A stretch of DNA of 64,000 bases from Anaerolineales bacterium. Its GTDB lineage: Bacteria > Chloroflexota > Anaerolineae > Anaerolineales > Villigracilaceae. Shown one piece after another: positions 1 through 64,000 of this stretch. Every line of letters starts with the position of its first letter. The first letter of the stretch is position 1. The position numbers were made by a program, and so were the translations under genes. The stretch spans positions 930,001 through 994,000 of the forward strand of contig JABTUU010000002.1 in NCBI GenBank assembly GCA_015075275.1, given 5' to 3'. A model generated the notes under the pieces. That model searched no databases and was not told where the DNA came from. It worked only from the letters and a program-made list of their open reading frames with translations.

Positions 1-1493
1 CGCTTCATTTGTTGATGTTCGAATACTTCTTCCTCCTCGAAGCGATGCGTCCCGTCGCGCTGTTCGTGTCCCTGCGTGATGAACCGTTGACGCTCCGCGA
101 ACGAGTCGTGAAAACCTTCAAAGCATGGATTCCCTACCTCGGCGTCATCGTCTTTGTCTTGCTCTATCGCTCGCTCGTGTACAGTCATCCAGGCTTCGGC
201 TATAGCCTCACCGAAGAAGTTGCCCGTGCGCCGATTGAAACCATCACGCAACTCGTTCAACACGTGCTGACGAGTCTCTGGTCTGCCGCCATCGGCGCGT
301 GGATTCAAATTTTCCAATTCCCGAATCCCATCGTCAATGGATTGCGCACGAGCGCGTTGTACATCGCCGTTGTACTCATCGTCGGCGCATGTGCCTTTGC
401 ACTTTCGCGCTTCAACGAAAATGGATCAACTAATGCAAAACGCGAATCGTTGTGGCTCATCGCGCTCGGTGCGATCATGCTCTTACTCGGCGGCGTTCCC
501 TATTGGGTGACGAATCTTCCCGTCACGCTCGGCTTCCCTGCCAACCGCGCATTGTTATCGTTCATGTTCGGCGCATGTTTTTTTCTGATCGGGCTGATTC
601 AACTTCTTCCTGCGCGCGCCAAATATTTCGTCGCCGTTCTTATTGTCGCGCTTTCAGCAGGCAGGCAATTCCTCTGGTCGGTGGATTATCTGCGCGATTG
701 GGAATCGCAAAAGAATCTTTTCTGGCAAATGGTTTGGCGCGCGCCCGCCCTCCAACCAGATACCCTCGTGTTGATGAACGAGAACCTCGAGTTTTCCGCC
801 GACAACTCCATCAGCGCCGCAGTCAATTGGATTTACGATTCGAATCCCTCTGCCGATCATATCAAGTACGCGCTGTTCTATCCCGTCAATCGCCTCGGCG
901 GCTCGCTCCCCTCGCTCGATCCGCACATGCCTGTTGCCTATAATTACACGGCGGGAAAATTTCATGGCAACACATCAGACGCGCTCGCCTTTTACTATGC
1001 CCCTCCGTTTTGTCTCCGCCTGCTCGATCCTGATCTTGACTCGAACAACCGTTTCATTTCGGACTTCAGCCTGATGCGCCAAGCCTCGGCATTATCCAAC
1101 CCCCAACGGATTCTGCGCGAGCCAGTTTCGGCGCCGCCTGCATTCTACGGCATCGAATCTTCGCATGGCTGGTGTTACTATTTCCAAAAAGCGGAGCTCG
1201 CCCGTCAGTTCGGAGATTGGGACGAAGTGAATCGTCTCGCCGAAGATGCCTTTGGTTTAAATGAACATTTCAATAACCCTGTTGAATTGTTCGTGTTCAT
1301 CGAGGGTTATGCTCATGCGGACAAATGGGATGATGCGATTCAACTGTCTAAAGAAGCGCACCGAGTCTCAAAGAGTTACGTTGATCCGCTCCTCTGTAAA
1401 TTATGGAAGCGTATCGAAGTGGAAACGCCTTCGAGCGAAGAGCGCGACGACGCTTTGAAGGAAATCTTCGAATTGACAGATTGCAATCCATGA
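1..1493 (+). CDS. GT-C-like polytopic membrane protein, 5' end outside the window
   Basis: The reading frame is open at the window edge; the visible part is about 497 codons and lacks the N-terminal half of a membrane protein. It is a close paralogue of the next gene. Its first visible residues match the region around residue 170 of that protein, including the shared LRERV.KTFK motif before a transmembrane segment. About five or six hydrophobic segments are followed by a soluble C-terminal part of roughly 270 residues, with a shared FHGNTS motif, a HGWCYYF motif and helical TPR-like repeats at the end. The paralogue suggests a GT-C glycosyltransferase or related envelope protein. The substrate is unknown. 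The stop overlaps the next start by 4 bp (ATGA), so the pair is probably translationally coupled. Confidence 0.7.
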   Translation, partial: LHLLMFEYFFLLEAMRPVALFVSLRDEPLTLRERVVKTFKAWIPYLGVIVFVLLYRSLVYSHPGFGYSLTEEVARAPIETITQLVQHVLTSLWSAAIGAWIQIFQFPNPIVNGLRTSALYIAVVLIVGACAFALSRFNENGSTNAKRESLWLIALGAIMLLLGGVPYWVTNLPVTLGFPANRALLSFMFGACFFLIGLIQLLPARAKYFVAVLIVALSAGRQFLWSVDYLRDWESQKNLFWQMVWRAPALQPDTLVLMNENLEFSADNSISAAVNWIYDSNPSADHIKYALFYPVNRLGGSLPSLDPHMPVAYNYTAGKFHGNTSDALAFYYAPPFCLRLLDPDLDSNNRFISDFSLMRQASALSNPQRILREPVSAPPAFYGIESSHGWCYYFQKAELARQFGDWDEVNRLAEDAFGLNEHFNNPVELFVFIEGYAHADKWDDAIQLSKEAHRVSKSYVDPLLCKLWKRIEVETPSSEERDDALKEIFELTDCNP

Positions 1494-3535
1494 AGCGGCG
1501 CCTTCCGTATTTTGTTTTACTCATCGTCGCCATCCTTGCGTATGGATTGCTCCTTCCGCGCCTCGGCTTTTACTGGGACGACCTGCCCATCTTGTGGATT
1601 CGCTACCAACTCGGCGCCGAAGCGTTGACGCGATATTTCTCCACCAACCGTCCCGTGTGGGGATTGCTCTATCAACTTACCACGAGCGTTATCCCCGATA
1701 AACCCATCTACTGGCAAATCTTCGCGTTGTTTTGGCGTTGGCTCGGCGCGGTAATCGTGCTCGCCATCGTCGAAAAATTGTGGAAGGGCAAGCCGCGGCT
1801 CGTGCTCAGCGTGGCGCTCCTCTTTTTGGTCTACCCTGGATTCACTCAACAATGGTCGGCGTTTTTATACAGCCACTTCTTCATTGTGCTGTTCTTCTTT
1901 TTGCTTTCCTACCTGCTCATGCTTCGCGCCGTCGAAAAGCCGAATCACTATTGGAAGTTAACCGCGCTCGGCTTGTTCTTCTCCGCGCTCAACTTGTGGA
2001 TGATGGAATATTTCTATGTGTTGGAATTGATGCGCGTGGGAGTCATCCTCGCCGCGTTGCGGTATGAGACGTTGAGTCTGCGCGAACGCGTGATCAAAAC
2101 ATTCAAACTCTGGCTTCCGTATTTGATCGTTTTCATTCTGGCGGTTCTCTCGCGGCTGTTCATTTTCAATAATCAAGTGTATGGAATTGGCTTGGGCGCT
2201 TCGCTCAAGTCTGCGCCGCTGGAGACAGTTATTGCGTTGGCGCGGAATATTCGCTTTACGCTGAAACTCGTCCTCCGCGATGCATGGATGCAAGTGACGC
2301 AGTTGCCAAACATTGCGTCAGTGGAGTCCATTCTTAATTCGTATTATTTCGTTGTTGCGGCGGCAATCCTTGTTTTGATCGCGGGATTCTTGTTTATTTC
2401 ACAAAACCGTAGTAACGACTCCAGTTGTTCGGATACAAAGCGACTAAAGTTGCTGCTGCTTGAGGTACTGAGCCCAGATTCGCTCTGGATGATTGGACTT
2501 GGAATCTTCGCCCTTCTGCTTTCGGGCTGGCCCTTCTGGCTGGTAGGATTCGTCCCATCGCTGGCGTGGCCCGCAAGCCGTTTCACGCTTCCATTCATGT
2601 TCGGCGTTAGTTTGATCTTTGCTGGCATCATCAACCTGATTCCCTGGGAGCGGATTCGCATCGTTTTGCTGGTCTCGCTCGTCGCGCTTGCGGCGGGCAA
2701 ACAATTTCTCGCGGCGAATGAATACGCACAAGATTGGCAGACGCAAAAAGAATTGTTCTGGCAGCTGACGTGGCGCGCGCCGAACATTGCGCCTGATACT
2801 GCTATCGTCATGAACGAAGGCGCGTTGAAATTTTATGCGGATAATTCTCTCAGCCCCGTAGTCAATTGGATCTACGCGCCTGAAAAGCGCAGCGAAGATA
2901 TTGATTATGTTTTGCTTTATCCCACCACACGCTTGCGCAGCCCTGCGCTTCCCAAACTTGAACCTGACCTGTCCATCTTCACCGAATATTTAGCGGGACA
3001 ATTTCATGGAAATACATCGCAAATTTTGGCGGTCTATTTCATGCCGCCCGGTTGTCTGCGCGTTCTCGACCCCGAAGTAGATCTTGCCAATCGTTCGATT
3101 CCCGAACAGAGTCTGATGCGTTTCGCCTCACGGCTGACAAATTACGAGTTGATCTCTTCTGAGTCGACGGCGCAAATGCCGAAACCATACGAGCCCGAAC
3201 CGGAGCATGGTTGGTGCTATTACTTCGAGAAGGCGGATTTGGCGCGTCAGTTCGAAAAGTGGGATGAAGTTGCAGCGTTGGGAAATAAGGCGTTCGCTCA
3301 AGGGTTACAGCCGGCGGATCCGGCGGAGCGTTTTCCCTTCATAGAAGGCTACGCCCACCTTGGCTCTTGGGATCGTGCGGTTGAATTATCGAAGCGGTCG
3401 TTCGCCGAGTCGGAACGCATGGGCAAACCGCTTTGTGAGTTGTGGGAGCGGATCGAAGCTGAAACGGCTGCCGGAGGTCCAGAGCGAAGCGAAGCATTGC
3501 TTGCTATTAAGAGAATGTTCGCTTGTAATTCGTGA
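1490..3535 (+). CDS. GT-C-like polytopic membrane protein, tandem paralogue
   Basis: 681 residues from the ATG that overlaps the upstream stop; a longer in-frame start would lie inside the upstream gene. A first transmembrane helix is followed by GFYWDDLP, an acidic motif in the first external loop. This resembles the catalytic Asp position of GT-C (PMT/ArnT-like) enzymes that use polyprenyl-linked sugars outside the membrane. Roughly ten hydrophobic segments follow to about residue 420. A soluble C-terminal region ends in TPR-like helices (HGWCYYFEKADLARQF, then repeat-like segments). Role in surface glycan assembly is inferred; no specific family is recognised with certainty. It is a tandem duplicate of the gene before it. 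Confidence 0.7.
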   Translation: MKRRLPYFVLLIVAILAYGLLLPRLGFYWDDLPILWIRYQLGAEALTRYFSTNRPVWGLLYQLTTSVIPDKPIYWQIFALFWRWLGAVIVLAIVEKLWKGKPRLVLSVALLFLVYPGFTQQWSAFLYSHFFIVLFFFLLSYLLMLRAVEKPNHYWKLTALGLFFSALNLWMMEYFYVLELMRVGVILAALRYETLSLRERVIKTFKLWLPYLIVFILAVLSRLFIFNNQVYGIGLGASLKSAPLETVIALARNIRFTLKLVLRDAWMQVTQLPNIASVESILNSYYFVVAAAILVLIAGFLFISQNRSNDSSCSDTKRLKLLLLEVLSPDSLWMIGLGIFALLLSGWPFWLVGFVPSLAWPASRFTLPFMFGVSLIFAGIINLIPWERIRIVLLVSLVALAAGKQFLAANEYAQDWQTQKELFWQLTWRAPNIAPDTAIVMNEGALKFYADNSLSPVVNWIYAPEKRSEDIDYVLLYPTTRLRSPALPKLEPDLSIFTEYLAGQFHGNTSQILAVYFMPPGCLRVLDPEVDLANRSIPEQSLMRFASRLTNYELISSESTAQMPKPYEPEPEHGWCYYFEKADLARQFEKWDEVAALGNKAFAQGLQPADPAERFPFIEGYAHLGSWDRAVELSKRSFAESERMGKPLCELWERIEAETAAGGPERSEALLAIKRMFACNS

Positions 3536-3545
3536 GAAATTACAC

Positions 3546-3575
3546 TTGATTTAAAGCCTTGTTTGGCTCTACAAT
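3546..3575 (+). promoter_or_regulatory. Candidate promoter of the BMP transporter operon
   Basis: TTGATT at 3546-3551 and TACAAT at 3570-3575 are separated by 18 bp. They lie about 120 nt upstream of the binding-protein start, leaving a long 5' leader. Sequence match only. Confidence 0.4.
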
Positions 3576-3580
3576 AGGGC

Positions 3581-3638
3581 GACGTTAATTTCCACCTGCA
3601 TTTGGCAAGGCGACTGTGAAAGGAGGCGCGGGAACGTC
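3581..3638 (+). promoter_or_regulatory. Possible structured 5' leader of the BMP transporter operon
   Basis: GACGTT (3581-3586) can pair with AACGTC (3633-3638), closing a 58-nt segment in the long leader before the binding-protein gene. I could not match the interior to a known riboswitch class. It may be an uncharacterised cis-regulatory RNA or a chance pairing. Confidence 0.25.
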
Positions 3639-3695
3639 AACGATAAGTTTGCGGTTACATGAATCGGTCAATCAAATTATAAGGAGAAGAAGAAC

Positions 3696-4922
3696 ATGCG
3701 CACAATTGTTACCCGCTTTGCGTTCCTCGCGCTAGCGTTGATGCTTGTTATTTCGGCTTGCTCTCCCGCCGCCCCCGCAGCGACTGAGCCGCCTGCCGCC
3801 TCTACCGCTCCTGCAGAGCCGTATGTGTTCGGTCTGTTGATGGTGGGTCCGTATAATGATCATGGCTATAGTCAAGCCCATTATGAAGCCGGCAAATATG
3901 TGGAAGAAAAAATCGGCGCGAAAATGGTCTATATTGACAAAGTAAATACCGCTGACCGACCAGGCACCACTCCCGATCAACTTGCGGGCGACTTGGTGGC
4001 TCAAGGCGCGAAATTGGTCATCTTCAGTTCAGACGACATGAAAGACGCTGCGACTGCGTTCGCTAAAGCGAATCCGAATATCTATGTAATCATGGGCTCA
4101 GGCGATCAAGTCTGGAAAGAAGCGCCTAACTATGAGGCGATCCCCAACCTTTCCGACATCATGGGACGCATGGAATACGGTAAGATGATCGCTGGTTGCG
4201 CCGCCGCGCTCACCACGCAGACCGGGCAGATCGGCTATCTTGGTCCGTTGATCAACGATGAAACGCGCCGCCTTGCCGCCTCCGCTTACCTGGGCGCCAA
4301 ACATTGCTGGGTTGCCGAAGGCAAAAATCCCGCCGATCTCAAATTTAAGGTAACGTGGGTGGGCTTCTGGTTCAACATCCCCGGCTTTACCGCTGACCCG
4401 ACTCAAATTGTGGACGATTTCTTCAACAGCGGCTACGACGTCGTAATGTCCGGCATTGATACGACTGAAGCCATGGTAGAAGCCGGTAAATTCGCCGCCG
4501 AAGGCAAAACGGTTTGGGCAGTGCCTTACGATTATGAAGGCGCATGCGAGGTTTCGCCGAAGATATGCTTAGGCGTGCCGTACTTCAACTGGAAGCCCAT
4601 GTACCTTGAAGCGATAACCGCCGCCTCGCAAGGTACGTTTACGTCCAGCTTCCAGTGGCGCGGACCCGACTGGTCGGATTTGAACAATCCTGATACGACT
4701 TCGGTCGGATTCTTAAAGGGCGAAGGACTTTCCGCAGAGAATTCTACGAAGATTGACGCGTTCATCGCAGACTTGGCAGGCGGACTTAATTTATGGACCG
4801 GTCCCATTAAGTTGCAGGACGGTTCTGTCTATCTTGCCGACGGCGTAGTGGCGACCGATCCTCAAGTATGGTTCTTGCCGCAACTTCTCGAAGGCATGGA
4901 AGGACAAAGCGCCGCCGAATAA
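3696..4922 (+). CDS. BMP-family ABC transporter substrate-binding lipoprotein
   Basis: 408 residues with a lipoprotein signal peptide (hydrophobic core then LVISAC lipobox, Cys about residue 22) and a Pro/Ala/Thr-rich linker, so it should sit on the outer face of the membrane. The mature part reads as a BMP/PnrA (Med) periplasmic-binding fold, starting FGLLMVGPYNDHGYSQAHYE. Family members bind purine nucleosides or related compounds and work with a double-domain ATPase and two permeases, which is exactly what follows here. AAGGAGAAG lies just before the ATG. It is separated from the ATPase gene by an intrinsic terminator, a common way to make more binding protein than transporter. The exact ligand is not visible. 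Confidence 0.9.
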   Translation: MRTIVTRFAFLALALMLVISACSPAAPAATEPPAASTAPAEPYVFGLLMVGPYNDHGYSQAHYEAGKYVEEKIGAKMVYIDKVNTADRPGTTPDQLAGDLVAQGAKLVIFSSDDMKDAATAFAKANPNIYVIMGSGDQVWKEAPNYEAIPNLSDIMGRMEYGKMIAGCAAALTTQTGQIGYLGPLINDETRRLAASAYLGAKHCWVAEGKNPADLKFKVTWVGFWFNIPGFTADPTQIVDDFFNSGYDVVMSGIDTTEAMVEAGKFAAEGKTVWAVPYDYEGACEVSPKICLGVPYFNWKPMYLEAITAASQGTFTSSFQWRGPDWSDLNNPDTTSVGFLKGEGLSAENSTKIDAFIADLAGGLNLWTGPIKLQDGSVYLADGVVATDPQVWFLPQLLEGMEGQSAAE

Positions 4923-4933
4923 TGTTTTATCAA

Positions 4934-4968
4934 CGTGGGAAGGCAGCCTTTGCCTTCCCACGCTTTTT
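4934..4968 (+). terminator. Intrinsic terminator after the BMP binding-protein gene
   Basis: Perfect 12-bp stem CGTGGGAAGGCA / TGCCTTCCCACG with a 5-nt loop, followed by CTTTTT. It lies inside the operon, so it probably acts as partial attenuation. Confidence 0.85.
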
Positions 4969-5017
4969 ATCGTATAAAGGGGGGAATATAGACTGCTGAG
5001 TTCGCAAAGGAAAAGTA

Positions 5018-6487
5018 ATGAAGGTTGAATTGCGCGGCATTCATAAATACTTTGGCGTAAATCACGCTAACGACGATATTACCCTGACGATCCCTTCCGG
5101 AACGATTCAGGGAATTCTTGGCGAGAATGGCGCGGGCAAAAGCACGCTGATGAAGATCCTCTCCGGATTCATTCACGCGGACAGCGGCGAAGTCTTGCTG
5201 GATGGAAAATCTGTCGTCATCGAGTCGCCTGCGGTTGCGATTCATGACGGCATTGGTATGTTGCATCAAGATCCTTTGGATTTCCCTCCCATGCGCGTGA
5301 TTGACAATTTCATGCTGGGTCAAAAGGGCGGTCTTTTTCCGAATCGCGTCCGCGCCGCGCGAGACCTTCGCCGTCTTCAAAAAGAATTTGATTTCGACAT
5401 TGACCCTGAAAATTACGTCGATTCGCTGACGGTGGGCGAGCGCCAACAATTGGAAATTATGCGTCTCCTATATTTGGGCGCGCGCGTTTTTATCCTCGAT
5501 GAACCGACTACTGGCATTAGCGCGGCGCAAAAGGATAAATTATTTGAAACGCTGAAGAAATTTCGCGAACAGGCGATTACGGTAATCTTTGTTTCGCATA
5601 AATTGGAAGATGTGGAGAAATTGTGCGATCAAGTTGCAGTGCTGCGGCAAGGTAAACTCGTCGGCGCGATGGATAAGCCGTTCAATCAGAAGAAATTGGT
5701 TGAAATGATGTTCGGCAAAGAAGTGCCGTTGGGGACGAAGCAGACGGTGTGTCAGGATCGGACTGTTTTAAACCTGGATCGCGTTTCAATCGAGGGAATG
5801 CGGCTTAAGATTAAGGATATTGATTTCCATATTTGCGAAGGCGAAGTGGTCGGTTTGGCGGGTATGGAAGGTAGCGGGCAAGACCTATTCTTGCGCGCTT
5901 GCGCGGGGCTGATCCGCACGGTGGGCGGCGTAGTGAAGGTGAACGATCGCGATCTTACGGGGAAGTCGTATCATACCTATAAAAAGCACGGCGTAGAATT
6001 TCTGCCCGCCGCGAGATTGGAGCAGGCGCTGGCGCCTGGGCTGACGCTTGCCGAACATTTCATCCTCGCCGAAAAACAGACCGGCGTATTTATCAATCAT
6101 GAGCGCGGACGCCGGCTTGCGGAAGAACGGATAAAAACGTTTAATATCAAAGGCGCGCCGGTAAGCCCGGTCGAGTCGCTATCGGGCGGCAATCAGCAGA
6201 GGACGCTGCTGTCGTTGCTGCGTCATCCGTTGTCGCTGGTCCTGGTCGAACATCCTACGCGCGGGCTTGATATTGAATCGGTGGTCTACATCTGGGGTAA
6301 ATTGAAGGAACGCTGCAAGCAGGGCGCGGCGATCGTTTTCATGTCTTCTGACCTCGATGAGATTCTGCAATATAGCGATCGCGTGCTGGTTTTTTATAAC
6401 GGTCGGATCTCGCATCCTTTCGATGCCAATAAAACGAATGTGCAGCAGTTGGGCGAATTGATCGGGGGCAAAGGTTGGGACGAATGA
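5018..6487 (+). CDS. Sugar/nucleoside-type ABC transporter, double ATP-binding protein
   Basis: 489 residues with two fused ABC domains, the layout of RbsA/NupO-type ATPases. Domain 1 has Walker A GENGAGKST (about 35-43), a divergent signature LTVGERQQ (about 137) and Walker B FILDEPTTG (about 159). Domain 2 has a degenerate Walker A GMEGSGQDL (about 281) but an intact LSGGNQQR signature (about 388). One canonical and one degenerate site is typical for the family. It energises uptake by the two permeases that follow. TATAAAGG and GAATATAGACT upstream could give it its own weak promoter downstream of the terminator. Confidence 0.93.
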   Translation: MKVELRGIHKYFGVNHANDDITLTIPSGTIQGILGENGAGKSTLMKILSGFIHADSGEVLLDGKSVVIESPAVAIHDGIGMLHQDPLDFPPMRVIDNFMLGQKGGLFPNRVRAARDLRRLQKEFDFDIDPENYVDSLTVGERQQLEIMRLLYLGARVFILDEPTTGISAAQKDKLFETLKKFREQAITVIFVSHKLEDVEKLCDQVAVLRQGKLVGAMDKPFNQKKLVEMMFGKEVPLGTKQTVCQDRTVLNLDRVSIEGMRLKIKDIDFHICEGEVVGLAGMEGSGQDLFLRACAGLIRTVGGVVKVNDRDLTGKSYHTYKKHGVEFLPAARLEQALAPGLTLAEHFILAEKQTGVFINHERGRRLAEERIKTFNIKGAPVSPVESLSGGNQQRTLLSLLRHPLSLVLVEHPTRGLDIESVVYIWGKLKERCKQGAAIVFMSSDLDEILQYSDRVLVFYNGRISHPFDANKTNVQQLGELIGGKGWDE

Positions 6488-6503
6488 CGCTTTTCGAAAG
6501 GAT

Positions 6504-6523
6504 AAATTTCACGGCTGAAATTT
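6504..6523 (+). repeat. Perfect inverted repeat between ATPase and permease genes
   Basis: AAATTTCA and TGAAATTT flank a CGGC loop, 47 bp intergenic. It could form a small hairpin near the permease start. Function unknown. Confidence 0.5.
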
Positions 6524-6534
6524 AAGGCGCTACT

Positions 6535-7569
6535 ATGAAACATACAACGCTAAATCGCATAGGTTTTCAACTTTTCGCCCTGCTCTTGGCATTTGGCATC
6601 GCTTCGCTGGTATTGCTTGCGGTGGGCGCGTCTCCCGTTCAAATTTATAAAGATATGTTCGGATCGCTCGGCACAAAGGGCAAGATCGCCGACGTGCTGG
6701 TGAGTTGGGCTCCGCTGTTATTGGCGACTGCCGGGCTGTTGATCACGTTTGCCGCGGGTTTGTGGAATATTGGCGTGGAAGGACAGATCACTTTTGGTGC
6801 GATCGGTACGACGTTGGTTTTACGCCTGTTGCAAAATAGCGCGATGAACGCCGGGTTTATTATTGCCTTGAGTATCTTTGCCGGCATGCTCGCCGGCGCG
6901 TTGTGGGCGGCTCTGGCGGGCGCGTTGAAAACGTTTGGCGGAGTCAACGAGATCTTCGGCGGGTTGGGCTTGAATTTCGTCGCCACTGCGCTCACGATTT
7001 ATCTCGTCTTCGGTCCGTGGAAGCGCCCGGGCACCGGTTCAATGAGCGGTACGCAACCGTTCCCCGAACAGTTTAACTTACCTTTGTTTGAGGGGTTGCG
7101 ACTGAGTCCGTGGGCGCTTGTTGTCGCCGTCGTGGGCATTGTCTTTGTGTACTTCCTGTTGCAAGGAACGTACTTCGGTCTACGGCTGAAAGCGGTAGGC
7201 AAGAATTTCCGCGCCGCTTATCTGCTCGGCATTCCAACATGGCAATATATGATGTTCTCGTTCTTGTTATGCGGTGCGTTATCGGGCGCGGCGGGCGCGT
7301 TGCAAGTCACGGCGGTCTATCATCGTCTGATTCCTTCCATCTCTAGCGGATATGGCTATTTAGGGCTTATGGTGGCGATGCTTGTCAACTATCAAGCGAT
7401 TGCGGCAATTCCGGTCGCATTCTTCTTTGCCGCGCTTAATATCGGCAGCATTCAACTGCCTATCGTGCACAAACTCGATTCGTCCTTCTCGGGCGTTTTA
7501 CAGGGGTTGTTAGTGTTGTTTATCTTGCTTGCGGAAGGCGCGCGTCAGCGACTGACGCCGAAAGCGTAA
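6535..7569 (+). CDS. ABC transporter permease, first (nucleoside/BMP type)
   Basis: 344 residues, almost entirely hydrophobic with about eight to ten membrane segments. The segment from about residue 75 (GLWNIGVEGQITFGA) is the conserved permease motif of the RbsC/NupP superfamily (BPD_transp_2). It should form the membrane channel with the following permease. It is 47 bp after the ATPase gene and 7 bp before the second permease gene. Confidence 0.92.
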   Translation: MKHTTLNRIGFQLFALLLAFGIASLVLLAVGASPVQIYKDMFGSLGTKGKIADVLVSWAPLLLATAGLLITFAAGLWNIGVEGQITFGAIGTTLVLRLLQNSAMNAGFIIALSIFAGMLAGALWAALAGALKTFGGVNEIFGGLGLNFVATALTIYLVFGPWKRPGTGSMSGTQPFPEQFNLPLFEGLRLSPWALVVAVVGIVFVYFLLQGTYFGLRLKAVGKNFRAAYLLGIPTWQYMMFSFLLCGALSGAAGALQVTAVYHRLIPSISSGYGYLGLMVAMLVNYQAIAAIPVAFFFAALNIGSIQLPIVHKLDSSFSGVLQGLLVLFILLAEGARQRLTPKA

Positions 7570-7576
7570 ATACGTT

Positions 7577-8575
7577 ATGGAAACTGCGCTCATACTCACC
7601 GGACTTGGCAGCGTATTCTTTGCCTCCGCGCCCATTGTTTTTGCCGTAATCGGCGAGACGATTGCCGAACGCGCCGGCGTGATCAACCTTTCGATCAACG
7701 GAATGATCCTTCTCTCTGCGATGGGAGGCTTTGTCGTTTCGTTCCAGACCGGAAGTCTGTTCGCCGGATTCTTAACTGGCGCGCTAATTGGGGCGCTGGT
7801 CGCTTTCATCGTAGCGTTCTCTTCGATCACGCTGAAGCAATCGCAAGTTGCGGTTGGGTTCGTCCTCGCGCTCACTTGCCGCGATCTCGCATACTTTCTC
7901 GGCAACGACTACATGGGTAAAGGCGGTCCGCGTCTGCCCGCCTGGGATCTGCCGGTGTTAAGCGATATTCCCATAGTAGGTCCGATCTTCTTTCATCAAG
8001 ACTTGATCACTTATATTAGTTTCCTTATGATTTTTCTCTCGTGGTTGTGGATCTTCCGCACGCGCCCCGGCTTGATGTTGCAAGGCATTGGCGAACGTCC
8101 CGCTTCCGCGTATGTGCGCGGTGCGAACGTCAACCTGATGCGTTATGCATATACGGTCTTGGGCGGCGCGATTGCAGGTCTGGCTGGTCCCGCCTATTCT
8201 CTCAGCGTAAAAGCCGGTTGGAACGGCACCATCTCGGGATTGGACGGATTCGGCTGGATCGCGCTGGCTATTACGATCTTTGGCGGTTGGAATCCATTGC
8301 GCGGCGCTTTTGGAGCGTATCTATTCGGCTTGCTGCAATGGCTGGGGTTGGTGTTACAGCCCAGTCTGCCGAACGTTCCTTCGCAGGTATTGCAGGTTGC
8401 GCCGTTTCCGTTGATGATTCTCACCCTGTTTCTCGTCAACATCGGCAGCACAGAATGGGTTGAACGTACGCTGGCGGCAATGCCTGAATCGTCTCGGCGA
8501 TTTCTCACCCGCGCTTTGCGCGCTTTACGCGCTTCGCCGCCCGCTTCGTTAGGCGTTCCCTTCGAAAGGGAGTGA
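7577..8575 (+). CDS. ABC transporter permease, second (nucleoside/BMP type)
   Basis: 332 residues, hydrophobic throughout, with the motif GETIAERAGVINLSINGM (about 27-44) that marks the NupQ-like partner permease. Later GWIALAITIFGGWNPLRGAFGA is the conserved C-terminal motif of this family. It closes the importer operon of binding protein, ATPase and two permeases. Confidence 0.92.
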   Translation: METALILTGLGSVFFASAPIVFAVIGETIAERAGVINLSINGMILLSAMGGFVVSFQTGSLFAGFLTGALIGALVAFIVAFSSITLKQSQVAVGFVLALTCRDLAYFLGNDYMGKGGPRLPAWDLPVLSDIPIVGPIFFHQDLITYISFLMIFLSWLWIFRTRPGLMLQGIGERPASAYVRGANVNLMRYAYTVLGGAIAGLAGPAYSLSVKAGWNGTISGLDGFGWIALAITIFGGWNPLRGAFGAYLFGLLQWLGLVLQPSLPNVPSQVLQVAPFPLMILTLFLVNIGSTEWVERTLAAMPESSRRFLTRALRALRASPPASLGVPFERE

Positions 8576-8670
8576 TGCGCCGCCGAACGAAGGTTTTCAA
8601 AACCGCATCAACTTAAGCGGACTGTTAGGTTAAGCCTTGGAAGCCCGCTTTTGCGTTTAAGTATATCGAG

Positions 8671-8685
8671 TAAAATTAATCCATG
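8671..8685 (+). promoter_or_regulatory. Candidate leaderless promoter of threonine synthase
   Basis: TAAAAT (8671-8676) is followed by only six bases (TAATCC) before the ATG at 8683. The expected transcription start would be at or next to the A of the ATG, and no Shine-Dalgarno sequence is present. Confidence 0.45.
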
Positions 8686-9954
8686 CCTAATTTCCTTGGC
8701 TATTGTTGCTCGCTCTGCGGAACCGAATATGCCGCCGATGAGGTCTCCTATACCTGCCCTAAAGACGGCGGTAATTTAGACGTGACGCTCGATTACGACG
8801 CTATCAAAACCAAGTATCAGCCCGAAGACCTGCTCTCGCGCAACGATCCATCGTTATGGCGCTACGCGCCGCTTCTTCCAGTGAACGCACCGGAAGGCGA
8901 TTCGACGCCGCTTCACATTGTGGGTGGAACTCCTGTTTTTCGGCTGCGCGCGCTCGCGAAGAAATACGGGCTGCAAAATTTGTGGCTGAAAGATGAGTCG
9001 CGTAACCCGACGGCTTCTTTTAAGGATCGCGCCAGCGCCATTGTTGTAGTTCGCGCCCGCGAGATCGGCGCCGAGGTTGTAGTCACCGCTTCGACAGGGA
9101 ACGCGGGCGCGGCGCTTGCGGGGATGTCCGCTGCGGTGGAGCAAAAAGCTGTTATTTTTGCTCCGAAATCTGCGCCGCCAGCGAAGGTGGCGCAGCTGCT
9201 TGTTTTTGGCGCGCAGGTGATTTTAGTGAATGGAACATATGACGACGCATTCGATTTAACGATTCGATGTGCGAATGAGTTCGGCTGGTACTGCCGCAAT
9301 ACCGGCTACAACCCGTTTACGGCGGAAGGCAAGAAGACCGCCGCGTTTGAGATCTGGGAGTGGTGGCGAGACGCGCACGCGGCTTGGCACGATGAGCGCA
9401 ACGAAGGATTCGATCATTCGCCGCTGACTATTTTTGTTCCTGTAGGCGATGGGAATATTATCTCAGGAATCCATAAAGGCTTCAAAGACCTTGTTCAACT
9501 CGGCTGGTTATCGCGTATGCCGCGCCTGATCGGCGTGCAAGCGGAAGGCTCTGCCGCGATTTCGAACGCGTTTAACGCTGGCGTAGAAACGATTCAGCCG
9601 GTTTCAGCGCGCACCATCGCCGATTCGATCTCGGTAGATTTGCCGCGCGATGGCGTGCGTGCGATCCGCGCGGCAAAGGAAACCGGTGGGACGTATATTA
9701 ATGTGACCGACGAAGAAATCCTCGGCGCCGTTGCGGCGCTCGGTAAAACGGGCGTTTTTGCCGAGCCAGCTGGAGCGGCGGCGTATGCGGGGATGGTCAA
9801 AGCGGTTGCCCGCCGCATCGTTAAAAGCGAAGACCCTGTTTTAGTTCTCAACACCGGCAGCGGACTTAAAGACATCCGTGCCGCTATGAACGCGGTCAAT
9901 CCGCCGCCGGTTATCGAGCCGACGCTAAAAGCAGTGAAAAATCTATTGCGATAA
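8683..9954 (+). CDS. thrC: Threonine synthase (PLP-dependent)
   Basis: 423 residues, normal for the short form. It converts O-phosphohomoserine to threonine in the cytoplasm. An N-terminal rubredoxin-like segment (CSLCG..., then CPKDGG) is followed by the fold-type II PLP domain. The Schiff-base lysine lies in NPTASFKDRASA (about residue 113), the substrate/cofactor loop is TASTGNAGAAL, and NTGSGLKD near the C-terminus binds phosphate. There is no obvious ribosome-binding site, so the start is supported by the adjacent -10-like element. Neighbours are not threonine genes. Confidence 0.93.
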   Translation: MPNFLGYCCSLCGTEYAADEVSYTCPKDGGNLDVTLDYDAIKTKYQPEDLLSRNDPSLWRYAPLLPVNAPEGDSTPLHIVGGTPVFRLRALAKKYGLQNLWLKDESRNPTASFKDRASAIVVVRAREIGAEVVVTASTGNAGAALAGMSAAVEQKAVIFAPKSAPPAKVAQLLVFGAQVILVNGTYDDAFDLTIRCANEFGWYCRNTGYNPFTAEGKKTAAFEIWEWWRDAHAAWHDERNEGFDHSPLTIFVPVGDGNIISGIHKGFKDLVQLGWLSRMPRLIGVQAEGSAAISNAFNAGVETIQPVSARTIADSISVDLPRDGVRAIRAAKETGGTYINVTDEEILGAVAALGKTGVFAEPAGAAAYAGMVKAVARRIVKSEDPVLVLNTGSGLKDIRAAMNAVNPPPVIEPTLKAVKNLLR

Positions 9955-9960
9955 ATAAAG

Positions 9961-10893
9961 ATGAACATTACCTATTCTGTTGTTGCTCCTATTTTTAATG
10001 AAGAAGAAAACTTACCGGAACTTTATCGCCGTGTAAAAGAGACGCTGACTCAGTTGCGCAAGCCGTGGGAGTTGATTCTGGTTGACGACGGTTCGTCGGA
10101 TAATTCGAGCGCTCTGATGCGCGCGCTTGCTAAAAAGGACAAGCGTGTACGCCCGGTCATCTTCGCGCGGAATTTCGGTCATCAGGTGGCGGTGACCGCC
10201 GGATTGGATTATTCGCGCGGCGACGCGGTGATCGTGATCGACTCCGATCTACAGGACCCGCCTGAATTGATTCTCGATATGGCGAAGAAATGGCAAGAGG
10301 GCTACGAAGTGGTCTTTGCCGTGCGCGCCGAACGCGAGGGCGAATCGTGGTTCAAGTTGTGGACCGCTTCGGCGTTCTACCGTCTGATCTACCGCATTAC
10401 CGACGTGAAGATTCCTCTCGACGCGGGCGACTTCCGTTTAATGGATCGCAAGGTGGTGAATGTGATGAACAGTATGCGCGAGCGGCATCGCTTCTTGCGC
10501 GGCATGAGCGCATGGGTAGGATTTAAGCAGATCGGCGTGGAATATAAACGTTCCGCGCGCATAGCCGGCGAGACGAAATACCCGTTCCGCAAAATGCTTC
10601 GGCTCGCGCTCAACGCGGTGACAGGTTTCTCGTACTTTCCTTTGCAAGTGGCTACTTTTTTTGGATTTTTTTCCGCCGGCGTCGCGATCCTTGCCATGCC
10701 GGTCGTGATCTATCTGAGGGCAAGCGGATCGCAAACCTTCCTTGGGCAAGCGTCTACCCTGCTGGCAGTGTTGTTTCTTGGCGGCGTGCAATTGATTTCG
10801 CTTGGCATTTTAGGCGAATACATCGGGCGGCTGTATGATGAAGCCAAAGGCAGACCGCTCTACATCGTGCGCGAAACGCCGGAAGATAAGTAA
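9961..10893 (+). CDS. Glycosyltransferase family 2, DPM1/GtrB-type, membrane-anchored
   Basis: 310 residues. The GT-A domain has VDDGSSDNS (about 40) and the metal-binding DSDLQDPPE (about 93), typical of dolichol/undecaprenyl-phosphate mannosyl- or glucosyltransferases. Two C-terminal membrane helices (about 225-250 and 260-285) and the final LGEYIGRLYDEAKGRPLYIV motif match the GtrB/ArnC subgroup. It should transfer a sugar from a nucleotide sugar to a polyprenyl phosphate at the inner face of the membrane. Such lipid-linked sugars are donors for GT-C enzymes like the pair at the start of the window. It starts 6 bp after thrC. Confidence 0.9.
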   Translation: MNITYSVVAPIFNEEENLPELYRRVKETLTQLRKPWELILVDDGSSDNSSALMRALAKKDKRVRPVIFARNFGHQVAVTAGLDYSRGDAVIVIDSDLQDPPELILDMAKKWQEGYEVVFAVRAEREGESWFKLWTASAFYRLIYRITDVKIPLDAGDFRLMDRKVVNVMNSMRERHRFLRGMSAWVGFKQIGVEYKRSARIAGETKYPFRKMLRLALNAVTGFSYFPLQVATFFGFFSAGVAILAMPVVIYLRASGSQTFLGQASTLLAVLFLGGVQLISLGILGEYIGRLYDEAKGRPLYIVRETPEDK

Positions 10894-10956
10894 GCGGGTC
10901 TTACTGTATCGTATAACCAATCGTTCGTATTTATATTCATCCTTCATAAAACGCTC

Positions 10957-12342
10957 ATGAGTTTTCTTAAAGATAAAGAGTTCTTGCGCGCCGCATTGGC
11001 GTTGTCTGTGCCGGTCGCTTTACAGCAATTGATCACCGCCTCTCTTAACATGATAGACGTGCTGATGGTCGGGCAATTGGGTGAGACCGCCGTCGCTGCT
11101 TTGGGGCTGGCGAACCAGGTCTTCTTCTTGCTGGCGTTGTTCGTCTTTGGCGTGACGAGCGGCATGGCTATTTTTACCGCGCAATTCTGGGGCAAAGGCG
11201 ACGTAGAAAGCATTCGCAAAGTATTGGGGATCTGTCTTGCTATTGCGACTCTAGTCGCGACAGCCTTCACGCTGGCGGCAGTCCTTATACCTGAAACGCT
11301 GATGTCGTTTTATACGAACGATGCTGAAGTGATTGCGCTGGGTTCTGAATATCTTCGCACCGTGGGGGTAAGTTACATACTGATGGCGATTTCGTTCTCG
11401 TATATCGCCATCTTGCGGAGCGTTACGCAGGTAATGTTGACCATGGCGGTCTCGGCGTTGGCGCTGACCTTGAAGACGATTCTTGGTTATGCCCTGATCT
11501 TTGGACATTTCGGTTTGCCCGCCTTAGGCGTGCGCGGCGCCGCTATCGGCACCGCCGTCGGCTGGTCGTTCATGTGCGGACTCTTGCTATTCGTTGTCTA
11601 TGCCTATAAGACCCCGCTCGCTGCGAATCCGCTGACTTTTTTCCGTTTTGACCGCAACTTTCTAATTAAGGTCTTACGAACTTCTATGCCTGCCGCGATT
11701 AATGAAGTGGCTTGGTCGTTCGGCATCACTGTTTATAACGCGGTCTATGCGCGCATCGGCACAGACGCCATCGCGGCGGTTAACATCAATGCGACGATTG
11801 AAGAACTCGCGTTCGTATTATTTATCGGTTTGGGAAACGCCTGCTCGATTTCGGTCGGCAATAAGATCGGCGAAAAAGATAAAGAGGCGGCGTTTGAATA
11901 CAGCCGTCGTTTCACGATCATGGCGGTGGCATTGGCGCTGGCTGGCAGTGTGGTCGTGTTCTTCTCGCGAGAATATGTTGCGGGGCTGTATCAGATTTCC
12001 GATTCCGCTGTCTATGACCTAATGAGGATTATGCGCGTCTACTCGTTTTCTGCGTGGCTGCGCGTCTTCAACTTTATGATGTTTATTGGCGCATTACGCG
12101 CAGGCGGCGATACGCGCTTTGCCATGTTCACCGAACTTTTTTCGATTTGGCTGGTCGGCGTGCCTGTGGCGTTGGTCGGCGGATTTGTGCTGCGCCTGCC
12201 CGTCTATGACGTGTACGCGCTCGTATTGCTTGAGGAAGTTGTCAAAGCGATCGTCGTCACCCGCCGTTATCTCTCGCGTAAGTGGCTTCACGATCTGGTG
12301 AATCTGGCGGATGGCGACGCTCCGCTGGCTCCCGCCGTATAG
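10957..12342 (+). CDS. MATE-family efflux transporter
   Basis: 461 residues with twelve predicted membrane segments in two homologous halves, the MATE (MatE) fold. N-terminal ALPVALQQLITASLNMIDVLMVGQLG-type residues and the matching motif in the second half (NEVAWSFGITVYNAVYARIG) support this. Members export cationic drugs or metabolites using Na+ or H+ gradients. The substrate cannot be told. A TATATT element lies about 25 bp upstream. Confidence 0.9.
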   Translation: MSFLKDKEFLRAALALSVPVALQQLITASLNMIDVLMVGQLGETAVAALGLANQVFFLLALFVFGVTSGMAIFTAQFWGKGDVESIRKVLGICLAIATLVATAFTLAAVLIPETLMSFYTNDAEVIALGSEYLRTVGVSYILMAISFSYIAILRSVTQVMLTMAVSALALTLKTILGYALIFGHFGLPALGVRGAAIGTAVGWSFMCGLLLFVVYAYKTPLAANPLTFFRFDRNFLIKVLRTSMPAAINEVAWSFGITVYNAVYARIGTDAIAAVNINATIEELAFVLFIGLGNACSISVGNKIGEKDKEAAFEYSRRFTIMAVALALAGSVVVFFSREYVAGLYQISDSAVYDLMRIMRVYSFSAWLRVFNFMMFIGALRAGGDTRFAMFTELFSIWLVGVPVALVGGFVLRLPVYDVYALVLLEEVVKAIVVTRRYLSRKWLHDLVNLADGDAPLAPAV

Positions 12343-12376
12343 CGCTCGCCTGTAACAGCGCTTTGTCTCTGGTAAA

Positions 12377-12441
12377 GGAAACAGGGGAACGCGCGTCTAG
12401 ATATATGCGTGTTGCGCATTGACCTGTTTCCCTTAAGGAGG
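12377..12441 (+). promoter_or_regulatory. Structured leader ending at the ribosome-binding site of the O-methyltransferase gene
   Basis: GGAAACAGG (12377-12385) is complementary to CCTGTTTCC (12423-12431), enclosing about 37 nt. The strong Shine-Dalgarno AAGGAGG (12435-12441) follows the right arm by three bases. A translational switch is conceivable. No known riboswitch class recognised. Confidence 0.3.
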
Positions 12442-12446
12442 ACTAT

Positions 12447-13085
12447 ATGCCTACGATCAGTTACGATAAACTGCAAGAATACCTTGCCTCTCTTGTGCCG
12501 CTGCGCGAGCCGGTGATGCAAGAAATGGAAGAGTACGCTGAAAAGGATCATTTCCCGATCCTCGGTCCAGCAAGCGGATACTATTGTTATCAACTTGCCC
12601 GTATGATTCATGCTCAATCTGTATTTGAGTTGGGCTCGGGCTACGGATATTCCACCGCTTGGTTTGCGAAAGCAGTTCGTGAAAACGGCGGCGGAGTCGT
12701 TCATCATACAGTTTGGGATGATGCGCTCTCTGCTATGGCGAGAGAGTATCTTCAGCGATTAAAGTTGGATGATTTGGTCGAATTCCATAGTTCTGAAGCG
12801 ATAGCGGCGCTTCATCAAACTGAAGGCACGTTTGACTTGATCTTCAACGACATTAATAAAGAAGGCTATCCCGATTCACTGCCTGTGATCAAGTCGAAAT
12901 TGCGTTCCGGCGGATTGCTCATTACAGATAACGTAATCTGGCGCGGAAAAATCCTCAACTCGAACGATCATGAAGCGGATACCGAAGCGATCCGCCGCTT
13001 CACTCGCGCGCTGACGACGGATGCCGATTGGATCGTTTCTCTCGCCCCTGTCCGCGATGGATTGATTGTGGCGTATAAAAAATAG
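12447..13085 (+). CDS. SAM-dependent O-methyltransferase
   Basis: 212 residues, the usual size of the cation-dependent caffeoyl-CoA/catechol O-methyltransferase-like family (Methyltransf_3). SAM motif I is VFELGSGYGYSTAWFA (about 52-67), and the metal/acidic motif region is FDLIFNDINKEGYPDSL (about 128). LLITDNVIWRGKI near residue 155 is a conserved family motif. The acceptor is unknown. It is followed after 11 bp by a C-S lyase gene, so the two probably form a unit. A strong AAGGAGG precedes the start. Confidence 0.88.
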   Translation: MPTISYDKLQEYLASLVPLREPVMQEMEEYAEKDHFPILGPASGYYCYQLARMIHAQSVFELGSGYGYSTAWFAKAVRENGGGVVHHTVWDDALSAMAREYLQRLKLDDLVEFHSSEAIAALHQTEGTFDLIFNDINKEGYPDSLPVIKSKLRSGGLLITDNVIWRGKILNSNDHEADTEAIRRFTRALTTDADWIVSLAPVRDGLIVAYKK

Positions 13086-13096
13086 CGAGGACTTCA

Positions 13097-14290
13097 ATGA
13101 CCTATAACTTTGACGAAATTATCGAACGCCGCCATACCAATTCCATCAAATGGACCGCCTACCCTGAAGATGTATTGCCGATGTGGGTCGCCGATATGGA
13201 TTTTTCCGTCCCTGAACCGATCCGCGACGCGCTGCATCAAGCAATCGAACGCGGCGAGTTCGGATATGCGTTTGCCACGCGCAAAACTAAACAGATCGTG
13301 GCGGAGCGCATGCAACGACTCTACGGCTGGAGCGTGGACCCAGATTGGGTGATGGAGACAACCGGCGTGGTGAGCGGATTTAATATCGCAGCGCGCGCCT
13401 ATTGCCGCCCATCGGATGGCGCGTTGATTCAAACGCCCGCTTACCCGATGTTTTATTCGATCTATAAGAATATGGGTTTGACGCAGCAGACTGCGCCGCT
13501 ATCGTTTGTCAACGAAGGCGGCGTTCTTCACCCGCAGTTAGACCTCGACGCGTTTGCACGTTCTTTCCATTCGAATCATGCGCGCACTCGTATGTTCTTG
13601 CTATGCCATCCGTATAACCCGACGGGGCAAGTCTTTTCGCGCGAGGAACTATTGCGTATGGCGGAAACTTGCTTACAAAACGGCGCTATGATCATTTCGG
13701 ATGAAATTCACTGTGAATTATTATTGGATGATGCGAAGCATATCCCGACCGCCGCGCTCTCTCCAGAAATTGCCGATCGGACCGTCACGCTGATCTCTCC
13801 GAGCAAAACTTTTAACATTGCTGGACTCTTCAGCGCTTTTGCGATCATCCCCAATGCGGAAGCGCGTGAAAAATTCAAAGAAGCCAGCGAGAAGATGACG
13901 GGACATCCTTCGAGTTTGGGATTGATCGCCGCTGAAACCGCGTTCTCCGGCGCTTGCGACGATTGGTTGAATGAATTGAGGCTTTATCTGGCGCGTAACC
14001 GTAACTTTGTGATGGAGTATTTGGCTGAGAATTTTCCGCAGGCGAAATATACGCATCCTGCCGCCACATATCTTCATTGGATTGATTTCGGCGAATATGT
14101 TCGAATGGGTCAGATCGTCGATTCCCCGTTCAAATTTTTCCTTGAGAACGCCAAAGTCGCGGTTAATGACGGCAAGCCGTTCGGCGCTGGGTACGAAAAC
14201 TTTATCCGTCTGAATTTTGGCGCGCCGCGCGCGCTGGTCGAGCAGGGATTAAGCCAGATGAAGCGCGCGCTTATGCCGGCGCGGTATTGA
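13097..14290 (+). CDS. PatB/MalY-type PLP-dependent C-S lyase (cystathionine beta-lyase-like)
   Basis: 397 residues, fold-type I aminotransferase-like. N-terminal MTYNFDEIIERRHTNSIKW with MWVADMDF is the hallmark of the MalY/PatB group. HPYNPTGQVFS (about 173) and the PLP-lysine motif SPSKTFNIAGL (about 235) are intact. Such enzymes cleave C-S bonds in cystathionine or related cysteine conjugates, giving pyruvate, ammonia and a thiol. Pairing with an upstream methyltransferase suggests a thiol or sulfur-metabolite step, which is inference. A bidirectional terminator follows. Confidence 0.88.
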   Translation: MTYNFDEIIERRHTNSIKWTAYPEDVLPMWVADMDFSVPEPIRDALHQAIERGEFGYAFATRKTKQIVAERMQRLYGWSVDPDWVMETTGVVSGFNIAARAYCRPSDGALIQTPAYPMFYSIYKNMGLTQQTAPLSFVNEGGVLHPQLDLDAFARSFHSNHARTRMFLLCHPYNPTGQVFSREELLRMAETCLQNGAMIISDEIHCELLLDDAKHIPTAALSPEIADRTVTLISPSKTFNIAGLFSAFAIIPNAEAREKFKEASEKMTGHPSSLGLIAAETAFSGACDDWLNELRLYLARNRNFVMEYLAENFPQAKYTHPAATYLHWIDFGEYVRMGQIVDSPFKFFLENAKVAVNDGKPFGAGYENFIRLNFGAPRALVEQGLSQMKRALMPARY

Positions 14291-14299
14291 GATTACCCT

Positions 14300-14499
14300 A
14301 AATAATAAAGGCGGGCAGCATCATGCCGTCCGCCTTTATAGTGTTTTTGATTGTAATTATAGGAAGAGCGCGATTACATTGCCTTGTTATCGTCAGGCGA
14401 ACGTCTAAGCGCAAAGCCGGGCTTTGGTTAGGTTAGGGATAACCCGCTCCTCGTTGTCTGGTTGTCAGGCGGAGTATCTATCGCAACCTCCTTTCTGCT
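14300..14499 (-). ncRNA. Candidate structured small RNA in the 335-bp gap
   Basis: This gap has no supported CDS. On the minus strand TATACT (14506-14511) is a -10 candidate, and the hairpin at 14307-14337 would end a transcript of about 190-200 nt. The minus-strand 5' part AGGAGG..GCGAT can pair with AUCGC...CUUCCU near 14361-14374. One pair is G-U on this strand but would be A.C on the other, favouring the minus strand. Inside, GATACTCCGC can pair with GCGGGTTATC (one mismatch), GGTTA-TCCC-TAACC is a perfect hairpin and AAAGCCCGGCTTT is self-complementary. CGCCTGAC occurs twice. Not matched to a known RNA family; length is 6S-like but I see no diagnostic 6S features. Confidence 0.35.
14307..14337. 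terminator. Bidirectional hairpin terminator
   Basis: AAAGGCGG (14307-14314) pairs with CCGCCTTT (14330-14337), with partial internal pairing GGCA/TGCC. It is followed by TATAGTGTTTTT on the plus strand and by a T-rich run on the minus strand. It can end the C-S lyase transcript and the candidate minus-strand RNA. Confidence 0.7.
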
Positions 14500-14625
14500 G
14501 CCTATAGTATAGGTTAAGAAAACGCTTATTGCATTAAAAATAGCCTACGCTTTCATTAAAGATTTTAGATCGGTTGACGCTGTGGGTATAGTACAATCTG
14601 TCTGACAAATTTTTAGGAGCAGCCC

Positions 14626-16116
14626 ATGACTACCATTGACCTAACGATTGATAAAGCGCGTCGTCAACGCGCCGTACGGCGCGCCAGAGAACGCAATATT
14701 ATCATCCCAACTTACGCGCAGATGAAAGACCCTTCAAAGATTCCTTCAAGGATTCAAGAGGAATTGAGCGGCATCGGATTATGGGATCTGCATCCGCGCA
14801 ACTTGTTTCGTATTACTTGGAAGAATCACCCGGTCGCCGCGTCGGGCGCGGACGCTTCGAGCGCGCTCAAGACGCGCTTTGGCGGAGTCAATTATCTTGA
14901 ACTGCCTTCCTCGTTAACGGGCGTAAAAGCTAGGATCATTTGCATTGTTGGCAAGTGGTTCCCCACCGGAGCGCATAAAGTAGGGGCGGCGTTCTCGTGC
15001 CTTGTGCCGCGCCTCGTGACCGGTCAGTTCGACCCGACCACGCAGAAGGCGGTTTGGCCCTCCACAGGCAATTACTGTCGCGGCGGCGCTTACGATTCCG
15101 CGCTGCTGGGCTGCGAATCGATCGCTATTCTACCTGAAGGGATGTCGAAAGAACGATTCGACTGGTTGAAAACTGTGGCGGGTGAGATCATCAAAACTCC
15201 CGGCAGCGAATCGAATGTTAAGGAAATTTTCGATAAATGCTGGGAATTGCGCAACTCCGGTCAAGACCTGATGATTTTTGATCAGTTCCAAGAGTTCGGC
15301 AATTACTTGTGGCACTACGATGTGACCGGGCGCGCTATGGCGGAAATCATCGAACAGGCGCTGGGCGCGGGCGACCGCTATCGCGGCATGGTCTCGGCGA
15401 CAGGTTCAGGAGGGACGATCGCCAGCGGCGATTACCTGAAGCAGCTGTATCCTGAGAGTAAGATCATCGCAAGCGAAGCGTTGCAATGCCCAACGCTGCT
15501 CGAAAATGGATTCGGCGCGCATCGCATCGAGGGCATCGGCGATAAGCACGTTCCCTGGGTGCATAACGTCAAGAATACGGATATGATCGCGGCGATTGAC
15601 GATAATGCGGTGGTCAATTTGGCGCGCTTATTCAACGAAGAACACGGTCGTGCTTATCTAGTGGAGCGGGGCGTCCCGGAAGAGACGGTTGCGCAGCTTG
15701 ACCTATTGGGCTTTTCCGGCGTAGCCAACGTTCTATCGTGCATCAAAGCCGCGAAATATTACGAAATGGATGAAAACGACGTGATGTTGACCATCCTGAC
15801 CGATTCGATAGAACTGTATCGTTCGCGCATGCACGAGATGAATCAAGAGTTTGGCGAGTACAGCGAACGCGACGCGGCGGCAGGCTTCGCGCGTTATCTG
15901 CAAGGTGAATCGACCGACAACCTGCTTGAGCTGCGCTATACGGATCGCCGCCGCGTGCATAACCTGAAGTATTACACTTGGGTCGAGCAGCAAGGCAAAA
16001 CCTATCAAGAAATTCAGGCGCAATGGTACGACCCCAATTACTGGACAAACGTACAAAAGCAGGCGGATGAAATTGATGAATTGATCGTAGAGTTTAATCG
16101 CGAGGCGGGGCTTTAA
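14626..16116 (+). CDS. PLP-dependent enzyme, cysteine synthase/TrpB-like superfamily
   Basis: 496 residues, fold-type II PLP enzyme. The PLP lysine sits in PTGAHKVGAAF (about residue 113), followed by the cofactor loop STGNYCRGGAYDSALLGC. GSGGTIASGDYLKQLYPES is the glycine-rich phosphate-binding region. It is longer than cysteine synthases and has extra N- and C-terminal segments, matching proteins usually annotated as PLP-dependent protein subunit beta. The actual reaction is unknown; beta-replacement or elimination on an amino acid is likely. AGGAG lies 9 bp before the start and TACAAT is about 35 bp upstream. Confidence 0.8.
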   Translation: MTTIDLTIDKARRQRAVRRARERNIIIPTYAQMKDPSKIPSRIQEELSGIGLWDLHPRNLFRITWKNHPVAASGADASSALKTRFGGVNYLELPSSLTGVKARIICIVGKWFPTGAHKVGAAFSCLVPRLVTGQFDPTTQKAVWPSTGNYCRGGAYDSALLGCESIAILPEGMSKERFDWLKTVAGEIIKTPGSESNVKEIFDKCWELRNSGQDLMIFDQFQEFGNYLWHYDVTGRAMAEIIEQALGAGDRYRGMVSATGSGGTIASGDYLKQLYPESKIIASEALQCPTLLENGFGAHRIEGIGDKHVPWVHNVKNTDMIAAIDDNAVVNLARLFNEEHGRAYLVERGVPEETVAQLDLLGFSGVANVLSCIKAAKYYEMDENDVMLTILTDSIELYRSRMHEMNQEFGEYSERDAAAGFARYLQGESTDNLLELRYTDRRRVHNLKYYTWVEQQGKTYQEIQAQWYDPNYWTNVQKQADEIDELIVEFNREAGL

Positions 16117-16171
16117 CTTTTTATCTTGCGTTGACGCATGGAGACTTGAATTTAGAAGCCGCTATAGACAG

Positions 16172-16202
16172 GTTCGTCGGGCAGCCGAACTGCCCGACGA
16201 AC
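16172..16202. terminator. Bidirectional terminator between convergent genes
   Basis: Perfect 13-bp stem GTTCGTCGGGCAG / CTGCCCGACGAAC with a 5-nt loop, placed between the convergent PLP enzyme and deaminase genes. T-tracts are weak. Confidence 0.7.
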
Positions 16203-16212
16203 AAAGAGGACA

Positions 16213-16707
16213 TTATAATCTTCCCGTTTGCATATATTTCAGGATTCTGGCGTTGTATTTTCCAATGATCGCCGCCGATTCGTCTTCCAACACTCCCCCA
16301 AAATAACTTTTGATATGACGCCGCACATATGGGTTCGCCTCAAGCGTCGTTTTGGAATACACCACTTTATCGTGTAACGCGTAGATGATGTGCGGAACAT
16401 CCGCCATGACCGTCGCGCCGAGGCACATTGGGCAGGGTTCGACGGTGGTGAATAAAATCGCCCGCCTAAAGTCCGTCCAGAGTTTTTCGCCTCCGTTGAG
16501 CAAGGCGTTCAGTTCGGCGTGACTGATTTGACTTCTGCTTTCTTTATGACGCGCCCGTCCGCGTGAAATGATCTCTCCATCCAGCACAAGGATCGCGCCG
16601 ATGGGATATTCTCCCGCTTTCCCCGCTTCATCCGCTTCGATGAGCGCCTCGCGCATGAATTTTTTAAGGTTGAGATGTTCGATTTCGGGCGAGAGGTATT
16701 GTGTCAT
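16213..16707 (-). CDS. Nucleoside/tRNA-type deaminase (CDA superfamily)
   Basis: 164 residues. Zinc-site motifs HAELNALL (His and catalytic Glu, about residue 65) and EPCPMCLGA (PCxxC, about 92) define the cytidine/guanine/tRNA-adenosine deaminase superfamily. It is close in size to TadA but lacks clear tRNA-specific signatures, so guanine or another base/nucleoside is equally possible. It lies 4 bp downstream of radA on the same strand, so it probably shares that transcript. Confidence 0.85.
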   Translation of the reverse strand: MTQYLSPEIEHLNLKKFMREALIEADEAGKAGEYPIGAILVLDGEIISRGRARHKESRSQISHAELNALLNGGEKLWTDFRRAILFTTVEPCPMCLGATVMADVPHIIYALHDKVVYSKTTLEANPYVRRHIKSYFGGVLEDESAAIIGKYNARILKYMQTGRL

Positions 16708-16711
16708 AGTG

Positions 16712-18127
16712 TTACGCCATGTGCGGCGGAGATTTGGGCTTTTCTTTTGAACCTAACGCCGTATTCAACGCCTGATCTAGCGAGCGGACTTCGACGATCT
16801 CGATTCCTTTCGGATACCCCTCGCCCTTTCGCAACGCCTTCGGCACGATGGCAGTTTTGAATCCCAACTTTTGCGCCTCGCGCAACCGCGCTTGCATCTG
16901 GCTGGGCATCCGCAACTCGCCCGCGAGACCGATCTCGCCGATCAGCACCGCGTCCGCTTTGACCGAGACATCTTTCCACGAAGACGCGATTGCCGCGGCG
17001 ATGGCGAGGTCGGCGGCGGGTTCGTCTATTTGCAGACCGCCCACCACGTTGACGAAAACATCCTGCTCTGAAAGTTTTAGCCCCACGCGGCGAGTTAACA
17101 CAGCAGAGATCAACAACAAACGATTGAAGTCCACGCCGTTCGCGGTTCTGCGCGCGTTGCCGAATTGAGTCGGGGAGGTGAGACCCTGAATTTCAACGAG
17201 AATGGGACGAGTCCCTTCCATCGTCACTGCAATGGCAGACCCCGCCGCGTTGACCATTCTCTCCGCAAGAAACGCCTCCGATGGATTCGTCACTTCGACC
17301 AGTCCGCCTTCGCGCATTTCGAACACGCCCACTTCGGAGGTCGCGCCGAAACGATTCTTCACCGAACGCAACAGGCGATATGCCTGAAAGCGATCCCCTT
17401 CAAGATATAAAACTGTATCAACGATGTGTTCCAACACGCGCGGACCGGCGATGGTCCCTTCTTTGGTCACATGCCCGATGACGAAGACCGAGATTCCGCT
17501 AGTCTTTGCCAGCTCGCGCAGTTGCGATGAAGACTCGCGGACTTGACTGACCGAGCCAGCGGATGAGTCCATGCTGGAGAGATACACTGTTTGGATCGAA
17601 TCCACGATGAGTAATTCAGGTTTCACTTCGCTGATGTGATTCAAAATGATTTCGAGATTAGTCTCGGTGACTAGTAATAAATTTTTCGGCAGTTCCTTTT
17701 TGCCATTGTTCAACCGCGTCGCGCGCATCTTGATCTGTCGTTCCGACTCTTCGCCTGAAACATACAGCACGCGCTTTTGATCCGCCATCTCCATCGCCAT
17801 CTGCAACATTAACGTGGACTTGCCGATGCCCGGGTCGCCGCCGACTAAAACAATGGAGCCCGGCACGATCCCGCCGCCCAGCACACGCGCAAATTCTTCG
17901 ATGGGGACGCGGATGCGGTCTTCGTCTCCAGCAGAGATATCGTCGATAGAACGCGGGGCAGACCGACCCGTCAACCCGCGAACCGCTGTGGATTTCGTCG
18001 CAGGCTCATCGTGGATGACTTCCTCCACCATGCTATTGAAGGATCCGCACTGCGGGCATTTGCCCATGTACGACGCGGCGACGCGCCCACATTCCTGACA
18101 GACATATCGTGTTTGTGTTTTCGTCAT
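16712..18127 (-). CDS. radA: DNA repair protein RadA
   Basis: 471 residues, full length. The N-terminal C4 zinc finger (CQECG then CPQCG, about 9-30) is followed by a RecA-like ATPase with Walker A GGDPGIGKST (about 95-104) and the RadA-specific KNRFG motif (about 255). The C-terminal Lon-protease-like domain follows. RadA is a hexameric helicase that promotes branch migration in recombination. A TG-extended TATACT element (minus strand, 18161-18166) lies upstream of the start, beside a perfect palindrome. Confidence 0.96.
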   Translation of the reverse strand: MTKTQTRYVCQECGRVAASYMGKCPQCGSFNSMVEEVIHDEPATKSTAVRGLTGRSAPRSIDDISAGDEDRIRVPIEEFARVLGGGIVPGSIVLVGGDPGIGKSTLMLQMAMEMADQKRVLYVSGEESERQIKMRATRLNNGKKELPKNLLLVTETNLEIILNHISEVKPELLIVDSIQTVYLSSMDSSAGSVSQVRESSSQLRELAKTSGISVFVIGHVTKEGTIAGPRVLEHIVDTVLYLEGDRFQAYRLLRSVKNRFGATSEVGVFEMREGGLVEVTNPSEAFLAERMVNAAGSAIAVTMEGTRPILVEIQGLTSPTQFGNARRTANGVDFNRLLLISAVLTRRVGLKLSEQDVFVNVVGGLQIDEPAADLAIAAAIASSWKDVSVKADAVLIGEIGLAGELRMPSQMQARLREAQKLGFKTAIVPKALRKGEGYPKGIEIVEVRSLDQALNTALGSKEKPKSPPHMA

Positions 18128-18160
18128 ACGAATCGTCCCCTCTCCCTAAGGGTGAAGTCG

Positions 18161-18208
18161 AGTATAACAGAATTTCTGTTCTAATTGCGTTGGGAAGTTT
18201 GCTATACT
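18161..18208. promoter_or_regulatory. Divergent radA/ZIP promoters with a 15-bp palindrome
   Basis: On the minus strand TGT-TATACT faces radA (18161-18166). On the plus strand TGC-TATACT (18203-18208) faces the ZIP gene. Between them AACAGAA-T-TTCTGTT (18166-18180) is a perfect inverted repeat touching the radA -10, a plausible operator. The regulator is unknown. Confidence 0.45.
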
Positions 18209-18253
18209 TGTTTTGTCGTGTTGTTCTGTGCGTATCTGTAATAGGAGAAATGT

Positions 18254-19069
18254 ATGATCGAATGGTTCGTTCAACTTAGCCCTGTTTGGCAAGCGTTGAT
18301 CGCTACGGGGTTCACTTGGCTTGTCACCGCGCTGGGTGCAGCGACGGTCTTCTTTTTCAAGCGAGTTAACCGCAAATTGTTGGATGGGATGTTGGGGTTC
18401 GCGGCGGGCGTGATGATCGCGGCTAGTTTTTGGTCGTTGCTTGCGCCCGCTATTGCGATGACGCGTGAGATGAACGTCGCTCCGGTCTGGTTGCCGGCGG
18501 CGGTTGGATTTTTATTGGGCGGCGCGTTTATCCGCTTGATTGACCTCTTTCTGCCGCATTTGCACCTCGGTTTTCCGTTGAGCGAAGCGGAAGGGCTTCC
18601 GACGGAATGGCGGCGGAGCATTTTGCTTGTGCTGGCGATCACGTTGCATAATATTCCCGAAGGCTTGGCGATCGGAGTCGCTTTCGGCGCAGTAGCAGCG
18701 GGAATGTCGTCTGCAACTCTGGCTGGGGCGGCAGCACTTGCGATCGGGATCGCGATTCAAAATTTTCCCGAAGGCATGGCAGTTTCCGTTCCGCTACGAT
18801 CGGAGGGTATGTCGCGTTTGAAGAGTTTTTGGTTTGGGCAGTCTTCGGCGTTGGTCGAGCCGATTGCGGGAGCGTTGGGCGCAGCGGCAGTGTTGTTGAT
18901 TCGTCCTATTTTGCCGTATGCGTTGGCGTTTGCGGCGGGTGCGATGATCTTCGTAGTGGTCGAAGAATTGATTCCCGAATCGCAATTGGCAAAGAACGCC
19001 GATTTTGCCACCTCGGGCGCGATGCTCGGATTTGCGTTGATGATGATTCTAGACGTAGGTTTTGGATAA
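18254..19069 (+). CDS. ZIP-family divalent metal transporter
   Basis: 271 residues with about eight membrane helices. The metal-site motifs of ZIP proteins are intact: [14 protein letters not shown] (helix 4, about 133) and [14 protein letters not shown] (helix 5, about 170). It is a GufA/ZupT-like member that moves Zn2+ or related ions into the cytoplasm. TAGGAGAAA precedes the start. Its end overlaps the end of the convergent dihydrouridine synthase gene by 21 bp. Confidence 0.92.
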
Positions 19070-20041
19070 GGGCGCGCTCTGCGCCATGAGCGCGTAGACT
19101 TGATTTAACAACTCTACAAATTCGCGGGCGGGACGCTCTTTTAGAATCTCTTTACGCGTATCGCGATCGAGCGTTTTCAACAGCAAGTATTGCACAGCGT
19201 ATTTTCGAAAGAGTCGTTGTCCGTCTTCTTCGCCGTAAAACTGGACGCTTTTCTGTAAGTGTTCGCGAACGGTTTCCATCGTCAATTCGTACGGGACTTG
19301 CTCGCGATCATAGCCGGCGAAAATCCACGGGTTAGCGATTGCGCCGCGCCCGATCATCACTGCGTCGCAGTTTGTGTGGGTCTTCATTTTTTGAATATCC
19401 GCTGCGGCGCGCACATCGCCGCTGCCGACGACGGGGATGCGGACCGACGCTTTCACTTCGGCGATCGCGTCCCAGTTTGCAGCGCCGCTGTAACGTTGTT
19501 CTTTGGTGCGTCCATGTACGGCGATTAGCGCGCCGCCTTCTTCTTCCACAATGCGGGCGATAAGTTTATAGTTTTTGTTCCGCTCCCAACCCATGCGGAT
19601 TTTCCCGGTGACCGGGATCTTTAGCGCCTTTGTCAGCGCGCGAAACGTGCGCGCGATCCGCAATGGGCTTGGCATCATGCCTACTCCTGCGCCGCGATCG
19701 GCGATAGACTTGGCGGGACAACCCATGTTGATATCAATAATATCGGGCTTCCACTTTTCCACGATCAACGCGGCTTTGAGAAGCAGGTTTGGGTCTTCGC
19801 CATAAAGTTGAAACGCGATTGGGCGTTCTGCTTCTTCGTAATATAGTCGCTTGGCGGGCTCTTTGGAGCGGCTTAGAATTTTCTCCGCCTTGACGAATTC
19901 GGTGTAGCTCATCGCCGATCCTAATGCGCGGCAAATCGAACGAAAGGGCCAGTCGGAGTAACCGTCCATCGGCGCGAGAATCGCATCTCCGAAGATGGGG
20001 ATGTTGCGGATATAAAAGTTGGGAGCGCGCGTTTCAATCAT
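19049..20041 (-). CDS. dus: tRNA-dihydrouridine synthase
   Basis: 330 residues from the ATG giving MIETRAPNF. An upstream in-frame codon adds seven residues but falls in the promoter. The FMN-binding TIM barrel begins [12 protein letters not shown], and the catalytic cysteine lies in [10 protein letters not shown] (about 101). [12 protein letters not shown] and [11 protein letters not shown] are the phosphate-binding loops. It reduces uridine in tRNA D-loops using NADPH. TATACT lies 11 bp before the ATG, so the leader would be very short. Size and sequence are DusB-like. Confidence 0.92.
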
Positions 20042-20103
20042 CAGCGGCGGCAAGTATAACAAAAAGGCTTCGAGTTTCTTTGAATTTCCGAAGGTGGAGC
20101 GGG

Positions 20104-20655
20104 TTACGCTGTTTCTCGCTTTGTCATGTTGAGGAAATGTTTGCGGAACTTCGCCACCTTCGGCGCGACGACCGCCTGACAGTAAGGTTGATTTGGATTC
20201 CTTGCGAAGTAATCGCGGTGATATTCTTCCGCCGCGTAAAATTCGCCCAAGGCTGACACGCGCGTTACAATGGGGCTATTCCATATTTTTTGCGCGTTTA
20301 ATGCCTTGATAAGTTCCTCGGCGATATTTTTCTGCTCATTGTTGTGATAGAAGATTTCGGAACGGTATTGTTCGCCGATGTCGTTGCCTTGTCGGTTCAT
20401 CGTGGTGGGATCGTGGATGGCAAAGAATACGTTCAATAGATCGCGGTATGAGACGATATCCGGGTCAAAGCGTACCTGCACTACTTCCGCGTGTCCCGTC
20501 GTCCCGTCACAGACCTCGCGATATATCGGATTCGCTGTTCGTCCGCCGGTGTAGCCAGACTCTACGCTTACGACGCCCTTAACTTCGACAAACACGGCTT
20601 CGAAACACCAGAAGCATCCTCCAGCCAGCGTGGCGGTTTGAAGATTGACGTTCAT
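20104..20655 (-). CDS. msrA: Peptide methionine-S-sulfoxide reductase MsrA
   Basis: 183 residues from the internal ATG preceded by GGAAAAATTACC. The catalytic motif GGCFWCFEA begins about residue 12, with the nucleophile Cys14. Family motifs GYTGG, GHAEVVQV and the terminal YCQAVVAPKV are present. It repairs oxidised methionine in proteins. It may be co-transcribed with the dihydrouridine synthase gene 62 bp downstream, which also has its own -10-like box. Confidence 0.95.
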   Translation of the reverse strand: MNVNLQTATLAGGCFWCFEAVFVEVKGVVSVESGYTGGRTANPIYREVCDGTTGHAEVVQVRFDPDIVSYRDLLNVFFAIHDPTTMNRQGNDIGEQYRSEIFYHNNEQKNIAEELIKALNAQKIWNSPIVTRVSALGEFYAAEEYHRDYFARNPNQPYCQAVVAPKVAKFRKHFLNMTKRETA

Positions 20656-20742
20656 GGTAATTTTTCCTTTCCAAGTTTTCCTGCACTGAATGGACAACTT
20701 CAAGCCGCAAATTCTTATTAAGAAAAGATTATAAATTTCGAT

Positions 20743-23700
20743 TTACGCGACCAGCTCGCGATACAAACGATCTGTCTCAGGCAGGGGAGCGCTGTTAAGT
20801 TCCGTGCGCAGTTGACGTTTGAGGTCCGAGTAGACGCGCGCCACTCCGGCGCGATCGTTCAACGCCCCATACGCGCGCATAGCAAGACAGTACAGATCTT
20901 CGTTGAACGCGTCAAGCGGAAGCGCGGTTTCGATATATGTGACCGCCTGTTTCGGCGACTGATTCGCAAGATGATGAGACGTCAACTCCTGTAGCGCGTT
21001 GAGATAGGCTTGTGCCAGTCTGCGGCGTTCGGGAAAGACCCATTCGTAATACAGGTTCTGCAAATATTTGCCGCGATACAAAGAGACGGCGTGTTCGTAC
21101 CACTCGGCGCGTTGGCTTTGATTGTTGATCGCGTGGGCTTGCGCAAGCGCGGAATTAAATTCATCCACGTCTATGGTGAAGCGGGCGGAATCGAGCCAAT
21201 ACTCGCCTACTTCTACCAAGATCAAGCGCGGGTTTTCCTTCCCGCTTTTGAGCGCGTTTCGTAAACGAGACAGGGCTGTATGAAAAGCTGTGCGGCTGAC
21301 GCTTTCTTTTTCTCCCCAAATGGCATCGAAGGCTTTATCGGCTGGGGTTTTTTCGCCGCGCAAGGTAACGAAATACGCCAGCAAATCTCGGGCTTTTGCC
21401 GAGACCCAACGCTCTTGCGATACTTCTTCTCCGTTGACAAGCACGCGGAAACTCCCGAAGCATTGCGCCTGAATGGAATGTTGGCTGGCAAGCGAGATCT
21501 GTATCTTCTTTTCGGGCAGATTTTCCAACACACGTTCGAGGAACGGGCTTTTCTCGCCAGCTGCAATTAATGCTTTCGTTACAATATGTGAGCGTGCGCC
21601 CTGGTCCAAAAACAGTTGAAACACACGCGAGGCTTCGATCAAGCGCAGAGCCTTGCGGGCATACTCCAGCCCGCTTTCACGACGTTTGGTTTCGAGGTGA
21701 ATGTATGCTAACCCGAAATACACCATCGCCAGCGGAATGCGGAATTGGCGGCGCTCGCCTACTTCAAGTAATTCCATGAACAGCGCTTCGGCTTTATCGG
21801 TTTGAAGATTCTCCAAAGCCACATCCGCTAAAACGCTACGGCAGACGTATGCTTCGTATGTGTCGGGGTTGCCTGTGTACGACCATAACGCGCCTTCCGC
21901 CAGTTGACGCGCCTCGTCAACCCGCCCTTGATCGCATAAATTGTACGCCAGAAACCCCGTCGCCATTAATTGCTCGAACGACGCCAACCCTAATTGCTGG
22001 CCGATCTCCATACCTTGTCTCAGGCAGGCTTCGGCGCGAGCGGTTTCTCCCAAACGAGTTAACACATTGCCCAACGCCGTATATGCGCTCGGCAATAATT
22101 CTTTCAAATGCAATGTTTGCGCGATCTGTAAACCGCGCTCTGCATGTTGCAAGGCTTTATCTAATTCCCGCCAATATAGAAACGGCGTGACGAGCGAAAT
22201 ATACGCCTGCGCCCCGATGGGAGAAAATTCATCAGGCGCGATCTGCAGCGCTTCCTGACAATACCGCACCGTCGCTTGCGGATCGCCGTGCCACCAACAG
22301 ATTTGACCCAGCGATTGCAGAAAATTTGCGCGCGCCAATGCGCTGATCTCGTCTCCTGCGAGCCGCGCTTCTGCTACCGCTTGCTCGGCGAGTTCGCGTC
22401 CTTTGTTCATGCCGGTTAGAAAGCCGACGCTTTTTGCCAGCGCCATTAATGCCTCGGCGCGCGCAGCGTGATCTAAATTTGCGAACGACAGCGCTTCGGT
22501 AGAAAGCGTCTCTGCCCGGCGGTAATGTCCTTGGGCGCGATTCACTTCCGCCAAATGAGTTAATGCGCGGCACATGCCGTTTGAATCGTTGCGCGTTGAA
22601 AATGCAGAACGCGCGTCTTCATACGCCGCGATCGCCGCGCCTGTTTGACCCAAACGCCAATGCGCATTGCCGTGTTGCAAGAGCAATTCGGGATTAGATT
22701 TCATCACGTCCGCTGGCAACGCGCTCAGGTAACGATGCAACACTTCCACGCGCCCGCGCTCGACATAATCTGCCGCGAAAATGGATACGATACGCGCCGC
22801 CGATTCGAACTCATGCGCGTTCAGATAATGCGACAAGGCGGCTTCCAACTCGCCTTGCGCTTCATAATGCCTGCCTGCGCTTCGTTCCAAACCAGCAACC
22901 GATTCGGCTTCGACGCGCTGCAAGCGGCTGAGAAGAAATTCGCGGAACAAATAGTGATAGCGATACCAACGTTTTTGCGAATCTAGACTCGAAAGAAACA
23001 AGTTTTGTTTTTCTAAATCTTCCAAAATAGATTGCGCATCGTTCACGCCAGCGACTGCGTTGCAAGCCACAGCGTCCATTTGTTGCAGGATGGACACGCG
23101 CAGTAAGAATTCCTGCAAGTCCTCGGGCAGTTTTTTGAACACTTCTTCGGCGAGATAATCGAACACGAATTGCTGTGAGCCGCTCAAGCCTGAGAGCAGG
23201 GCGTTTATATTCTGCGTCTCATCTCCATTCAACGACGAGCGGATGATTTGCAATGCCGCCGCCCAGCCTTCGGTCTTTTCGCTCAATAGATTCAAATCCT
23301 CGATAGAGAGTTCGGGCGCGTCCGCTTGCATCCATTTGGTCACTTCGTCGTCGCGGAAGCGCAGAGACGAGGAGCGCAACTCGGCTAATTGACCTCTGGC
23401 TCTTAATCGCGCCAGCGCCAGCGGGGGATCCACCCGCGTGGAGACGATCATGTGTAAATTTTCGGGTGCGTTCTCAAGCAAAAAATCCACAAGTTGATGG
23501 ACGACGGGACTGGCGACGTAGTGATAATCTTCAAGCACGATCAGCCAGGATGAATCGATTTGTTCGGCGAGTTCGTTGATCAACACGGTCAACACGCGTT
23601 GAGGCGAGATGCTCGCGTCGGCGCTATCCAACAATGATTGGGCAGTCTGACCGATGGCGCGAGTCAACGACTCTGGCGCGCGCTTCATGCTGCGTAATGA

Positions 23701-23979
23701 TTCGATCAGGTAGGTGAGGAAAACTGTCGGATCGGAATCTTGTGCGTCGAGCTGGTACCAGGCAAAGGGCTTGCCCTGAGCAACGTCGAAGGATCGGGTT
23801 GAAGCGTTGATAAAGTCGGCGAGCAGGGTTGTTTTGCCGTATCCCGCCGGGGCGGAGAGCAGAGTCAGCCGCTTGTCTGAGTTTGATTTGAGCCAATCCA
23901 GCAGGCGCGGACGGGGCAAAAAATCGGCGCGAGGGCGCGGGACAAGAAATTTGGTGCGGAGAAGGATGGATGGTTTCAT
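20743..23979 (-). CDS. MalT-like STAND ATPase with TPRs and C-terminal BTAD/SARP regulator module
   Basis: 1078 residues. The N-terminal NTPase has Walker A SAPAGYGKTT (about 42-51) and Walker B WLIVLEDYH (about 142-150). A long region of TPR-like helices follows (about 370-810). The C-terminus has a winged-helix OmpR/SARP DNA-binding domain (from about 830) and a BTAD helical domain to the end. Such proteins couple ligand sensing and ATP binding to transcription activation. The gene is divergent from the peptide ABC operon, about 230 bp away, so that operon is the first candidate target. Inducer unknown. Confidence 0.85.
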   Translation of the reverse strand: MKPSILLRTKFLVPRPRADFLPRPRLLDWLKSNSDKRLTLLSAPAGYGKTTLLADFINASTRSFDVAQGKPFAWYQLDAQDSDPTVFLTYLIESLRSMKRAPESLTRAIGQTAQSLLDSADASISPQRVLTVLINELAEQIDSSWLIVLEDYHYVASPVVHQLVDFLLENAPENLHMIVSTRVDPPLALARLRARGQLAELRSSSLRFRDDEVTKWMQADAPELSIEDLNLLSEKTEGWAAALQIIRSSLNGDETQNINALLSGLSGSQQFVFDYLAEEVFKKLPEDLQEFLLRVSILQQMDAVACNAVAGVNDAQSILEDLEKQNLFLSSLDSQKRWYRYHYLFREFLLSRLQRVEAESVAGLERSAGRHYEAQGELEAALSHYLNAHEFESAARIVSIFAADYVERGRVEVLHRYLSALPADVMKSNPELLLQHGNAHWRLGQTGAAIAAYEDARSAFSTRNDSNGMCRALTHLAEVNRAQGHYRRAETLSTEALSFANLDHAARAEALMALAKSVGFLTGMNKGRELAEQAVAEARLAGDEISALARANFLQSLGQICWWHGDPQATVRYCQEALQIAPDEFSPIGAQAYISLVTPFLYWRELDKALQHAERGLQIAQTLHLKELLPSAYTALGNVLTRLGETARAEACLRQGMEIGQQLGLASFEQLMATGFLAYNLCDQGRVDEARQLAEGALWSYTGNPDTYEAYVCRSVLADVALENLQTDKAEALFMELLEVGERRQFRIPLAMVYFGLAYIHLETKRRESGLEYARKALRLIEASRVFQLFLDQGARSHIVTKALIAAGEKSPFLERVLENLPEKKIQISLASQHSIQAQCFGSFRVLVNGEEVSQERWVSAKARDLLAYFVTLRGEKTPADKAFDAIWGEKESVSRTAFHTALSRLRNALKSGKENPRLILVEVGEYWLDSARFTIDVDEFNSALAQAHAINNQSQRAEWYEHAVSLYRGKYLQNLYYEWVFPERRRLAQAYLNALQELTSHHLANQSPKQAVTYIETALPLDAFNEDLYCLAMRAYGALNDRAGVARVYSDLKRQLRTELNSAPLPETDRLYRELVA

Positions 23980-24120
23980 GTTGCGCTTGTCGTTCCGAGA
24001 AGCGACGAAGAATTTAACTTGGTAAAAGGAGCTGGCGCTGTCGTCATCTGCGATGATAAGGATTCTTGCAGATCTTTCTTATACTTTTTCCAATCGGTGA
24101 AATCTGCGGATTATTTTTGA
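23980..24120. repeat. Degenerate palindromic-repeat remnants between regulator and peptide operon
   Basis: TGTCGTTCCGAGAAGCGACG near 23987 resembles half of the TGTCATTTCGA...GAAATC family seen at 56.9 kb. GTGAAATCTGCGG near 24098 resembles the arm of the element at 36053-36120. Both are partial and judged by eye. Confidence 0.35.
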
Positions 24121-24211
24121 TAATGGCTATTATAAAGCCAGTCTTGCAAACTTTTTGCAAACGCAGCATGATACACTGCCAACGTTATCTAAATGCCAAA
24201 AAGGAGAAGAT

Positions 24212-25870
24212 ATGAAACGCTTTACCCTGTTTGTGTCATTGCTTGTCGTCTTTTCGGTGATCGTGAGTGCGTGTGCGCCTGCCGCCGAAACACCGGCCGC
24301 CAGTGAAGCGCCTGCGACGGATGCTCCGCTGGCAGAGACTCCTGCTCCCCAGGAGCCTGCCGCGCCGTTGGTCTTAAAGATTGCCAACACTGCCAATATT
24401 ACTACATGGGATCCGATCGCCTCGTTCTCGACGGAGGCTTCGTATCTTGCCAATTCGTATGAGCAGTTGGTGCGCATCAACCCGCCCGACTCGGCGGAAA
24501 CCTATACGCCGTTGCTCGCTGAAAGTTGGGAAGTGAGCGCCGATGGTTTGGCGTACACGTTCCATCTTCGTTCTGGGGTCAAGTTTCACGACGGCGAGCC
24601 GATGAACGCCGATGCGGTGAAGAAATCTATTGACGCTGCAACAGAACGCGCGGGCGCGTCGTTCATTTGGGCTCCGCTCGACAATGTGGAAGTGGTGGAT
24701 GACTCGACCGTGAAGTTCAACCTCAAGTGGGCGGCGCCTGTGGACTTGATTGCTTCCTCGCTCTACGGAGCCTGGATCGTCAGCCCCAAGGCGCTCGAAG
24801 CCGGAGCCGCAGACGAAACCTTCTGGGCAGACGGCAAGAGCTACGGCACGGGTCCATACATGGTCGAATCGTACACGCCCGACGCTGAGATCGTCTTCAC
24901 GCAGAACCCTGAGTACTGGGGTGGCTGGGAAGCGGGACAATATGAAAAGGTTGTCGTATCCATCGTTCCTGAGGCGACGACCCGCCAACAAATGCTCGAA
25001 GGCGGCGAAGTGGATATCGCTGCTGCCTTGCCGATGGATAATATCGCTGCGTTTGAATCCGATCCCAATTACACTGTATACAAAGAGCCTTCCTTCTTTA
25101 ACTACGTCGGCTTCTTCAATACTCTTAAAGCGCCGCTGGACAATGTGAAAGTGCGTCAGGCGCTTTCGTACGCGATTCCTTACGATGATATCATCGCCAT
25201 CGGCGCCAAGGGACTTGGCACGCAGAGTTACGGTCCTGTGCCGGCTGGCGTCTTCCCGTGGGATGGCAGCGTCTTCCGTTATTCGTATGATATTGAAAAA
25301 GCCAAGACATTGCTCAAAGAAGCGGGTCACGAAGGCGGCGGATTCAGCGTTCGTTTGACATACGCCGCTGAGAATGCCACCGAGGAAGTCTTTGCTCCGC
25401 TTATCAAAGATTCGTTCGCGCAGATCGGCGTGGATGTGACCATTGAGCCGCTGGCGTTCGGTCAGCAGTGGGAACTCGCCAAGACCGATCCCTCTACTGC
25501 GCAAGATATGTTCCTTCTGCTCTACTGGCCCACCTATTCAGACGCGGGCGCGGATAACATGTGGTCTATGTTCTACGCAGGCGCTGAGCCGCCATACCTC
25601 AACGTGACGAAGTTTAACCTTTCGTATTGGAAGAACGATCAGTACAATGCGTTGATGGACGAGGCTGGCGCGATCACCGCTACCGATTTTGCCGGCTCGA
25701 AAGCCAAATACGTCGAAGCGTTGAACATCCTCGTGGAGGAAGCGCCGGCTGTATTCTTCTTCGATACGATGGCGGTCTTCGTTATGCCTAAGAGCATCGA
25801 GGGTTTCCGCTATAATCTCAACTACCCGTTCGTGCATTACTTCTTCTATCAGTTGAGAGCCGTGCAATAA
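24212..25870 (+). CDS. Peptide/nickel-type ABC transporter substrate-binding lipoprotein (SBP family 5)
   Basis: 552 residues from the ATG preceded by AAGGAGAAGAT. A longer in-frame start lacks this site. The signal peptide ends in VSAC (Cys about 21), followed by an Ala/Pro/Thr linker. The mature domain has family-5 hallmarks: ANITTWDPIASFSTEASYL, the LAESWEVSADGLAYTFHLR block and YGTGPYMVESY. It captures oligopeptides, opines or other polar ligands outside the cell. It heads an operon of two permeases, two ATPases and an amidase. Confidence 0.93.
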   Translation: MKRFTLFVSLLVVFSVIVSACAPAAETPAASEAPATDAPLAETPAPQEPAAPLVLKIANTANITTWDPIASFSTEASYLANSYEQLVRINPPDSAETYTPLLAESWEVSADGLAYTFHLRSGVKFHDGEPMNADAVKKSIDAATERAGASFIWAPLDNVEVVDDSTVKFNLKWAAPVDLIASSLYGAWIVSPKALEAGAADETFWADGKSYGTGPYMVESYTPDAEIVFTQNPEYWGGWEAGQYEKVVVSIVPEATTRQQMLEGGEVDIAAALPMDNIAAFESDPNYTVYKEPSFFNYVGFFNTLKAPLDNVKVRQALSYAIPYDDIIAIGAKGLGTQSYGPVPAGVFPWDGSVFRYSYDIEKAKTLLKEAGHEGGGFSVRLTYAAENATEEVFAPLIKDSFAQIGVDVTIEPLAFGQQWELAKTDPSTAQDMFLLLYWPTYSDAGADNMWSMFYAGAEPPYLNVTKFNLSYWKNDQYNALMDEAGAITATDFAGSKAKYVEALNILVEEAPAVFFFDTMAVFVMPKSIEGFRYNLNYPFVHYFFYQLRAVQ

Positions 25871-25884
25871 TATTGCGCCATTCA

Positions 25885-25932
25885 CCCTCACCCCAACCCC
25901 TCTCCCAGCGGGAGAGGGGCGAGGGGTGAGGG
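25885..25932. repeat. Palindromic GC-rich repeat in the operon junction
   Basis: Nested inverted repeat: CCCTCACCCC and CCCCTCTCCC on the left mirror GGGAGAGGGG and GGGGTGAGGG on the right, around a 3-base centre. It fills the gap between the binding protein and first permease genes and is of the type seen dispersed in many genomes. Confidence 0.7.
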
Positions 25933-25940
25933 CTTTAATC

Positions 25941-26963
25941 ATGCAACGACTCGAATTTATCCTCCGCCGACTGATTACATCTATCTTTGTGTTGCTGGGC
26001 GTCTCGGTCATCACGTTCTTCATCGCGCGCGTAGCGCCGAACGACGCTGCCGCGATGTATATCGGTCCGAAAGCGCGGCAGGCGGATATTGATCGCGTTA
26101 CAAAGCAACTTGGTCTCGATAAACCGCTTCCTGTGCAGTACTTCATTTACATGCAAGAACTTTCGCGCGGCGACCTCGGCACATCCATCGCCACGAAACG
26201 CCCCGTGTTGCAGGAGTTGACAGGGCGCCTGCCTGCTACGCTCGAACTACTGTTATTTGGCATGTCCCTCGCCGCCGTAATCGGCATTCCACTCGGCGTA
26301 TTGAGCGCGCAAGCGCAAGGCAAACTTCCCGATCTCGCTGTGCGCGCGCTTTCCATTGCAGGCGTTTCGATGCCCGCATTTTTTCTTGGGCTCATCCTTC
26401 AGATTATTTTCTTTCGCAACCTCGATCTTCTTCCGCTGGCTGGGCGTGTAAATGCGGATTTGCGATTCACGAACCCGCTGACGAAGATTACCGACTTTAT
26501 CCTGCTCGATTCTTTCCTGACCTCGAACTGGGTCACCCTCAAGGACGCTTTTCTACACCTCATCCTTCCCGCCGTCACTCTCGCCGCCTACCCAGCGGGA
26601 CTCATCGCCCGTATGACTCGCGCCGCCATGCTCGAGACTCTCGAACAGGATTACATCCGCACGGCAAAAGCCTACGGCATTAAACAGCGCGTCATCGTGT
26701 ATTTCTACGCGTTGAAGAACGCCATCAGCCCCACGTTAACCGTGCTTGGTCTCACCTTTGCCTTTGCATTAACTGGCACGTTCTTTGTAGAAATTATTTT
26801 CAATTGGCCTGGGCTGGGGCTCTTCACCGTGCGTTCGCTGTTGAGCCTCGATTATCCCGCCATCATGGGTATGACTCTCTTCGGCGCGACGGGCTACGTG
26901 TTGATTAATCTTATTGTGGATATCCTCCAAGCCTGGGTTGACCCGAGGATAAGTTTGAAGTGA
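25941..26963 (+). CDS. Peptide ABC transporter permease (DppB-type)
   Basis: 340 residues from the ATG just after the repeat; an upstream GTG lies inside the repeat. Six membrane helices with the N-terminal FILRRLITSIFVLLGVSVI helix typical of DppB/OppB. The EAA-type loop is around RTAKAYGIKQRVIVYFYALK (about 240). It pairs with the DppC-type permease that follows. Confidence 0.92.
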   Translation: MQRLEFILRRLITSIFVLLGVSVITFFIARVAPNDAAAMYIGPKARQADIDRVTKQLGLDKPLPVQYFIYMQELSRGDLGTSIATKRPVLQELTGRLPATLELLLFGMSLAAVIGIPLGVLSAQAQGKLPDLAVRALSIAGVSMPAFFLGLILQIIFFRNLDLLPLAGRVNADLRFTNPLTKITDFILLDSFLTSNWVTLKDAFLHLILPAVTLAAYPAGLIARMTRAAMLETLEQDYIRTAKAYGIKQRVIVYFYALKNAISPTLTVLGLTFAFALTGTFFVEIIFNWPGLGLFTVRSLLSLDYPAIMGMTLFGATGYVLINLIVDILQAWVDPRISLK

Positions 26964-26972
26964 GCCAGTGCC

Positions 26973-27068
26973 GCAAGATTTATCTTGCGCCCAGCAGGGC
27001 AACTTGAAAGTTGCCGTACTGCAAGATTTATCTTGCGCCCGTTAAGGCAAATTGAAATTTTCCGTACG
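26973..27068. repeat. Two tandem copies of a 48-bp double-palindrome repeat
   Basis: Units at 26973-27020 and 27021-27068. Each has GCAAGATTTATCTTGC followed by a second palindrome, GGCAACTTGAAAGTTGCC in copy 1 and GGCAAATTGAAATTTTCC in copy 2. A C-to-A change in one arm of copy 2 is matched by a G-to-T change in the other. It occupies the junction between the two permease genes. Confidence 0.75.
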
Positions 27069-27076
27069 AAAAAACT

Positions 27077-27964
27077 ATGACCATTCCCGCCGTCCCCTCT
27101 CTCGAAACTGAATCCACCCGCACATGGCGGCATGTGAGCGCTGTCGTCGCGCGCGATCCGCTTTCGCTGGCGAGCGTGATCATCATCACAGTCTTCATCT
27201 TGATGGCGGCCTTTGCGAATCAAGTCGCGCCCTACCCCGAGGAAGGCGCGGGGCGGACGAACGCAAGCAACACGCTGGCGGCGCCGTCTTCTCACAACAT
27301 TTTTGGCGCAGACAAACTCGGGCGTGACATCTTGAGCCGCGTTATCGTCGGCGCGCGCCCGGCGCTGATCATCCCAATTTTTGTTGTGGCGCTGGCTGTG
27401 TTGATCGGTGCGCCGCTGGGAGCGTTGGCAGGCTACAAAGGCGGCTGGATAGATGAGATCATCATGCGCATCACGGATCTGTTCCTCGCGTTCCCGTCCT
27501 TGTTGCTTGCCATGGCAATCGCGTTCGCGCTCGGTCGCGGACTCGATAAAGCCGCCATTGCGCTCATTATCTCGTGGTGGCCTTGGTACACGCGCATCGC
27601 TCGCGGAGTGGCGGTCGGTTTGAGGGAGAGATACTTCGTCGAAGCCGCGCAAGCCTCAGGCGTGTCTGACGCGGTGATCGTCTTCCGTCATATTTTGCCG
27701 AATACGATATCCCCGATCCTCGTGCAAGCCACAGTAGATATGGGCACGGTCATCCTTGCGATGGGCGGACTTGCGTTTCTGGGACTCGGCACCCAGCCCC
27801 CCGCGCCCGATTGGGGCTTGATGGTCAGCGATGGGCGCACGTACATGCTCAATCAGTGGTGGATCGCGACGTTCCCTGGCATGGCGATTTTTATCGTGGT
27901 GCTGGCGTTCAATTTGCTGGGCGACACATTGCGAGATATTTTTGACCCGAGGCAATACCGATGA
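27077..27964 (+). CDS. Peptide ABC transporter permease (DppC-type)
   Basis: 295 residues. The conserved region GADKLGRDILSRVIVGAR (about 76-93) is the standard DppC/OppC motif, followed by five hydrophobic segments. The EAA loop is near EAAQASGVSDAVIVFRHILPN (about 195), and the C-terminal LAFNLLGDTLRDIFDPRQYR is canonical. It forms the channel with the upstream permease. Confidence 0.93.
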   Translation: MTIPAVPSLETESTRTWRHVSAVVARDPLSLASVIIITVFILMAAFANQVAPYPEEGAGRTNASNTLAAPSSHNIFGADKLGRDILSRVIVGARPALIIPIFVVALAVLIGAPLGALAGYKGGWIDEIIMRITDLFLAFPSLLLAMAIAFALGRGLDKAAIALIISWWPWYTRIARGVAVGLRERYFVEAAQASGVSDAVIVFRHILPNTISPILVQATVDMGTVILAMGGLAFLGLGTQPPAPDWGLMVSDGRTYMLNQWWIATFPGMAIFIVVLAFNLLGDTLRDIFDPRQYR

Positions 27965-27967
27965 ATC

Positions 27968-28060
27968 ATGTCGTTGCGAGCCACGCTCTTGTTCTTCGTG
28001 GCGAAGCAATCTCCTGCATATTGGAAGGTTGCTTCGCCGCTTTGCGGCTCGCAACGACAT
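27968..28060. mobile_element. MITE-like palindromic element, ATGTCGTTGCGA family, copy 1
   Basis: Begins ATGTCGTTGCGAGCC and ends with its exact reverse complement (15-bp terminal inverted repeats), with internal GCGAAGCAATCTCC and GGTTGCTTCGCCGC. It has no coding capacity. It fills the gap between the permease and ATPase genes. Related copies lie at 53956 and 63194. Confidence 0.65.
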
Positions 28061-28070
28061 ATTAAATTTT

Positions 28071-29045
28071 ATGAACATACCTCTCCTCACCGTTTCAGAC
28101 TTGAATCTCGAATTCAAAACTTCGCGCGGCACGCTCAAAGCCTTGAACGGTATTTCGTTCGACGTAAAACGCGGCGAAGTATTTGGCTTGGTCGGCGAAA
28201 CGGGATGTGGAAAAACAGTCACAGGGCTTTCCGTCTTGAATCTTCTGCCGCGTTCGGCAAGGATTACCAATGGCTCGATCCGTTTTGACGAAACGAACTT
28301 GCTCGACCTGCCCGCTCATGAAATGGAGCGAGTGCGCGGCGGAAGAATCGCGATGATCTTTCAAGATCCCTCTTCATCGTTGAATCCAGTTTTTTCGATT
28401 GGTTCACAGATCAGGCGGGTCATTCGTCAGCATACAGACCTGAACGCGACACAAGCCTCTGCGCGGGCAAACGAAATGCTGGAAGCGGTCGGCTTGCCCG
28501 ATGTCAAACGAATCGTATCTTCGTATCCGCATCAGCTTTCTGGCGGCCAACAACAGCGCGTGATGATCGCTATGGCGCTTTCATGTCGTCCGCAACTGTT
28601 GATCGCCGACGAGCCAACCACCGCGCTGGATGTCACCATTCAGGCGCAGATATTGAAACTTCTCAAAGACCTGCAAACGCAGTTTGATTTTTCGGTCATC
28701 CTCATCACGCACAACCTCGGCGTTGTCGCGCAGACGTGCGATCGTCTCGCCGTTTTATATGCGGGGCGCGTGGTGGAGATCGGCTCGACCGAGGATATTT
28801 TCAACAACCCTCAACATCCCTATACGCGCGGGTTGATGAACGCCATTCCGCGCCCCGGCTCGCGCGGCAAAAAGATGGCGGCGATCCCTGGCGCCGTCCC
28901 CTCGAATCCCGGTGCGATTCGCGGCTGCGCCTTTGCCGAACGCTGTGAGTTTGTGTTTGACCGATGCCGCGTCGAAACGCCCACGCTGTTAAAAATCAGC
29001 GAAGGACATTTCGCCTCCTGCTTCCTCCTTGACGCTGATCGCTAA
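28071..29045 (+). CDS. Peptide ABC transporter ATP-binding protein (DppD-type)
   Basis: 324 residues from the ATG after the repeat. Walker A GETGCGKTVTG (about 42), signature LSGGQQQRVMIAMA (about 158) and Walker B LLIADEPTTALDV (about 180) are intact. The C-terminal oligopeptide-transporter extension with its cysteine cluster (GCAFAERCEFVFDRC) is present; in this family that region often binds an Fe-S cluster. Its stop overlaps the next ATG by one base. Confidence 0.94.
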   Translation: MNIPLLTVSDLNLEFKTSRGTLKALNGISFDVKRGEVFGLVGETGCGKTVTGLSVLNLLPRSARITNGSIRFDETNLLDLPAHEMERVRGGRIAMIFQDPSSSLNPVFSIGSQIRRVIRQHTDLNATQASARANEMLEAVGLPDVKRIVSSYPHQLSGGQQQRVMIAMALSCRPQLLIADEPTTALDVTIQAQILKLLKDLQTQFDFSVILITHNLGVVAQTCDRLAVLYAGRVVEIGSTEDIFNNPQHPYTRGLMNAIPRPGSRGKKMAAIPGAVPSNPGAIRGCAFAERCEFVFDRCRVETPTLLKISEGHFASCFLLDADR

Positions 29046-30010
29046 TGACTGCTCTTATCGAACTTCACTCCCTTAAAAAATATTTCCGATTGCCGGGCGG
29101 ATGGCTTTCTGGATAAATTCAACACGTCTACGCGGTGGACGGGGTGGATTTGACCATCGCTTCAGGCGAGACGTTCGGGCTGGTCGGCGAATCGGGATGC
29201 GGGAAGACCACTCTCGGGCGGATGATCCTGCGGCTCATCGAACCAACGGCGGGTCAGATTATTTTCGACGGAAAAGATATTACGACGATCCATAAAAATA
29301 AAATGAAGCCGATTCGACGCGAGATGCAGATCGTGTTCCAGAATCCGCTTTCATCGTTGAGTCCGCGTTTGACGGTGGAGCAGATCGTCGCTGAACCGTT
29401 GAATGCGCATCGCGCTCTGCCCGCGAATGAAATTCGGGATCGCGTCGTCGAGTTGCTCGAACAAGTGGGACTCGGCAAACAACACCTCGACCGTTTTCCA
29501 CATGAGATGTCCGGCGGGCAATGTCAGCGGGTGGCGGTGGCGCGAGCGTTGGCGTTGAACCCTAAGTTGATCGTGCTGGATGAACCGACTTCCGCATTGG
29601 ATGTATCGGTGCAGGCGCAGATCATCAATCTGCTGGATGAACTCAAGCAGTCGTTGGGATTGACTTACTTGTTTATCTCACATGATTTAAATGTGGTGCA
29701 ACACATCAGCGACAGAATTGGCGTGATGTATTTGGGCAAGCTGGTAGAAGTCGGGTCGGCGCAAGATGTATATGAGAATCCGTTGCATCCGTACACGCAG
29801 GCGTTATTCGGCGCAATTCCCATACCGGTCGTAGATAAGAAGCGCGAGTTGAAGGTGTTGGAAGGCAACGTGCCGAGTCCAGTCAACCCGCCGAGCGGAT
29901 GCCGCTTTCACACGCGCTGCCCGATCGCGCAGAAAAAATGTCAGGAAATAGAACCAGTTTTACGAGAAGTGAGAAGCGGGCGTTTCGTTGCCTGTCATTT
30001 TGTGGATTGA
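29045..30010 (+). pseudogene. Peptide ABC transporter ATP-binding protein (DppF-type) interrupted by an in-frame TAA
   Basis: The natural start (29045, 1-bp overlap with the upstream stop) encodes MTALIELHSLKKYF and 23 codons in all. An in-frame TAA at 29114-29116 follows, and the same frame then continues [14 protein letters not shown] to 30010 with all ATPase motifs intact: [36 protein letters not shown] and a C-terminal Cys cluster. Codon 24 would be Lys, Gln or Glu after one base change. Restart at GTG 29135 is possible but has no ribosome-binding site and would lose the first beta strand. Either a real nonsense mutation or a sequence error. Confidence 0.8.
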
Positions 30011-30024
30011 GGAGTCTATATATT

Positions 30025-30936
30025 ATGAGTCGTTTATTTGGAATCGCGGGCGTACAAATGTCCGTAGAGGCATGGAATATGGATGGAACATTTGAAAAGA
30101 TGTCAGAGATAGCCATGAACATCCATAAGCAATTTCCATGGATTGGTATGGCGGTGTATCACGAGTTGATCGTGCCGGGGCTGGAACAATTTAAAACGCC
30201 GCCAGATATTGATTGGTGGAAGAAAAATAGTTTTCCTGTGCCAAGCGCGCAAACTGATAGATTATGTGAATTAGCTCGTAAGACGAAATTATGGTTAATT
30301 CCCGGCTCGATGTGGGAGACCGAAGGCGATAGGATGTATAACACGGCGATCGTGATCTCGCCCGACGGCGATATCGTCGCCAAGTATCGAAAAATGTTTC
30401 CGTGGATGCCGTATGAAATGGGCGCGACGCCCGGAAATGAATTTTGTGTGTTTGATATTCCAAACGTCGGGCGCTTCGGTTTGTGCATCTGTTACGACAT
30501 GTGGTTCCCCGAAACTGCCCGTACGTTGGCATGGATGGGCGCGGAGGTGATCATTCAACCGACGCTGACTCCCACAGCGGACCGCCCGTTGGAGTTGGTC
30601 ATGGCGCGCGCGAATGCGTTGTTCAACCAGTGTTATTTTGTGAGCGTCAACGGCGTGGGCGAGTGGGGCGGCGGACGATCCACCATCATTGATCCCGACG
30701 GGAGAATTTTGCAACAAGCGGGCACGAATCAAACGTTCATGTCGGAGATGATTGATTTGGATCACACGACGCGCACCCGCGAGTATGGCACATTGGGTCT
30801 GGCACAAACGCTGAAGCAATTGAGAGATTCGGGCCACAAATTTCCGATCTATGGAAATCATTCGATTTCGGAGGAAGGTTTCAAGGGGCTAGGTAAATTA
30901 GGTTTTCATCGAAATACGAGTTTGCCTGAAGGATAA
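30025..30936 (+). CDS. Nitrilase-superfamily amidase (formamidase/aliphatic amidase-like)
   Basis: 303 residues from the ATG 14 bp after the ATPase gene. The Glu-Lys-Cys triad of the carbon-nitrogen hydrolase fold is visible: Glu in YHELIVPG (about 46), Lys in KYRKMFPW (about 122) and Cys in GLCICYDMWFPE (about 155). Sequence style suggests a formamidase or short-chain amidase that releases ammonia from an amide. As the last gene of the peptide-type importer it may process an imported amide, which is inference. Confidence 0.85.
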   Translation: MSRLFGIAGVQMSVEAWNMDGTFEKMSEIAMNIHKQFPWIGMAVYHELIVPGLEQFKTPPDIDWWKKNSFPVPSAQTDRLCELARKTKLWLIPGSMWETEGDRMYNTAIVISPDGDIVAKYRKMFPWMPYEMGATPGNEFCVFDIPNVGRFGLCICYDMWFPETARTLAWMGAEVIIQPTLTPTADRPLELVMARANALFNQCYFVSVNGVGEWGGGRSTIIDPDGRILQQAGTNQTFMSEMIDLDHTTRTREYGTLGLAQTLKQLRDSGHKFPIYGNHSISEEGFKGLGKLGFHRNTSLPEG

Positions 30937-31039
30937 GCGTCTGTTTTAAACCACAAAGGCGCAAAGAGTCGCGAAGAAGAAAAGTAAAAAATAAACTTTT
31001 GCGCTGCGCCAAAAACGAGAGAACAAAAAAGGAGAAGCC

Positions 31040-33328
31040 ATGAAGAAATCTATTTTTGTCGTTTGTATTGTATTGCTGTTGATCGTCTCTTTGCTGTTGC
31101 CTTCGCGCTCGGTGGTCTATGCCCAGTCCGCAACGATCTATACGACCAACTTCAACAGCGGCTATTCGGGTTGGACGAGCAGCGGGAACGTGTCTAGCGT
31201 TTCATCTCCGGCAATTCAACCAAAATCAGTCCGTTTGCGAGGAAGCGCAAGCGTCACGCGCACTGTATCCACCATCGGTTATTCCAATATTTCCGTTACT
31301 TGGAATATGGCGGCATCGTCGTTGGAGAATGGAGACTATTGTTATATCGAAGTCAATACTGGTTCAAACTGGACTGCGATCGGTTCCATCACGAACGGGC
31401 AGGATTTTTCCACATACTACAACGGCACAGCCGACAACATCGCAGGCGCGAATCAGAACGCGAATTTCCAGGTCCGCTATCGTGGCAATGGCGCGACGAC
31501 TGGCGATTATTGCTATGCCGAAGATATAACGGTCACTGGCACATCTGGCGCATCACCCACCAATACGCCAACCCCAACCAACACGCCGCAGGGACCGACT
31601 CCCACGCCTCCGCCTGGCGGTTCTGTCCCTGGCGATCCGCTCACTGGGAATGGAAATGTGACTCGCACGTTGTTGACCTACAACGACCTGTTCAACGGTT
31701 CATCCTCCACGCCAGTGGATGACAGCGCGTTCGCGTTACCCGTTAACGCCGCCATGCCAGACCATGCCTTTGAAGGTCGGCTTGAATTATCGAACGAAGC
31801 GACCAGCGGCGGATTTTCGGAGATCAAAGATAGTTTTGCGTACACGGGCAACGGCGACCATCCGCGCAAACATTTGCCCGAGTTCAGTTTTGAATTCGTG
31901 CAAAATGGAAGCCATCTCATCCCAGCTACACAAGGTTTGATCTACACGAGTCATCCAAACTGGAATTACATCATCGGACCCGGACGAGCGTGGAAAGAAA
32001 ATTCCGATAACGGATATTCTCGCGCCTCCTTCCCGTTCGCGCTGGTGGAACGCAACGCCAACTGCACGCACAATGGCGTGATGACCTTCCTGTTCAACAA
32101 CAGCGGCGTTTCAAAAGTTCGCTATCAAATTACACAAGAGACTTGCGCCTATTACAAAGTTAACTTGTGGGGTCAATTGACTGGGACATATACATTGTAC
32201 GCAGTGACGGACGCTGCGACTCTCAAAGCGAATCACGCGGCGGAAGTGGCGAACCGCCTCCCGACCAAGCCGATAACTGCGCTCGCCTCCGATTACCCTT
32301 CCTCTGACGTGAACGTTTCCGTCTTCGGCAGCGGTGTTACTCCCGCACACATGACGTATTATGGCGTGCTGTATAACGGAGTCAATTATGTTTCGGGGTG
32401 CAACACGCGTTACGGAACGTATGCTTTCTGTGAGAACATGCGCGCCGCTTCGTATTCAACAGCCAAATCATCGTTTGCGAGCATCGCGCTCATGCGGCTC
32501 GGTCAAAAATATGGAAGCGGAGTCTATAACCTGCTGATCAAAGATTACGTTTCTGAATATACCTCCAGCCCGGGCGTGTGGACGAACGTCACTTTCAACA
32601 ACACGATAGACATGGCGACGGGCAACTATCGTTTGGCGGGTTACGAAGCGGATGAAGATGGTTCATACATGAGCAGCTTCTTCGCTGCCGAGCCATATTC
32701 ATCCAAAATTACTGCCGCGTTTAATTTCCCATATAAGGCTGCGCCCGGTACCTATTGGAACTATCATACCTCCGATACATTCATTGTCACCCGAGCGATG
32801 AACAATTATCTCGAATCGCAGGAAGGCTCCAGCGCGGACATCTACGACATGCTCAAGAATGAAGTGTTCGCGCCGATCAAGTTGAGCGCGGGCGTCAGCG
32901 CGATCCGCACGGATAATTCATCCACGGGCGAGCCGTTCGGCGGTTACGGTCTCTTCTGGACTCAGGACGATATCGCCAAGGTCGCCAAATTCCTCAACAA
33001 CGACAACGGTTTTGCGGACGGGACGCAGATCCTCAACGCGGACATGCTCGCCGACTCGATGCAGAACGATCCCTCCGATCGAGGCGTGGACACAACAGGC
33101 GGAACAGGTTTCAAGTATAACAACGCCTTCTGGGCGGAAGATTTTACCCCCGCTGCGTTCCCGCAATATTCCTGTTCCTTCTGGACGCCTTTCATGTCTG
33201 GCTATGGCGGTATTACCGTCGTGATGATGCCCAACGGCGCAACCTACTATTACTTCAGCGACAACGAGGAGTTTAGTTGGTACAACGCCGTGCATGAGGC
33301 GAATAAGTTGAGTTCGTATTGTCCGTGA
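31040..33328 (+). CDS. Secreted modular protein with beta-lactamase-like serine hydrolase domain
   Basis: 762 residues with a Sec signal peptide (cleavage probably after VVYAQ). An N-terminal beta-sandwich-like domain (about 30-170, possibly carbohydrate-binding) is joined by a Thr/Pro linker (about 175-198) to a large C-terminal domain. That domain has STAK (about 473-476) as SxxK, and GTYWNYHTSD (about 570) where class C enzymes have YxN, here YHT. GGYGLFWTQDDIAKVAKF resembles the later conserved stretch of this superfamily. An esterase, peptidase or amidase outside the cell is likely; substrate unknown. AAGGAGAAG precedes the start. Confidence 0.6.
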   Translation: MKKSIFVVCIVLLLIVSLLLPSRSVVYAQSATIYTTNFNSGYSGWTSSGNVSSVSSPAIQPKSVRLRGSASVTRTVSTIGYSNISVTWNMAASSLENGDYCYIEVNTGSNWTAIGSITNGQDFSTYYNGTADNIAGANQNANFQVRYRGNGATTGDYCYAEDITVTGTSGASPTNTPTPTNTPQGPTPTPPPGGSVPGDPLTGNGNVTRTLLTYNDLFNGSSSTPVDDSAFALPVNAAMPDHAFEGRLELSNEATSGGFSEIKDSFAYTGNGDHPRKHLPEFSFEFVQNGSHLIPATQGLIYTSHPNWNYIIGPGRAWKENSDNGYSRASFPFALVERNANCTHNGVMTFLFNNSGVSKVRYQITQETCAYYKVNLWGQLTGTYTLYAVTDAATLKANHAAEVANRLPTKPITALASDYPSSDVNVSVFGSGVTPAHMTYYGVLYNGVNYVSGCNTRYGTYAFCENMRAASYSTAKSSFASIALMRLGQKYGSGVYNLLIKDYVSEYTSSPGVWTNVTFNNTIDMATGNYRLAGYEADEDGSYMSSFFAAEPYSSKITAAFNFPYKAAPGTYWNYHTSDTFIVTRAMNNYLESQEGSSADIYDMLKNEVFAPIKLSAGVSAIRTDNSSTGEPFGGYGLFWTQDDIAKVAKFLNNDNGFADGTQILNADMLADSMQNDPSDRGVDTTGGTGFKYNNAFWAEDFTPAAFPQYSCSFWTPFMSGYGGITVVMMPNGATYYYFSDNEEFSWYNAVHEANKLSSYCP

Positions 33329-33350
33329 TTAAAATCTAAAGGCCGAATTC

Positions 33351-33381
33351 AAACGAGGATGAGACAGACTTATCCTCGTTT
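33351..33381 (+). terminator. Terminator of the serine hydrolase gene
   Basis: AAACGAGGAT pairs with ATCCTCGTTT across an 11-nt loop, followed by GTTGTT. Confidence 0.7.
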
Positions 33382-33392
33382 GTTGTTAAAAA

Positions 33393-33421
33393 ATTATCCC
33401 GCAGTTGAACTGCGGGATAAT
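33393..33421 (-). terminator. Terminator of clpC
   Basis: ATTATCCCGCAG pairs perfectly with CTGCGGGATAAT around a TTGAA loop. On the minus strand it follows the clpC stop and is followed by TTTTTTAAC. Confidence 0.75.
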
Positions 33422-33439
33422 TATAATCTCCTGTCTCTT

Positions 33440-35923
33440 TTATACTACCGGCTCTTCCTCGGCTTCGGCAACTTCTTCGCGCTGGAGAACGATTTCGTTA
33501 TCCGGGTCGAGCGTCACAAGGATCGCATCGCCGTTGTGGAATTCGCCGCTCAACAGTTTGTCCGATAGCGGATCCTCCACTTTTTGCTGGATCACGCGGC
33601 GGAGGGGGCGGGCGCCGAATTCAGTATCATACCCAAGGTCCGCGAGAGAGGCGAGGGCTTCGGCTGTGGCGGTCAGGAGGAGGTCATGTTCCTTGAGTCG
33701 CTCCGCAACTTTATCCAGTTCGAGTGAGACGATCTGCTGGATGTCTTCGCGATTCAACGCGCGGAAGATGACGGTCGCGTCGAGGCGGTTGATGAACTCG
33801 GGGCGGAACGCGCGTTTGAGTGATTCGTTCAACTTCTTGCGCATGTCTTCGTAAGAGAGCCGCTCTTCGGTCACTTCGTCGCGTTTGAGCGCGAAGCCGA
33901 GCGACGATTGTTTCTTGATCACGTCCGCGCCGATGTTGGAGGTCATCACGATGATCGCGTTGCGGAAGTCCACTTTGCGGCCCTTCGCGTCGGAGAGGTG
34001 ACCCTCTTCCATGATCTGCAACAACATGTTGTGGACTTCGGGATGCGCTTTCTCAACTTCATCGAAGACAACAATTGAGTATGGTCTGCGGCGAAGCGCT
34101 TCGGTGAGTTGACCTGCTTCTTCGTAGCCGATATATCCCGGAGGCGCGCCAACGAGGCGTGACGCCGTGTGCCTCTCCATGAACTCGGACATATCGAGTT
34201 GTATCGCGGCTTCTTCACTGCCGAACATAAATTTGGCGAGTGTCTTTGTTAATTCTGTTTTGCCGACGCCAGTCGGTCCGAGGAACATGAATGAACCGAT
34301 GGGGCGTTTCGGGTCTTTCAACCCGGCGCGCGCGCGGCGGACGGCGCGCGAGATGGCGATGATGGCGTCTTCCTGTCCGATGATTCCTTTACGGAGTTCG
34401 TCTTCCATCTTGAGCAACCGTTGCGATTCTGCTTCCGCAAGTTGCATGAGCGGGACGCCCGTCCACATTGAAACCACTTCGGCGATATCTTCCGCCGAAA
34501 CGACGGGACTGCTCGCGCGATCCCAGCCTGTGCGCAGGCGTTCGATCTGTTCGCTCAATTCCGTCTCGCGCTCCTGCCATTCGATGATGTCTTCGTTGTT
34601 GCCTTCTTCTTGCGCGAGCGAGCGGTTCTGTCGCGCCTGCCGCAATTGACTAAATAAGTCTTTGGCATGTTTCGCGGCGGGACTCTTGTACATGCGCACG
34701 CGCGAGGATGATTCGTCAATCAGGTCTATCGCTTTATCGGGGAGGAATCGTTCGGTCACATAGCGAGTGGATAAATGCGCGGCGGCTTCGAGCGCCTCAT
34801 CGGAGATCACCAGGTGATGATGTTCTTCGTAAGCGGAACGGATTCCCTTGAGGATTTGGATGGTCTCTTCCTCGGAGGGTTCGTCTACTTGGATGGGTTG
34901 GAAGCGGCGTTCAAGCGCGGCATCCGATTCGATGTGCTTGCGATATTCGTCCATCGTGGTCGCGCCGATGACTTGCAATTCGCCGCGCGATAACGCAGGC
35001 TTGAGGATGTTCGCCGCGTCTACGGAGGAACCAGCGGCTCCCGCGCCGACGAGCATGTGCACTTCATCAATAAAAAGGATCGCGCCGGATTGTTTCAACT
35101 CATCAATCACGCGTTTGAGTCGTTCCTCGAACTGACCGCGATACATCGTGCCAGCCACAAGCGAGCCGACATCGAGTTGCAGTAATCGTTTGTTCATTAA
35201 TGGGGCAGGCACGTCGCCGTCCACGATGCGTTGGGCGAGTCCCTCGACGATGGCGGTTTTACCCACGCCGGGTTCGCCGATCAACGCGGGGTTGTTCTTC
35301 GTGCGGCGCGCCAAAATTTGGATCACGCGCTCGATCTCCATTTGGCGACCGATGACCGGGTCGAGTTTTTTCTCTTCCGCTTTAGTTGTGAGGTCGCTTG
35401 CGAGTTGATCAATAAGCGGGGTCTTTTGATTCGGCTGGGCGCCTCGCGCGGGTCCTGCGCCGGCAGGCGTTGGGGCGGACGAAGTCGATTCGTTCAAGAC
35501 GCGCCGCGTTTGCCGGCGGATCTGATCCGGCGTCACGCCGAGTCGGCGCAACACTTCCAGCGCGCTTCCTTCGACGCGCACCAAGCCTAGCAAAATATGT
35601 TCCGTGCCGATGTAGTGGTGACCGAGACGACGCGCTTCGTCTACGGCGAATTCCAGCACTTGTTGTGTATCGCTTGCAAGTTCCACGCGGCTGGGGTCAA
35701 ACCCCGCCGTGCTAGAGGAAACGCGGCGGATCACTTCGCGCACACGGTCCGACGTCATGCCGAGTTCGCGCAATACTCGCCCCGCTACGCCGCCTTCTTC
35801 ATCCATTAAACCGAGCAATAAATGCTCTGTGCCAATATTGTTGCTGCGGGATTGTTCCGCCTCCTGATGCGCGAGGCTTAAAACCCGCCTTGCTCGCTGT
35901 GTAAAACGTTCCATACCAGCCAT
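33440..35923 (-). CDS. clpC: ATP-dependent Clp protease ATP-binding subunit ClpC
   Basis: 827 residues from the ATG with AGGAGA upstream. Two Clp N-terminal repeats ([20 protein letters not shown]...) come first, then AAA-1 with [15 protein letters not shown] (about 205). A middle coiled region with a UVR-like segment follows, then AAA-2 with [15 protein letters not shown] (about 550) and the D2 C-terminal domain. It unfolds proteins for ClpP and acts in stress response. No CtsR/McsAB genes are adjacent. Length is normal. Confidence 0.96.
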
Positions 35924-36052
35924 GTTATCTTCTCCTGAATAGTGGATGTATTCTACCAAAAAGCCCGGCGAGTCATCATAGGAAAAAGGTTAGAGATTAT
36001 TTGCAATGCTGATACAATATTAAGCGCCTGACTTACGCAGATCGAAATCTTT

Positions 36053-36120
36053 TACCGCGAATTATGCGAATTATCGCTAATTTTTAAAAACAATTCGCGT
36101 AGATTAGTGAAATTTGCGGC
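36053..36120. repeat. Imperfect palindromic repeat upstream of the LOG gene
   Basis: ACCGCGAATTATGCGAATT... on the left mirrors ...AATTCGCG.AGATTAGTGAAATTTGCGG on the right around TTTTTAAAAAC. Low-complexity dispersed-repeat character; no coding potential. Confidence 0.55.
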
Positions 36121-36193
36121 TTGGTCTTAGGGTTTTGCGGCGTGAATCCTAAAGCGTAGAATTGCGCTCCAAAAGGGAGTGAAGGATGAAGTA

Positions 36194-36775
36194 ATGCGAT
36201 CTATATGCGTTTTTTGCGGTTCTTCGGACACGGTTCATTCCGACTATACAACTGCCGCGTTTTCCCTCGGTATTTTGCTCGCAAATAAGGGGATTCGGCT
36301 AATCTTCGGCGGCGGCAAAACCGGCTTGATGGGCGCGGTCGCCGACGGTGCGCTTTCAGCGAAGGGTGAAGTGATTGGAGTCATCATCCCTTCAATGAAT
36401 ACGCCCGCTTTAGCGTATGACGGGTTGACCCGCATGGAAGTTCCACCCGATATGCACGCTCGTAAAGCGCGGATGCACGAATTGGCGGAAGGTTATATTG
36501 CGCTTCCCGGCGGATTTGGCACGTTTGACGAGCTGTTTGAGACGATTACATGGGCGCAAACGGGAACGCACCAAAAGCCTGTGGGGTTGCTGAACGTGAA
36601 GAATTATTATGCGCCTTTGCTTGCCGCTATTGATCATGCGGTTGAGGAAGGTTTTGTTTTTCGCGAACATCGCGACGCATTGGCGTGTAATTCCGACCCC
36701 GCGCAACTGTTGGATACGATGGAAAAATACAGTTATCCGTTTGAGGCGGTGAAAAGATGGATGCGGGAAGGATAG
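36194..36775 (+). CDS. LOG-family protein (Rossman fold nucleotide-binding, TIGR00730)
   Basis: 193 residues from the ATG with GAAGGATGAAGT upstream; a GTG 15 bp earlier is less likely. The motif GGGKTGLMGAVADGAL (about 42) and the family signature PGGFGTFDELFET (about 103-115) are intact. Members are nucleoside 5'-monophosphate phosphoribohydrolases, releasing free bases such as cytokinins from AMP derivatives. TAGAAT about 35 bp upstream is a -10 candidate. Confidence 0.93.
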   Translation: MRSICVFCGSSDTVHSDYTTAAFSLGILLANKGIRLIFGGGKTGLMGAVADGALSAKGEVIGVIIPSMNTPALAYDGLTRMEVPPDMHARKARMHELAEGYIALPGGFGTFDELFETITWAQTGTHQKPVGLLNVKNYYAPLLAAIDHAVEEGFVFREHRDALACNSDPAQLLDTMEKYSYPFEAVKRWMREG

Positions 36776-36808
36776 CCGGTTCGCTAATTTACTGGCGAAC
36801 TGCAAGGT

Positions 36809-37483
36809 CTAAAATAAATCTGTGGATTTGTTGACCTTTTGCATTCGTCTGACGAAGACCCAGCCTGCAATCCCCAATATCACAAAACCGACAAGAAACA
36901 CCCAAATCAAGGCGGGGATTTCCATCAAGTTTGCGCCGACTGTGACAGTTAAAAGAGATGCAATGCCGCGCCCAAGCATGTTTGCAATTAGAAAGCGTTT
37001 GAATGACATGCTCCCCAGCCCGGCAACGTAGCACATCGCGTCGTTAGGGACGAGCGGCATTACGAGGGAGATTACATAGAATGCCATACCTTGTCCCGCC
37101 GCGCTTTTATCCCAGCGAGTTAATGTTTCGGGCGCGATCCATTTCTCGGCGAAGGGGCGCCCGAACTTGCGCGAGAGCCAGAACGCGATCTGCCCGCCGA
37201 TGACGAGACTTGTCCATGTGAGGAGGAAGCCGCCAAAGAAGCCGTAGAGGATTCCGCTGCCGATCATGAGCGCTTGTCCGGGAATGAACGCGAAGAAAAC
37301 TTGCAGGATGAAAAGCAGGAAGAGAATCGCAAGTCCCCACAAGCCGTATTCGCGAATAGAAGCGGTAACGGCGTTATAGTTGCCTAGCCAGCGCAATGCC
37401 GCTTCGATGGGCGCACGGTAGAACCAAAGTGCGATCAAAGCGATTAAAACAACGACAGCTAAGATGATTTTTCGAGCGAGCAT
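36809..37483 (-). CDS. TVP38/TMEM64 (DedA-like) membrane protein
   Basis: 224 residues from the ATG giving MLARKIIL; an upstream in-frame ATG is also possible. Several membrane helices with the SNARE-associated/DedA core: FFAFIPGQALMIGSGILYG (re-entrant loop region) and LPLVPNDAMCYVAGLGSMSF. DedA proteins act in lipid translocation and membrane homeostasis. Confidence 0.9.
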   Translation of the reverse strand: MLARKIILAVVVLIALIALWFYRAPIEAALRWLGNYNAVTASIREYGLWGLAILFLLFILQVFFAFIPGQALMIGSGILYGFFGGFLLTWTSLVIGGQIAFWLSRKFGRPFAEKWIAPETLTRWDKSAAGQGMAFYVISLVMPLVPNDAMCYVAGLGSMSFKRFLIANMLGRGIASLLTVTVGANLMEIPALIWVFLVGFVILGIAGWVFVRRMQKVNKSTDLF

Positions 37484-37563
37484 AAGGATTGAATCTTGAA
37501 GATTGTTTGTTGAGCGTATGGGGAAAAGCAATTATGCGGAAGAAAGGCTAAAGAACTTCTTGG

Positions 37564-38448
37564 TTAAGCGTTGACGCGCATGAACGAATCTACCGTTTTG
37601 TAAAAGCCGTCGTTCAACTCTTCAAACGTGAAGGGTCTGGGCGGTTGATGGAACGGGAAGGTGAGTCGCACGGTATTTAAGTTGCCAAAGTGATTTTCAG
37701 CGATTCCAAGCGTGGTATCGAAGCGCAAGAGCGGATCGTAAATGGACATGGCAAAGTAACACGGCGTATCGTATTTTTGGGGTTCCACATCAAACTCGGT
37801 CGTGAGGATTTCGTTGATCTGCGCCGTTAACACCGAGATCGTGCTGACGCTGATGCGCGGCAATTTGTGCTTGAGGGGAATCGTGCGTTCGAGTCTTCCG
37901 ATCTTTTGCACTGCCGAAACGGCAAGCGAGATCGTATGCGGATTGCGGACGAACTTAACGAAGCCCGATTGCAATTTGGGGCGTTCGAACTGCCGCACCA
38001 CGCGATTGATCATTCGCAGACGGGAGTCTGAATACGGGAGCGCGCTTTTGCCCAGGCACGGCGCGATCAGCACGAGGCGGTCAATGCGATGCGAGAGGCG
38101 CTGGAAGGCGCGCATGGCGAGAATGCCGCCGAAGGAAAATCCCATCAGGTTGAATCGTTCGAGTCCTAATTTGTTGGTGAGTTGTTCCACCAGTTCCGCC
38201 ACATGGTGGCTGGAGAATTTTTCGCTGAACGGCGTGGATTGCCCATGCCCCGGCAATTCGAAGAAATATACTTTGAACCATTGCGCCATAAATTGCGCGA
38301 GGGTCAGCCAATCTTCCCATTCCGAAATCGTAGCAGGCACCATAATGAGCGGCGCGCCTTCGCCGGTTTCGAGGACGTGTAAGCGAGAGAGCGGTAGATC
38401 GACAAAATAGGTCTTATGCGCCGGAGGCGTGCGGGGTGAAACGCTCAT
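37564..38448 (-). CDS. Alpha/beta hydrolase
   Basis: 294 residues. The nucleophile elbow GFSFGG (about 121-126) and the oxyanion region after the first strand (MVPATISEWEDW) mark the alpha/beta-hydrolase fold. FFELPGHGQSTPFS is the conserved strand-4 segment. Substrate unknown. GATAAT lies 9 bp before the start on the minus strand, suggesting a short leader. Confidence 0.87.
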   Translation of the reverse strand: MSVSPRTPPAHKTYFVDLPLSRLHVLETGEGAPLIMVPATISEWEDWLTLAQFMAQWFKVYFFELPGHGQSTPFSEKFSSHHVAELVEQLTNKLGLERFNLMGFSFGGILAMRAFQRLSHRIDRLVLIAPCLGKSALPYSDSRLRMINRVVRQFERPKLQSGFVKFVRNPHTISLAVSAVQKIGRLERTIPLKHKLPRISVSTISVLTAQINEILTTEFDVEPQKYDTPCYFAMSIYDPLLRFDTTLGIAENHFGNLNTVRLTFPFHQPPRPFTFEELNDGFYKTVDSFMRVNA

Positions 38449-38517
38449 AACGTCGCTATTATCTCATAAATTTGTTTGCAGGGAAATATTCGCAGCAGAG
38501 AAAGCTGAGGCGCGCGG

Positions 38518-39309
38518 CTAGGGAGTTATCAAGCGGAGCGGACCCAGCGGAGCGATCCATGCGCGTAACGCATCATACGGAACGACGACGGTTTGCGGAC
38601 CTGCGGCATAAGATGCAACTTGATATTCGTCGAATGTAATGAGTAAGCCGTCGCTGGTGATGTTCCAATTACGATAGTTCTCCAGGGTCGGTTCGGCGCC
38701 CGCGCTGAACGCGTCGTCAAAGCCGATGTCGCGTTGGCTGAGTTCTGTAACGCAATAATCGGATAGAGCTTGAAGATATTCGCTGTCTGCGAGGAATAGA
38801 TCGTCTAACGACAGTTGCATTCTGGATTCCAAATCGTAGTTAAGTGTTTTGCTGTAATGATAAGGATGAGCCGCGCCGTCGGAATACCCTAGAAAATCGA
38901 ATTTGAGCGACCAGAGGTCTCCATCTTGATACACAAGATCGTACGTTGCGTCAAAGAAACTGCCGCTCGCAATAGGCGGATCGGAGGCTTGCAAGAGGGA
39001 ATTTTCGCGGAAGTTTGCGATCTCGGCTTGGACGATCTGATCGGATAGCGCGTTGAAGCGGGCGACCGCCTCATTCTCGCCGCCGCTGAGTTGCGGCGTT
39101 TGAGAGGTAATCGTATATGGCGGCGCCGAGCCTTCTTCTTTGAACGAAACCGCCGTCAATGTTGCGGGCGGACTCAAAGTGGGTTCGTCAGTAGGAACAG
39201 AAACGGACGTTGAAGCTGGCGCGATAGTTTGCGCAGCGAACGAACACGCGGCTACAAATACGAATATTGTCAGTCCTGTGATAAGGTTGCGAGGAGTTTG
39301 ATTCTGCAT
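38518..39309 (-). CDS. DUF3298/RsiV-like lipoprotein
   Basis: 263 residues. Lipoprotein signal with VAAC (Cys about 22) and a Ser/Thr/Pro linker to about residue 60. The rest matches the PdaC/RsiV-like layout: YQDGDLWSLKFDFLGYSDGAAHPYHYSKTLN (about 130-160; shown here only as a region) followed by the DUF3298 part ending VVVPYDALRAWI. Surface-anchored, function unknown. TAGAAT and GAAAGG upstream fit a promoter and ribosome site. Confidence 0.8.
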   Translation of the reverse strand: MQNQTPRNLITGLTIFVFVAACSFAAQTIAPASTSVSVPTDEPTLSPPATLTAVSFKEEGSAPPYTITSQTPQLSGGENEAVARFNALSDQIVQAEIANFRENSLLQASDPPIASGSFFDATYDLVYQDGDLWSLKFDFLGYSDGAAHPYHYSKTLNYDLESRMQLSLDDLFLADSEYLQALSDYCVTELSQRDIGFDDAFSAGAEPTLENYRNWNITSDGLLITFDEYQVASYAAGPQTVVVPYDALRAWIAPLGPLRLITP

Positions 39310-39370
39310 ACATCAACGAGCCTTTCTTAAACAAATTTGATTCTAGACATAATGAAATGGAACATAATTT

Positions 39371-41950
39371 TTAACGGACGTTGGGACGCTTCCATTCCGG
39401 CTGACATAGCAATTTCAAGATCTCCAACGTTTTTTGCTTGCCGCCGCTTCCATTCTCGCCGCCGGGACCGACGCACGAGGGACAGCCGTCTTCGCAAGGG
39501 CATTGGCGCACTAATTCGTATGCGCTTGCGACCAATTTTTCATGCAGTTCAAAAAGCTTCTGGCTGAAGCCGATGCCCGCCGGGACCTGATCGTACAGAA
39601 CAATTGTTGGCTGACCGAACGTCGAATTTTCCGTCGGCTCAGTGTGCGCGCCTAAATCGCTCGAATCGCACATCAAAAATAGCGGCGCAAGGTTGCCGAG
39701 GACATGCGCTAAACCCGCCAGTCCGCTTTTGATGCGTACATTTTGTTCCACCGTATGATGACAAGCCGAGCAAAGCGTTGTGAGGTTTTCCAAACGGTTC
39801 GCTTCGGCTCGAGACGCGAATGCGCGAAACGGGATCTTGTGGTGCACGTCGTGCTGGCGGTTTGATTCGACCGCGCCGCATACCTGACAAGCGAAGCGAT
39901 CGCGGGTTCGGACGCGTTCGCGAAGCGCCTGCCATTCGGATCCGTAATCGTTCGGATCGTTCGTCCACGCGTCTATTTCACGCAGTTGAGCGATAGCCGC
40001 TTCTGAGAATGAGATCCAATAACCGGTGGTCTGCAATTCGGAAGGCGGCAAATCAAGAGATTCCTCGCCGAGATTTTCATGCGTGTGCCAGCGTTTTTTG
40101 CGAAAGCCAGTCACTTGCGTCGTGACCTTAAGCTCGCCCCACGATTTTGTCGCTCCCTCGCTCTGCCTTCGCTCGACAGGAGAGGAGGATTCTTCGGAAA
40201 TGGACAACAATTCCACTTCGGTTTGCTGCAATGGTTCAGTATAGTAATCACTGAGGATGGGTTTCAAGCGCGCGACACGTTCTTCAAGATTCAACTCTTC
40301 GACGAAATACGATTGCGCTTCATGTAAATAGATCGCGCCCGAGTGCGCCATCCATGCCGCGCTTTCTCCGTCAACTGTCCCGATGATTGACGGCTTATCG
40401 TTCGTTATTGTTTGCAGTGCGACGCTTCGCAGCGAGGCGGAACGCAACGAGATTGTCGCGGCTGGATATTGATCCGCCATCCAAAAATATTTTTCGTTCG
40501 AGAGATGGGCTTCACCGTTGGAAAGTAGAAAATAGAGATACTCATCAATAATTTCTCCAGACAAGGAACCGAAGCCTTCGCCTTTTTGAAACGGGAACTC
40601 AAATAAGGCGCAGCGTAAATGCTTCAACAAGATTAATAGATGATCGGGGTTAACCAGCGCCCGTTCAGGCGGATGTTCGAAAAAATATTCGGGATGGTGT
40701 GCGAGAAATTGATCAATCGGATTTGCCGATGCGACCAGCGCGCTGACAGTCGATTCGAGTCCGCGACCCGCGCGCCCGGCTTGCTGTCTTGCTGAAGCGA
40801 TGGCGCCCGGGTAGCCGACGAGGATCGCCGCGCCCAGCCCGCCGATGTCAATGCCGAGTTCGAGGGCGTTCGTCGCCACGACCGTTTTGATCGTACCGTC
40901 GCGTAAACCCTTTTCGATTTCTCTTCGCTGAGCGGGCAGATAACCGCTGCGATATCCTCGAATGGCGGCAGGAGAAGCAGGGATGCCTTCCCCTTCCTTT
41001 TTTTCTCTTTCTTTGTCCTGAAGATATGTCAAGATAATTTCAACGCTCCGCCTCGAACGCGCAAACACAACGGTTTGAACGGCTTGCTTTAAAAGATCCT
41101 GCGCTAACCGCACGCTTTCGAGCAGGGATGATTTCCGCAAGCCAAGCGATTTATCAACGAGGGGCGGATTGTAGATGATGAAGTGACGCGGTCCGCGCGC
41201 AGAACCGTCGTTGTCAATTAGAGTCACCGGCTCTTCGATGAGTTTTTCAGCGAGTTCTCTGGGATTGCCGATTGTGGCGGACGCTAAGATAAATTTCGGC
41301 GCGCCGCCATAGAAGTTTGCCGCGCGCTTGAGACGGCGGATGACGTTCGCTATATGCGAGCCGAATACGCCGCGATAGGCGTGCGCTTCATCAATGACGA
41401 CGTAGGCGAGGTTTGAGAAAAGTTCCGACCAGTTGGTGTGATGCGGAAGAATCCCCATGTGGAGCATGTCGGGATTGCTCAACACGATGCGCGCATTTTT
41501 GCGGATGGCTGGGCGGGCGGAGGCTGACGTGTCGCCGTCGTAGATGGCGGGCGCCAAATTCCACGTTGTAAGCCCTGCGTGAAAAGATTGAAGAGCAGAG
41601 AATTGATCTTGTGCGAGGGCTTTGGTCGGAAAGAGATATAACGCGCGCGCATTTTGATCTGTAATCAGTTTTGAGAGAATTGGCAAGTTATAAGCGAGCG
41701 TCTTTCCTGAGGCGGTGCCGGTAGAGAGGATGATGTTTTGATTTTGTTGAGTCGCTGTCCATGCTTCGAATTGGTGAGAGTAGAGGGAGTGAATGCCGCT
41801 AGCGATGAGGATTTGGCAGAGCGGAACAGGTATGTCTATTGGGAAAGGAAACGTTTGCGCCGGGCGCGCGGGAAGCGTTTGCCATGCGACAATGTTTGAG
41901 GCGGTTTGGGGAGAGGTTTTCCAGACATCCAACAGAGAAGCGAGGGACAT
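39371..41950 (-). CDS. MrfA/YprA-type DEAD-box helicase with inserted HNH motif
   Basis: 859 residues. Helicase domain 1 has STGTASGKTLAY (about 75-86) and VVIDEAHAYRG (about 186). Domain 2 has VVFARSRRSVE and QQAGRAGRG (about 390-400). The C-terminal MZB (DUF1998) region ends with the four-cysteine cluster CPCEDGCPSC (about 830). Between them, at about 685-735, lies a zinc-type HNH unit: CQVCG, HDVHHKIPF and TTLCSACHH. Bacillus MrfA repairs mitomycin damage with the exonuclease MrfB; a MrfB-like gene lies at 57310. The HNH insert is unusual compared with the Bacillus protein as I know it. Confidence 0.88.
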   Translation of the reverse strand: MSLASLLDVWKTSPQTASNIVAWQTLPARPAQTFPFPIDIPVPLCQILIASGIHSLYSHQFEAWTATQQNQNIILSTGTASGKTLAYNLPILSKLITDQNARALYLFPTKALAQDQFSALQSFHAGLTTWNLAPAIYDGDTSASARPAIRKNARIVLSNPDMLHMGILPHHTNWSELFSNLAYVVIDEAHAYRGVFGSHIANVIRRLKRAANFYGGAPKFILASATIGNPRELAEKLIEEPVTLIDNDGSARGPRHFIIYNPPLVDKSLGLRKSSLLESVRLAQDLLKQAVQTVVFARSRRSVEIILTYLQDKEREKKEGEGIPASPAAIRGYRSGYLPAQRREIEKGLRDGTIKTVVATNALELGIDIGGLGAAILVGYPGAIASARQQAGRAGRGLESTVSALVASANPIDQFLAHHPEYFFEHPPERALVNPDHLLILLKHLRCALFEFPFQKGEGFGSLSGEIIDEYLYFLLSNGEAHLSNEKYFWMADQYPAATISLRSASLRSVALQTITNDKPSIIGTVDGESAAWMAHSGAIYLHEAQSYFVEELNLEERVARLKPILSDYYTEPLQQTEVELLSISEESSSPVERRQSEGATKSWGELKVTTQVTGFRKKRWHTHENLGEESLDLPPSELQTTGYWISFSEAAIAQLREIDAWTNDPNDYGSEWQALRERVRTRDRFACQVCGAVESNRQHDVHHKIPFRAFASRAEANRLENLTTLCSACHHTVEQNVRIKSGLAGLAHVLGNLAPLFLMCDSSDLGAHTEPTENSTFGQPTIVLYDQVPAGIGFSQKLFELHEKLVASAYELVRQCPCEDGCPSCVGPGGENGSGGKQKTLEILKLLCQPEWKRPNVR

Positions 41951-41952
41951 GT

Positions 41953-42945
41953 TTATCGGCGTTCTAACAGATGGAGGGCGATCGCGCCAACGCCAAGCAT
42001 GATCCAGAAAGTGATGCCGCGGTAAGCGAGGGTGATAACGACGGCTTGACTCAATGGCACATGCAGCGAAGAGAGCGCGAGCGGCATGATACCTTCGACG
42101 ATTCCGACGCCTGACGGCGTGGGCGATATGATCAAGAAAAGGTAAGAGATGGAAAATCCGCCGACGATCGTGCCGACTGAAAACGACGCGTTGAATGCGA
42201 GGAAAGTCGCCGTCAGCACAAGCATTGAGAAAACTTTGGCGGTGAATGCGGAGAGCAGCGGGACGAGCAGGCTGTTCTTCTTTTGCGGAAGGGCTTTGAG
42301 GTCTGTCGCGATCTCGTGTGCGAACGTGTGCGCGCGCGCTTCGTCGAGATAATCGCGACGGAGGAAAGGCTTAACGATGCGGTTGACGAGGCGCGTCATC
42401 CATGCGAGCGTGCGCCCTAGCGCGTCCGCCGATCTGGAGCCGAGATAAAATAGAAAGCCGAGCGTCAGGGCGATTGCCAGCATTACGGCAGAGGCGAGCA
42501 TTTCGCCCAGATCGAGGTCATTACGGCGAAATAGAACGATTAACCCCAGAGCGAGAACGGAGAGAAAGGCGATGTAATCTATGAGGACGAATAGCATGCC
42601 GATGATCGTCACTTTGCCTGAAGGGTATCCTTTGCGATTCGCGTCGGAAATGAAAACGGCGATTCCGCTGATGCCGGCGCTGGGCGCGATGGCGTTGACG
42701 AAGTCGGAGGCGGAAGAGAGCAGGGTGGTTCGGTAGAGCGAGACGGGGATGTCGAACAGGCGATATAGCGATCGGTAGGTATACCCGACAGCGAAGAACC
42801 ATCCGACCTGAAAAAGAATGCCCAATAGAAGAAATGCGATATTTCCGCTTCGTAGGGTTGTGACGACATTTTCCAATTCGCCGAAACTTAAGTAGAAAAA
42901 TGTCGCGCCTAGAAACAGAAGCAGAAAAATGACAAATTTTCGCAT
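41953..42945 (-). CDS. UPF0104/lysylphosphatidylglycerol-synthase TM-region-like flippase protein
   Basis: 330 residues from the ATG giving MRKFVIFLL. About eight membrane segments. SSASDFVNAIAPSAGISGIAVF and the C-terminal LIISPTPSGVGIVEGIMPLAL are hallmarks of the AglD2/MprF N-terminal family. Members flip or modify polyprenyl or phospholipid intermediates. Its stop is 2 bp before the helicase start, so they are co-transcribed; any functional link is unclear. Confidence 0.85.
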   Translation of the reverse strand: MRKFVIFLLLFLGATFFYLSFGELENVVTTLRSGNIAFLLLGILFQVGWFFAVGYTYRSLYRLFDIPVSLYRTTLLSSASDFVNAIAPSAGISGIAVFISDANRKGYPSGKVTIIGMLFVLIDYIAFLSVLALGLIVLFRRNDLDLGEMLASAVMLAIALTLGFLFYLGSRSADALGRTLAWMTRLVNRIVKPFLRRDYLDEARAHTFAHEIATDLKALPQKKNSLLVPLLSAFTAKVFSMLVLTATFLAFNASFSVGTIVGGFSISYLFLIISPTPSGVGIVEGIMPLALSSLHVPLSQAVVITLAYRGITFWIMLGVGAIALHLLERR

Positions 42946-42999
42946 GTGCTCGGGAATCACGCACAAACGCCCGCGTTTTGGCTTGACGGGCTTGTTTGG

Positions 43000-43725
43000 C
43001 TAGTCTCGGCTTCTACTTGAGCCGCCGACCATCATGATGTAGTAAAGAAGTTGGAAGACTGCGGTCAGCAGCCCGGCGACGTACGTCAGCGCGGCGGCGT
43101 TCAGCACTTGATTAACGCCGCGTTGCTCCTCGTCAGATTGGATAATGCCCGCTTCCGCCACGAGTCGTTTGGCGCGGGCTGAGGCGTTAAATTCTACCGG
43201 TAGAGTGGCGAGCGCGAAAAGCGCGCCGCCTGCAAAGAAAAATATGCCGACCCATGCGAGCGTGGCGATCTTGAGAATTAACCCGGCGAGGATCATGATC
43301 CAGCCGAGGTTGGAACCGATATTCACCAGCGGAACGATCGCCGAGCGGAAACGCATGGGAATGTAACCTTCCGCGTCTTGCAACGCATGACCGAGTTCGT
43401 GTGCGGCGACCGCGACCGCCGCCACCGATGAGCTGTTTGCCACGTTCGGCGAGAGATAGAGAGTTTTATCCTGTGGGTTGTAGTTGTCGGTGAGGTTGCC
43501 GCCGATGCCGAGTACGCGGACGTTTCGCAGGTCGGCGCCGCCTGCTTCAGAGACATACGCCGAACGCGAGATGAGTTGTTGCGCGGCTTGCGCGCCGGTC
43601 AGTCCGCTGCTGGCGCGCACCTGACTCCATTTGTTGTAAGCGTGTTTCACATACCATGAGGCGAGCCCCATCAAGAGCATGGACGGGAGCGCAACGCAAA
43701 TTAAATAGGTTGAGTCGAAAAACAT
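43000..43725 (-). CDS. Membrane zinc metallopeptidase (YugP/DUF2268-like Zn peptidase_2)
   Basis: 241 residues. N-terminal membrane helix, then the zinc motif VAAHELGHALQDAEGY (HExxH, about 109), and further helices toward the C-terminus. This matches YugP-type putative neutral zinc metallopeptidases. AGGAGAAT precedes the start. Target unknown. Confidence 0.9.
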   Translation of the reverse strand: MFFDSTYLICVALPSMLLMGLASWYVKHAYNKWSQVRASSGLTGAQAAQQLISRSAYVSEAGGADLRNVRVLGIGGNLTDNYNPQDKTLYLSPNVANSSSVAAVAVAAHELGHALQDAEGYIPMRFRSAIVPLVNIGSNLGWIMILAGLILKIATLAWVGIFFFAGGALFALATLPVEFNASARAKRLVAEAGIIQSDEEQRGVNQVLNAAALTYVAGLLTAVFQLLYYIMMVGGSSRSRD

Positions 43726-43807
43726 TTTATTCTCCTTGTTGCTAATCGTCCCGCAGGTTGTTTGGAATGCAAGTCTGACTTCAAGATCAACCTACAAAAC
43801 GGTTTCT

Positions 43808-45022
43808 TTACTTCCCAGCGATTAAATCCAACAACACTTCGATTGCCTTATCCAATTGCGGATCGCGGTCGTTGGCGGCGTCGGCTTCCGTGAATTCTAC
43901 AACATAATCGGGCGTCAAACCGACGCCGTCAATGGCGCGTTCGTGCGGCGTGAGCCATTTGGCGATGGTTACACGCGCGGCGCCGTTGTCGCCTGAGAGC
44001 GGCATCCATTGCTGTACGGAACCTTTACCGTAGGATATTACACCGACGAGTTTAGCGCGTCCGTAATCTTGTAGTGCGCCCGCCAAGACTTCGGATGCCG
44101 ACGCGGAGCCTTCGTTGACCAACACGACAATAGGCAGGTTGGTCATGCGCCCCTCGCCCAAAGCGTAATGCGGGGCGCGAGTCCCATCGCCGTATTGCTC
44201 GTACAACACAATACCTTTCTCAATAAATTGAGACGCTATCTCGATAGCGGTTTGCAAGTATCCGCCGCTGTTGTTGCGCAAGTCTATAATGACCCCTTTA
44301 GGGTTTTGAGAGAGCGTTTGATCAATCGCCGCCATCAGTTCGCTGGTCGTTTTGTCGCCGAATTGGTTAATGTCAATATAAGCGATGTTATTCTCCAGCG
44401 TTTTACTGGTCACGCTGGGAACGACGATCTTCGCGCGCGTAAGAACGAATTCCAGCGGTTCTTCCTGCCCTTTACGCGTAATGCTCAATGTGACGGTGGA
44501 CCCTACTGGGCCAAGCACTTTTTGGCGCGCTTGTTCAGGCGAGACGCCGGTCATATCTACGCCGTCAATTGCGACGATCTGGTCGCCGGGTTTCAACCCT
44601 GCCGCTTCGGCGGGCGAACCTTCGATCGGGCTGACGATCGTGAGGTAATCGCCGGAGGTGTCCACATACGCGCCGATGCCTTCGTATTCTCCTTCGAGTT
44701 GCGTTGTTGCATCTTCATATACGACGGGATCCATGTAGTAGGTCTGTTTGTCGCCGATGGCGTCCATCATGCCGCGGATTGCGCCGCGCATCAATGCGAC
44801 GTCGTCGAGCGGTTGATCTACATATTGGTTATGAACGATATCCCAAGCCTCCCAGAATGGAACGAAGAGCGCGTGTTGATCTTTGGGCGTTGCTGCATTT
44901 GTCGAGGCGCGATTGCTGAACAAGGGAAGATAAATACCGGCTAAAAGCCCTGCGGAAAATACGCCTACGGATAGGATTAACCCTACGAACAGGCTAAGAA
45001 GAATTTTGGTCGTTTTGTTCAT
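43808..45022 (-). CDS. S41-family C-terminal processing protease
   Basis: 404 residues. One N-terminal membrane anchor, a PDZ domain (about 118-195, GIGAYVD...GLKPGDQIVAIDGVDM) and the S41 catalytic core. The nucleophile Ser is in EGSASASEV (about 306) and the Lys in SYGKGSVQQ (about 329). It works outside the membrane, trimming or degrading exported proteins. GGAG lies 11 bp before the start. Confidence 0.95.
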   Translation of the reverse strand: MNKTTKILLSLFVGLILSVGVFSAGLLAGIYLPLFSNRASTNAATPKDQHALFVPFWEAWDIVHNQYVDQPLDDVALMRGAIRGMMDAIGDKQTYYMDPVVYEDATTQLEGEYEGIGAYVDTSGDYLTIVSPIEGSPAEAAGLKPGDQIVAIDGVDMTGVSPEQARQKVLGPVGSTVTLSITRKGQEEPLEFVLTRAKIVVPSVTSKTLENNIAYIDINQFGDKTTSELMAAIDQTLSQNPKGVIIDLRNNSGGYLQTAIEIASQFIEKGIVLYEQYGDGTRAPHYALGEGRMTNLPIVVLVNEGSASASEVLAGALQDYGRAKLVGVISYGKGSVQQWMPLSGDNGAARVTIAKWLTPHERAIDGVGLTPDYVVEFTEADAANDRDPQLDKAIEVLLDLIAGK

Positions 45023-45047
45023 GAAAGAATCTCCGTTGAAACAATAG

Positions 45048-45063
45048 GTATCGTGTACGATAC
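45048..45063. promoter_or_regulatory. 16-bp palindrome upstream of the S41 protease gene
   Basis: GTATCGT-GT-ACGATAC is a perfect inverted repeat 26 bp upstream of the start, overlapping the likely core promoter. Candidate operator. Confidence 0.4.
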
Positions 45064-45125
45064 TATGCGGTAATTAATGGCGGATGAATTGCGCGTTATG
45101 AAGCGAGTTGGAATTGCAAATGCGT

Positions 45126-45755
45126 TTATTCCAATAAAATCGGCAGATGCGACCAATCGGTAAATACGCCGCTGGCGTCGGCGGTCGGCTCCTTCACGCC
45201 GTATAAAATGCTCGCCATGCCTGTCTCTAGCGCGGCGCGCGTGGTGCGCGGCAGATCGTCAATCATCACGCATTTGCGCGGATCGGGTTCGTCGGCGAGG
45301 TCTTGCGCAATGGCGAACGATTCGGGCATGGGTTTGCAGTACGGCGCGACCGCTTGAACGTCTATGATGGAGTCGAAGAGGTCGTCTAGTTGAAGAGCGG
45401 CGAGAACGCGGCGGGCGTGGTTGGCATCCGCGTTGGTGAAGATCAGTTTACGCTGAGGAAGCGAAGCGATCGCGTCGCGTTGAATCGGGTTGGGAGCGAG
45501 GAAATCTTGCAAAGGCAGATCGTGCACAAAAGCGAGATAATCTTCCACATTCACATTGTGGCGGGCTTGCAGCCCGCGCAGAGTTGTGCCGTACATTTTG
45601 AAATATTGTTCGCGCAGCGCGGGTGAGTCGCTCTCGGAAATGCCGAGCCGTTCGACCATATAGATATTGATGCGCTCTTTGATCGCTTGCCACAGCCCCG
45701 ATGAGTTCGGGTAAAGCGTGTCGTCAAGATCGAAAAACAAGGTGGTAAATCGCAT
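45126..45755 (-). CDS. HAD-superfamily pyrimidine 5'-nucleotidase-like phosphatase
   Basis: 209 residues. HAD motif I FFDLDDTLYP (about 7-16), motif II TNAD (about 109), and motif IV MIDDLPRTT (about 166). DTLYPNSSGLW is the hallmark of the Sdt1/PhoN pyrimidine 5'-nucleotidase group, which dephosphorylates UMP/CMP. The start codon lies inside the palindrome shared with mutL, so its transcript is probably leaderless. Confidence 0.9.
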   Translation of the reverse strand: MRFTTLFFDLDDTLYPNSSGLWQAIKERINIYMVERLGISESDSPALREQYFKMYGTTLRGLQARHNVNVEDYLAFVHDLPLQDFLAPNPIQRDAIASLPQRKLIFTNADANHARRVLAALQLDDLFDSIIDVQAVAPYCKPMPESFAIAQDLADEPDPRKCVMIDDLPRTTRAALETGMASILYGVKEPTADASGVFTDWSHLPILLE

Positions 45756-45802
45756 TGGGCGATTATACCCGCTGGAACTTCAACGGGTATAATCGCCCAA
45801 TG
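45753..45802. promoter_or_regulatory. Perfectly palindromic divergent promoter of mutL and the nucleotidase
   Basis: Left arm CATTGGGCGATTATACCCG (45753-45771) and right arm CGGGTATAATCGCCCAATG (45784-45802) are exact reverse complements, 19 bp each, with a 12-bp spacer. Each arm holds TATAAT, six bases (CGCCCA), then the ATG of one gene. Both transcripts should start at or beside the start codon. Confidence 0.75.
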
Positions 45803-47572
45803 TCTATCCGTGCGCTTTCTCCTGAAGTTGCGTCGCAGATCGCCGCCGGCGAAGTGATCGAACGTCCCGCGTCGGCGGTGAAGGAGTTGTTGGAAAATTC
45901 ATTGGATGCGGGCGCAAAAACGATTTCAATTTTTGTAGAAGAAGCGGGGAAAAAGTTGATTGAAATCGCAGACGATGGATTTGGGATTCCTTCTGCTGAA
46001 CTAGAGTTAGCCGTTGCGCGTCACGCGACCTCCAAGCTGGTTCGCTCCGACGATCTTTTTTCCATCGCGACGCTGGGATTCCGCGGCGAAGCGCTGGCGT
46101 CCATCGGCTCGATCTCGCGCATGATCATCGTTTCGCGCGTGGAAAGCGAAAGAGAAGGGACGCGCATTATTGTAGAAGGTGGTAAGAGCAAAAAGCCGAT
46201 TAAAGTCGGCAGTACAGTGGGGACGACTGTGCGCGTGGAAAACCTGTTTTACAATGTTCCTGCGCGGCTGAAATTTCTTAAAACCGATATGACTGAACGC
46301 CGTGCAATTGATACGCTCGTTACGCGTTACGCGCTGGCATATCCTGAAAAACGCTTCAAACTATCTCAAGAGAAGAATGTCGTTTTGCAAACGGCGGGCG
46401 ACGGCGATCGCCGCGCCATCCTTGCCGCGCTCTATGGCGTGGATGTGGCGAAGCAGATGCTTGAGGTAATAGCGGAGGAAGACGGTTATAAACTAACGGG
46501 CTTTATCAGCCCAATATCTCTTACGCGTTCTAATCGTAGAGATATTACTTTCTTTATTAATGGACGTTGGGTGCATGATTCGGCTTTATCCGCCGCGTTG
46601 TTGCAGGCGTATCATACTTTGCTGATGGTGGGGCGTTATCCGCTCACGGCGTTATTCCTCGAAATTGATCCGCACGACGTGGATGTGAACGTGCATCCCG
46701 CTAAAGCCGAAGTGCGGTTTAGGAATCAAGATAAAGCGTTCAGCTTCGTTCAGCGATCCGCGCGCAAAGCGTTGCTGGCGTATTCGCCCGTTCCGCGCGT
46801 CGCGCCGAGCCTGTGGGGAACTGCGCGAACTGCGCCATCTGCATCGACTTCGGTGGGGTTGGATTGGACGATTGGGCATAGTGAGGCAGTGAGCAGTGAT
46901 CAGTTATCAGTAGATAGTGATCAGTCATCCGTAAGCAGTACGCAGAACGCAACACACAGTAATGGAGAGCAAACAACCTTTGAGCGTATTCCTTTATTGA
47001 GACTCATCGGTCAGATCGGCGCGACGTATCTTGTGGCGGAGGGACCCGATGGACTCTATCTCGTTGACCAACACGCCGCGCACGAACGCGTATTGTTCGA
47101 GAAGTTGATGGCGCAACGTGAGATGAAGAAGATTCCCGCGCAATCTTTGCTGACTCCTGCGGTTGTGACCCTGCCCCCTCAAAGCGCTCAATTGCTAATT
47201 TCTCAATTGCCTGCATTGAAAAACTTCGGCTTCGACGTGGAAGAGTTTGGATCGAACATGTTTCAGGTCCGCGCGATGCCGACGCTGTTCACGGGAAGCG
47301 ATTCGTCTACGGCGTTGCGGGCGTTGGTGGAAGATTTCGAAGAGGACGAGTCGCCGTTGCAAGATGAGGTAGAGAAAAGGATTGCCGCGCGCGTATGTAA
47401 GCGGATGGCGGTGCGAAGCGGGATGTCGCTCTCCAACGAAGAACAGCGCGCGCTGCTCAACGATCTTGAATCCTGCGATTCGCCGCGCACTTGCCCGCAC
47501 GGCAGACCGACGATGATCCATCTTTCGGTGGATTTGCTCGAACGTCAGTTTGGACGGCGCGGCGCCCGCTGA
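45800..47572 (+). CDS. mutL: DNA mismatch repair protein MutL
   Basis: 590 residues from the ATG in the palindromic promoter; a longer in-frame start would cross that promoter. The GHKL ATPase has ELLENSLDAGAKT (about 30) and DDGFGIP (about 53), with GFRGEAL after. The C-terminal endonuclease site DQHAAHERVLFE matches DQHAx2Ex4E (about 422), with CPHGRP near 566, so this is a nicking MutL. The linker at about 362-385 is encoded by a short dispersed-repeat sequence (Ser/Asp/Gln-rich). Confidence 0.96.
   Translation: MSIRALSPEVASQIAAGEVIERPASAVKELLENSLDAGAKTISIFVEEAGKKLIEIADDGFGIPSAELELAVARHATSKLVRSDDLFSIATLGFRGEALASIGSISRMIIVSRVESEREGTRIIVEGGKSKKPIKVGSTVGTTVRVENLFYNVPARLKFLKTDMTERRAIDTLVTRYALAYPEKRFKLSQEKNVVLQTAGDGDRRAILAALYGVDVAKQMLEVIAEEDGYKLTGFISPISLTRSNRRDITFFINGRWVHDSALSAALLQAYHTLLMVGRYPLTALFLEIDPHDVDVNVHPAKAEVRFRNQDKAFSFVQRSARKALLAYSPVPRVAPSLWGTARTAPSASTSVGLDWTIGHSEAVSSDQLSVDSDQSSVSSTQNATHSNGEQTTFERIPLLRLIGQIGATYLVAEGPDGLYLVDQHAAHERVLFEKLMAQREMKKIPAQSLLTPAVVTLPPQSAQLLISQLPALKNFGFDVEEFGSNMFQVRAMPTLFTGSDSSTALRALVEDFEEDESPLQDEVEKRIAARVCKRMAVRSGMSLSNEEQRALLNDLESCDSPRTCPHGRPTMIHLSVDLLERQFGRRGAR
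46885..46942 (+). repeat. AGTGATCAGT-type repeat inside the mutL linker
   Basis: Tandem variants of CAGTGATCAGTTATCAGTA and GATAGTGATCAGTCATC lie in frame within mutL, between the ATPase and endonuclease domains. They encode a Ser/Asp/Gln-rich stretch. The composition differs from flanking mutL. Confidence 0.6.
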
Positions 47573-47650
47573 GCGGAGAATCTATTCGGCAAGTTTTGCA
47601 GCGGAATGCATTATTTGTTGGAAAATAGAGAAAGTTATAATAGGATAACT

Positions 47651-48598
47651 ATGCGCGCACTTTGGCTTGAAAACAACAAAATTGATTTGCGTGATATTGA
47701 TCAACCGCGCAAACAAGACGAGGTCCTGATAAAGATCCGCAAGGCAGGGATTTGCAGCACCGACCTCGAATTGGTGAAGGGGTATTATCCATACACCGGA
47801 GCGCTAGGGCATGAGTTTGTGGGTGAAGTTGTTCGAGCAGGCGATGCTTCATGGATCGGTCAGCGCGTCGTCGGTGATATCAACGCGGTGTGCGGCGCGT
47901 GCGAACAATGCCTGAATGGACGTCCAACTCATTGCGAGAATCGAACCGTGCTGGGAATTGTGAACCGCGACGGCGTGTTTGCTGAATTTACTCAATTGCC
48001 AATTGCGAATCTGCACAAAGTCCCCGCTTCGGTGTCGGACGAGATGGCTGTTTTCACTGAGCCTCTCGCCGCCGCGTTGGAGATTCAAGAGCAGGTCCAT
48101 ATAAAGCCGACAGATCGCGTCTTGCTCGTGGGCGCGGGGCGGCTTGGTCAACTCATCGCGCAGACTCTGGCGTTAACTGGCTGTGACTTGCGCGTGGTTG
48201 CGCGGCATACGCGTCAGCGGGAGTTGTTGTCCGCGCGCGGGATTCGAATCATTGCCGAAGAGGATGTGGAACGTTGGCGGTGGGATGTGGTGGTGGAAGC
48301 GACCGGGTCGCCGAGCGGCTTCGCGCTGGCGAGGCAGGCTATACGTCCGAGAGGAACGCTGGTGTTGAAGTCCACATACAAAGGGGAAATGAGCGTCAAT
48401 TTTTCGTCCATCGTTGTGGATGAGGTCAATATCGTTGGCTCGCGCTGTGGTCCGTTCGCGCCTGCGTTGCGATTGATGGAATCAAAACAGGTTGACCCGA
48501 CGGTGTTGATTGACGATGAATTTTCGCTGGAGGATGGGGTGAAAGCCTTTGAACGCGCCGCGCAGGCGGGCATACTCAAAGTGTTGTTGACGCCCTGA
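47651..48598 (+). CDS. Zinc-binding medium-chain alcohol/polyol dehydrogenase
   Basis: 315 residues from the ATG with AGGATAACT upstream. MDR family: catalytic-zinc residues in AGICSTDLEL and GALGHEFVGEV, structural-zinc cysteines in CGACEQCLNGRPTHC (about 80-94), and the Rossmann motif GAGRLGQLIAQ (about 160). It oxidises a secondary alcohol or polyol with NAD(P). Slightly short for the family (about 340 usual). TATAAT lies 10 bp before the start. Confidence 0.88.
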   Translation: MRALWLENNKIDLRDIDQPRKQDEVLIKIRKAGICSTDLELVKGYYPYTGALGHEFVGEVVRAGDASWIGQRVVGDINAVCGACEQCLNGRPTHCENRTVLGIVNRDGVFAEFTQLPIANLHKVPASVSDEMAVFTEPLAAALEIQEQVHIKPTDRVLLVGAGRLGQLIAQTLALTGCDLRVVARHTRQRELLSARGIRIIAEEDVERWRWDVVVEATGSPSGFALARQAIRPRGTLVLKSTYKGEMSVNFSSIVVDEVNIVGSRCGPFAPALRLMESKQVDPTVLIDDEFSLEDGVKAFERAAQAGILKVLLTP

Positions 48599-48603
48599 TT
48601 CGT

Positions 48604-49809
48604 TTATTCGTGAGGTTGGGGTTTTTGCGCGCGCGGCAGGTACACGCTGAATGTTGTGCCTACTCCGACCTTGCTCTTCACTTCGATGCGTCCGTTGTGC
48701 CCCTGAACGATTTGTTTGCAGATTGAAAGACCCAAGCCTGTGCCGGCGGCTTTATTCTCGTGTTCGCGCACACGGTAGAATTTCTGAAATAAGCGGGGAA
48801 TGGATTCGTCTGGGATTCCCAAACCGGTGTCTTGCACGCCGATTGAAAATTCCGTATCCGTATAATTGCCTGCGATGATAACCGAACCGTTCGGACGGTT
48901 ATATTTGATAGCGTTGCTGACAAGGTTGAGCAATACCTGTTTAATCTTGTCGCGGTCGGCTTCCATGAGCGGCATATCGTTCGGCGCGTCCACGCGGACT
49001 TGGATGTTTGTCTCTTGGGCTTTGCCCATCATCGCGTCGCGCGTTTCGTAGAGCAAGTCTGCTGCGCTGAAGCGCGTTTTGCGGAATTGTACGCGCCCCG
49101 ATTCGAGCCGCGCCAGATCGAGGAACGACGAAGCCAGCGAGTTCAGGCGTAATGTTTCATTATGGATATTATTCACGATCTGATCGCGCTGTTCGCGCGA
49201 CATTTCCGGACGCAGCAATAAATAAGTGGCGGCGCCGAGCGAGGCGAGCGGCGTGCGCAGTTCGTGCACGAACTCTTGAATCAAATCTGATTGCTGAAAG
49301 AGACGCGCGTTTTCGATGGCGATTGCCGCCTGCGCGCCTAAAACGGCAAGGATCGACTCGTCTGAATCGGTGAATTTTCCCTTTTTTTTGTTGATGACCT
49401 CCAGAACGCCGACCACTTTGTTCTTTGTGATGAGCGGGAGACCCAATAACGATTTGGTCGAATAACCGACGGTCTGTTCCACGTTGTTGAAGAAACGTGC
49501 GTCTTCGTGCGCGTCCTCAAGGCGCACAGATTGACGGTTCGTGACGATCCAGCCGGCGATGCTGCTGTCGAGCGGCACGATAATTCCGCGCATGGTCGGC
49601 TCGTCTATGTTTGTGGCGACTTGAAAATATAACTGGCGCGCCATATCGTCATATAACAGAATTGAGGCGGCTTCGGCATGCGTAATGTCTGCTGCGGCGC
49701 CGATGATGTCGTCCAGTAAGATGTCGAGGTCGAGGGTCGAGGCAAGATCGCGAGAAATTTCGATCAACCGCAGATAATTTCCGAGAGTTTGAGTTTTGAT
49801 CTCAGCCAT
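48604..49809 (-). CDS. GAF-domain sensor histidine kinase, soluble
   Basis: 401 residues with no membrane segment, so cytoplasmic. GAF domain (about 20-165), then HisKA with the phospho-acceptor His in FVHELRTPLASLG (about 181). HATPase_c follows with LLNLVSNAIKYN, DTGLGIPDE and GTGLGLSICKQIV. It probably autophosphorylates in response to a small ligand or redox signal. Its start overlaps the sirtuin stop by 8 bp, and a receiver protein lies two genes upstream. Confidence 0.93.
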   Translation of the reverse strand: MAEIKTQTLGNYLRLIEISRDLASTLDLDILLDDIIGAAADITHAEAASILLYDDMARQLYFQVATNIDEPTMRGIIVPLDSSIAGWIVTNRQSVRLEDAHEDARFFNNVEQTVGYSTKSLLGLPLITKNKVVGVLEVINKKKGKFTDSDESILAVLGAQAAIAIENARLFQQSDLIQEFVHELRTPLASLGAATYLLLRPEMSREQRDQIVNNIHNETLRLNSLASSFLDLARLESGRVQFRKTRFSAADLLYETRDAMMGKAQETNIQVRVDAPNDMPLMEADRDKIKQVLLNLVSNAIKYNRPNGSVIIAGNYTDTEFSIGVQDTGLGIPDESIPRLFQKFYRVREHENKAAGTGLGLSICKQIVQGHNGRIEVKSKVGVGTTFSVYLPRAQKPQPHE

Positions 49810-50575
49810 AGAGCGCTCGTTTGATGATTTCGGGTAAAACCGTCGCTACATCGTCCATAATAACGACGTCTGCGCGGGCGTTGATGTAGGTTGGCGTGTT
49901 GTTGACGATGACCAGATGCACGCCGCGGTCGAGGGCTTGCATTGGAAGCCCCGCTACCGGCAGAACTTCTAACGAAGAACCGGCGACCAGCATAAGGTCT
50001 GCCTGACGCGTTTCACGTTGCGCCGCGTTCCATGCCGCTTGCGGCAGTTGTTCTCCGAACAATATCACATCTGGCTTGAGGATTCCATTGCAATTTGGGC
50101 ATAGCGGGATCGCGCCGCTTTCGATATAGGCTTGCAAGAAAGAAGGTGATTCGTATCGCCTAAAACATTGCGTGCAAGAGAGCGTGCGGATAGAGCCGTG
50201 CAATTCGAATACGTTGGTTGATCCCGCTTTTTGGTGCAGCGCGTCGATGTTTTGGGTGGCGATAGCGACTCGCGCGTCGCGTTGTTCGAGTTCGGCAAGC
50301 GCGAGATGCGCGGCGTTTGGCTGCGCGTTGAAAATTTGGTCAGCCAACGGACGGAACCATTCGAAGAACTTTTCAGGCGCAGTGCGAAAGGTATTGAGCG
50401 AAGCGACTTCCAGCGGTTCGTCGCGCGACCATAAGCCGCTGCCTTCTGAGCGGAAATCGGGAATGCCCGAGGGTGTGGAGACGCCGGCGCCTGTTAAGAT
50501 GAGAATGCGCTTGGCTTTGCGGAATAATCGTCCCGCATCCTCAAGCGCATCCATGGCGGCAGGAGAGAAGTTCAT
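49802..50575 (-). CDS. Sir2-family NAD-dependent protein deacylase
   Basis: 257 residues. NAD-binding GAGVSTPSGIPDFRS (about 30-44), QNIDALHQKAG (about 109), catalytic His in ELHGS, and a zinc site with Cys pairs CTQC and CPNC. It removes acyl groups from lysine using NAD. It overlaps the receiver gene by 4 bp and the kinase gene by 8 bp, so the three are a tight operon. Confidence 0.94.
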   Translation of the reverse strand: MNFSPAAMDALEDAGRLFRKAKRILILTGAGVSTPSGIPDFRSEGSGLWSRDEPLEVASLNTFRTAPEKFFEWFRPLADQIFNAQPNAAHLALAELEQRDARVAIATQNIDALHQKAGSTNVFELHGSIRTLSCTQCFRRYESPSFLQAYIESGAIPLCPNCNGILKPDVILFGEQLPQAAWNAAQRETRQADLMLVAGSSLEVLPVAGLPMQALDRGVHLVIVNNTPTYINARADVVIMDDVATVLPEIIKRALYG

Positions 50576-51741
50576 CGCGGCAACGCTTCGCGTTCGATAA
50601 TGAAATCTATTAGCTTGTTGAACTGACGCGCGGTTAGGCTGCCGGCTTGACTGAGGACGACAGGCGACTGTAAACGCGTGGCTTGCAAGAAAATGTCTGG
50701 AGCCGGTGAGAGAGCGGCGACGATCGCGCGGCCGAGTTTTTCCTGCACTTGACTGGTAAGCGGCAGCGAGTCGGAGAGGATGCGATTGTTTAGTATGGCG
50801 TGGATATTCTGGTCGGGCGCTCCAAAAGCCTGTAGATCTTCGATCAGCGCTTTGGCGGTGACGACGGCGTTTGGGTTGCCTTCCAGAACTACGAAGAGTT
50901 CGTCGCAGTACGGGAGGAGCGCTTGCGTGAACGGCTGCAGACTCGCGCCGAGGTCTAAGATGACGAAACGGGCAAGCTCACTCAACGTCGAAACGATCGT
51001 TCGATAGTTGGCGTTCTGACCGATCAAATTCATATCGCGCGGGCGATCGGAAGCGAGCAGGACTTTAACGCTCGACGAACGTTGTTGAAGCGCCGCGCGG
51101 ACGCTGCCAGTGGTGATATCGGCTGGCTTGGTTCGGCTGAGCAGGTCGGTCAGCCCGTAGGAAGCGTCTAAGCCGAGTTCAAGCGCGAGCGCGCCGCGTC
51201 CGGGTAGAGTCTCGGCGAGGATCACGTCGCTTCGGAGACGCGCTTGCAGCCCCGCCGCCAGATTGAGCGCGATGGTGGTCGTTCCCAACCCGCCTCGCGC
51301 GCCGATCAGACCGACGACAAAACCGCGGTTGTTGTTTTTTGGCATTGCGGCGCGATCGTTTTTTTCTTTGTCGGCTTGCTCCAGCAACGCTTTGACGCGC
51401 GCTTGCAACTCGGAAGGGTGCGTAGGCTTCGATAAATAATCGTTCACGCCTACTTCAAAACCGCGCGTCCTATCGCTTGCTTGCGATTTGGCGGTGAACA
51501 TGAGAATGGGCGTTTCTTTGGTAGAGGAGTTCGCTCGCAGGCGCCGCGCGGTTTCGTAACCGTCTATATCCGGCATCATCACGTCCAGCAAGATCAGATC
51601 CGGGTCTTCGTCGAAGGCTTTATCCAACCCTTGCTGGGCGTTCGTCGCCGCGCTGATCTGATAGCCCTGACGCTGCAGCATCAAGCCAACTAATCTTAAG
51701 GTGTCGAGGTCGTCGTCAATAATAAGGATTCGCGCGCTCAT
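50572..51741 (-). CDS. Response regulator receiver fused to a CpaE/TadZ-like ATPase
   Basis: 389 residues. The receiver (1-120) has phospho-acceptor Asp about 53 in LLDVMMPDIDG and the conserved Lys in YLSKPTHP. A P-loop ParA/MinD-like domain follows from about 135, with GARGGLGTTTIAL. The usual Walker A lysine is Thr here, as in many CpaE/TadZ proteins. These act as localisation factors for pilus machinery, but no tad genes are visible here. It is first in the operon with sirtuin and kinase. Confidence 0.87.
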   Translation of the reverse strand: MSARILIIDDDLDTLRLVGLMLQRQGYQISAATNAQQGLDKAFDEDPDLILLDVMMPDIDGYETARRLRANSSTKETPILMFTAKSQASDRTRGFEVGVNDYLSKPTHPSELQARVKALLEQADKEKNDRAAMPKNNNRGFVVGLIGARGGLGTTTIALNLAAGLQARLRSDVILAETLPGRGALALELGLDASYGLTDLLSRTKPADITTGSVRAALQQRSSSVKVLLASDRPRDMNLIGQNANYRTIVSTLSELARFVILDLGASLQPFTQALLPYCDELFVVLEGNPNAVVTAKALIEDLQAFGAPDQNIHAILNNRILSDSLPLTSQVQEKLGRAIVAALSPAPDIFLQATRLQSPVVLSQAGSLTARQFNKLIDFIIEREALPR

Positions 51742-51845
51742 AGCCTATGAAATGACAGAACGATTGAACGATCGCTGTCCGCTGCCCGTAGTCTAGCATA
51801 AAGCCGATGCGAGGGCAAGACGAACGCTTAAACTTGCGCCTGTGA

Positions 51846-51851
51846 TATACT
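51846..51851 (+). promoter_or_regulatory. Extended -10 of the tmRNA promoter
   Basis: TGA-TATACT places TATACT at 51846-51851, 12 bp before the mature 5' end. No clear -35 box. Confidence 0.5.
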
Positions 51852-51863
51852 AGGAGCGTATTC

Positions 51864-52248
51864 GGGGATGACAGGCTTCGACGGGAGAGGCTGGTTCCGG
51901 AATGCGAGCCGAGCGGCGCCGAACTCGTTAACGCAGCGCAAAACCTTAAGTGCCAACCGCACTTCCTACGCTGCTATGCCTCTCGCCGCCTAGTGTGACG
52001 AGATCATAACAGTCGGTCTCCTTGATGAGACCGCGTCCGCCGCGCGCCGCCCTCCACCCGGCGACGGACCGGGCGACACAATGGTGTGAGCGCCGCGTAG
52101 GATTCTGCTAACTACGCCTAAGCCTAGCAGATGGTCGCAGGGACGCTAGCCCGCCGAGGTCCTTGCGATGACATTATCCGGCAGGCTACGCTCGTAGATT
52201 TCCGAGGGTCGAGTCTTTCGGACCCGGGTTCAATTCCCGGCATCTCCA
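51864..52248 (+). ncRNA. ssrA: Transfer-messenger RNA (tmRNA)
   Basis: Begins GGGGATGACAGGCTTCGAC, the canonical tmRNA 5' end, and ends with a T-arm (CCGGG-TTCAATT-CCCGG) and CATCTCC-A, which pairs with GGGGATG as the acceptor stem. CCA is not encoded. The tag reading frame runs from GCC at 51952 to TAG at 51991-51993 and encodes ANRTSYAAMPLAA. GGTCTCC..GGAGACC-like and GC-rich pseudoknot regions follow. tmRNA with SmpB rescues stalled ribosomes; the LAA end would target proteins to Clp proteases such as ClpC in this window. Confidence 0.97.
51952..51993 (+). other. tmRNA proteolysis-tag reading frame
   Basis: Thirteen codons plus TAG encoding ANRTSYAAMPLAA, with GCC (Ala) as the resume codon. 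AN at the start and LAA at the end fit typical bacterial tags. Confidence 0.85.
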
Positions 52249-52251
52249 CTG

Positions 52252-52280
52252 AATTGTCCGACGCATTGCGTCGGACAATT
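52252..52280 (+). terminator. Terminator hairpin of tmRNA
   Basis: Perfect 12-bp stem AATTGTCCGACG / CGTCGGACAATT with loop CATTG, just after the tmRNA 3' end, followed by GTGTT. Confidence 0.8.
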
Positions 52281-52299
52281 GTGTTATACAATATATAGA

Positions 52300-53052
52300 A
52301 TGAAGAAACTTCTTTTTGGATGCTTGTTGCTCCTCGTCGCTTGCCAGACGGCGACGCTTCCGCCGACGCCGACGGCGGCTTCGCTCTTTCCGACGGATAC
52401 GCCTCGTCCTGTCCCGCCTGAGACCTCAACTCCTCAGCCGGCGCCGATGCCGACGCTTGAGCCTTCGCCGACTGCGCTTCCGCGCTTCTTCGTCAATGAA
52501 TTCGATGCATCCCTCGCAGGCTGGGTGATTCTTCAAGCGGGAAACGATTCGATCCCCAGCATTAAAACGGAGGACGGAGCGCTCTTCCTCCAAATAGATT
52601 CTCCGTTCACTTGGCTCTATACTCTCTATGGACCCGAAGAGTACGCCGATGTGCGCATTGACGCGCAATTTACGAATCGCGCAAACGTTCCCGCCGCTGT
52701 GGGGCTGGTCTGTCGCTACAGCGACGAGCAAGGCTGGTTCGAATTTAACGCATCTACAGACGGGACGTATAATATTTTGTACGGTAAATGGCTGAGTCTC
52801 GGCGTTGCTGAATATCTCCCCGTTGTGAACGACGCTTCGAGTAAAGCGATTCAACCCAGCGGCGCAACTCAAACTATCGGTCTCCTTTGCGCGGATAACA
52901 TCTTGACGTTGTATATAAACGATACTATCCTCCGCCGCGTGGATGTGGAGCGCTTTAAACTTGAGGAAGGCAAAATAGGGCTTGCAGTTTCCTCGTTCCA
53001 AAATGTTCCTGTTGCCGTCTCGTTCGATTGGGCGAAGGTCGGCGAACCGTAG
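52300..53052 (+). CDS. Surface lipoprotein with LamG/DUF1080-like beta-sandwich
   Basis: 250 residues from the ATG giving MKKLLFGCLLLLVACQ. The lipobox is LVAC (Cys about 15), then a Thr/Pro linker to about residue 62. The rest (FVNEFDASLAGWVI... to VSFDWAKVGEP) is a jelly-roll-like fold as in LamG or 3-keto-disaccharide hydrolase (DUF1080) proteins; no catalytic residues stand out. A TATACAAT/TATAGA stretch lies right before the start. Probably a binding module. Confidence 0.65.
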   Translation: MKKLLFGCLLLLVACQTATLPPTPTAASLFPTDTPRPVPPETSTPQPAPMPTLEPSPTALPRFFVNEFDASLAGWVILQAGNDSIPSIKTEDGALFLQIDSPFTWLYTLYGPEEYADVRIDAQFTNRANVPAAVGLVCRYSDEQGWFEFNASTDGTYNILYGKWLSLGVAEYLPVVNDASSKAIQPSGATQTIGLLCADNILTLYINDTILRRVDVERFKLEEGKIGLAVSSFQNVPVAVSFDWAKVGEP

Positions 53053-53141
53053 CGCTTGTTCGTTAGAAAACGATCTTCGGTGATACACTCTTTGTCAGAT
53101 CGCCAGAAACTTGAGCCGTGCAGGCGCGATTCGAACGCCAT

Positions 53142-53954
53142 ATGAAACCGAACGTTGCAGCCATTATTCAAGGACGTATGTCTTCCTCGCGGTTGCCCGG
53201 CAAGATTCTAGCGGATATCGCGGGGCAGCCGATGTTGCAGCGCGTCTTTATTCGGACTTCGCGATCCGCTTCTGTTTCCCAGACCTTGTTCGCCACGACG
53301 ACCGACCCCTCCGACGACCCAGTTGCCGAATACTGCGACTTCGGCGGCATCCCATTTACGCGCGGCAATCTCTACGATGTGCTTGATCGTTACTATCAAG
53401 CCGCCAAGCAGACGAAGGCTGACGCGATAGTCCGCATTACGGCGGATTGCCCCGTCATTGACCCCGAGTTGATTGACGATGTCGTCAACGTATTGCTTGA
53501 AGAGGAGTATGATTTCGTTTGTAATCGCTTGCCGCCGCCGTATCGTCGCACATATCCGATCGGCTTGGACGTGGAAGCCTGCTCGTTCGAAGCGCTTGCC
53601 GCCGCGTGGAAGAACGCTAAAGAGCCGCAGCAACGCGAACACGTTATGCCGTATTTCTATGAGGGTATGGAACTGTCAACGCTCAGCCGCCGGCGGTCGG
53701 AAGGCGTTTCGCCGCGCGGATATAAAATCGCGTTGTTGAATCATACAGCCGACTTTGGCGATTACCGCTGGACGGTGGATACTCCCGAAGATTTGGAATT
53801 TATGCGAGCGGTTTATAAGCGTTTTGACGGACGCGATGATTTCAGTTGGAGAGAAGTTCTAGATTTAGTTCACGATCATCCTGAAGTGGCAAAAATTAAT
53901 GCCGGTGTTGAACATAAAACTTTGAAAGATATTGATAAACGCGCCCTAAAATAA
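53142..53954 (+). CDS. SpsF-like cytidylyltransferase (glycan biosynthesis)
   Basis: 270 residues from the ATG giving MKPNVAAIIQGRM. Nucleotide-binding signature IIQGRMSSSRLPGK (about 7-20), then ADIAGQPMLQRV, and RITADCPVIDPELI with the metal Asp. This matches the SpsF/acylneuraminate cytidylyltransferase family, which makes CMP-activated sugars for surface polysaccharides. Two glycosyltransferases follow. Confidence 0.88.
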   Translation: MKPNVAAIIQGRMSSSRLPGKILADIAGQPMLQRVFIRTSRSASVSQTLFATTTDPSDDPVAEYCDFGGIPFTRGNLYDVLDRYYQAAKQTKADAIVRITADCPVIDPELIDDVVNVLLEEEYDFVCNRLPPPYRRTYPIGLDVEACSFEALAAAWKNAKEPQQREHVMPYFYEGMELSTLSRRRSEGVSPRGYKIALLNHTADFGDYRWTVDTPEDLEFMRAVYKRFDGRDDFSWREVLDLVHDHPEVAKINAGVEHKTLKDIDKRALK

Positions 53955-53955
53955 T

Positions 53956-54040
53956 ATGTCGTTGCGAACATGCCGAAACAATCCCCTGTTTCATGGAGAT
54001 TGCTTCGTCGCAAAGAACAGGAATGCTCCTCGCGACGACA
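53956..54040. mobile_element. MITE-like palindromic element, copy 2
   Basis: Begins ATGTCGTTGCGA and ends CGCGACGACA, with internal GGAGATTGCTTCGTCGC. Arms are less perfect than in copy 1. Confidence 0.55.
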
Positions 54041-54066
54041 CGTTGCCGATTGATAACTGATTGCTT

Positions 54067-54999
54067 ATGCCGCTGATCACTTTTTTCTCCGCCCCCAAGC
54101 CTTTCACCGACTCGCACATCGCGATGATCCAACGCAACGCGATCAAGTCGTGGACTCTGCTTCCCAACGTCGAGGTTATTTTGCTTGGCGAAGAGGCGGG
54201 TCTGGCTGACGCGGCGAGAGAATTGGGCGTGAGGCACATTCCTAATGTCGCGCGGAATGAAGCGGGCGTGCCGCTGATCTCGTCTATGTTTCAGCTTGCG
54301 CGTGAAAATTCCAACAGCGACTTCCTCTGCATTATTAACGCGGATATGATCCTCATGCCTGATTTCGTCGAAGCGGTAAAGCGAGTTAAAAGTCAAACGT
54401 TTGCCCTGCGCCGCGTCGCAGGATCGAGATTTGTCTTATTGAGTCAACGCTGGGATCTGGACGTTGCGCAACCGCTCGATTTCTCGGACGGTTGGCAGGA
54501 GCGCCTAGCGTCCAGCGTCCATCGTCAAGGTTCTCTTCACCGTCCGGCAGGCAGCGATTTTTTTCTTTTCCCAAGAGCGTGCTATCAAACGGTTCCTGAG
54601 TTTGCCATTGGCAGGGCGGGCTGGGATAATTGGATGATCTATCAAGCGCGCAAAGAAGATTGGGCGGTCGTTGATTGTACGCCGGCGCTGACGATCGTCC
54701 ATCAGAATCATGATTACTCGCATTTGCCCGGCGGCAAGCCGCATTATGCGCATCCTGAAACGAACGAGAACATCCGTCTCGCGGGCGGACAGGCGAACGT
54801 GCGTTATACGATTCTCGACTCGACGCATCAATTAGCGAATGGCGCGCTTTCCCGCCCGAAGATGACGCGGCTGCGATTTATTCGCAAACTGGAATTATTT
54901 CTCCGCGCCGTCTTTTTCTTCTTGCCGGAAGATTTGATCGAAAACGTTGCGCGCCCCAAACGCTGGCAAAAACGAATCAACAAGCTCTTCAAATCGTAA
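54067..54999 (+). CDS. Putative GT-A-fold glycosyltransferase
   Basis: 310 residues from the ATG after the repeat. Starts MPLITFFSAPKPFTDSH. LCIINADMILMPDFVEA (about 98) holds an Asp-x-Asp-like metal site (NADM). DNWMIYQARKEDWAVVDCT resembles the acceptor-side segment of GT2-like enzymes. The family is not firmly recognised. Its position between a cytidylyltransferase and a GT2 gene supports a surface-glycan role. Confidence 0.6.
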   Translation: MPLITFFSAPKPFTDSHIAMIQRNAIKSWTLLPNVEVILLGEEAGLADAARELGVRHIPNVARNEAGVPLISSMFQLARENSNSDFLCIINADMILMPDFVEAVKRVKSQTFALRRVAGSRFVLLSQRWDLDVAQPLDFSDGWQERLASSVHRQGSLHRPAGSDFFLFPRACYQTVPEFAIGRAGWDNWMIYQARKEDWAVVDCTPALTIVHQNHDYSHLPGGKPHYAHPETNENIRLAGGQANVRYTILDSTHQLANGALSRPKMTRLRFIRKLELFLRAVFFFLPEDLIENVARPKRWQKRINKLFKS

Positions 55000-55026
55000 A
55001 TCAAAAATCGGAAATCGTAAATCGAA
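54996..55026 (+). repeat. AATCGTAAATC-type short repeat
   Basis: CGTAAATC, GGAAATC and CGTAAATCG units fill the 27-bp gap between the two glycosyltransferase genes and overlap the stop codon. The same units flank the gene at 60401. Confidence 0.55.
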
Positions 55027-55974
55027 ATGCGCAAAGGACAAAACCCCGCTAAATCCATCAAAGACGTAGCCAAACCGGAACGGATCACGGTTGCGTTATT
55101 GAACTACATCCCCTTCTTGAGCGGATTTTACGCCGAAGCCCTCGACGTGTTAAAAATATGTCTCGAATCCATGCGCAGGGACGCGGGTCTGCCGTTCGAC
55201 TTGATGGTCTTTGATAACGGCTCGTGCGCCGAAGCGCGCGACTTTCTTGCGGCGGAGAAAGAAGCGGGTCGCATCCAATATTTGATTCTGTCCGAAAAAA
55301 ATATGGGCAAAGGCGGCGCATGGAATGTGACGCTGGCGGGCGCGCCCGGCGAAATTATCGCTTACACCGACAGCGATGTTTTATTCTTCCCGAAGTGGCT
55401 CTCGCGTTCGGTCGAGATTCTTGAAACCTTTCCCAATGTCGGCATGGTAACGGCGCGTCCGTTTCGCACGCCGCCGGAATTGTACGCGTCAACTTTGAAA
55501 TGGGCGCAAGAGAATGCGACGCTCGACGAAGGCCAGTTTGTTCCATGGGAAACTTTCTTGGAATTTAATCTCTCGCTTGGACAAACAGAAGAAGAGAATA
55601 AGATAGTGTACGCGGAGACAAGAGATTGGCGCATTCAATATAAAAACGTCGCGGCGCTGGCGGGCGCGAGCCATTGGCAGTTTACGGCGTATAAATCTAC
55701 GCTTCAACAATTCCTGCCCTTTGACATGGATAAGCCGATGGGGCAGGTCCGTCAGTTGGATAAGCGCATGAACGATGTAGGCTTGCTGCGTCTGATGGTC
55801 TCCGATCCGCTGGCGATGAATATGTCTAACACGCTGGGGTATCTGAGAGGCGAATTGAAAGGCGGAGAAATGAACAAGCGCGTTTCGTTGAAGAAGCGCG
55901 CGCTGGAAGTTCGCTTCATTAAGAAAGTTTTGTTGGCGATCTATAATAAGATTTTCAGTTGGTATTACTCGTAG
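55027..55974 (+). CDS. Glycosyltransferase family 2
   Basis: 315 residues. GT-A core: MVFDNGSCAEARDFL (about 61, nucleotide-binding), NMGKGGAWNVTL (about 97) and IAYTDSDVLFFPKWL with DSD as DxD (about 118). It should add a sugar to a glycan or lipid acceptor in the cytoplasm. Acceptor unknown. Confidence 0.82.
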   Translation: MRKGQNPAKSIKDVAKPERITVALLNYIPFLSGFYAEALDVLKICLESMRRDAGLPFDLMVFDNGSCAEARDFLAAEKEAGRIQYLILSEKNMGKGGAWNVTLAGAPGEIIAYTDSDVLFFPKWLSRSVEILETFPNVGMVTARPFRTPPELYASTLKWAQENATLDEGQFVPWETFLEFNLSLGQTEEENKIVYAETRDWRIQYKNVAALAGASHWQFTAYKSTLQQFLPFDMDKPMGQVRQLDKRMNDVGLLRLMVSDPLAMNMSNTLGYLRGELKGGEMNKRVSLKKRALEVRFIKKVLLAIYNKIFSWYYS

Positions 55975-55982
55975 ACAGCGAC

Positions 55983-56783
55983 ATGATCACCTCTCTTCAA
56001 AATCCAAAAATCAAACGGATTCGCGCGTTGGCGGCGCGCGTCAAAGAACGCCGCGAGTCGGGGATGTTTGTTGTCGAGGGCGTGAGGTTGATCGAGGAAG
56101 CCGTGAAAGAAAATTGGACGTTTGAAACGATCCTTTACGATTCGTCGGCGAGCGAGCGGGGCGAGGCGCTGATTGCAAACTTGCGAACGAGAAGCGTAGA
56201 CGTGGAGGAAGTTTCGACGGAGGCGATGAAATCTTTGAGCGAGACGGAAACTCCGCAAGGCGTTCTTGCTGTTCTTCGCTTCTCTCCCTTGCCGCTTGCC
56301 GGTGATTTGAATTTCATCCTTATCGCCGATAGGATTCGCGATCCGGGCAATCTCGGAACTTTGCTTCGTTCTGCGGCGGCGACGGGCGCGCAGGCGGTTT
56401 TGATTCCGCCGGAGACGACGGATGCGTTTGCGCCAAAGGTTTTGAGGTCCGGCATGGGCGCGCATTTCCGCTTGCCGATTCGCGAAACAAGCTGGGAGGA
56501 AATCGAGCGGACGTGTAAGTCAACGAATGTGCGAGTTTTTCTGGCGGATATGGGCGGGCGATCTTGCTGGGAGGTTGATCTGCGGCAGCCGTTGGCGCTG
56601 ATCGTGGGCGGCGAGGCAGAAGGCGCGAGCGCTCAGGCGCGGAAACTGGCGGAGGAGCGCATTGGCATTCCGATGGCGGGAAACGTCGAATCGCTGAACG
56701 CGGGCGTGGCAGGCTCGATATTGATGTTCGAAGCGGTCAGACAGCGGCGCTGCACCCCGCAAGAGTCAACGCGCTTACGATGA
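55983..56783 (+). CDS. TrmH-family (SPOUT) RNA 2'-O-methyltransferase
   Basis: 266 residues from the ATG giving MITSLQNPKIKRIR. The SpoU substrate-binding N-domain is followed by the SPOUT knot: DRIRDPGNLGTLLRSA (about 115), LIVGGEAEGAS, and NVESLNAGVAGSILMFEA. It methylates ribose in tRNA or rRNA. Slightly closer to 23S rRNA G2251-type enzymes, but the target is not certain. Confidence 0.92.
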   Translation: MITSLQNPKIKRIRALAARVKERRESGMFVVEGVRLIEEAVKENWTFETILYDSSASERGEALIANLRTRSVDVEEVSTEAMKSLSETETPQGVLAVLRFSPLPLAGDLNFILIADRIRDPGNLGTLLRSAAATGAQAVLIPPETTDAFAPKVLRSGMGAHFRLPIRETSWEEIERTCKSTNVRVFLADMGGRSCWEVDLRQPLALIVGGEAEGASAQARKLAEERIGIPMAGNVESLNAGVAGSILMFEAVRQRRCTPQESTRLR

Positions 56784-56881
56784 TGAATGCGACAGATAAT
56801 TTCATTTTGAGAGAGAAATTATTTTTCATGGCGTTTTCAATTTTACCAGTAGAGCCGAGCGTCGGGATAAGTTCCTCGCTC

Positions 56882-57223
56882 AAGATTTCTCGGCTGCGCC
56901 TCGAAATGACAAAGAGTCTGTCATTTCGACCGAAGGGAGAAATCTTTACAGCGCCGAATAAGATTTCTCGGCTGCGCCTCGAAATGACAAAGAGTCTGTC
57001 GTTTCGACCGAAGGGAGAAATCTTTACAACGCCGAATAAGATTTCTCGGCTGCGCCTCGAAAAGACAAAGAGTCTGTCATTTTGACCTAAGGGAGGAATC
57101 TTTACAGCGTCGAATAAGATTTTTCGGCTGCGCCTCGAAAAGACAAAGAGTCTGTCATTTTGACCGAAGGGAGAAATCTTTACAACGCCGAATAAGATTT
57201 CTCGGCTGCGCCTCGAAATGACG
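56882..57223. repeat. Tandem array of a 78-bp palindromic unit (4 full copies plus a partial)
   Basis: Units start at 56882, 56960, 57038, 57116 and 57194 (exact 78-bp spacing). Each begins AAGATTTCTCGGCTGCGCCT, then CGAAATGACA, a 7-bp centre, TGTCATTTCGACC and GGGAGAAATCTT, so the halves are complementary. Copies 3 and 4 share changes. It is REP/BIME-like, has no spacers of CRISPR type, and lies between the TrmH and MrfB genes. Confidence 0.8.
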
Positions 57224-57251
57224 TAACTCCAAGCCTAATCAGATTTGTGCA

Positions 57252-57301
57252 TCAAGTATCGAACATGCCTGTCTTTGACGACGGGCATGTTTGGTTATAA
57301 T
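57252..57301 (+). promoter_or_regulatory. Inverted repeat and leaderless-type promoter of the MrfB gene
   Basis: AACATGCCTGTC and GACGGGCATGTT can pair around TTTGAC. TATAAT (57296-57301) then CGCCTGTG lies directly before the ATG at 57310, so the leader is nil or very short. TATAATCGCC matches the mutL promoter. Confidence 0.5.
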
Positions 57302-57309
57302 CGCCTGTG

Positions 57310-58557
57310 ATGAACTCTGCCGGAAAGACCGCGATTGCGGATAAACTAAAATCTCTTGGAGTGAAGAAGGGAGTAACGCCTCCTCCTCAGAGAAGCCCTG
57401 ATTCGCCTGCCATCGACTCGGTCGTCGCGGGGAGTTTTCTCGCCACCCCGCGCGGCGAGGTGTTCGTGGCGGAACAATTCATTCCTCAAGATCATCAGTA
57501 CGGTAATTCGAGCCTTCTTTCCTCCTTCCCTCTTTCGTTGATCTCTCAATGGGCGAACGATTTAAAAGTTGTCAGCCTTCCAGTCTCTAAATTTGCTTTT
57601 CTAGACACCGAAACCTCCGGTCTCTCCGGCGGGACCGGCACGTATGCTTTCCTCGTCGGCGCGGCGCGTTTTGTGGACGGTCAATTTGTGTTGAAACAAT
57701 TCTTCATGCGCGATCCTGCCGAAGAAGCGGCATTGCTCGAAGGGCTGGCAAATTTCCTTGCGCCGTGCGAAGCGCTAGTCACGTTCAACGGCAAAGCCTT
57801 CGATGCGCCATTGCTGACCACGCGCTTTACTTTGCATCATATTCCAGTCCCATATAAAAAATATTCGCACCTCGACCTGCTCCCGCTGGCGCGGAGGCTG
57901 TGGCGCGACCGGCTTGAATCGCGCGCGTTGAAATTCCTCGAAGAGCATGTGCTGGAGTTCAAACGGTCGAGCGACGAAGCGCCCGGCTACGAGATCCCCT
58001 GGATGTATTTCGATTACCTGCGCACCGGCGACGCGCGTCCGCTGGCGGGGGTGTTCTACCATAATGCTATGGACGTGACCGCGATGGCGGCTCTGCTTGC
58101 GCATATGAATGATATTCTGGAGAGTCCGTACGATGGCAGGATTCAGCACGGTTTGGATTTTGTCGCGCTGGGGAAGTTGTTCGAGGATCTCGGGCGAGTC
58201 GAGGAAGCGGCGAAATTGTTCGAGCGTGGACTCGAGTCGCCGATGGGCGAGGCAGACTTCCACGTGGCGGTGAAGCGGTTGTCCATCCTGCAAAAGAAGC
58301 GCGGCGATTATGCGGAAGCAATCCGCTTGTGGGAAAATGCCGCGAAGGCGGGTCATATTTATGCGCACGTCGAGTTGGCGAAATATCACGAACATAAAAC
58401 GCCGGATGTGAAAGCCGCGCTCAAGTGGACGAAATCGGCGCGGCGCATGGCGGAACGCGCGGATCTGCCGGCGTACGCGCGCAAGCGCTGGCTCAATGAA
58501 ATTGCCCGGCGGCAGGCGCGTTTGGAGCGGAAAATTAACGGGCGCGTTTCGGCATGA
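57310..58557 (+). CDS. MrfB/YprB-type DEDD exonuclease with C-terminal TPR repeats
   Basis: 415 residues from the ATG; a GTG one codon earlier is also possible. RNase H-like exonuclease: LDTETSGLSGG (about 98, D and E), LVTFNGKAFDAPLL (about 158) and YHNAMDVTAM (about 246) give the DEDD residues. TPR-like helices follow from about 280. In Bacillus, MrfB works with the helicase MrfA in excision of mitomycin adducts; here the MrfA-like gene is about 15 kb away. It overlaps the metal-binding lipoprotein gene by 4 bp. Confidence 0.85.
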   Translation: MNSAGKTAIADKLKSLGVKKGVTPPPQRSPDSPAIDSVVAGSFLATPRGEVFVAEQFIPQDHQYGNSSLLSSFPLSLISQWANDLKVVSLPVSKFAFLDTETSGLSGGTGTYAFLVGAARFVDGQFVLKQFFMRDPAEEAALLEGLANFLAPCEALVTFNGKAFDAPLLTTRFTLHHIPVPYKKYSHLDLLPLARRLWRDRLESRALKFLEEHVLEFKRSSDEAPGYEIPWMYFDYLRTGDARPLAGVFYHNAMDVTAMAALLAHMNDILESPYDGRIQHGLDFVALGKLFEDLGRVEEAAKLFERGLESPMGEADFHVAVKRLSILQKKRGDYAEAIRLWENAAKAGHIYAHVELAKYHEHKTPDVKAALKWTKSARRMAERADLPAYARKRWLNEIARRQARLERKINGRVSA

Positions 58558-59429
58558 ATCGCATCTTTATAATAGCGGCGCTCCTGTTGACTGCCTGCGG
58601 AGGGCAATCCGCTTCTTCTACCGGGCTGGCTGACTCGCCCGTGCTGGCATCCACCACGCTTCTGGCAGACATCGCCCAAAACGTGGCGGGCGAACGACTC
58701 CACATTGGATCCATTCTCCCCGTCGGCGCGGACCCGCACTCGTATCAACCCGCGCCGCAGGATGTGACGAAGGTGGCGGCAAGCAAATTGTTGATCGTAA
58801 ATGGCGCGGGATACGAACGCTTCCTCGATCCGCTGTTGGAAAACGCCGGAGGGGAGAGAGAGGTCGCCACAGCCTCGGCAGGCTTATCGTCAGGACTTGA
58901 GCCGGGCGATCCGCACTTTTGGGTCGATCCGAACAACGTCATCGTCTATGTCGAGAACATCCGCGAAGCGTTGACGCATCTCGATCCTGCTGGCGCGGCG
59001 GAATTTAAATCGAACGCCGACGCGTATGTCGTTGAATTGCGTGAGTTAGATGCGTGGATCGTCGAGCAAGTGGATCAAATCCCCGTTGAAAAAAGATTGC
59101 TCGTGACAAATCACGAATCGCTTGGTTACTTTGCGGAGCGATACGGCTTTGAGGTCGTCGGCTCGGTGCTGGAAAGTTTCAGTTCAGACGCGTCGCCTCC
59201 CGCGCAACAAATGGCGGCGTTGATTGACCAGATCAAATCCACTGGCGCGCCCGCGATCTTTCTCGACGCTGGCGATAACCCCGCGCTCGCGCAACAGATC
59301 GCTAATGAAACTGGCGTAAGAGTCGTCGCCGATCTGCATCTTGAATCACTGACCGATGGCGCGCCCGCCGCGACTTACATTGATATGATGAAATACAACG
59401 TAACGCAGATTGTTGATGCGTTGAAATAA
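58554..59429 (+). CDS. Metal ABC transporter substrate-binding lipoprotein (ZnuA/TroA cluster A-I)
   Basis: 291 residues, starting in the ATGA overlap. Lipobox LTAC (Cys about 14). Metal ligands typical of the family: His in GADPHSYQP (about 61), His in PHFWVDPNN (about 119), His in LVTNHESLGY (about 184) and Asp in FLDAGDNP (about 258). No His-rich loop, so Mn, Fe or Zn are all possible. Confidence 0.92.
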   Translation: MNRIFIIAALLLTACGGQSASSTGLADSPVLASTTLLADIAQNVAGERLHIGSILPVGADPHSYQPAPQDVTKVAASKLLIVNGAGYERFLDPLLENAGGEREVATASAGLSSGLEPGDPHFWVDPNNVIVYVENIREALTHLDPAGAAEFKSNADAYVVELRELDAWIVEQVDQIPVEKRLLVTNHESLGYFAERYGFEVVGSVLESFSSDASPPAQQMAALIDQIKSTGAPAIFLDAGDNPALAQQIANETGVRVVADLHLESLTDGAPAATYIDMMKYNVTQIVDALK

Positions 59430-59436
59430 TTCCTTC

Positions 59437-59502
59437 GTAGGGGCGAGGTTCTCTCGCCCTTTTGTACGATCCAACAATTGGGCGGGGAAACCCCGCCCCT
59501 GC
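59437..59502. repeat. Inverted repeat of GTAGGGGCG type in the metal operon
   Basis: GTAGGGGCGAGG..TCTCGCCC on the left mirrors GGGCGGGGAAACCCCGCCCC on the right. It fills the gap before the ATPase gene. Confidence 0.65.
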
Positions 59503-59510
59503 AAAATAAA

Positions 59511-60308
59511 ATGTACCCAAACTCGCCACACCAAGCCAACCAACCCATCCTCGACGTGTCGCATCTCACCGTCCGCTACAATGGAAGGAATGCGCTTGAG
59601 GATGTCACTTTCCGTTTGCATGAAGGCGAACGCGTTGCGATCGTCGGTCCGAACGGCGCGGGGAAAAGCACGTTGATCAAGGTGATCGCCGGCGTTTTGC
59701 AACCAACCTCCGGCGACGTGAACATTTACGGTTCGCACCCCGATAAACACGTGTGTATCGGCTACATTCCCCAGCGCTCGCAAGTGGACTGGAATTTTCC
59801 CGTCACGGTCGCCGATGTGGCGATGATGGGACGCTCAGCGAAACTCGGTCCGTTCAATTGGCCCCATAAAAAAGATTGGGAGTTTGTAAACCACGCGCTC
59901 GAAACGGTGGGCATCAGCGACCTCGCCTCGCGTCAGATCAGCCAACTCTCCGGCGGACAACAACAGCGCATGTTCATCGCCCGCGCCATCGCGCAAGAAT
60001 CCGAACTGATGTTGATGGATGAGCCGCTCACCGGTTTGGACACCCCGTCACAGGAGGGGATTTTGAATCTGCTCGACCGCCTCAAGCAGGAAAAGGTCAC
60101 GGTGATGGTTGCCACACACGATCTCGATCAAGCCGCCAGTCACTTTGACCGCATTATGTTGTTGAATCATCGCATCGTTGCGTTTGACGAACCAAAGAAT
60201 GTGATGCGAACGAATAACCTGATACAAGCATATGGCGGTAGATTGCGCTCTACTGAAAATGGAAATGTACTCGCGGTAGATGATTGTTGTGATGACGAAC
60301 ATGGGTAA
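59511..60308 (+). CDS. Metal ABC transporter ATP-binding protein
   Basis: 265 residues from the ATG after the repeat; the upstream TTG lies within the repeat. Walker A GPNGAGKSTLI (about 53), signature LSGGQQQRMFIARA (about 145) and Walker B LMLMDEPLTGLD (about 166). ZnuC/TroB type. The C-terminus ends CCDDEHG, possibly metal-binding. Confidence 0.94.
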   Translation: MYPNSPHQANQPILDVSHLTVRYNGRNALEDVTFRLHEGERVAIVGPNGAGKSTLIKVIAGVLQPTSGDVNIYGSHPDKHVCIGYIPQRSQVDWNFPVTVADVAMMGRSAKLGPFNWPHKKDWEFVNHALETVGISDLASRQISQLSGGQQQRMFIARAIAQESELMLMDEPLTGLDTPSQEGILNLLDRLKQEKVTVMVATHDLDQAASHFDRIMLLNHRIVAFDEPKNVMRTNNLIQAYGGRLRSTENGNVLAVDDCCDDEHG

Positions 60309-60338
60309 TTTACGATTTACGAATGACGATTTACGATT
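60309..60338 (+). repeat. Left AATCGTAAATC-type repeat flanking the four-helix gene
   Basis: TTTACGATTTACGAATGACG and following units lie in the opposite orientation to the right-hand repeat at 60752-60793, forming an inverted pair around the 60401 gene. Confidence 0.6.
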
Positions 60339-60400
60339 GAGGGAAGGTCGTGGTGATTTTCCAAGATTTTCTTGGTTGAAGATAAAAAGAGGAAATTGAT

Positions 60401-60754
60401 ATGGATGAGAAAATGTTCAAGGCACGGACGAAGAAATTGGCGGTTGCGATCATCAAACAAATGGACAAACTTCCCACCTCCCGTGCGGCGGATGTGGTTG
60501 CCAGGCAGGTCATCCGTTCGGGAACTTCTGTCGGAGCGAACTATCGCGCCGCATGTCGCGCCAAATCCACGCCCGATATGATCAACAAAATGAAGATCGT
60601 CGAAGAGGAAGCCGATGAGACGGAATACTGGCTTGAGATCCTTGTTGAAGCGGGTCTGGCTCCCGAAGAACAAATTGCCAGCATTTACAAAGAAACCGAT
60701 GAAATCTTAGCTATGACGGTCGCGTCTATCAAGACTCTCCGTAATCGCAGATAA
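60401..60754 (+). CDS. Four-helix-bundle protein (23S rRNA intervening-sequence/Avd-like)
   Basis: 117 residues, all-helical. LAVAIIKQMDKLPTSRAADV, RQVIRSGTSVGANYRAACRA (about 37-56) and IVEEEADETEYWLEILVEAG match the S23/IVP family. Relatives occur in 23S rRNA intervening sequences and as accessory proteins of diversity-generating retroelements. No reverse transcriptase or rRNA is near. It sits between the metal ATPase and permease genes, flanked by inverted repeats, so it looks inserted. Confidence 0.85.
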   Translation: MDEKMFKARTKKLAVAIIKQMDKLPTSRAADVVARQVIRSGTSVGANYRAACRAKSTPDMINKMKIVEEEADETEYWLEILVEAGLAPEEQIASIYKETDEILAMTVASIKTLRNRR

Positions 60755-60793
60755 TCGTAAATCGTAAATCGTAAATCTAAAATCGTAAATCGA
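60752..60793 (+). repeat. Right AATCGTAAATC-type repeat flanking the four-helix gene
   Basis: Four or five units of ATCGTAAATC up to the permease start, overlapping the stop of the four-helix gene. Inverse of the left copy. Confidence 0.6.
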
Positions 60794-61621
60794 ATGTCTT
60801 TCCTCCTCGAACCCCTCTCCTACGAATTCATGCAACGTGGAATGATCGCCGCTGTACTTGTCGGGATCATCTGCGCCGTCGTTGGCACGTTCGTCGTGTT
60901 ACGCGGCATGGCGTTCTTCGGCGACGCGCTCGCGCACACGATTCTGCCCGGCATCGCGCTCGGGTATCTTGTCAGCGGCGGCGCGCGCGAACCGTTGTTC
61001 TGGTGGGCGCTTGGCACAGCCCTCGTCGCATCGCTGGGGATCGGCGCCATCAGCAAAAATTCCCAGATCAAAGAAGATACCGCCATCGGAATTATTTTCG
61101 CGGGCATGTTCGCGCTCGGCATCGCGCTCATTTCCACTGTTCGTAGTTATGCCGTAGACTTGAGTCACTTCCTCTTTGGGGATGTGCTGTCCGTTTCGAC
61201 TCAAAGTTTGTGGCTGATCCTCCTCTTCGGCGGACTCGTCCTCTTCACCCTTCTCGCCTTCTACAAGGAATTCACCACCATCTCGTTTGACCCCATCCTT
61301 GCCGCCACTCTCCGCCTCCCCGTGGACTTGCTCAACAATCTTCTGCTCGTGCTGATCGCGGTCACTGTCGCGGTCTCGCTTCAAACGGTCGGCGTTGCTC
61401 TCATGGTCGCCATGCTCGTCACCCCCGCCGCGACGGCGTATCTGCTCACGAACCGTTTGCCGAAAATGATGCTCCTTGCCGCAGTCTTCGCGTCGCTTTC
61501 GGGCGTGATCGGATTGTATCTTTCGTACTACCTCAGCATCGCCTCCGGCGCGGCGATCGTGCTTACAGCGACGTTTTTCTTCATGCTTGCTTTTGGGTGG
61601 AAAGGAATGACGAATCGTTGA
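60794..61621 (+). CDS. Metal ABC transporter permease (ZnuB/TroC-like)
   Basis: 275 residues, about eight to nine membrane helices. FVVLRGMAFFGDALAHTILPG (about 37; family motif) and SLQTVGVALMVAMLVTPAATAYLL (about 195) are ABC-3 hallmarks. It forms the channel for the binding protein and ATPase encoded upstream, despite the gene inserted between. Confidence 0.93.
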   Translation: MSFLLEPLSYEFMQRGMIAAVLVGIICAVVGTFVVLRGMAFFGDALAHTILPGIALGYLVSGGAREPLFWWALGTALVASLGIGAISKNSQIKEDTAIGIIFAGMFALGIALISTVRSYAVDLSHFLFGDVLSVSTQSLWLILLFGGLVLFTLLAFYKEFTTISFDPILAATLRLPVDLLNNLLLVLIAVTVAVSLQTVGVALMVAMLVTPAATAYLLTNRLPKMMLLAAVFASLSGVIGLYLSYYLSIASGAAIVLTATFFFMLAFGWKGMTNR

Positions 61622-61680
61622 TTTTTTGGGAAAACTTTATATGAGCTTTCAGCGTCAGGGTAGGGAAACTTGCGTATCGG

Positions 61681-61697
61681 TTAAAATATCATCCATG
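61681..61697 (+). promoter_or_regulatory. Candidate leaderless promoter of the M1 peptidase gene
   Basis: TAAAAT followed by ATCATCC and the ATG at 61695, with no Shine-Dalgarno. Confidence 0.35.
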
Positions 61698-63194
61698 TCA
61701 AAATCCATTTCAGTTCGTATTCTTCTTTCCTCTTTCATCTTTCTTGTCTCTTGCTCCCCTTCCACTCCTCTTCCTCTCCCAACCGAAACTCAACCTCCCT
61801 CGCCAACAATCGCTCCATCCGAAACCGCGCTACCAACGGAAACACCGACCGCATTCCCGACACTCGCGCCTGAATTGGAACGCCCGCAGTATGTGATTGA
61901 CTTGCAGATGAACTACTCGTCCAAGGCGGCGGAGGTGAACCAGACCATCACCTATCCCAATTGGACAGGCGAAACGCTGACGAATCTCGTCCTCGCTGTG
62001 GAGCCGAATCTTTGGAGCGGCGGATTCAGTCTCAGGTCACTCGCCGTAGATCAATTACCAATTACTAATTACGTTCTTGAGCCGTTGAGCCAACGCCTCG
62101 AAATCCCTCTCCCTCAACCCCTGCCTCCAAGCGGAACGGTCACGATCACCATGAGTTACGCGCTCATCCTCCCGAAGATGCAAGCGTACAGCAACCCGAA
62201 CGAAGTCCGCCCGCAGATCTATGGATACTCCGACAGGCAGATCAATTTTGTGGATTGGTATCCGTTCGTTGTGCCGTATCAACCCGGCGAAGGATGGATA
62301 CTGCACAATCCGTGGTTCTATGGCGAACATCTCGTCTACGATGTGGCGGACTTCGATGTGACAGTTTCCTTCACCGATGGGACGACTCCGCAGATCGCCG
62401 CGTCGGGGGCGGAGGCGGCATCAGGGTCTGCGACCAGCCGCAAGTTCGAGTTGGAAGCGGGGCGCACGTTTGCGCTGTCCATCAGCACGGATTACAAAGT
62501 CGCCATGAAGACCGTCGGCGATGTGAAAGTCTTCGCGTATTATTTTGCGTTTTATGATGAAGAGGGCGAAGCGTTATTGCAGACCACCGCGCAAGCGTTG
62601 CAAGTGTTCACTGAAAAATTCGGATCGTATCGTCACAAAACGATGACCGCTGTGCAAGGCGATTTCAACGACGGCATGGAATATTCGGCGTTCTATTTCA
62701 TCAGCCGCGATTATTTTAATTTGTATGATGGCACGCCTGTGAATTATCTCGTGACCATCGGCGCGCATGAGACCGCGCATCAATGGTGGTTCGACGCGGT
62801 GGCGAACGATCAGGGCATCGAGCCGTGGCTCGATGAAGCGCTTGCCACATACAGCGAGCGCGTCTATTACGAAGCGATCTATCCCGATCTGGTTGCTTCG
62901 TGGCAGAGCTATCGTTATTTTGAATTTCAACAAGCGGGCTTTGTGGATACGCAAGTGTACGACGGGGGCGGGCAACGACCGTATTGGGATAAAGTCTATT
63001 TAACAGGCGCGCGATTTTTTCAAGAGTTGCGCGAACGCGTCGGCGATGAAATTTTCTTCGCGTTCCTCAAAGATTATTATTCGCAATACGCGGGCAAGCG
63101 CGCAACAGGAGTTGATTTCTTCCGCGTCCTGCGCGAACACACCTCGACGGATCTCTCTGATCTGATGACGAAGTATTTTAAAAACAATTATTGA
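61695..63194 (+). CDS. M1-family (gluzincin) metallopeptidase lipoprotein
   Basis: 499 residues from the ATG after TAAAAT. Lipobox LVSC (Cys about 21), Thr/Pro-rich linker to about 60, an N-terminal beta domain, then the zinc site HETAHQWW (about 357) with the second Glu in WLDEALATYSERVYYE (about 380). This is HExxH-18-E, typical of M1 aminopeptidases, acting at the cell surface. A short C-terminal helical part is consistent with a minimal M1 protein. A paralogue starts after the next repeat. Confidence 0.88.
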   Translation: MSKSISVRILLSSFIFLVSCSPSTPLPLPTETQPPSPTIAPSETALPTETPTAFPTLAPELERPQYVIDLQMNYSSKAAEVNQTITYPNWTGETLTNLVLAVEPNLWSGGFSLRSLAVDQLPITNYVLEPLSQRLEIPLPQPLPPSGTVTITMSYALILPKMQAYSNPNEVRPQIYGYSDRQINFVDWYPFVVPYQPGEGWILHNPWFYGEHLVYDVADFDVTVSFTDGTTPQIAASGAEAASGSATSRKFELEAGRTFALSISTDYKVAMKTVGDVKVFAYYFAFYDEEGEALLQTTAQALQVFTEKFGSYRHKTMTAVQGDFNDGMEYSAFYFISRDYFNLYDGTPVNYLVTIGAHETAHQWWFDAVANDQGIEPWLDEALATYSERVYYEAIYPDLVASWQSYRYFEFQQAGFVDTQVYDGGGQRPYWDKVYLTGARFFQELRERVGDEIFFAFLKDYYSQYAGKRATGVDFFRVLREHTSTDLSDLMTKYFKNNY

Positions 63195-63311
63195 TGTCGT
63201 TGCGAGGGCGTCCTGAGCGGAGCGTAGCGAAGTCGAAGGGATCGCTCGAAGCAATCTCCTTGTTTCGAGGAGATTGCTTCGTCGTCGCTCATGCTCCTCT
63301 TCGCAACGACA
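63194..63311. mobile_element. MITE-like palindromic element, copy 3 (longest)
   Basis: Begins ATGTCGTTGCGAGG and ends TTCGCAACGACA, with central GAAGCAATCTCC / GGAGATTGCTTC. It separates the two M1 paralogues and carries an extra segment (GAGCGGAGCGTAGCGAAG). Confidence 0.65.
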
Positions 63312-63320
63312 GGCGGTTAC

Positions 63321-64000
63321 ATGAAAATTCCATTTCGATTTAATTTTCTCTTCCTTCTGTTTTTTCTCGCCTCTTGCACCCTCCCGCAGGGACAGACGAT
63401 TCCTCCGACCCTCATGCTGGTTACCCAAGCGTCGAATTCCTCGCCCACCCCGACTCCCTTCCAACCCGTCACGTTGACTCCCACCGCCATCGAGTCGCTT
63501 ACGTTGATCCCCACCTTCACGCCCGAACCGCCGACGAACACGCCGCCTCCCACGTTTGCATTCACGTCAACGCCCCTGCCTTCGCCGATCTCGCCTCCAA
63601 CCTCATCGAGGACTCAATACACGCTGTTTGCCTTGCTGGATTATTACGGTCATCAACTTGCCGTGGACGAGACGATTCGATATACGAATCAAACGGGCGT
63701 CCCACTCAACGAACTCGTGTTGGCGGTCGAGCCAAATCATCGTGGCGGATTCACGCTCGAAAATATTTTTCTCGACAGCGCCGCGCTCAACTACGACATG
63801 AACGGACACAGGCTCACGGTGTATTTATCGCAACCGCTTGCGCCCGGTTCGCAGGTCACGCTTGCGATGCGCTTCCGCATTGCGATTCCGCAAAAGGTTA
63901 AAGAACATCCATACGGATATGACTCGTTACAGACCAACCTCACAGATTGGTTTCCGCTGATCGTGCCATATAGCGCTGGATGGATTCTGCACGACGATTA
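63321..64000 (+). CDS. M1-type peptidase lipoprotein paralogue, 3' end outside the window
   Basis: Open frame from ATG 63321 to the window end (226 codons visible). Lipobox LASC (Cys about 19), then a long Thr/Pro linker to about 100. DETIRYTNQTGVPLNELVLAV and TDWFPLIVPYSAGWILHDD match the N-terminal part of the preceding gene (TITYPNWTGETLTNLVLAV and DWYPFVVPYQPGEGWILHN). The catalytic part is not in the window, so activity cannot be judged. Confidence 0.8.
   Translation, partial: MKIPFRFNFLFLLFFLASCTLPQGQTIPPTLMLVTQASNSSPTPTPFQPVTLTPTAIESLTLIPTFTPEPPTNTPPPTFAFTSTPLPSPISPPTSSRTQYTLFALLDYYGHQLAVDETIRYTNQTGVPLNELVLAVEPNHRGGFTLENIFLDSAALNYDMNGHRLTVYLSQPLAPGSQVTLAMRFRIAIPQKVKEHPYGYDSLQTNLTDWFPLIVPYSAGWILHDD

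Follow-up and report, generated by a model that had tools for sequence, protein, structure and literature searches.

A conserved RNA family of Candidatus Villigracilaceae with a branched fold and a putative mini-ORF behind an extended Shine-Dalgarno sequence

The 64,000-nucleotide stretch analysed here (the window) belongs to the 2.88 Mb genome of a wastewater-type Chloroflexota bacterium and raises the question of what lies on its minus strand between an aminotransferase gene (13097-14290, plus strand; PF00155, judged PatB/MalY-like from its length and its neighbours) and a PALP gene (14626-16116, plus strand; PF00291). An RNA read from the minus strand at this locus heads for the aminotransferase gene from its 3' side. 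The original prediction had placed a stand-alone structured RNA here, with a TATACT promoter and an end hairpin, and these elements were recovered. The -10 box TATACT (14506-14511, minus strand) reads TATGAT in most relatives and is part of a promoter conserved in them, and a 31-nt terminator-like hairpin with a U-rich sequence on both sides (14307-14337, minus strand) separates the RNA from the convergent aminotransferase gene, in agreement with the predicted stand-alone RNA. The terminator scan gave this hairpin no score, probably due to its interrupted U-run. Near the -35 position, the element TTTTTAATGCAA (14529-14540, minus strand) is conserved in homologues: 68 of 79 carry TTTAATG/A upstream, and in 56 of them it precedes the -10 box by 19-20 nt, with spacing to the TATNNT-like box of 20 nt in 46 copies and 19 nt in 10. 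A general promoter class was rejected, as TTTAATG and a -10 box at 20-nt spacing gave only two matches in the own genome, the same number as a reversed control pattern.

Single-sequence folding proved only partly convincing as evidence for a structured RNA, with a folding z of -3.3 on the minus strand versus -1.4 on the plus strand for the whole region, and of only -1.05 for the core without the end hairpin. Comparative sequence evidence settled this point and confirmed that the minus-strand structured RNA is real. A structure with the elements P0, P1, P2, P3 plus apical hairpin, and P4 was drawn from nine copies and used for a covariance model. In the alignments A3 (63 copies) and A5 (79 copies), both fitted to the structure and thus leaning towards it, 28 of 35 and 31 of 35 pairs, respectively, changed on both sides, so that the predicted RNA was borne out by covariation among family-wide homologues. 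Double-changed cells in A5 numbered 346 as compared to 104 +/- 11 in shuffles, and 88.5% of the cells were paired in the true structure versus 38-53% in slid structures. The first alignment, made with MAFFT from fewer sequences and without the structure, revealed the same trend (13 double-changed cells versus 4.5).

All helices lie on the minus strand. P1 joins a 5' strand at 14445-14452 to a pyrimidine-rich 3' strand at 14362-14370, which resembles an anti-Shine-Dalgarno (anti-SD) sequence and reads CUCCUUUCC in several relatives; its pairs covary, exchanging GC, AU, and CG freely among copies, and many copies display a C.C mismatch or a small internal loop. P2, with 75% of cells paired, is a weak element. 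The P3 stem (CUAA/UUAG, 14405-14431) with its apical hairpin AAAGC/GCTTT (14413-14425), together helices 6 and 7, shows GC-to-AU exchange between relatives and the window. The hairpin P4 (CGUU-loop-ACG, 14391-14403) is paired in 96.8% of cells, and its loop contains CC in 59 of the 67 loops recognised by pattern. P0, a candidate 5' hairpin of AGGAGG with CCNCCU, is paired in 84-89% of cells with two-sided change almost absent, and its CC codons are missing from distant genera. The long-range pairing of the 5' and 3' parts proposed for the RNA stood in modified form, as the pairing of 14362-14370 with 14445-14452 inside a mini-ORF. The minimum-energy fold of the window sequence also allows the 5'-most AGAAAGGAGG to pair with the 14362-14370 strand, but this pairing showed no covariation, since the sequence is nearly invariant and such alternative pairing of the SD lies beyond the reach of covariation. 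Averaged over single-sequence folds of 89 copies, the SD was paired with the 3' end in 28% and with the early ORF in 43%. The repeat CGCCTGAC, for which a role as a binding motif had been proposed, is present twice in the window; its counterparts diverge in relatives, the first reading CCGCCTGAC and the second TCTCCTAACG or TCCCCAAACG, and it is therefore not a conserved motif.

A DNA search of relatives gave matches in 11 of 61 genomes, the own genome counted. The first covariance model extended this to 84 of 152 Ca. Villigracilaceae genomes from 15 of 26 genera, mostly with one copy per genome, and a second model added further genera as well as one genome from another family of the order. 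A pattern search of GTDB genomes yielded 45 stretches, 44 of which bear Anaerolineales, Anaerolinea(e), Chloroflexi, or other Chloroflexota titles, one of these naming Ca. Villigracilaceae; the remaining one is titled Flavobacteriales. Class- and phylum-level searches returned beyond the order just weak matches of 21-29 bits, most of them noise-like. Two genomes of the same class (G571 and G652) keep an SD followed by ATC GAG GTG CCA and may be true relatives. In another family of the class, an SD with the ATC frame IEVPDWE...RLAG has surroundings that look weakly RNA-like (L165, 2001-2140, minus strand; L166, 2001-2145, plus strand) and is possibly a distant relative. Viral contigs searched gave no match to the RNA.

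Besides its fold, the RNA carries an extended Shine-Dalgarno sequence, AGAAAGGAGGT (14486-14496, minus strand), all 11 nt of which are perfectly complementary to the 3' end of 16S rRNA, given that the 16S gene of the own genome ends with ...GGATCACCTCCTTTCTAG. GAAAGGAGGT was invariant in the first nine aligned homologues, and nearly all copies open with (A/G)GAAAGGAGG or close variants. The SD is followed by a mini-ORF of 17 codons with AUA as first codon and the stop UAA (14428-14481, minus strand; IDTPPDNQTTRSGLSLT), which in the sister species (L003/L026) comprises 15 codons (IDTPPDNQTTRSGLP), a one-base insertion in the window relative to this species having extended the end of the frame. 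The spacing from SD to codon 1 is 4-7 nt, mostly 5 nt, and most copies then have an open frame of 12-17 codons; exceptions are L106 and L107, which lose it near its end, and some copies with a longer frame. A wholly non-coding RNA was not supported, as a conserved reading frame extends through the 5' third.

Several features give this frame a coding signature. Across codons 2-10, upstream of P1, the substitution score was 0.74 in frame, the two alternative frames scoring -0.13 and -0.20, and one of 1000 column shuffles reached the in-frame value (P 0.001). The stops in 92 copies were TAA (44), TGA (36), and TAG (12), and in a tree of 36 copies with 16-codon frames, built from the RNA itself, the stop type switches at least 12 times among UAA, UGA, and UAG. 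Changes at third positions dominate at codon 1 (6/6) and codon 2 (14/17), and also at codons 4, 5, 11, and 16. Distant genera keep the frame (I/V/T-E-N/T-M-...-G-K-T-G-stop) without the PP codons able to pair with the SD. Fold and frame are well supported by the sequences.

The first codon deserves particular attention. In the 92 copies, for which a rule applied to codons 1 and 2 selected the frame and so partly conditioned the counts at both codons, it is ATA in 53, ATC in 21, ATG in 6, ACC in 4, GTC in 3, and another codon in 5; hence, 74 of 92 copies have ATA or ATC behind a strong SD. The frame begins at this codon because spacing changes upstream that are not multiples of three leave it intact. 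Together with in-frame stops upstream of codon 1 in some copies and the AUG that one clade and tandem copies have at this position, these shifts led us to take codon 1 as a putative near-cognate start. A start upstream of the SD was considered and rejected: an in-frame ATG occurs in the -10 box of some copies, yet others have in-frame stops immediately before AAGGAGG, the spacing ranges from 4 to 7 nt, and transcription would not include the -10 box. The main weakness of a near-cognate start is ACC and GUC, present in seven copies, which are poor matches for the initiator tRNA and fit it badly.

Escherichia coli infC starts with AUU, and the infC genes of the genomes carrying the RNA offer a parallel. 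In the own genome (L176), ATC occupies the required start position of IF3, the product of infC, and ATG, GTG, and TTG are all absent from the upstream stop to the conserved domain; 29 of 30 other genomes (L178-L206) have ATC or ATA at this position, no motif being found in the remaining one (L177). The gene thus appears, from its sequence, to start with AUC or AUA and never AUG in the own and 29 related genomes. In Staphylococcus aureus, extended SDs precede the AUA starts of infC and ccpN, and reporters carrying starts of this type reach about 10-30% of AUG output (PMC13009471). By analogy, this logic of a strong SD with a disfavoured codon would fit the mini-ORF, which is probably IF3-sensitive. 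Extended SD and evolutionarily conserved near-cognate start are common to both, and the infC of the very genomes that carry the RNA starts with AUC/AUA; the ORF here differs in being tiny and in lying within a stand-alone folded RNA instead of a protein gene.

The fold, the ORF, the SD complementarity, the class of start codon, and the infC starts are supported by sequence; transcription, translation, IF3 control, and the switch with its output are inferred. We propose, with moderate confidence and about evenly balanced between right and wrong, a stand-alone RNA gene of dual nature, in which a poorly initiating, IF3-sensitive mini-ORF would lie inside a fold that the ribosome opens, freeing an anti-SD-like strand. 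RNA polymerase would start just downstream of TATACT and produce an RNA of ~190 nt, whose 5' end would be bound by a 30S subunit at the 11-nt extended SD. Initiation would be inefficient at the near-cognate AUA/AUC, a codon class rejected by IF3 and used by infC itself in these genomes. Once initiation succeeded, 12-17 codons would be read up to a stop near the inner end of P1. Since the ORF includes the 5' strand of P1 and stops close to the inner end of this stem, the translating ribosome would have to open P1 and would free the pyrimidine-rich 3' strand (CUCCUUUCC or similar), which resembles the 16S anti-SD. This strand could close the SD of the RNA itself, providing feedback, or, like the CC-rich P4 loop, could reach the SDs of other mRNAs, so that refolding of the RNA would be coupled to how initiation stands, in terms of IF3 or of ribosome supply. 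For P1 switching and the trans targets, it is the complementarity that suggests these steps. A bolder version, a dedicated initiation sensor in which IF3-gated entry at AUA/AUC toggles the RNA between a form with an open SD and an anti-SD-presenting one that regulates other mRNAs, seems rather unlikely.

We favour a ribosome-state switch, without certainty, over a gene serving only for its peptide and over an RNA acting only as a ribosome decoy. That the locus is simply a structured mRNA for a functional peptide of 12-17 aa (I-E-T-P-P-E....G-K/R...P), the weak start limiting its level with neither a switch nor IF3 sensing, is conceivable but somewhat unlikely: residues are conserved at both peptide ends, third-position changes point in the same direction, and SR1/SR1P offers the precedent of a small protein encoded on an sRNA (PMC8501984), but codons 7-10 in the middle of the peptide vary freely, and the 3' two thirds, without ORF, are strongly conserved in structure. 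Third-position pattern, stop interchange, and an in-frame score above that of other frames argue in turn against a non-coding RNA that binds 16S rRNA/30S via the extended SD and holds or titrates ribosomes at a non-start codon, with the frame being mostly a by-product of RNA constraints; the clade with AUG does not suit it either, and even with the nearly invariant 11-nt SD and a P-site position occupied by non-start codons, including ACC and GUC, we regard it as quite improbable.

The combination of SD, short ORF, alternative stems, and terminator-like hairpin looks leader-like, and an attenuator or riboswitch acting in cis on a neighbouring gene might come to mind. In most loci examined, the window included, the downstream gene is convergent, the upstream gene varies between clades while the RNA is retained, and no cis target was apparent, which makes a leader highly improbable. 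A divergent member of a known family is still harder to believe, indeed extremely improbable. Size and long-range stem are reminiscent of 6S RNA (RF00013), a check against which had been suggested, but Rfam 15 gave no match for the region at the gathering score, in keeping with an RNA unassigned to any of its families. Known families were rejected at E<=10 too, a threshold at which 6S RNA still gave no match, and the own genome has its 6S gene elsewhere (C1:578572-578751). Branched fold, SD, and ORF set the RNA further apart from 6S RNA, with which it shares a stand-alone gene. SRP and RNase P were likewise found elsewhere in the own genome, so that none of the three is a missing gene; tmRNA (RF00023) is not present here, the one of the window being located at 51864-52251 (plus strand, tag ANRTSYAAMPLAA). 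The L20 leader model (RF00558) reached 23.4 bits versus a gathering score of 58.7, and matched both strands through the terminator-like hairpin; such a leader calls for an L20 operon downstream, where the window has the convergent aminotransferase gene.

In the literature searched, nothing matching was found on RNA motifs of Chloroflexi or on sRNAs of Villigracilis, nor was a description of a regulatory RNA in Ca. Villigracilaceae. The RNA adds an undescribed family to this environmental bacterial family, of a kind, a structured RNA with a short ORF, that is already known. RNAIII/hld of S. aureus is a dual-function sRNA, to which the CC-rich P4 loop can be likened as a C-rich loop that could target SD sequences. 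SR1/SR1P of Bacillus subtilis is another dual-function sRNA (PMC8501984). Both share with our RNA a stand-alone structured RNA with a short ORF; the ORF here, mostly of 12-17 codons with an AUA/AUC start, has no known sequence relation to them. The downstream-peptide RNA (yfr6) of cyanobacteria is a structured RNA forming the 5' UTR of a short conserved ORF (PMC2864571), and a coding signature is a further common feature, whereas the ORF lies within the fold here and the larger part of the conserved structure is 3' of it. New, to our knowledge, is a family-wide non-AUG start in a structured RNA with a short ORF, a rare case of such a start being kept across many genera. As the infC of the same genomes shares the start codons, start-fidelity control of genes beyond infC becomes directly testable. 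If codon 1 (Ile, Val, Thr, and Met codons) were read by elongator tRNAs, it would represent a bacterial start bypassing the initiator tRNA.

Some genera show further arrangements. At L065, L111, L112, and L114, the RNA has paralogues nearby, with second and third, divergent copies within about 0.4-5 kb. In the divergent genera of L063, L066, L103, L105, and L113, a short 5' hairpin with changing pairs, e.g., GACC...GGTC, directly precedes the SD. Tandem promoter-proximal parts with their own mini-ORFs precede the full RNA at L067 (3001-3368), L068, L069, L115, and L116, and at L067 two tandem mini-ORFs begin with AUG (MDVPPEICKRDERYP).
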